Source: Pseudomonadota bacterium (lineage in GTDB: Bacteria > Pseudomonadota > Gammaproteobacteria > Pseudomonadales > Halieaceae). Taken from it: a stretch of 21,076 nt of DNA. Below, one piece after another: positions 1 through 21,076 of the stretch (the first letter of the stretch is position 1; every line of letters begins with the position of its first letter). The DNA is taken from NCBI GenBank assembly GCA_030591305.1, contig JAUVBI010000020.1, forward strand, positions 1 to 21,076. Direction: 5' to 3'. The notes below the pieces were generated by a model. That model was not told the DNA's origin. It saw nothing but the letters and a program-made list of their open reading frames with translations, and ran no database searches. Position numbers and translations under genes: made by a program.

Positions 1-233
1 ATGACCAGCATTTTGACTTTGCTTCTCAGGATGACACTGTGTCTGAATCACATGCGGAGCTTGATCTCAGTGCTCGATGGACTGCACCTGATCAAAATTA
101 TCAGGTATCGCTATGGGTTAAAAATGCTTTAGAAGAAGCCTATGCGCAGCACGCTTATCGTATTGGCCCAGGTAGCATTGGTGCCTGGAACGCCCCCAGA
201 ACCTACGGTATTACAGGCACCTGGGAATTCTAA
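1..233 (+). CDS. TonB-dependent receptor, C-terminal end (5' part outside window)
   Basis: Open reading frame entering from the left edge; complete codons start at base 3 and run to a TAA at 231-233 (about 76 residues seen). The closing residues (NAPRTYGITGTWEF) match the final beta-strands of TonB-dependent outer-membrane receptors: a conserved PRTYG segment followed by a last strand ending in an aromatic residue, which the BAM machinery recognises. The plug, TonB box and signal peptide lie outside the window, so the ligand cannot be told. A terminator follows 43 bases after the stop, and then a secreted lipoprotein acylase on the same strand, suggesting an uptake-plus-hydrolysis pair. The receptor assignment is firm as a family call; the substrate is unknown. 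Confidence 0.88.
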   Translation, partial: DQHFDFASQDDTVSESHAELDLSARWTAPDQNYQVSLWVKNALEEAYAQHAYRIGPGSIGAWNAPRTYGITGTWEF

Positions 234-276
234 GTTCTATTAAGTTGGAGAACACTTTATAGAGTAGTCTTTCAAG

Positions 277-310
277 AAGCTGGAGGTAGTAATTGCCTCC
301 AGCTTTTTTT
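277..310 (+). terminator. Rho-independent terminator after the left TBDR
   Basis: A perfect 10-bp stem (AAGCTGGAGG at 277-286 with CCTCCAGCTT at 296-305), a 9-base loop and a T run through 310. It lies between the receptor stop and the acylase start, only 37 bases before the ATG at 348. That leaves little room for a separate promoter, so the acylase is probably expressed by read-through or from a promoter overlapping the hairpin. Confidence 0.88.
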
Positions 311-347
311 GTGCTCGACAGAAACTGAGTAACAAGGGAGAAAAATA

Positions 348-3300
348 ATGAAACTCCAATCTATAATTTACCCACTCTTGGTGCCACTTCTAATCGGCTG
401 TAATACCGGTGAGCAGGGGACCAGTCCGGACAACATCGAGACGGAGCAAGTAACGATCTATCGCGATGCTTATGGCACGCCGCAGATCGTGGCAGACAGC
501 AACGCCGGTGTGTATTTCGGCTATGGCTATGCGGTGGCCTCTGACCGCCTGTTTCAAATGGAAATGTTGAAGCGAACAGCCGAGGGTCGCGTTGCAGAAG
601 TATTGGGGCAGGAGTTTGTCGAGCTCGACATACAGCTGCGTACCTCCTATGACCACCGCAGCATTACGCGCCAGCTGGAAACCCTGCCACCGGCCCAGCT
701 GGAAATACTGGAAGCGTACGCAAAAGGCTTCAATGCCCGTATCGATGAACTGACCAGCGAATTGATACCCGTAGAATTCAACGACTACGGATTTCTGCCC
801 GAACACTGGAACGCTTACGATGTTGCGATGATTTTTGTCGGCTCAATTGCTCACCGCTACTCCGACTTTAACTCTGAGCGCGACAATCTTGAATTGTTAC
901 AAGCGCTTGAGAAGAGACACGACAAAGCAACTGCCTGGCGCATATTCAACGCCAGTAAGTGGTTGCTGGATGAGGACTCCCCCACCACTGTCCCCGGCGT
1001 GCCCGGCGCTCTCCCAACACAGGAAAGACCTGAGTATTTGGACCAGCTGACGCAGACAAACGCCACCAGCCGCGTTGTACTGAATGAAGATGGCAGGTTT
1101 ATTGGCACCACCAATACCGTTGAGCAACGTGAGGCCTCCCGTGCGCGCTTCGCGGCTCAAGGCTTTAGCCACGGCCCAGAGTTCACTGGCGCAAGCAACT
1201 ACTGGGCGGCTCAGGATCTTGAAGACGCTGCAGCCGCCCTTGTCAACGGACCTCAATTCGGCTTTGGTATACCCAGTTACGTTTATGGTATTGGCCTGCA
1301 CGGTGGTGATTTCAATGTTGTAGGCAGCACTCTGCTGGCACTGCCTGCACTGCTTTTTGCCCATAACGATAATATTGCCTGGGGCAGTACTGCCGGCATA
1401 AGTGACCAGTCGGATGAATTTCTTTTAGCGTTGGACCCAAACAACCCACAGCGCTACCGTCATGACAATGCCTGGCGCGAGCTGGACGTCTGGCAGGAGC
1501 TTGTATCGGTCAAGGGGGCTGCACCGCTAACAGTAACTGCACGCCGCTCTGTCCATGGCATGGTACAGCTATACCAGCCAGAGAAGAATATAGCCTGGGC
1601 ACGGGCAAGGTCCTGGGAGGGTCACGAGTTGGCGACGCTGATGTCCTGGATATTCCTCGCCACAGACACCAACCTCGAAGACGCCCATCAGCGGATTGCT
1701 GCCATGGCCACCAATATCAACATGTATACCATGGACAAAAAGGGCAATCTTGCATATGTACACAGCGGACGCTATCCGTCTCGCGCAGAGGGCCACGACT
1801 CCCGCCTGCCAGCAGTAGGTAGTGGCCGCTGGGACTGGCGCGGTATGCGCCCCTACACCGATAATCCAACAGTGCGAAACCCGCAGCAGGGCTATATCGC
1901 CAATTGGAATAACCGCCCCGCAGCCGACTGGATCAGCTCCGACCTGTGGACCTACACCTGGAGCCGGGCTGACCGCGCCCAGCTGATATTCGACGCCCTT
2001 GAACACGACCCACAACAGAGTCAACCCAGGGCCAACATTGCCACCATTTGGGACATCAATCGCAAGATTTCCTTCGCCGACGTGAACGCCCCCTTCCTGC
2101 TGCCCTATTTATACAGTGCCTGGGAGGGACAACAGCAGACAGCCCAGGTCGCCGGCACCCTGCAAGCGTTGCGCAGCTGGGATCAACAATGGCTTATCGA
2201 TAAAGATGGCCACTATGGTCCACAGCAAACGCTTATGGAAAGCTGGCTCAAAGGCCTGCTCCGGAATGTCATCCAGGATGACATCGGTGAGGAGTACTTC
2301 TACCTCTACGCTGCCACCAACTATCCAAACAGCCCCCAGGGTGCGTCAATGGGTACTTCACCGGGTATAAAGGTATTGGTGCGAAACCTGGATCGGCTTG
2401 CCAGCGGAAAGTGGCACGAAGCCGATTATGACTTTTTTAACGGGCGGGATGCAGCTGTGGTGCTGCGTGAAAGTTTCCTCAGCGCTATCGAATCCCTACA
2501 AAAAGAACAGGGGCCGGAGTTCTCGGGCTGGCAGCTTGCCGCTGCACCCATGCAGTGGCAACCCTACAATTTTCGCGGCGTACCCCAGGCCAGAGAAAAT
2601 GCGGGCTTAAGTCTGCCTGCCTATATGAACAGGGGCAGCGAGAACAATCTGTTCGTCGCCACAGGCAAGGGCATTCTCGCCTGGGATGTGAACCCACCGG
2701 GGCAATCCGGCTTCGAGGCCCCCGATGGCAAGCGAGTACAAAACACCGCTAACCAGCTACAGTTATATGCTGACTTCGGCTACAAGGAAGTACCGTTCAG
2801 CTTACAACAAATACGTGCCAGTGCGGTTAGTACGCATACTTTACTGCTGAAACAAGAACCGCTCAAGCACTCAAAAAAACCTGCCAAAGAGGCGACTTTC
2901 ACCATGAAATCAACTGCAACTCTGCAAAAAAATCTATCTGCCGGTACCCTCTCCAGCCTCTCCCTGGTTGAGCAGTCATTGGCAAATATTGAAGAACTGA
3001 GCGAGCTTAATGCATTCATTACCATAGACAGCGCCGGTGCGTTAAGGCGAGCCAGAGAGCTCGACGAACTGCGAAAAAATGGCACACCACTGGGGGCCCT
3101 GCATGGAATCCCGATGAGTGTTAAGGATAATATTCATGTTGCCGGGCTACCCAACACAGCCGGCACCCTGGCGTTCAAAAACTTTATTCCCAGCCGGGAC
3201 GCTGGCGTTATTAAGCGCTTGAAGGAGGCAGGAGCCGTAATCGTCGGCAAGAATAATATGCACGAACTCGCCTACGGCATCACCAGCAACAACTACGCAT

Positions 3301-4295
3301 TTGGTGCTGTGAGAAATGCCTACAATGCCGACTATATCGCCGGTGGCAGCAGTGGCGGCACTGCGGTAGCAATAGCCAGCGGCATGGTCAGCTGCGGCCT
3401 GGGGACCGACACCGGAGGATCAACACGCATACCCGCCGCACTGAATGGCATTGTCGGATTCAGGCCGACTACAGGGCGTTACCCATCGGATGGACTAACC
3501 CCCCTATCAAATACCCGGGACACGGTGGGGCCCATGGCAAACAGTGTGGCGGACGTCGCACTACTGGACAGTATTCTAAGCGGCGAGACTCTGCCTGATA
3601 CTGCGATAGAATTGTCTGGATTGCGCCTGGGTGTATCGCGAAGCTACTTTTTCCAGAACCTGGAACCTGCTGTCTCTGCGCAAACTGAACGGCTGCTCAG
3701 CGCCTTGAAACAGGCTGGGGTAGAGTTAGTTGAAACAGACCTGGCAAACCTTGCCGAGATGAATGAGGCTATTGGCTTTCCAATTGTGCTGTATGAAACA
3801 GGCCAGTTACTAGAAGAGTATGCTGCAGAAAACCTGCCCGGCGGCAGCTTGCAGAGCATTACAGAAAGCATTGTAAGCCCGGATGTTAAAGAGGTAATGG
3901 CCAGTGTGCTGGAGGGCGTAATTACGAAATCAGTGTACCTTGACGCCCTGCACAAGCATCGGCCAAAGCTGCAGCAAGCCTATCGAGATTATTTCAGTGA
4001 AAACAAACTGGATGCAATGATCTTTCCCACCCTTCCCCTGACCGCCAGACCCATAGACAGCAGCCTGAATACTGTTGAACTCAATGGCGAACAGCTGCCC
4101 ACCTTCCCGACCTATATTCGCAACACAGATCCTTCCAGCAACGCGGGGATTCCCGGATTAACAATTCCGCTAGGCAGGTCCAGTGAAGGCATGCACATTG
4201 GCATTGAAATAGACGGCCCCCAGGGCAGTGATCAACGCCTGTTGGCTATTGGTATTGCAATAGAAGCATTGATAAAGCAGCAGCTGTCTTATTGA
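348..4295 (+). CDS. Lipoprotein penicillin G acylase fused in frame to an amidase-signature amidase
   Basis: Ribosome site AAGGGAG lies 7 bases before the ATG. Residues 1-18 are a lipoprotein signal (LLIG-Cys18); Asn at +2 predicts outer-membrane sorting. Residues ~30-834 are a penicillin G acylase (Ntn hydrolase). The predicted autocatalytic nucleophile is Ser283 (SNYW, start of the beta chain). It is followed by NGPQFG, YGIGLHG, AWGSTAG, the oxyanion segment ANWNN (~518-522) and ADR (~541-543), closely resembling E. coli Pac. These enzymes split N-phenylacetyl amides such as penicillin G. The equivalent of alpha-Arg145/Phe146 appears to be Arg170/Tyr171. Residues 853-1315 are a full-length amidase with the Lys926/Ser1001/Ser1025 triad. 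Both halves have normal stand-alone lengths and there is almost no linker, so two separate proteins are possible (see the junction entry). As a fusion, the amidase would be exported. Confidence 0.9.
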   Translation: MKLQSIIYPLLVPLLIGCNTGEQGTSPDNIETEQVTIYRDAYGTPQIVADSNAGVYFGYGYAVASDRLFQMEMLKRTAEGRVAEVLGQEFVELDIQLRTSYDHRSITRQLETLPPAQLEILEAYAKGFNARIDELTSELIPVEFNDYGFLPEHWNAYDVAMIFVGSIAHRYSDFNSERDNLELLQALEKRHDKATAWRIFNASKWLLDEDSPTTVPGVPGALPTQERPEYLDQLTQTNATSRVVLNEDGRFIGTTNTVEQREASRARFAAQGFSHGPEFTGASNYWAAQDLEDAAAALVNGPQFGFGIPSYVYGIGLHGGDFNVVGSTLLALPALLFAHNDNIAWGSTAGISDQSDEFLLALDPNNPQRYRHDNAWRELDVWQELVSVKGAAPLTVTARRSVHGMVQLYQPEKNIAWARARSWEGHELATLMSWIFLATDTNLEDAHQRIAAMATNINMYTMDKKGNLAYVHSGRYPSRAEGHDSRLPAVGSGRWDWRGMRPYTDNPTVRNPQQGYIANWNNRPAADWISSDLWTYTWSRADRAQLIFDALEHDPQQSQPRANIATIWDINRKISFADVNAPFLLPYLYSAWEGQQQTAQVAGTLQALRSWDQQWLIDKDGHYGPQQTLMESWLKGLLRNVIQDDIGEEYFYLYAATNYPNSPQGASMGTSPGIKVLVRNLDRLASGKWHEADYDFFNGRDAAVVLRESFLSAIESLQKEQGPEFSGWQLAAAPMQWQPYNFRGVPQARENAGLSLPAYMNRGSENNLFVATGKGILAWDVNPPGQSGFEAPDGKRVQNTANQLQLYADFGYKEVPFSLQQIRASAVSTHTLLLKQEPLKHSKKPAKEATFTMKSTATLQKNLSAGTLSSLSLVEQSLANIEELSELNAFITIDSAGALRRARELDELRKNGTPLGALHGIPMSVKDNIHVAGLPNTAGTLAFKNFIPSRDAGVIKRLKEAGAVIVGKNNMHELAYGITSNNYAFGAVRNAYNADYIAGGSSGGTAVAIASGMVSCGLGTDTGGSTRIPAALNGIVGFRPTTGRYPSDGLTPLSNTRDTVGPMANSVADVALLDSILSGETLPDTAIELSGLRLGVSRSYFFQNLEPAVSAQTERLLSALKQAGVELVETDLANLAEMNEAIGFPIVLYETGQLLEEYAAENLPGGSLQSITESIVSPDVKEVMASVLEGVITKSVYLDALHKHRPKLQQAYRDYFSENKLDAMIFPTLPLTARPIDSSLNTVELNGEQLPTFPTYIRNTDPSSNAGIPGLTIPLGRSSEGMHIGIEIDGPQGSDQRLLAIGIAIEALIKQQLSY
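2873..2932 (+). other. Acylase/amidase junction with two A7 tracts and an ATGA overlap
   Basis: A7 runs occur at 2873-2879 and 2926-2932, either side of an internal ATG at 2904 that would start a normal 463-residue amidase (MKSTATLQ). An AGAGG lies 11 bases before this ATG. Removing one A from the first tract makes the upstream frame read through ten further codons to TGA at 2905-2907, giving the classic ATGA overlap of translationally coupled genes. As given, the frame is continuous. A one-base sequencing or assembly error, a real mutation, or RNA-polymerase slippage giving both products all remain possible. The bases and frames are observed; the mechanism is inference. Confidence 0.6.
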
Positions 4296-4310
4296 TAGAA
4301 TCCACCTGAT

Positions 4311-4331
4311 TGGGGTAGGAGCCATACCCCA
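4311..4331. terminator. Possible hairpin between convergent genes
   Basis: TGGGGTA (4311-4317) pairs with TACCCCA (4325-4331) around a 7-base loop, in the 56-base gap where the acylase-amidase and the deacetylase converge. There is no T run on either strand, so it is at best a weak bidirectional terminator. Confidence 0.35.
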
Positions 4332-4351
4332 CCATAGCTATCTGGCTGCAT

Positions 4352-5467
4352 CTAGGGCAGCTTGTCCAGCAGGGCCGCAGCAGCCTCTATCTCCACCAAC
4401 TGGTGGGCTTGCAGATCCTGCCCACCCAAGGCCGCGGCCATTTCCAGAAAGGGGTCATCGGTTGCCGTTTTGATGCCGCTGAGTTCTTCCATAACAGCCA
4501 GGCCATAGAATGGAGCCGTCCAGGTGTTATAGCCACCCTCATGGGTCATTAGTATTTTTCCATCACACAGTTCATCTGCTGCCAGCATCATCTTGCGTGT
4601 CAGGTTACGGTAGCAACCACTGTGCACCTGCATACGGCCCAGTGGATCATAGGCACCTGCATCAAAACCACTGGGAATAATAATTAACTGGGGCTTGAAC
4701 CTGTGCAGTGCCGGTAATACAACACGCTCATAGGTTTCCTCGTAGGCAGCCACACCAGACCCGGGAGGCAGAGGAATATTAATATTGTAGCCCTCCCCTG
4801 CACCGCTACCATTCTCGTGTCGATATCCCGAGTCTGGTGGAAAACAATTGTCCTGATGAATAGATATAGTCAGTGCACGCGGATCCTCATAAAATGCACT
4901 CTGGGTACCATTGCCGTGATGAACATCCCAGTCAACAAAAGCAATGCGCTCCAGTCCATAGTGCTCAATAGCGTGAAAACCTGCGATAGCCGCATTACCA
5001 AACAGACAAAAACCCACCCCCTCATCCGCAAGGGCGTGATGACCGGGTGGGCGCACCAGGGCATAGGCATTGCGAACACGACCTTCCAGAACCGCTTCCA
5101 ATGCCGCCAACACGCCGCCAGCAGACAGCAGGGCAATTTCATAGCTGCCCCGCCCCATAGGGGTGAATATTCCTGCATCGCCGCCAATTCCAGCGCTCAG
5201 TACTTTTAATTTCTCCAGGTACTCCCTTGTGTGAAAGCGTAGTATTTCTTCCTCAGTGGCATCCCGAGGATCAATTATTTCCAACTGGAATGTTAAGCCT
5301 GCAACCTCCAGCAAATTTCGAATTCTACGTTTTGTCTCGGGACCTTCTGCGTGAGTATCCGGCTGAACCGGATTACCGTATGGCATTGGCCCGGCATAAT
5401 TTCCCGTGTTGTGCCACATATAAAGTTCATGACATACGAAACCGGTTTTTTTCTCTTTGCTGCTCAT
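4352..5467 (-). CDS. Class II histone deacetylase-like amidohydrolase (HDAH family)
   Basis: Zinc amidohydrolase of the bacterial histone-deacetylase / acetylpolyamine-amidohydrolase superfamily, closest by eye to the HDAH of Bordetella/Alcaligenes strain FB188. Counted from the first of three consecutive ATGs, the general-acid/base pair is His145-His146 (RPPGHH), the zinc ligands are Asp183, His185 (DWDVHHGNG) and Asp271 (GFDA), and the transition-state Tyr315 lies in EGGY. All are shifted by a constant +3 from FB188. AAGAGG at 5475-5480 is only 1 base from the first ATG but 7 from the third (5467), so the third is the likely start (371 residues). No signal peptide, so cytoplasmic. It follows an amidase gene with about 30 bases between them and is probably the last gene of that operon. 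The native substrate is probably a small acetylated or acylated amine; bacteria lack histones. Confidence 0.93.
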   Translation of the reverse strand: MSSKEKKTGFVCHELYMWHNTGNYAGPMPYGNPVQPDTHAEGPETKRRIRNLLEVAGLTFQLEIIDPRDATEEEILRFHTREYLEKLKVLSAGIGGDAGIFTPMGRGSYEIALLSAGGVLAALEAVLEGRVRNAYALVRPPGHHALADEGVGFCLFGNAAIAGFHAIEHYGLERIAFVDWDVHHGNGTQSAFYEDPRALTISIHQDNCFPPDSGYRHENGSGAGEGYNINIPLPPGSGVAAYEETYERVVLPALHRFKPQLIIIPSGFDAGAYDPLGRMQVHSGCYRNLTRKMMLAADELCDGKILMTHEGGYNTWTAPFYGLAVMEELSGIKTATDDPFLEMAAALGGQDLQAHQLVEIEAAAALLDKLP

Positions 5468-5474
5468 CATCATA

Positions 5475-5480
5475 CCTCTT
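5475..5480 (-). promoter_or_regulatory. Ribosome binding site that selects the third ATG
   Basis: AAGAGG on the minus strand upstream of ATGATGATG. Spacing is 1, 4 and 7 bases to the three ATGs; only the third has a normal distance. Confidence 0.6.
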
Positions 5481-5499
5481 ATTTTTAAGCAGTTATTTT

Positions 5500-6927
5500 T
5501 TACCCAATTGGTGCAAGCTTGGGCCAGGGCATGGCCTGTTCAAATACGGCCGCTAGTGACAATAATAGATCTTCACGACCACAGGGCGCTGCAAACTGGA
5601 TACCTATAGGCAGCCCCCCGTCACTGCGCGCCAATGGCAGCGATATAGCGGGCTGGCCGGTACAATTAAACACCGCAGTAAAAGGTGCGGGAGTGAATAC
5701 ATGGTCGGTCCAACTGCGAGCACTGAAATCGCCACCATCCGAGGCCTGCTGGCCAATGGGCCATGGCAATTGCGCTGTAGTCGGGCTGATCAGTAAATCG
5801 TAACGCTCAAAAAACTGACCGAATTCCCGACTCACAAGGTTAAAGTAATCCTGGGCATGCAATAAATCTACCGCCGACAGGGACAGACCATGTTCATGCA
5901 CCGCAAAAGTAGACTGCTCCAGGGTTGTACGGTCGGCCGAGCGGCCCGTGGCGGCACAAATATCCACCACCCAGTGGGAAATGTGAGCCGACCACAAATC
6001 AGTGTTGGCCTGAGCGAAAGCATCGGCATTCAGTTCCGGCCTAGCCTCTTCTACCGCGTAGCCCATGGACTCGCACAGCTGCGCTACCCTGTTCACCGCT
6101 GCACTGATTTCCGGGTCGACCGGTACGCCGGACCAGGGCTGTGTAGCAACCGCTATTCTTAGTGAGCGAGGTGCCTGCTTAAGACATGAGAGGTAAGAGG
6201 ACTCAGGTTGGGCTATCACGTAGGGGTCACCGATACCGGGGCCTTGCACAGCATCCAGCAAAGCAGCCGTATCGCGAACCGTGCGAGAGACACCCAGCTC
6301 GATACCAAAACCACCCAGCCCCTCAGCTGCACCGGGACCAATTGGCACCCTGCCCCGTGTAGGTTTGAGCCCTACCAGCCCACAGCAGGCTGCAGGAACA
6401 CGAATTGAACCACCACCATCGTTGGCGTGGGCCAGGGGAACAATTCCCGCTGCTACGGCCGCAGCACTGCCACCACTGGAGCCACCTGGGCTGCGCGAGG
6501 TATCCCATGGGTTTCGTGTGTCGCCCGTCAGCACCGTTTCCGTAGCAATGTTGTAGCCCATTTCAGGTGTGGCGGTACGCCCCAGGGTCACCAACCCCGC
6601 AGCGCGGAATCGAGTCATTAGGTCCGTATCAGCAGGGGCAACGTAACCCTCTAACAACCTCGACCCCATCGTACTGGCCCGCCCCTTGGCCTGTATAACT
6701 AAGTCTTTAATCAAAAAGGGAACACCAGAGAATATTGCTTCACTTGGTGCCGAAGCCAGAATTTCATCGATATCGGGAAACACTTCAAGCACTGCGTTAA
6801 TAGCGGGGTTACGCTCTTCTATCAGCCCCTGTGCGCAGTCAACCAACTCTCGGGGGCTCACTTCCCCCTCCCGCACAAGATCAGCCAGACCCAAACCATC
6901 ATATTCCATATATTCAGATTTTTTCAT
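5500..6927 (-). CDS. Amidase-signature family amidase
   Basis: A 475-residue amidase with the complete Ser-cisSer-Lys triad: Lys74 (FLIKDL), Ser150 (PGGSSGGS) and nucleophile Ser174 ([11 protein letters not shown]). The Ser-Ser spacing of 24 is that of the family. It hydrolyses carboxylic amides to acid plus ammonia or amine. There is no signal peptide, so it is cytoplasmic. GGGAGG lies 5 bases before the ATG. It precedes the HDAC-like gene closely and follows an exported amidohydrolase on the same strand after 152 bases. This suggests sequential breakdown of an imported compound: surface hydrolysis, then cytoplasmic deamidation or deacylation. The active-site family is certain; the substrate is not. 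It is distinct from the amidase fused to the acylase. Alternative family roles (6-aminohexanoate-dimer hydrolase, aryl-amidase) cannot be excluded. Confidence 0.93.
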
Positions 6928-7060
6928 TACTACCTCCCGACCAGCATTCTGTCTCTATTGGTGACGGCTAATTTCTACACTGCATGCCAACTTGCAACAC
7001 TATTAACATTGGCAATTGAAACCTTAACTGCCAGCAACACCATTTCATTAAAATTTCAGC

Positions 7061-7081
7061 AAGTGCATTGCATGTGCACTT
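7061..7081 (-). terminator. Hairpin at the end of the amidohydrolase gene
   Basis: AAGTGCA (7061-7067) and TGCACTT (7075-7081) form a 7-bp stem with a 7-base loop, overlapping the stop codon of the upstream gene at 7080-7082. On the minus strand only a loose T-rich stretch follows, so termination would be partial. It could equally be a regulator site (short palindrome) in front of the amidase. Confidence 0.3.
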
Positions 7082-8843
7082 ACCTCTTTGAATATACTAG
7101 TTTTCCCTCAAACCAGGTCTGCTCGACCTCTGTATCACTGATAGAGGTCTCCGGTATCTCAAACAAATTTTTATCCAGAACGATAAAGTCCGCAGATTTA
7201 CCTACCTCAATAGAACCGGTCAGCCCATCCAACCGCATCGCTTTTGCACCACCCAGCGTCGCAATAGCCAGGGCTTGCTGCAACGTGACTGCCTGCTCAG
7301 GCCACAGAGATTCCTCACTGTTTGTGAAGGGATTTTGTCGAGTAACTAGGGCTTCAATAGCATGCCAGGGACTCAGGTCTTTCGCCGCTGAAGGCCAGTC
7401 GGAACCCATCATGAGTTTGGCTCCAGACTGCAGCAGTTGCCTCACAGGAAAATATCGCAAGCCGCGCTCACCTATTGCCCCCTGAACTGAGTCGATGATT
7501 GGAGAGGGATACCAGATGTACGGCGATAAATCTACAGTGACATTAAGCGTGGAAAAGCGAGGGATATCCACAGGATCGATAAAGCCGGCATGGGCCAACT
7601 GATGGGGTAGGCCACTGTCACCATTGGCCTCACGCGCTGCCGCTATGGCATCTAGGGCAAGCCGTACTGACCCATCCCCCGCCGCATGAATTTTCGCCGC
7701 TATACCCGCTTTATCCAGAGCAATAAGATCTTTCTTCAACACATCAGCTGCCACCATCAGGTGACCTCTGGTCTGCTCTGGATGCTCTGGGTCAACCAGA
7801 TAGTCTTGCAGCATCAGGGCGGTGCGCGACGCGGTGGGCACACCATCAAGAAAAATTTTGACAAAACCCGTATGCAGATGTGGTGACGTATATTCATCCC
7901 GTGTAGCCACAATAGATTCAATATCCAATGGATAATCCCTGTACTCCCTCGGCGTCTGGATATTAGCCACAAGATGTACGGTCAGGCCTTCTGTCTCATC
8001 AAGTTTTCGGTATGCTTGTAAAATCTTCGGCTCGGCCCTAGCCTCATTGACGCCAGTCAGTCCAAATCGGTTAGCCTGACCCAGAGCTTCAGCCATGGCA
8101 TTGTGGTATTGGGCTTCTGTCCAGTCAGGGATAACTGCCAGCACAGGCCTTCGGGCATGTTCATACAACAGGCCATTGAGCTCGCCCTCCCTGTCACGCA
8201 GGAAAGCCCCACCCTCGGGGTCCGGGCTGTTGCGATCAATTCCAGCCAAGGCCAGCGCCTTACTGTTTACCCAGGCGTTGTGTGTTGCATCATCACTCAG
8301 GTAAATTGGGTGCTCACTGGATATGTTATCCAGCCATTTTCGAGGTGATGGCATGTCGTAATTATTGAAAAAGTCACTGGTCCACTGCCCGCCAATAAGC
8401 CAGAGATCATCTGGGTTGGCTGTAATACACTCCCGCAGTTTCTGCGCAATTATTTCCGGTGTAGCCGTAAAGGGAAAGTTGCAGTTATAAAGCGTTTTTA
8501 CACCCCCCTGCCAGGGGTGAGCATGACCATCATTAATTCCGGGCATAAGCATTCTGCCGCCCATATCAAGTTGCAGGACGTCTTTGCCACGGTATTTTTC
8601 TGCACCGCTGTTGTCCCCAACGTAGACTAACTTACCATCGCCAATAACAATCGCTTCAACCCAGGGCTCGGCAGTGTTTGCGGTATAAATTCTTCCATTG
8701 CTTATAACTGTTTGAGTGGACGTAGCCTTGGTTGTACCCCAGCTCTCCAGCGGGTTTTCTCGATTGCATGCCGTTGGCCCCAAAGCCAGAATAATGCAGG
8801 ACAGACAGAGGGGAGCTATGTGTAATCTACGCCGTAAGTTCAT
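7080..8843 (-). CDS. Lipoprotein amidohydrolase of the YtcJ / amidohydrolase-3 family
   Basis: A 587-residue metal-dependent hydrolase with a TIM barrel between two beta-sandwich parts (start ISNGRIYTAN, end GKSADFIVLDKN). Visible motifs: HxH metal ligands His107/His109 (DGHAH), Lys329 (GFVKIFLDG), His386 (KIHAAGDGS), His418 (HQLAHAG) and Asp482 (MGSDWP). Family members act on amides, imides, lactams or formamides; the substrate here is unknown. The N-terminus is a signal peptide ending in a lipobox-like PTA-Cys26, with Asn at +2, predicting an outer-membrane lipoprotein, although Pro at -3 is atypical. An in-frame ATG exists 16 codons upstream (8891), but it lies beyond the receptor's terminator hairpin. 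AGAGG, 8 bases before 8843, supports the shorter start. It pairs with the TBDR upstream as a surface uptake-and-cleavage unit. Confidence 0.92.
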   Translation of the reverse strand: MNLRRRLHIAPLCLSCIILALGPTACNRENPLESWGTTKATSTQTVISNGRIYTANTAEPWVEAIVIGDGKLVYVGDNSGAEKYRGKDVLQLDMGGRMLMPGINDGHAHPWQGGVKTLYNCNFPFTATPEIIAQKLRECITANPDDLWLIGGQWTSDFFNNYDMPSPRKWLDNISSEHPIYLSDDATHNAWVNSKALALAGIDRNSPDPEGGAFLRDREGELNGLLYEHARRPVLAVIPDWTEAQYHNAMAEALGQANRFGLTGVNEARAEPKILQAYRKLDETEGLTVHLVANIQTPREYRDYPLDIESIVATRDEYTSPHLHTGFVKIFLDGVPTASRTALMLQDYLVDPEHPEQTRGHLMVAADVLKKDLIALDKAGIAAKIHAAGDGSVRLALDAIAAAREANGDSGLPHQLAHAGFIDPVDIPRFSTLNVTVDLSPYIWYPSPIIDSVQGAIGERGLRYFPVRQLLQSGAKLMMGSDWPSAAKDLSPWHAIEALVTRQNPFTNSEESLWPEQAVTLQQALAIATLGGAKAMRLDGLTGSIEVGKSADFIVLDKNLFEIPETSISDTEVEQTWFEGKLVYSKR

Positions 8844-8851
8844 ACTGACAA

Positions 8852-8856
8852 CCTCT
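8852..8856 (-). promoter_or_regulatory. Ribosome binding site fixing the amidohydrolase start at 8843
   Basis: AGAGG on the minus strand, 8 bases from the ATG at 8843 and directly after the terminator T run. The longer in-frame start would place the first 11 codons upstream of or within the terminator hairpin. Confidence 0.65.
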
Positions 8857-8857
8857 G

Positions 8858-8881
8858 AAAAAAGGCCCGTTTTACCGGGCC
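8858..8881 (-). terminator. Rho-independent terminator after the TBDR
   Basis: Minus strand: GGCCCG, a 6-base loop (GTAAAA), CGGGCC, then six T. It lies 39 bases after the receptor stop and only 14 bases before the next ATG, so read-through sets expression of the downstream lipoprotein hydrolase. The same arrangement is seen at 277-348. Confidence 0.9.
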
Positions 8882-8920
8882 AAGCGCACATTTTGACAAC
8901 TGGACGTAAACAGGCTCAAT

Positions 8921-11380
8921 CTAGAAATTATACCCCAGAGAAACACCGTAGGTACGCGGCATTCCAACACTGCGCACAAACGGCCCGTTACCTCCCTGAA
9001 AGGCAGAGGGATAATAATATTCACCCGACAGGTTGCGTACCCAGAGCTGTGCATCCCACTGACCACTCTGCTCACCAAGCGTTACCCGTGCGTTGTAGAT
9101 TGTGTAATTCTCTGTAGCATCCTCGACTGTTATACCGCCTGTGGTACTGTCTTTGAAATTGAAGTCTCCACTAATATCCAGAAACAGTGAGTCACTTACT
9201 GACCACTGGTAACTAACCAGTCCATTCACTGACCATTCGGGAGACTGTGGCAGTTCCAGGCCGGAAGCATCAAACGTAACCACCCCCGGCCACACACTGG
9301 CATCGCCATCTGTTGCCTGCCATTTGGTGATTTCTGTATGGAGATAGGCCGCACCGAAATTAACCGTCCAGCCATCGGCAGGCAACCATTGCAAATCCAG
9401 CTCAGCGCCGTATATCTCTGACTCGGGGATATTAGTTAAGCCTGAAATGGCTCCAACAAAGGTGATTGCCGGATTCTGCTCCTGTTTGTCAGTGTAATCA
9501 TAGAAGAACGCTGAGATATTGAGTTGCATACTGCCATTGAGCAATGTTGATTTTGCACCAATTTCAAAGGCATCTAATTCTTCCTCAGTGTAGGGTTGCA
9601 GCTGCAGTGTTGTATTGGAGTTTGCACCATTGAATCCACCCGACTTGAAACCTCGAGACCAGCTGGCGTAGAGCAACACATCATCGCTCAGTGCGTAGTC
9701 CAGGCCCAGTTTTCCCATCCACTTTTCAGTATCAATAGAGTCTTCGTAAACATGGAAGGCGTCATTGGGTGTGCCAGCCCCCAGCATATTAAAGATATAC
9801 GTGGGAGATTCCGGATCATCGTCGATGGTGCCACAGTCGCCTGCCTGCAGCGAGGAGCCAAACAGGGTGTTTAGGAAGCTGCCCAGGGAGTTGTCAGAAG
9901 CAGAAAAAGTACAGCCCTCCCAGTCCCTCTCTTCCTCGGTATAACGAAGCCCCAGGGTTAAACGAAAATCTTCCGCAAAGGTATATTCAATATGCCCAAA
10001 AACAGCTTTCGATTCAGTTTCCTGTGTATATTTTGTATCCAACTGCAAAATAGGTGACAGGATAAATGGCCCTATACCAAATGCGCTTGAAGCATCTCCA
10101 AAACGTGAGTCCGACATAAAGTACTTATAGAACTCGTCTATTTCGTCGGTGGAATAATACAAGCCAGCTATCCACAACAGATTGTCGGACTCACCGGTAA
10201 TTCTCAATTCCTGTGAAAAAGATTCAAGGTCTGTAGTATTGATATTGCTGGAGTCATTGAAAAAACCACCATCCCAATCGTTCGCTTCCTCGCGCTCAAA
10301 TTCATCATATGCTGTCAGCGAGGTCAATTGAAAATGTCCAAAATTCCAATCCAGTCTGGCAGAAATCCCCTTGAGCTCATTATCACGGGCCGGCCTGAGG
10401 TCGAAGCTTTCCCCGGTAATCGCACTGGTGTAATTATTGGTCCAGTCTGCCGCCTCATTGTCTCCGGTTGAGTACCATGGTGGCGTTGCCGTAAGGCTGG
10501 TCACTGCACTGCCACCGCGCTGGTCGGTAAAATTCTGCAAAGGAAGGTGGGCGTTTGATATGGTCTTGAGCCCGCCATCAAATCCGTTGTAAGCAGTTTG
10601 TGCTTTATTATCTGATTCATCCTGAACGCTATGCACTCGAAGTAACAGGGACACATTTTCGCTCAGATCAAAATTAACCATCGCTCGCACAGCGGTCACA
10701 TCTTTTTCACCCAATTCATCATTGCGGGTCAGGCTCTCCTGCCAACCCTCATCAGACTGTATGGTTTTAAAGGCAAGGCGTGCCTGAATTGAATCCGTCA
10801 GCCCACCACTGACAAATCCCTCGACATCCAGAACGCTATAAGAGCCATAACCCAGCCGCACGCCAGCCTCAAACTCATCTGTGGGTTTATTACTGATAAA
10901 ATTTATCTGGCCGGCTGTCGTGTTCCTACCATACAGATCACCCTGTGGCCCCTTCAGCACTTCCACCCTGGCAATATCAAAAACGGCACCGCGGCTCATA
11001 ACCGTATAGGGCATGGCCACTTCGTCAAAATACAAGCCGACGGTGGAAGAGGCGCCTGTTGAATAATCCTGGAAGCCTACGCCCCGGATTGAATACAGAG
11101 GTACGCCGGTTGCAGCTGTATCATTGATGGTCAGGCCAGGCGTAAATTGCGCCAAATCCTCAGCGGTTGTAACACCCAGTTTCTGCAAGGTCTCGCCGGT
11201 AAACGCATTCACCGTCATACCCACATCGTTGGCACCCTGAGCACGTTTCTGGGCGGTTACCATAACTTCCTCAAGCTGTGGTTGGGCAACACTTTTCGAA
11301 GCAACTCCCACGCTCGCCAGAAAAATCGCTGCCGCTATGGATGTTCGCTTGAATGTGGATATCGAGACTGGATTGTGCAT
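8921..11380 (-). CDS. TonB-dependent outer-membrane receptor
   Basis: An 819-residue receptor. Residues 1-32 are a Sec signal peptide (cleavage near SVA|Q), followed by a TonB box-like LEEVMVTAQ at 36-44. The plug domain (about 45-165) contains TPGLTIND, YSIRGVGF and GPQGDLYGRNTTAG. The 22-strand barrel ends in PRTYGVSLGYNF with a terminal Phe. It imports a ligand too large or scarce for porins using TonB energy. The style (TAQKRAQ after the signal) is that of the large IroN/FecA-unlike receptors of oligotrophic marine and sphingomonad-like bacteria, so the ligand is likely an organic substrate rather than a classical siderophore, though this is inference. AGGAG lies about 7 bases before the ATG. 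It leads an operon of amide hydrolases and lies directly downstream of an AraC-type regulator, its probable activator. Confidence 0.95.
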   Translation of the reverse strand: MHNPVSISTFKRTSIAAAIFLASVGVASKSVAQPQLEEVMVTAQKRAQGANDVGMTVNAFTGETLQKLGVTTAEDLAQFTPGLTINDTAATGVPLYSIRGVGFQDYSTGASSTVGLYFDEVAMPYTVMSRGAVFDIARVEVLKGPQGDLYGRNTTAGQINFISNKPTDEFEAGVRLGYGSYSVLDVEGFVSGGLTDSIQARLAFKTIQSDEGWQESLTRNDELGEKDVTAVRAMVNFDLSENVSLLLRVHSVQDESDNKAQTAYNGFDGGLKTISNAHLPLQNFTDQRGGSAVTSLTATPPWYSTGDNEAADWTNNYTSAITGESFDLRPARDNELKGISARLDWNFGHFQLTSLTAYDEFEREEANDWDGGFFNDSSNINTTDLESFSQELRITGESDNLLWIAGLYYSTDEIDEFYKYFMSDSRFGDASSAFGIGPFILSPILQLDTKYTQETESKAVFGHIEYTFAEDFRLTLGLRYTEEERDWEGCTFSASDNSLGSFLNTLFGSSLQAGDCGTIDDDPESPTYIFNMLGAGTPNDAFHVYEDSIDTEKWMGKLGLDYALSDDVLLYASWSRGFKSGGFNGANSNTTLQLQPYTEEELDAFEIGAKSTLLNGSMQLNISAFFYDYTDKQEQNPAITFVGAISGLTNIPESEIYGAELDLQWLPADGWTVNFGAAYLHTEITKWQATDGDASVWPGVVTFDASGLELPQSPEWSVNGLVSYQWSVSDSLFLDISGDFNFKDSTTGGITVEDATENYTIYNARVTLGEQSGQWDAQLWVRNLSGEYYYPSAFQGGNGPFVRSVGMPRTYGVSLGYNF

Positions 11381-11439
11381 GAAAATCTCCTGAGCAGAAT
11401 AATTATTAGAATCAGCTACTTTTGGCTGCCAACGACTCC

Positions 11440-11495
11440 ATACTACCCAGATTCAGAAAATAGCTATTGACAAAAATGGACAACCCCTTGACCAA
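11440..11495 (-). promoter_or_regulatory. Candidate AraC-type operator and promoter of the TBDR operon
   Basis: In the 212-base gap before the receptor, the minus strand carries three similar half-sites: TTGGTCAA (11488-11495), TTGTCCA (11477-11483) and TTGTCAA (11467-11473). They start 12 and 10 bases apart, about one helical turn. A TAGTAT (11440-11445) downstream could be a -10 box with the half-sites at the -35 to -60 region, as for AraC-type activation. There is no good -35 hexamer. The repeats are visible; their function is inferred. Confidence 0.35.
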
Positions 11496-11592
11496 TTCCT
11501 CATTTTATCGTCGTGATTACGGGGCAGCTCATCGAGCAGAAACGCTCGTTTAGGCACCTCGTCATCAGGGCCCTAGGGAAAACCGCCAGAGC

Positions 11593-12636
11593 CTATGCGC
11601 GGAACAACTGTCTGGAACGCTCACGGTAGGCCTGGGGTGTCATACCAACCCAGGCACGAAAAGCACGACTGAATGCGCTCAATTCAGAGTAACCCAGTTC
11701 AAACGATATGCCTGACAGAGACATACTGGTATGTGCCAGATAATACTTTGCACGTTTTTCTCGCGCGAGATTTTTGGCACCTTGAAAACTATAACCTTCT
11801 TCAGCCAAGCGTCGCCTGAGTGTGCGTGGAGAAATTGCCAGGCGCTCCGCAATCACTTCTGCATTGGAGGACTCATCGGATCCACAACGAATAATTTCCC
11901 GGGAAACCTGACCTATAAATTCACCAAGCTCTATATCTGGAGAATAATATGTTTGCATCGCATTGGAAAGGACATCAAATAACAGACTATTACTTGAGAG
12001 AAATGGCTGCTGCAAATATGACCTGTCAAAAAATAATGTGTTCGAACTTTGACCAAACTTTACCGAAGTTCCAAAAAAAGATTCCAGTGCATTCGCATTA
12101 TGATCACTTCGATGGCGCAGCCAAACTTTCGTTAAAGGTACCTTCATGCGGGTGGCAATAGTAAGCATTTGCACAAGGAACGTCATCAGATACTCATTCA
12201 GTTGGACCATTTTAATATCCTCTGGATCAACCATCCTTGCACCAAACTCCGCCACAGACTGGTCAAAATTAAAATTAGTCACAATACCAGTATCAACATA
12301 TTTGTCGTAGCGGGAGAGGCATTTGAGCCCCACATCAACCGAGGGTGCCGCGAGTACAGCCATAATTAGCAGGCCGCCAACCTCATAGTGATACTGCTGC
12401 CCCATATTCATTCCCATACGGGGGTTATCAGTAATTTTGGCGGCCAATTCCAGCAACATAGCGACCTTCGGCACCGGTAGAGGCATGTCACATTCATCAT
12501 TCTCGTTCTGAGCTACATCACAGGCCTCGAAAATCGATGTGGGATCTATGCTCCTGTCCAGCAGGTAGTCGCGTACGTAGGCACTAAATCGGGGAGATAA
12601 TGTGGGTTCAAAGTCCATCAGATTCTGACAAAACAA
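11593..12636 (-). CDS. AraC-family transcriptional regulator (OruR/arabinose-binding-like N-domain)
   Basis: A 347-residue regulator. Residues ~10-200 match the ligand-binding domain found in OruR-type AraC proteins (VGGLLIMAVLAAPSVDVGLKCLSRY is typical). Residues ~245-345 are the double helix-turn-helix, with SPRTLRRRLAEEGYSF and the second HTH around ISFELGYSELSAFSRAFRAW, ending GMTPQAYR. The start is uncertain. TTG at 12636 has AGGA 5 bases upstream; ATG at 12618 (MDFEPTL) has no ribosome site but leaves a longer leader. Its end is 212 bases from the TBDR start on the same strand, and it is the most likely activator of that receptor-hydrolase operon. The effector is unknown, perhaps the transported amide or its acid product. 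Confidence 0.92.
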   Translation of the reverse strand: MFCQNLMDFEPTLSPRFSAYVRDYLLDRSIDPTSIFEACDVAQNENDECDMPLPVPKVAMLLELAAKITDNPRMGMNMGQQYHYEVGGLLIMAVLAAPSVDVGLKCLSRYDKYVDTGIVTNFNFDQSVAEFGARMVDPEDIKMVQLNEYLMTFLVQMLTIATRMKVPLTKVWLRHRSDHNANALESFFGTSVKFGQSSNTLFFDRSYLQQPFLSSNSLLFDVLSNAMQTYYSPDIELGEFIGQVSREIIRCGSDESSNAEVIAERLAISPRTLRRRLAEEGYSFQGAKNLAREKRAKYYLAHTSMSLSGISFELGYSELSAFSRAFRAWVGMTPQAYRERSRQLFRA

Positions 12637-12653
12637 TCAGTTCCTAAAGCTGC

Positions 12654-12682
12654 AATCTACGACAGAACATTCAATTTTACAA
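12654..12682 (-). promoter_or_regulatory. Candidate promoter of the AraC/OruR-type gene
   Basis: Minus strand TTGTAA (12677-12682), a 17-base spacer and TAGATT (12654-12659), each 4 of 6 to the sigma-70 consensus. It lies between the upstream terminator and the gene start. Transcription would begin near 12647, leaving a very short leader to the TTG start or about 28 bases to the ATG. Confidence 0.3.
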
Positions 12683-12683
12683 C

Positions 12684-12706
12684 AAAAAAAACCCCGCAGA
12701 GCGGGG
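12684..12706 (-). terminator. Strong Rho-independent terminator
   Basis: Minus strand CCCCGC, loop TCT, GCGGGG, then eight T (12684-12691). It lies 150 bases beyond the paaK stop but only 38 beyond the stop of a TBDR remnant, so it was probably the terminator of that lost receptor gene and now ends paaK transcripts. Confidence 0.92.
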
Positions 12707-12743
12707 CAAACCATGACACTGGAACCTATTTTACCAAGCTAAG

Positions 12744-12824
12744 CTAGAACGAATACTGCACCGTCACACCAGGCGAACGTAGAGCACCAAATGTCGCAAA
12801 GGATATTTGTGCGCTGCGCTGCAT
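12744..12824 (-). pseudogene. C-terminal remnant of a TonB-dependent receptor
   Basis: After paaK, the minus strand encodes 26 codons from an ATG at 12824 to TAG at 12744, ending FATFGALRSPGVTVQYSF. This has the shape of a TBDR C-terminus: an R-[TS]-[YP]-G-V segment followed by a last strand ending in Phe, comparable to the two other receptor ends in this window. Upstream, the frame closes at a TAG within 24 bases and no plug or barrel is present. A receptor-type terminator follows. It looks like the scar of a receptor gene replaced or deleted up to its last strand. A tiny standalone gene is the less likely reading, as no ribosome site is visible. Confidence 0.6.
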
Positions 12825-12855
12825 TATAAAAATCACTTCTTTCTACTTATTTACC

Positions 12856-14157
12856 CTAACCGCGCTTATCAATCACACGTTTGGCCTTACCCTCGGAGCG
12901 TGGAATACCACCCAGACCATGTACTTTGATGCTGGAAGAAACACCAATATACGCTTTAATCCGATACTTAAGCATTTCTGCTGCTTTTTCCTTCGCATCG
13001 GTACTGGTGGCGCCCTGAGCTAACTCGACGTTGATTTCCATCACGTCCATATTGCCCTGCTTGCCAAGTTCAATAAAATAGTGCGGAGAGAGCCCTTCAA
13101 TCGCCAGCAACTGCTCTTCTATTTGTGTAGGAAATACATTAACCCCACGAATAATCATCATGTCGTCACTGCGGCCGGTAATTTTCTCCATGCGTCGCAT
13201 GGTGCGACAACTTCCGGGCAGCAACCGTGTGAGGTCGCGAGTACGGTAGCGAATTATCGGCATGGCCTGCTTTGTCAGACTAGTGAAGACCAGCTCGCCC
13301 TCCTCACCCTCGGGCAACACTTCACCCGTGTTGGGGTCTATAATTTCTGGATAAAAATGGTCTTCCCATATAGTGGGGCCATCTTTAGTTTCCAGGCACT
13401 CCTGGGCAACACCGGGGCCCATAACTTCTGATAAGCCATAGATATCAACGGCATCTATGCCAAGCCGCTCTTCCATTTCAACGCGCATTGCATTGGTCCA
13501 GGGCTCCGCTCCAAAAATTCCCACACGCAGAGAAAGCTTGTTAATGTCTACGCCCTGACGCTCCATTTCATCGGCGATATTTAACATATATGAAGGTGTC
13601 ACCATGATAATGTCTGGATTAAAATCTCGAATCAGCTGCACCTGCCTCTCGGTCTGGCCGCCAGAAACTGGAATCACTGCACAGCCCAACCGCTCGGCAC
13701 CATAATGTGCACCAAGGCCACCTGTAAACAAACCATAGCCATAAGCGACGTGAACTTTATCGGCTGCCGTCCCACCCGCAGCACGTATCGAACGCGCCAC
13801 TACATCAGACCACACATCGATGTCACTCTTGGTATATCCCACCACCGTAGGCTGACCTGTTGTGCCACTGGAGGCATGAATACGCACAACCTCATCCATC
13901 GGCACAGCAAACATCCCGAAGGGATAGTTATCGCGAAGGTCTAGTTTAGTCGTAAAAGGAAAACGCGCTAGATCTTCCAGCGTGTTTAAATCGTCGGGGT
14001 GTACGCCATGTGCATCAAACTTGGACTTGTAGGCAGGGCATTTATTATAGGCATGAGACAGGCTCGTCTTCATACGCTGTAGCTGCAAGCTGCGTAGCTC
14101 ATCCACGCTGGCTGTTTCTATACTGTGCAGCGGTTCAATACAGGATGGTGGACTCAT
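12856..14157 (-). CDS. paaK: Phenylacetate-CoA ligase
   Basis: A 433-residue adenylate-forming enzyme that converts phenylacetate, CoA and ATP to phenylacetyl-CoA, the first step of aerobic phenylacetate catabolism; cytoplasmic. Motifs counted from ATG 14157: P-loop SSGTTG (96-101), YGLSEV (240-245), RYRTRDL with ribose-binding Asp308, hinge GRSDDMMIIRG and the catalytic-Lys region RSEGKAKR (~421-427). Length is typical of PaaK. A TTG five codons upstream (14172) is possible, but GGAAG lies 5 bases before the ATG, favouring 14157. It is divergent from paaX, so it is probably repressed by PaaX until phenylacetyl-CoA accumulates. No other paa genes are in the window. Close relatives activate other aryl-acetates or benzoates, so the exact acid is likely but not proven. 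Confidence 0.95.
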   Translation of the reverse strand: MSPPSCIEPLHSIETASVDELRSLQLQRMKTSLSHAYNKCPAYKSKFDAHGVHPDDLNTLEDLARFPFTTKLDLRDNYPFGMFAVPMDEVVRIHASSGTTGQPTVVGYTKSDIDVWSDVVARSIRAAGGTAADKVHVAYGYGLFTGGLGAHYGAERLGCAVIPVSGGQTERQVQLIRDFNPDIIMVTPSYMLNIADEMERQGVDINKLSLRVGIFGAEPWTNAMRVEMEERLGIDAVDIYGLSEVMGPGVAQECLETKDGPTIWEDHFYPEIIDPNTGEVLPEGEEGELVFTSLTKQAMPIIRYRTRDLTRLLPGSCRTMRRMEKITGRSDDMMIIRGVNVFPTQIEEQLLAIEGLSPHYFIELGKQGNMDVMEINVELAQGATSTDAKEKAAEMLKYRIKAYIGVSSSIKVHGLGGIPRSEGKAKRVIDKRG

Positions 14158-14162
14158 AGTTG

Positions 14163-14167
14163 CTTCC
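14163..14167 (-). promoter_or_regulatory. Ribosome binding site choosing the paaK ATG
   Basis: GGAAG on the minus strand, 5 bases before the ATG at 14157. The alternative TTG at 14172 has no comparable site. Confidence 0.5.
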
Positions 14168-14214
14168 AACAAGGCTTCTTTAAGCCTACTCTTAGAATTA
14201 TTTTATACACCACA

Positions 14215-14270
14215 AATATAATACAATTATTCTCAGTAAAGCAAGCTTTTTGTATCACTTTAATTGATAC
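14215..14270. promoter_or_regulatory. Candidate PaaX operator beside the paaK promoter
   Basis: In the AT-rich paaK-paaX gap an inverted repeat GTATCA (14252-14257) / TGATAC (14265-14270) has a 7-base centre. Its TTGATAC half resembles the TGATTC core reported for PaaX operators. Just downstream on the minus strand, TTGCTT (14239-14244), an 18-base spacer and TATATT (14215-14220) could be the paaK promoter. The palindrome is visible; its use by PaaX is inferred from the adjacent gene. Confidence 0.45.
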
Positions 14271-14334
14271 TCTTTCAGAAATTATAAGAAATAGCCCATG
14301 ATCGAAGTGTAAATAGCTGCAAATCAAAGTACTA

Positions 14335-14340
14335 TATAAT
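14335..14340 (+). promoter_or_regulatory. Candidate -10 box of paaX
   Basis: A perfect TATAAT, 50 bases before the GTG start of paaX, without a recognisable -35 hexamer at the usual distance. Confidence 0.4.
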
Positions 14341-14390
14341 GACTAATAGTTTAAAAATAAAAATCATGTTCTAGCAATAAGGATATCGCC

Positions 14391-15314
14391 GTGGAACAAC
14401 CTGCTGTTGTAAAGCAGCTCATTCAGAGCTTTGTCAGTCGCCGCCCCATGCGCACAACTTCTTTAATTATCACGTTCTTTGGTGATGCCGTTTCACAGCA
14501 TGGACATACGGTATGGCTGGGCAGTCTTATTAAAGCAATGGCGCCCCTTGGCATTAACGAGCGACTGGTGCGAACTTCCGTATTTCGCTTGGTAAAGGAG
14601 GGTTGGCTAGAATCTGAGCGGGTTGGCCGTCGTAGTTATTACCAATTTACCAATTATGGAGCCCACGAATATCAACGTGCAGCCAGGCGAATTTACGCTC
14701 TGGAAGACAGCAAATGGCCGGGGCATTGGCAAATTTTAATACCGCAAAACATACCAGAAAAGAATCGTGATAAATTTAAGCGCAGTCTGCAATGGCAGGG
14801 CTACAGGGCAATAGCGCCTGGCACCTTTGCCAAACCAGGAGACAGTGGCCACGCTCTACGAGAGACAATGGAAGAATTTGATGTCACTGATAAGGTAATT
14901 ATATTTAACGCCAACACCTCACCACTATCGTCAAACCAACTGGAACGTAAACTTGTCCATGACAGCTGGCAGTTGGAACACGTTGGCCAGGCTTACAAGG
15001 ATTTCCTAAAACACTATCAACCCTTGCTGAAGTGGTCGCAACGCAGACAGTTACTCTCACCTGAAACGGCCTATATTGCCCGCACCTTGCTCATTCACGA
15101 CTACCGCAGAATATTACTTCACGACACACCCCTACCCGACGAGCTACTACCTACCGCATGGCCCGGATCCAAGGCATTAACACTCACCAGCTCTATATAC
15201 AAAACGCTGGCCGGACCATCTATTGCCTATATTGTCACTGAGCTGGAAGCAGGCGGTGACTCTATGCCAGAGGCAGACCCATTATTTTGGAACCGATTTA
15301 ACCGTATCGATTAA
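14391..15314 (+). CDS. paaX: PaaX-family transcriptional repressor
   Basis: A 307-residue PaaX-type regulator. The N-terminal winged helix (about 20-95) carries the family signature SLIITFFGDAVSQHG, VWLGSLIKAM, ERLVRTSVFRLVKEGWL and GRRSYYQFTNYG. The central and C-terminal domains match the PaaX effector and dimerisation regions. The family represses phenylacetate-catabolism genes and releases DNA on binding phenylacetyl-CoA, the product of PaaK. The start is GTG with AAGGA 7 bases upstream; the shared frame with the signature supports it. It is divergent from paaK across 233 bases that hold a palindrome. It converges with the M24 gene with only 4 bases between the stop codons. Confidence in the family is high; repression of paaK is inferred from context. 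Confidence 0.95.
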   Translation: MEQPAVVKQLIQSFVSRRPMRTTSLIITFFGDAVSQHGHTVWLGSLIKAMAPLGINERLVRTSVFRLVKEGWLESERVGRRSYYQFTNYGAHEYQRAARRIYALEDSKWPGHWQILIPQNIPEKNRDKFKRSLQWQGYRAIAPGTFAKPGDSGHALRETMEEFDVTDKVIIFNANTSPLSSNQLERKLVHDSWQLEHVGQAYKDFLKHYQPLLKWSQRRQLLSPETAYIARTLLIHDYRRILLHDTPLPDELLPTAWPGSKALTLTSSIYKTLAGPSIAYIVTELEAGGDSMPEADPLFWNRFNRID

Positions 15315-15318
15315 AAGC

Positions 15319-16506
15319 TTATATTGCCGCTAGCTCTGTCTCTGTACCATCATAGGACTTGATAGCAGTACCTGACAGTGGCTCACCACCCTCAGCCGTT
15401 ACCCTATAGGTTTCCTGAAAATACAGGGAATGAGTACGCTCCTCGTTCATAACATGAGGGTGCATAGAACAAATCATGTTTTCCGGCAGGACAAAATCAA
15501 AACCTTCTCCAATACGCGGCATTTCAATCATGGTCATACCAATACTGTGCCCACAAACATGGCCTGAACGGTAGCCTCTATCAACAAAGGGCGTCATACA
15601 CACTTTATGTACTTCCGCCGCAGTGCGACCCGCCTTCATGTTTTCCCGTACCAGCACATGAAACTCCTGATGCGCATCCATCATGTCCTGGGTAATCTCA
15701 TCCATACCGTTGGGCATCAGTGGGCGCGAGTACTCTACCCAATGACCACCCTCTCCAGATATTTCAAGTCCGTACACCATGCCGTCACTATCCTTAAGCG
15801 GACGATTGGTGGGAAAAACCATCTGCGGAAGCAGTGAACCATTGGAGCCCATCTGCACCATATCCATGGTATTTCTAGCACAGCCGGCCCGAGAAAATGT
15901 ATTTTCTGCCACACCCATTAATTCAGCTTCAGTTTTACCCGGCGCATAAGCCTTGATCACATCGAGAACACCCTGCTTGTTAATGGCCATCGAATGGCGC
16001 ACAGAGGCTATCTCTTCATCGGATTTTTGCGCGCGGGAGTAATCGAAGGGAATATCAAAATCTACCAGTTCAAAGCCACCGGCAGCTACAGCCTTGTAAT
16101 CACGAACGTTCATGATGTATTCCAGGCCATAAATACCGACCTTTTTCGCACCCTTTCCTTTCAGGTAGTCGGCCATCCACTCGCCACAATGCAAGGGTAA
16201 TTCGCGGTTTTTCAAAAATGTTGCGCTGTGGTCGCCCACCCAGGTTGCCTCCTTGGGAAAAATTACAACAGGGTCAGCGTTTGCAGTGATCACGACATAG
16301 GAGTAGCGGTGCAGTATATGAAAGCCCGCCATATAGCGAATTGCCCCTTCAAAACCACTGTATTCGCTGCCACTGATAATCAGGGCATCGAGGCCGTGTT
16401 GCTCCATTGCAGCCCGTGTATTGCTGTAGCGCCTGTCAATCTCCGTCTGACTGGGGCGAAAACGATTTACATAATCCTGAGCATCATTACCGTGTGCTGT
16501 ATTCAT
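15319..16506 (-). CDS. Creatinase-like M24-family protein
   Basis: A 395-residue pita-bread-fold protein: a creatinase N-terminal domain (about 20-155, ending FDYSRAQKSDEEI) and an M24 catalytic domain (about 165-385). Canonical M24 peptidases bind two metals through Asp, Asp, His, Glu, Glu. By eye the matching positions here are Glu248 (GLEI), Glu258 (WVEYSRP), His320 (CGHSIG), His349 (CSMHPH) and Glu365 (FQETYRV). Loss of both Asp points to a non-peptidase of the creatinase type, perhaps acting on a small C-N substrate, rather than an aminopeptidase. GGAG lies 9 bases before the ATG inside the end of the preceding gene, and only 3 bases separate the two, so translation is coupled. Last gene of a dehydrogenase operon; substrate unknown. 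Confidence 0.85.
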   Translation of the reverse strand: MNTAHGNDAQDYVNRFRPSQTEIDRRYSNTRAAMEQHGLDALIISGSEYSGFEGAIRYMAGFHILHRYSYVVITANADPVVIFPKEATWVGDHSATFLKNRELPLHCGEWMADYLKGKGAKKVGIYGLEYIMNVRDYKAVAAGGFELVDFDIPFDYSRAQKSDEEIASVRHSMAINKQGVLDVIKAYAPGKTEAELMGVAENTFSRAGCARNTMDMVQMGSNGSLLPQMVFPTNRPLKDSDGMVYGLEISGEGGHWVEYSRPLMPNGMDEITQDMMDAHQEFHVLVRENMKAGRTAAEVHKVCMTPFVDRGYRSGHVCGHSIGMTMIEMPRIGEGFDFVLPENMICSMHPHVMNEERTHSLYFQETYRVTAEGGEPLSGTAIKSYDGTETELAAI

Positions 16507-16509
16507 AGT

Positions 16510-17424
16510 TTATTTCTCCAATGTCCAACTAAATTCTAAAGCTTTTACCATATCAGATATTGCCCTGTTGATAGGACAGGGTACACCCAGGCCCTCCCCT
16601 ATTGTGGCAACTCCGCCATTAATGCTGTCGATTTCTGTAATACGTCTGGCCTCTACATCTTGTAGCATGCTGGGTTTGTGCAGATAGGCAACTCTTTTGC
16701 CGTAGTCAATCATCTCCTCTGGGTCTTTTTCAAGAACCACACCCAGAGCGTCCGCCACTGCCACACCTTCTTGTGCCACGGCGCTCATCAGGTCGCGAAC
16801 CTGCTCACAGTTAATTCCGTGGGGCAGACGAGTAAGCGCGGCAAGACCGTTGGATGCACAGTTAAATATAACCTTGGTCCACATGGCTCCCCGGGGATCA
16901 GCCAGAGATTCTGTCTCGTGACCACCTCGGCTTAACGCCTCAGCAAGACGGTCACATTCTTCCTGTGTAGCAGGCTTGCCATCAAAGGGGCCAATAGTGG
17001 TCAACCCTTTGGTGTCCTGGTTGCATACTCCCGGCTCGATTATATGCCCCGCGGGAAATGTTGTACCCATAATCACCCGGGGTACATACTCGGCAACAAT
17101 CTCTTCACTGCCAACACCATTTTGTACGGAGCAGACAGCGCCATCAACAAAGATATGAGCCACAGACTCCATGGCGGCTCGGGTGTGCAGGGTTTTGGAA
17201 GCGATAATCCCGTACTCACAGGGAGGAATATCAGCGGCATTGCTGCGCGCATTAATTTTTACGACGAAATCACTTTCACCGGTCAGGCGTAAGCCATTTT
17301 TATTAATGGCATCCACGTGCGCCTCATAGGGGTCATAGGCCCAGACTTCAACATCCTCAAGCCGGCCCAGATGTGCCGCAAACAGGCTGCCTATAGCGCC
17401 ACAACCGATAATACAAACCTTCAT
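16510..17424 (-). CDS. Ketopantoate reductase-family dehydrogenase, copy 1
   Basis: A 304-residue member of the ApbA/PanE family. Rossmann motif GCGAIG at 7-12, Asn103 (VQNGVG), catalytic Lys184 (WTKVIFNCASN) and Glu264 (ITEIDSINGG) are all in their usual places, so it should be an active NAD(P)-dependent 2-hydroxyacid/2-oxoacid oxidoreductase. Loss of a loop or ligand is not evident. AGGAGAG lies 4 bases before the ATG. It follows a paralogue on the same strand after 67 bases and is coupled to the M24 gene. Such context, with FAH and M20 enzymes divergent, argues for a catabolic 2-oxoacid or beta-hydroxyacid step rather than pantothenate synthesis, where panE normally stands alone or near panB/panC. 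The substrate is unknown. Confidence 0.9.
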   Translation of the reverse strand: MKVCIIGCGAIGSLFAAHLGRLEDVEVWAYDPYEAHVDAINKNGLRLTGESDFVVKINARSNAADIPPCEYGIIASKTLHTRAAMESVAHIFVDGAVCSVQNGVGSEEIVAEYVPRVIMGTTFPAGHIIEPGVCNQDTKGLTTIGPFDGKPATQEECDRLAEALSRGGHETESLADPRGAMWTKVIFNCASNGLAALTRLPHGINCEQVRDLMSAVAQEGVAVADALGVVLEKDPEEMIDYGKRVAYLHKPSMLQDVEARRITEIDSINGGVATIGEGLGVPCPINRAISDMVKALEFSWTLEK

Positions 17425-17491
17425 ATAACTCTCCTGGAAAGCGACAGTGTAAACGTCACCCTAATCATAAATAATTTTGTGTTTTTGAGCT

Positions 17492-18475
17492 CTAGTGCTC
17501 GCCCGGCTTTAGAGACCAGCCTTTTTCGATCCCCTTCACCAGGCGATACAGTGTTTCATGATAAGGAGCGGGCACACCAACGCTGTGGGCAGCGCGAACA
17601 ATAGAGCCTGTAATCCAGTCCACTTCGGTATAATTTTTATGGCGTACATCATCCAGCATGGAGGTAATATGAGCGTATACATCACTGCCGTGACTTCCGC
17701 CCTGGGTGACCGCCTTGCAATTCATGGCCCAGGGGTCGCTGCTGAGCTCAATGCCCTGCGCCCGGGCAATCGCAACGCCCTCCTCCATCATATTTCGTAC
17801 GAGATTACCAAGATCTGAAAGCTCTTCGGTGTCGGCATAAAATGGCACGTGGGGCGTATCTGTCACCGCTCCGATTGCATTCACAGCTGAATTGAAAATC
17901 AGTTTTGACCACTGCACCGGGCGTAAATCCTCATAGGCTTCACATATCAGCCCCGAGCGATTAATGAGTTCCTCTACCTGCTTGATACAGCCGTAACCGG
18001 GATTGTCGACTTCAACATCCCAGGGGCCTATCCAGGTGGGGGTGTCCAGTTCATAATCAACGTGAATGTCTGATTTTCTAACCCCGGACATAAAAGTCAG
18101 GCCAGCAATAATAGGCCAGTCACCCAATTCCCTCACCAGGCGTTCACAGCCCATACCATTTTGTATCATCATAACCATGGCATTGGGGAAACAGCCCTTG
18201 AATTTGGTCACGCTGGCTTCAACCGCTATCGTCTTGGTGGCGATAATTACCAGGTCGACATCACCCAGGTCAGCCGGGTTTGTAGATGCCAGAACACGGG
18301 CGTGCACGTCAGATTTTCCGGTGACCCGCAAGCCTTTTTCATTCAACTCCCGGGCGTGCTCCTCACGGCGTACCAAAACGGTCATGGTAATCCCGGGCAA
18401 GGCGCCAATATGGCCTACCAGCAAACTGCCAATAGCGCCGGCACCAACGACACAAACTCTGCTTATTTCTTGCAC
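17492..18475 (-). CDS. Ketopantoate reductase-family dehydrogenase, copy 2
   Basis: A 327-residue paralogue of the next gene. Rossmann motif GAGAIG (11-16), Asn106 (IQNGMG), catalytic Lys191 (QWSKLIFNSAVN) and Glu284 (YTEVDWITG) are retained. The GLRVTGKSD segment closely parallels GLRLTGESD of copy 1, so the pair probably arose by tandem duplication and then diverged. The start is GTG at 18475: an in-frame TAG sits two codons upstream and the nucleotide fold begins at residue 7, so no other start is possible. Its GGAG is 12 bases away, a long spacing that suggests weak initiation. It follows the AraC-type gene by 142 bases. The two enzymes may act on successive intermediates or form a mixed dimer (inference). 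Confidence 0.9.
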   Translation of the reverse strand: MQEISRVCVVGAGAIGSLLVGHIGALPGITMTVLVRREEHARELNEKGLRVTGKSDVHARVLASTNPADLGDVDLVIIATKTIAVEASVTKFKGCFPNAMVMMIQNGMGCERLVRELGDWPIIAGLTFMSGVRKSDIHVDYELDTPTWIGPWDVEVDNPGYGCIKQVEELINRSGLICEAYEDLRPVQWSKLIFNSAVNAIGAVTDTPHVPFYADTEELSDLGNLVRNMMEEGVAIARAQGIELSSDPWAMNCKAVTQGGSHGSDVYAHITSMLDDVRHKNYTEVDWITGSIVRAAHSVGVPAPYHETLYRLVKGIEKGWSLKPGEH

Positions 18476-18617
18476 GGCTTGCTATTTCTCCAAAAAAGTG
18501 AAAATGGTGCCCGAACGGCTCCACGATAACGATAGAATCAAGAGGGAATCATAGATCGGAGCTAGAGGCATGTCTTGCTTCTTACTGCATCAATAGTTGA
18601 CTCGGGGTGCGTGCTTT

Positions 18618-19583
18618 TCAGGCAGGCTTGTCGGCCTGGTCCTGAACAAGCTGACGAAGCTTACTGGGTGAAATATCAAAGCGGGTTTTAAAGGCACGAC
18701 TGAAATGTGCCGGATCGTTAAAGCCCCTGCGATAAGCGATCTCACTAACCCGCATATGGCTAATAGCAGGATCCAGTAGATCCTCCCTGGTCGCCTTGAG
18801 GCGACGTTCCCATATCCATTTAGAGACCGTTACTCCTGCCTGGTGGAACAAACTGTGCAAATAGCGAATTGAAATACCGTTGGCAACAGCGATTTTCTCC
18901 GGTGTCAGCTCACAATCGACAAAGTTTGCCTCCATAAACTCGAGAATTCGGCGGAAAAGTGCCGATTGCTTGGCGTGCTGCTGCTCGTAATCCTGGTCAA
19001 CCTCAGAGCGAAGCATAGTAGCCGTGAGTTCTAACAGGCACTCAGCCAGCGTATATTGCTCGGTGATAGCAAGCTTGTCTGCCTCAAACGCCAAGGATTT
19101 GAGCATTACATGCACAATTGTTGCGACCCCACACGCCGGCATAGACCGGGGGTGAAATGTTCGCTGCCCCTGATGCGCCTGAACCCGCTCTTTATAGACC
19201 TCGTTAGGTATATGCAAAACCAGCCTGCGGCTCTGCTGTGTATGAATTATCGTATAGGGTTCACCTGCTGACATGATGGCCAGACTTCCTGGGTGTTGCG
19301 TGAACTCGAGCTCTCCCTGTTTAACAATAACTGAGCCCTCCACCTGGGTGGCCAGCAAAAAATCATCATTCGAGTCCTTGTCTATATCCTCCATGCGACG
19401 ATATATGGCAATAGGGTCAATGCAAATATCAAACAGCTCCAACTTGCCCAGGGGCAATTCACGGCATGAAAAATTCTGTATGGGTTTACCCCGCTGCTCC
19501 GTTCCCACGTTAACATGGGCCCGACGCACGGTATCAACCAGCATGTCGCCTTCTACAGAGGGTCTGGAGGTGCTGCCAACCAT
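18618..19583 (-). CDS. AraC-family transcriptional regulator (FeaR/AraC_binding_2-like)
   Basis: A 321-residue regulator. Residues ~30-205 resemble the cupin-like sensor of FeaR-type AraC proteins (FLLATQVEGSVIVKQG, GSLAIMSAGEPYTI). Residues ~215-315 are the paired helix-turn-helix (ELTPEKIAVANGISIRYLHSLF; SEIAYRRGFNDPAHFSRAFKTRF). AGGA lies 6 bases before the ATG. It lies between two arms of a catabolic module: the same-strand dehydrogenase-M24 genes and the divergent FAH-M20 genes 180 bases away. It is therefore the probable activator of both. FeaR-like sensors often respond to aromatic or amine-derived compounds, but the effector here cannot be read from the sequence. Confidence 0.93.
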   Translation of the reverse strand: MVGSTSRPSVEGDMLVDTVRRAHVNVGTEQRGKPIQNFSCRELPLGKLELFDICIDPIAIYRRMEDIDKDSNDDFLLATQVEGSVIVKQGELEFTQHPGSLAIMSAGEPYTIIHTQQSRRLVLHIPNEVYKERVQAHQGQRTFHPRSMPACGVATIVHVMLKSLAFEADKLAITEQYTLAECLLELTATMLRSEVDQDYEQQHAKQSALFRRILEFMEANFVDCELTPEKIAVANGISIRYLHSLFHQAGVTVSKWIWERRLKATREDLLDPAISHMRVSEIAYRRGFNDPAHFSRAFKTRFDISPSKLRQLVQDQADKPA

Positions 19584-19663
19584 TTATTATCCTGAGCCGT
19601 TGTTTGATAAATAAAGGCAGAGTATTGAACCTGATGCGCGCAGAGTCAACCTTTTACACGTTC

Positions 19664-19686
19664 GCGGGCAATGCAATTATTGCGGG
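19664..19686. promoter_or_regulatory. Candidate operator in the divergent AraC/FAH intergenic region
   Basis: GCGGG occurs at 19664-19668 and again at 19682-19686 (18-base period). They flank an inverted repeat GCAAT (19668-19672) / ATTGC (19679-19683). It sits midway between the regulator and the FAH gene, where an AraC-type protein would bind. Pattern seen; function inferred. Confidence 0.35.
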
Positions 19687-19750
19687 TGAAAACTATCATT
19701 TAGAACTACAATCTACCGCTTAGATTGTCCACCACCGTCGAAATCTACTC

Positions 19751-19755
19751 GAGGA
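19751..19755 (+). promoter_or_regulatory. Ribosome binding site fixing the FAH start at 19764
   Basis: GAGGA lies 8 bases before the ATG at 19764. An in-frame TTG at 19725 would add 13 residues with no family similarity. Confidence 0.65.
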
Positions 19756-19763
19756 ACCAGAGC

Positions 19764-20666
19764 ATGAAGCTTTCTACTTTTATCATCAAGGCCACCGACA
19801 CCAGAACGGTGGGCGTATATCGAGACGGAAAGTATCTAGACCTCGTAGCAGCTGAAGCGTCGACACCAAATACCATGGTCAAAATTCTTGAAGGTGGTGC
19901 AGCTGCCCTGCAAAAAATACAGGAGACCGTCGCTTCCGCCGGTAGCCAGCATACCTACAGTGCAGAAGAGGTTGAACTGCAGTCTCCCGTACGTCCTGGG
20001 AAAATTATCCACACCTCCTGCAACTTTGACGCTCATCTGAGTGAGTTGGAGGGCTGGGAGGCTGAGGAGTGGAAGGATCACGGCTGGGATAAATTTCACT
20101 TCGAACACCCCACGGGCTTCCTGGAAGCGCCTTCCTGCATCGTTGGCTCTGGCGTAGGCATTGAAATTCCACGCTTCACAGAACAACTGGACTATGAGAT
20201 TGAGGTGGGTATTGTCATTGGCAAAACCTGTAAAAATGCCACTGTCGAAGAAGCGATGGATTATGTGGCCGGGCTGATGATTTTCAATGACGTTTCCGCC
20301 CGTGACATACAGGCCCGTGAACACGCCAATAACGTTATCCTTATGGGCAAGAGCTTTGACGGTTCCTGCCCTTTTGGTCCCTGGCTGGTAACCCTGGACG
20401 AGTTGCAAGACCCAAATAATCTCGGTATGGAAATGTACCTCAACGGTGAGATGCGCCAAAAATCCAACACCAATGCCACCCACTACAACATCGCCGAACT
20501 GGTTTCCTGGTGGTCACAAATGACTCTTGAGCCAGGCGATGTCATCACAACAGGTAGCCCTCCAGGCGTTATTTCCGGCATGAAGGAGCCCGTGTGGATG
20601 AAGTCTGGGGACGTGATGGAATGTCATGTGGAAGGGCTGGGCTGTCTCGTAACACCTGTTCTTTAA
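19764..20666 (+). CDS. Fumarylacetoacetate hydrolase-family enzyme
   Basis: A 300-residue member of the FAH superfamily (hydrolases, decarboxylases and isomerases of 2,4-dioxo acids). Counted from ATG 19764, the metal ligands are Glu145 and Glu147 (DYEIEVGIVIG) and Asp176 (FNDVSARD). The catalytic pair His91/Glu94 lies in CNFDAHLSE. The core continues with KSFDGSCPFGPWLVT and ITTGSPPGV. Oddities: the usual GxNYxxH is CNFDAH, about 20 extra acidic and aromatic residues follow it, and the Lys of the common FxKP motif appears replaced by Glu121 (FLEAPS). Acid chemistry may therefore differ from FAHD1 or HpcE. It is divergent from the AraC-type gene and followed 33 bases later by an M20 gene, so the two form an operon. 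Exact reaction unknown. Confidence 0.92.
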   Translation: MKLSTFIIKATDTRTVGVYRDGKYLDLVAAEASTPNTMVKILEGGAAALQKIQETVASAGSQHTYSAEEVELQSPVRPGKIIHTSCNFDAHLSELEGWEAEEWKDHGWDKFHFEHPTGFLEAPSCIVGSGVGIEIPRFTEQLDYEIEVGIVIGKTCKNATVEEAMDYVAGLMIFNDVSARDIQAREHANNVILMGKSFDGSCPFGPWLVTLDELQDPNNLGMEMYLNGEMRQKSNTNATHYNIAELVSWWSQMTLEPGDVITTGSPPGVISGMKEPVWMKSGDVMECHVEGLGCLVTPVL

Positions 20667-20699
20667 CTATTCAGCAAACAAAGGAGCTGGAGACGTAAA

Positions 20700-21076
20700 A
20701 TGAATACTGCAAACCCACAACTGGTTCAAAAAGCCATAGACCTCATCGATCGGGACAGACTGGTAAAGCTGGTCATGGATCTTGTCGACATCCCCAGCCC
20801 TACAGGCTATGAAGGGGATTGCGCCCGTGCTGTTAATGAAGTCCTGCAAGGTGCAAACTTCGATTCAGTACTCCAGCCCATAGGCGATGAACGCTATAAC
20901 GCAGTGGGGCGCCTGCAGGGGCAAGGTGGCGGCAAATCATTAATGTTTAACGGCCACCTGGACACTTCATTTGGCCCTGAACAGGCTCACCGGGGCCTGG
21001 GTTACCAGTGCAAGGGCACTCTGGTAGATAATGAGTGGATATACGGCATGGGTACTTTCAATATGAAAAGCGCCAT
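20700..21076 (+). CDS. M20-family amidohydrolase/peptidase, N-terminal part (cut by window edge)
   Basis: Starts at ATG 20700 with GGAG 7 bases upstream and runs off the window after 125 codons. His86 and Asp88 in NGHLDT are the first metal-site motif of M20 enzymes (ArgE, DapE, carboxypeptidase G2, acetylornithine deacetylase-like). The second motif, usually G-x-x-D-M-K, here reads GTFNMKSA, with Asn121 where the metal-bridging Asp is expected. Dimetal binding may thus be altered, or this may be a subgroup that tolerates Asn. It is downstream of the FAH gene by 33 bases and probably co-transcribed. The expected role is hydrolysis of an N-acyl or peptide-like amide bond. The C-terminal metal ligands and lid domain are outside the window. 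Confidence 0.88.
   Translation, partial: MNTANPQLVQKAIDLIDRDRLVKLVMDLVDIPSPTGYEGDCARAVNEVLQGANFDSVLQPIGDERYNAVGRLQGQGGGKSLMFNGHLDTSFGPEQAHRGLGYQCKGTLVDNEWIYGMGTFNMKSA

Follow-up and report, generated by a model that had tools for sequence, protein, structure and literature searches.

An acylase-amidase fusion in a Halieaceae genome, probably a lipid-anchored arylacetamide scavenger

The window, the whole stretch of 21,076 nucleotides analysed here, carries near its start a single plus-strand open frame (348-4295) that begins with ATG, contains no internal stop and encodes 1315 amino acids. The chain comprises a lipoprotein-type signal, a penicillin G acylase, a flexible linker and an amidase-signature enzyme, in this order. 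Both enzymes are complete, as the earlier note had claimed, and match PF01804 and PF01425 over their full lengths. A Shine-Dalgarno-like AAGGGAG (334-340, plus strand), recognized by eye, lies directly upstream of the ATG. The window edge cuts a TonB-dependent receptor whose C-terminal end (3-233, plus strand) precedes the fusion gene; over its last 76 amino acids it shares 91% identity with the 766-aa TonB receptor adjoining the fused gene of Halieaceae MAG BB37 (L001). The stretch between the two genes contains a strong hairpin with a T run after it (277-310, plus strand), which resembles a terminator (fold z-score of -4.63 for region 232-350); L001 has a counterpart in the corresponding location (from position 5748), with altered stem letters. 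The hairpin is absent from the list of a consensus promoter/terminator scanner, which over positions 1-4700 returned two promoter-like and three terminator-like sites, not above shuffles.

The signal peptide (348-401, plus strand) ends in the lipobox LIGC with Cys18, the arrangement of bacterial lipoproteins, and lipidation is thus predicted. Given this lipobox, a membrane-anchored protein is likelier than a free enzyme, and the anchor site is most likely the periplasmic face of the outer membrane. The amidase had been proposed to reach the cell surface by export; the exported, lipobox-bearing chain fits the first part of this proposal, but the periplasmic face is a likelier location than the surface. 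Of 118 acylases whose N-terminus could be read, 99 have a lipobox-like motif as defined by our own regular expression.

PF01804 is matched by residues 34-824 (373.8 bits, cutoff 21.3, profile positions 1-675 of 675). The alpha chain plus spacer (residues 18-282; 399-1193, plus strand), which the Pfam match enters at residue 34, aligns to penicillin G acylase alpha chains. The beta chain (residues 283-838; 1194-2861, plus strand) is supported by PF01804, structure alignments and an AlphaFold2 model, and its alignment with the 3k3w beta chain starts at the putative nucleophile Ser283 (283-838 versus 1-551). Counted by hand in the alignment with 1cp9_B, Asn521 and Arg543 are the equivalents of beta Asn241 and Arg263, whose catalytic role names are assumed here. 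The protein thus has the N-terminal beta-chain serine and the Asn and Arg equivalents of a penicillin G acylase, and its closest solved structures are penicillin G acylases. For the residues assumed to line the phenylacetyl pocket, under an assumed numbering, a comparison by hand suggests that Phe24, Phe57, Ser67, Ala69, Trp154 and Ile177 are kept, while beta71 is changed from Phe to Ile, alpha142 from Met to Ile and alpha146 from Phe to Tyr. The signal with its lipobox, the full-length domain and Ser283 agree with the exported Ntn-type acylase predicted for the first half.

The second half (residues 873-1299; 2964-4244, plus strand) matches PF01425 with 351.3 bits over profile positions 2-445 of 445. 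It retains the Lys/cis-Ser/Ser triad of the amidase signature as Lys926, Ser1001 and Ser1025, catalytic roles that we presume from the motif; the expectation of a serine amidase with an intact triad is therefore upheld. The domain passes the NCBIfam equivalog NF005688 for indoleacetamide hydrolase (601.5 bits, cutoff 532), and a free amidase at locus L052 falls just under that cutoff (515.7); the putative substrate is assigned by family name only. AlphaFold2 modelled residues 283-1315 mostly with confidence (mean pLDDT 84.1), with low stretches and a pTM of 0.56. The interdomain linker (residues 832-850; 2841-2897, plus strand) is disordered in this model (pLDDT below 50 at model residues 550-568), and its DNA contains a run of seven A (2873-2879).

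A run of this kind could make two genes look like one. If a sequencing or assembly error had turned six A into seven, the locus would in reality hold two overlapping genes, a reading encouraged by the position of the homopolymer exactly at the junction and by the other two frames, which close shortly after it. Related proteins speak strongly against this artefact. Among the best 120 of 285 protein matches, at least 18 other proteins have both domains (16 full-length, P0002-P0013, P0015, P0016, P0018 and P0019; and two partial, P0032 and P0038, without the N-terminus), with 47-70% identity to the protein of the window; two further match lists comprised the best 120 of 416 and the best 120 of 7785. 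Five of the 18 fall in the window's own clade, the linkers vary in length yet are all in frame, and in L001, the one relative whose junction DNA was read, the fused protein of 1324 aa is encoded without a long A run. The architecture that the earlier note asked to find in relatives is thus present, and its proviso that relatives might always have two separate genes does not hold. Sequence comparison confirms the fusion as genuine, and we regard an error at the A run as extremely improbable.

The fused proteins probably do not form one group. A constraint placing all fused acylases in one clade was rejected (p = 7.3e-5, 28 hand-chosen rows), although a single origin was not rejected in the amidase tree (p = 0.139, 40 hand-chosen rows). 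Since the single acylase clade is rejected, the fusion probably arose twice, with the same domain order; one ancient fusion followed by many splits may be an alternative history. In an acylase tree of 78 rows chosen by hand (P0032, P0034 and P0038 left out; a further hand-chosen tree had 89 rows), the Arenicella-type fused clade includes six unfused acylases, which indicates that the fusion is not essential there. Genomes with Arenicella-type fusions were found neither in the class sample (369 genomes) nor in the order of G480 (three genomes).

An internal ATG at the start of the amidase (Met853; 2904-2906, plus strand), a possible relic or secondary start, raises the possibility that the gene yields both the full chain and a separate cytoplasmic amidase. 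Met or Val is aligned with Met853 in P0002-P0006, the codon is GTG in L001, AGAGG lies about 11 nt upstream (by eye), and the close free amidases P0130-P0135 have no signal-like N-terminus. The putative ribosome site matches only weakly and has no clear equivalent in L001, and the Arenicella-type fusions lack an aligned start; a second product is therefore unlikely. The amidase may also be exported in the absence of fusion. By a rough hydrophobicity heuristic, 63 of the nearest 120 free amidases have a signal-like N-terminus, and lipobox-like ends occur on those of L055, L060, L063, L077 and L113. This suggests that the amidase need not depend on the fusion for its export, contrary to the earlier suggestion.

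Genomes with an unfused acylase match were drawn from samples of 140 genomes (G091, G099, G075, G106, G111, G104, G110, G002, G103, G079), 369 genomes of the class (G480, G384, G260, G146) and 390 genomes (G601, G635, G825, G628, G854, G772, G696, G551, G511). A free amidase of the fusion's amidase family lies within 6 kb of the acylase in 13 of these 23 genomes (G099, G075, G106, G111, G104, G110, G002, G103, G480, G384, G601, G551 and G511), eight pairs being convergent and five on the same strand. The amidase is 31 kb away on the acylase's contig in G635 and on another contig in three (G079, G825, G146), and none is listed in six: G628, G854, G772, G696, G091 (where the contig ends) and G260 (with a 30% amidase in the vicinity). 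Weaker pairs would be missed by these counts, as cutoffs were strict (1e-100 to 1e-110) and only the top few candidates were scored per genome.

The neighbourhood extends beyond the pair. We fetched 23 unfused acylase loci (L051-L059, L062, L063, L077-L079, L111-L114, L116 and L118-L121), a set that takes in G054 as L063 (an acylase fragment) and leaves out G146. In 18 of the 21 loci that could be assessed, the acylase has as its neighbour a related TonB receptor with 40-77% identity to that of L001 or L052; L054 and L118 begin at the acylase and were not judged, and the receptor is absent in L119-L121, distant acylases (38-39%) with neither receptor nor amidase. In contrast, three other receptors (from L055, L057 and the window) are only 25-28% identical. 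Second receptors also occur in L001 (34-37%) and L111 (35%), with values between these two ranges, so this kinship is not unique to acylase neighbours. Phenylacetate (paa) genes occur at 15 of the 23 loci (L051-L059, L062, L077, L078 and L112-L114), with names checked by NCBIfam for L052; in L112 and L113 they amount to a 43-44% PaaX relative only. None were seen in acylase loci L063, L079, L111, L116 and L118 or at amidase loci L081, L082, L084, L104-L110, L115 and L117.

The genome of L001/L064 has a PaaZ-like frame (73% over 263 aa) beside the fused gene, and the window itself encodes the phenylacetate-CoA ligase PaaK (12856-14172, minus strand; TIGR02155, 719.3 bits, cutoff 646.3) and the pathway repressor PaaX (14391-15314, plus strand; TIGR02277, 276.8 bits, cutoff 264.55). 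The PaaX motif assumed here is not enriched in the window (17 matches, 16.05 expected), and a search for a PaaX site near the fusion gene gave no signal above chance. Between fusion and paa genes lie, on the minus strand, a histone-deacetylase-fold amidohydrolase (4352-5473; PF00850, 284.9 bits), a second amidase-signature enzyme (5500-6927; PF01425, 307.5 bits) and an Amidohydro_3 protein (7080-8891; PF07969, 308 bits). In L077 and L078, a 40-41% relative of the second amidase immediately follows an unfused acylase, and a 50% relative of the Amidohydro_3 protein over 342 aa is near the acylase in L077. This second amidase and the other nearby hydrolases could do the same job as the fusion.

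Because acylase and amidase are often neighbouring genes in relatives, frequently with paa genes, the gene context, which the earlier note did not consider, points to a likely function: the fusion is probably a lipid-anchored bifunctional scavenger of arylacetamides that feeds the paa pathway. The protein would be exported across the inner membrane, anchored at Cys18, and self-cleaved before Ser283 into a lipidated alpha chain of at most about 30 kDa including the spacer, bound to a beta chain of about 113 kDa. The amidase would remain on that beta chain by its flexible linker; the anatomy supports this part of the earlier note. The TonB receptor just upstream would likely import amides into the periplasm, where the acylase may release phenylacetyl groups from N-substituted amides and the amidase may hydrolyse primary arylacetamides, e.g., phenylacetamide or indole-3-acetamide. 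An arylacetic acid would be the product of both, and phenylacetate could then be taken up, activated by PaaK and degraded by the paa pathway under PaaX. From the frequent side-by-side occurrence of the two enzymes next to paa genes, the pair would appear to act as a unit in scavenging amides of phenylacetic acid. A stronger version, in which tethered sites act in sequence, possibly by channelling, on one natural TonB-delivered substrate, with an arylacetamidase as the natural partner of penicillin acylase and the fusion reached convergently, is tentative and rather doubtful.

Chance merging of neighbouring genes, with shared expression as the most that was gained, would explain why unfused relatives are common and agrees with the lack of a confident overall domain arrangement at a pTM of 0.56. 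It accounts less well for a domain order probably reached twice, for a neighbourhood kept without fusion in the 13 genomes above, and for the conservation of both sets of catalytic motifs in 16 of 16 other full-length fused relatives; we consider drift a minority possibility, though one to be taken seriously. PF01804 also contains acylases other than penicillin G acylases, and the enzyme might instead detoxify a beta-lactam or degrade a quorum signal. The penicillin G acylases among its best solved relatives, the pocket residues, most of which appear to be kept, and the paa context make such a non-catabolic role very unlikely.

The scavenger reading bears on the natural role of penicillin acylase, described in a 2006 paper as "not yet fully understood" (PMC1687198); in another paper, the enzyme is "thought to serve as a scavenger" of PAA esters and amides (PMC9493321). 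The fusion, which probably arose twice, and the receptor-acylase-amidase neighbourhood with paa genes in many of the sampled genomes point to a partner enzyme, a probable route of uptake and a probable product, and so open the scavenger hypothesis to direct testing. As a naturally occurring scaffold with two enzymes on one chain, the fusion may also be of use in amide biocatalysis. It is a new architecture built from known enzymes; in openly licensed PMC full texts, the literature covered, we recognized no description of an acylase-amidase fusion.

With the penicillin G acylases of the E. coli, Providencia and Kluyvera type, the protein shares the full-length PF01804 domain, the N-terminal serine, the Asn and Arg equivalents and, as far as the comparison by hand suggests, most pocket residues. 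It differs in its lipobox (the E. coli enzyme has a plain signal peptide), in its C-terminal amidase and in the nearby paaK, paaX and TonB receptor genes. The amidase shares the Lys/cis-Ser/Ser triad with the indoleacetamide/mandelamide hydrolase type (NF005688), whose cutoff it passes, but is fused behind an exported acylase. Free pairs in Halieaceae-family genomes (e.g., Luminiphilus syltensis, L051) have the same two families in a paa cluster, as two separate genes that are convergent in eight of eight same-contig pairs of the 140-genome sample. In E. coli W, pac takes the place of a restriction gene cluster (PMC3032704). The pga gene and the PaaX-regulated phenylacetyl-CoA catabolon share with the present case the tie between acylase and phenylacetate catabolism, and PaaX binds the pga promoter (PMC9493321, citing Galan 2004). 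The link described there is regulatory, whereas here it consists of neighbourhood and protein fusion and also involves an amidase and a TonB receptor.

A single open frame in the window (348-4295, +) encodes a chain of 1315 amino acids in which Pfam identifies a complete penicillin amidase domain (residues 34-824) and a complete amidase-signature domain (residues 873-1299). The earlier note was concerned that a run of seven A in the linker (2873-2879) might mimic a fusion, and proposed looking for the architecture in relatives. Among the best 120 of 285 matches to the whole chain, at least 18 other proteins contain both domains; 16 of these are full length, and the fused relatives are 47-70% identical to the window's chain. 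A second search with a distant fusion as query gave no additional fusion among the best 120 of 416. Linker length differs among the fused relatives, with the frame kept throughout. Because fused relatives exist, and the junction of one from Halieaceae (MAG BB37, locus L001) has no long A-run, sequence comparison argues that the fusion is not an artefact.

By sequence, the closest solved relatives of the acylase part are penicillin G acylases, and those of the amidase part are the 'probable amidase' 2dc0, followed by GatA, amidases and peptide amidase. The chain has the catalytic residues of both enzymes, Ser283, Asn521 and Arg543 in the acylase and Lys926, Ser1001 and Ser1025 in the amidase, and each of the 16 other full-length fusions likewise retains the acylase and amidase catalytic motifs. 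The N-terminus, MKLQSIIYPLLVPLLIGC, is a lipoprotein-type signal by sequence, and our own lipobox pattern matches 99 of the 118 acylases with a readable N-terminus. Cleavage before Ser283 would yield chains with computed masses of 29.8 kDa, a value that includes the spacer, and 112.8 kDa. The AlphaFold2 model of residues 283-1315 (mean pLDDT 84.1, pTM 0.56), in which the linker is disordered (pLDDT <50 at residues 832-850), fits two folded domains joined by a flexible tether.

The acylase tree (78 rows) places the window's fusion in a clade of fused proteins (P0001-P0006) whose sister group consists of four unfused acylases, among them P0014, named Halioglobus; the Arenicella-type fusions fall in a separate clade. 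Two fused clades are also recovered in the amidase trees. Constraining seven fused acylases to one clade was rejected (28 rows, log-likelihood 336.7 lower, p-AU 7.3e-5), but one fused clade was not rejected for the amidase (40 rows, p 0.139). The simplest reading of these trees is two fusions with the same domain order; a single ancient fusion followed by many later splits is formally tenable. The Arenicella-type clade in the 78-row tree contains six unfused acylases, which may be either true splits or gene-calling or assembly effects.

Luminiphilus syltensis and seven more genomes of the same family encode acylase and amidase in separate, convergent genes, with 35 bp to 5 kb between the matches. 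Across three genome searches, an unfused acylase match was obtained in 23 genomes, of which 13 have the amidase within 6 kb of the acylase (8 pairs convergent, 5 same-strand), and paa genes occur at 15 of 23 fetched unfused acylase loci. One locus (L052) has the order paaX, paaK, TonB receptor, acylase, amidase, paaZ, paaG, thioesterase-like gene, thiolase, paaA, paaC; NCBIfam confirmed the names of paaZ, paaG, thiolase, paaA and paaC, paaK and paaX are named from similarity to the window's genes, and the thioesterase label, for which no family passed, rests on position and inspection by eye. Two genomes (G480, G384) carry, in this order, paaK, a lipoprotein-type amidase, a TonB receptor, the acylase and a second amidase on one strand throughout, and the L001 fusion has a PaaZ-like frame nearby (73% over 263 aa, L064, same genome). 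Amidases at four loci (L060, L061, L080, L083) lie amid paa genes with no acylase in reach; paa genes were not found around such amidases at L081, L082, L084, L104-L110, L115 and L117. Acylase-adjoining receptors share 40-77% identity with the receptor of L001 or L052, compared with 25-28% in the case of three other receptors; the second receptors of L001 and L111 are intermediate (34-37%). A phenol 2-monooxygenase-like flavoprotein adjoins the amidase at L055 (7000-8907; NF006144, 779.4 bits, cutoff 560), and by eye starts at L054, L056, L060 and L061 resemble its N-terminus, NF006144 having been run on L055 only.

The window holds the same parts: receptor, acylase-amidase and paa genes. Over 76 aa, its receptor end shares 91% identity with the receptor adjoining the L001 fusion, and paaK (12856-14172, -) and paaX (14391-15314, +) lie about 9 kb beyond the fusion gene. 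Between the fusion gene and these paa genes are a series of three further amide or C-N hydrolases facing the fusion (histone-deacetylase fold, second amidase and the amidohydrolase Amidohydro_3; 4352-8891, -), another TonB receptor and a QhpR-like AraC-type regulator (11593-12636, -; 186.4 bits, below the cutoff of 250). Relatives of two of these hydrolases are also near the acylase in L077. There (4675-4688), and in L078 (3987-4000), 12 bases separate an unfused acylase from a neighbouring second-type amidase that shares its strand and frame; this is a near-fusion involving another kind of amidase. At 16510-18475 (-), the window has two neighbouring genes that resemble ketopantoate reductases (ApbA/PanE). 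Following the TonB receptor and preceding the fusion gene is a terminator-like hairpin (277-310), kept in L001 (from 5748) with altered stem letters. In the window its distance to the ATG is just some 37 nt, which suggests attenuation or read-through control.

Signal-like starts and lipobox-like motifs are found in free amidases (for example at L055, L060, L063, L077 and L113), and by a rough heuristic 63 of the 120 nearest free amidase relatives have a strongly hydrophobic N-terminal region. Within the window's amidase clade, five of six free relatives are signal-like (P0129, P0136, P0138-P0140), the other being P0130 with its near-copies; P0137, of the same clade, was excluded from this count, as its 1596-base contig may hold a cut fusion. 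Since many free relatives have a signal-like N-terminus, export of the amidase may predate the fusion. Joining the acylase would then have placed both enzymes behind a single signal and a single anchor. We consider it likely that the chain is a periplasmic arylacetamide hydrolase: anchored in the membrane on the periplasmic side, its two complementary sites would both yield arylacetic acid, and phenylacetate, among the acids released, would feed PaaK. Enzyme families and gene context suggest these substrates.

A scavenger role for PGA and the PaaX link have already been published (PMC9493321, PMC1687198). In searches of openly licensed literature, we recognised no description of a natural acylase-amidase fusion or of the receptor-acylase-amidase-paa neighbourhood. 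The component enzymes are known; what appears new is the fused architecture and the recurrent partnership of acylase and amidase.
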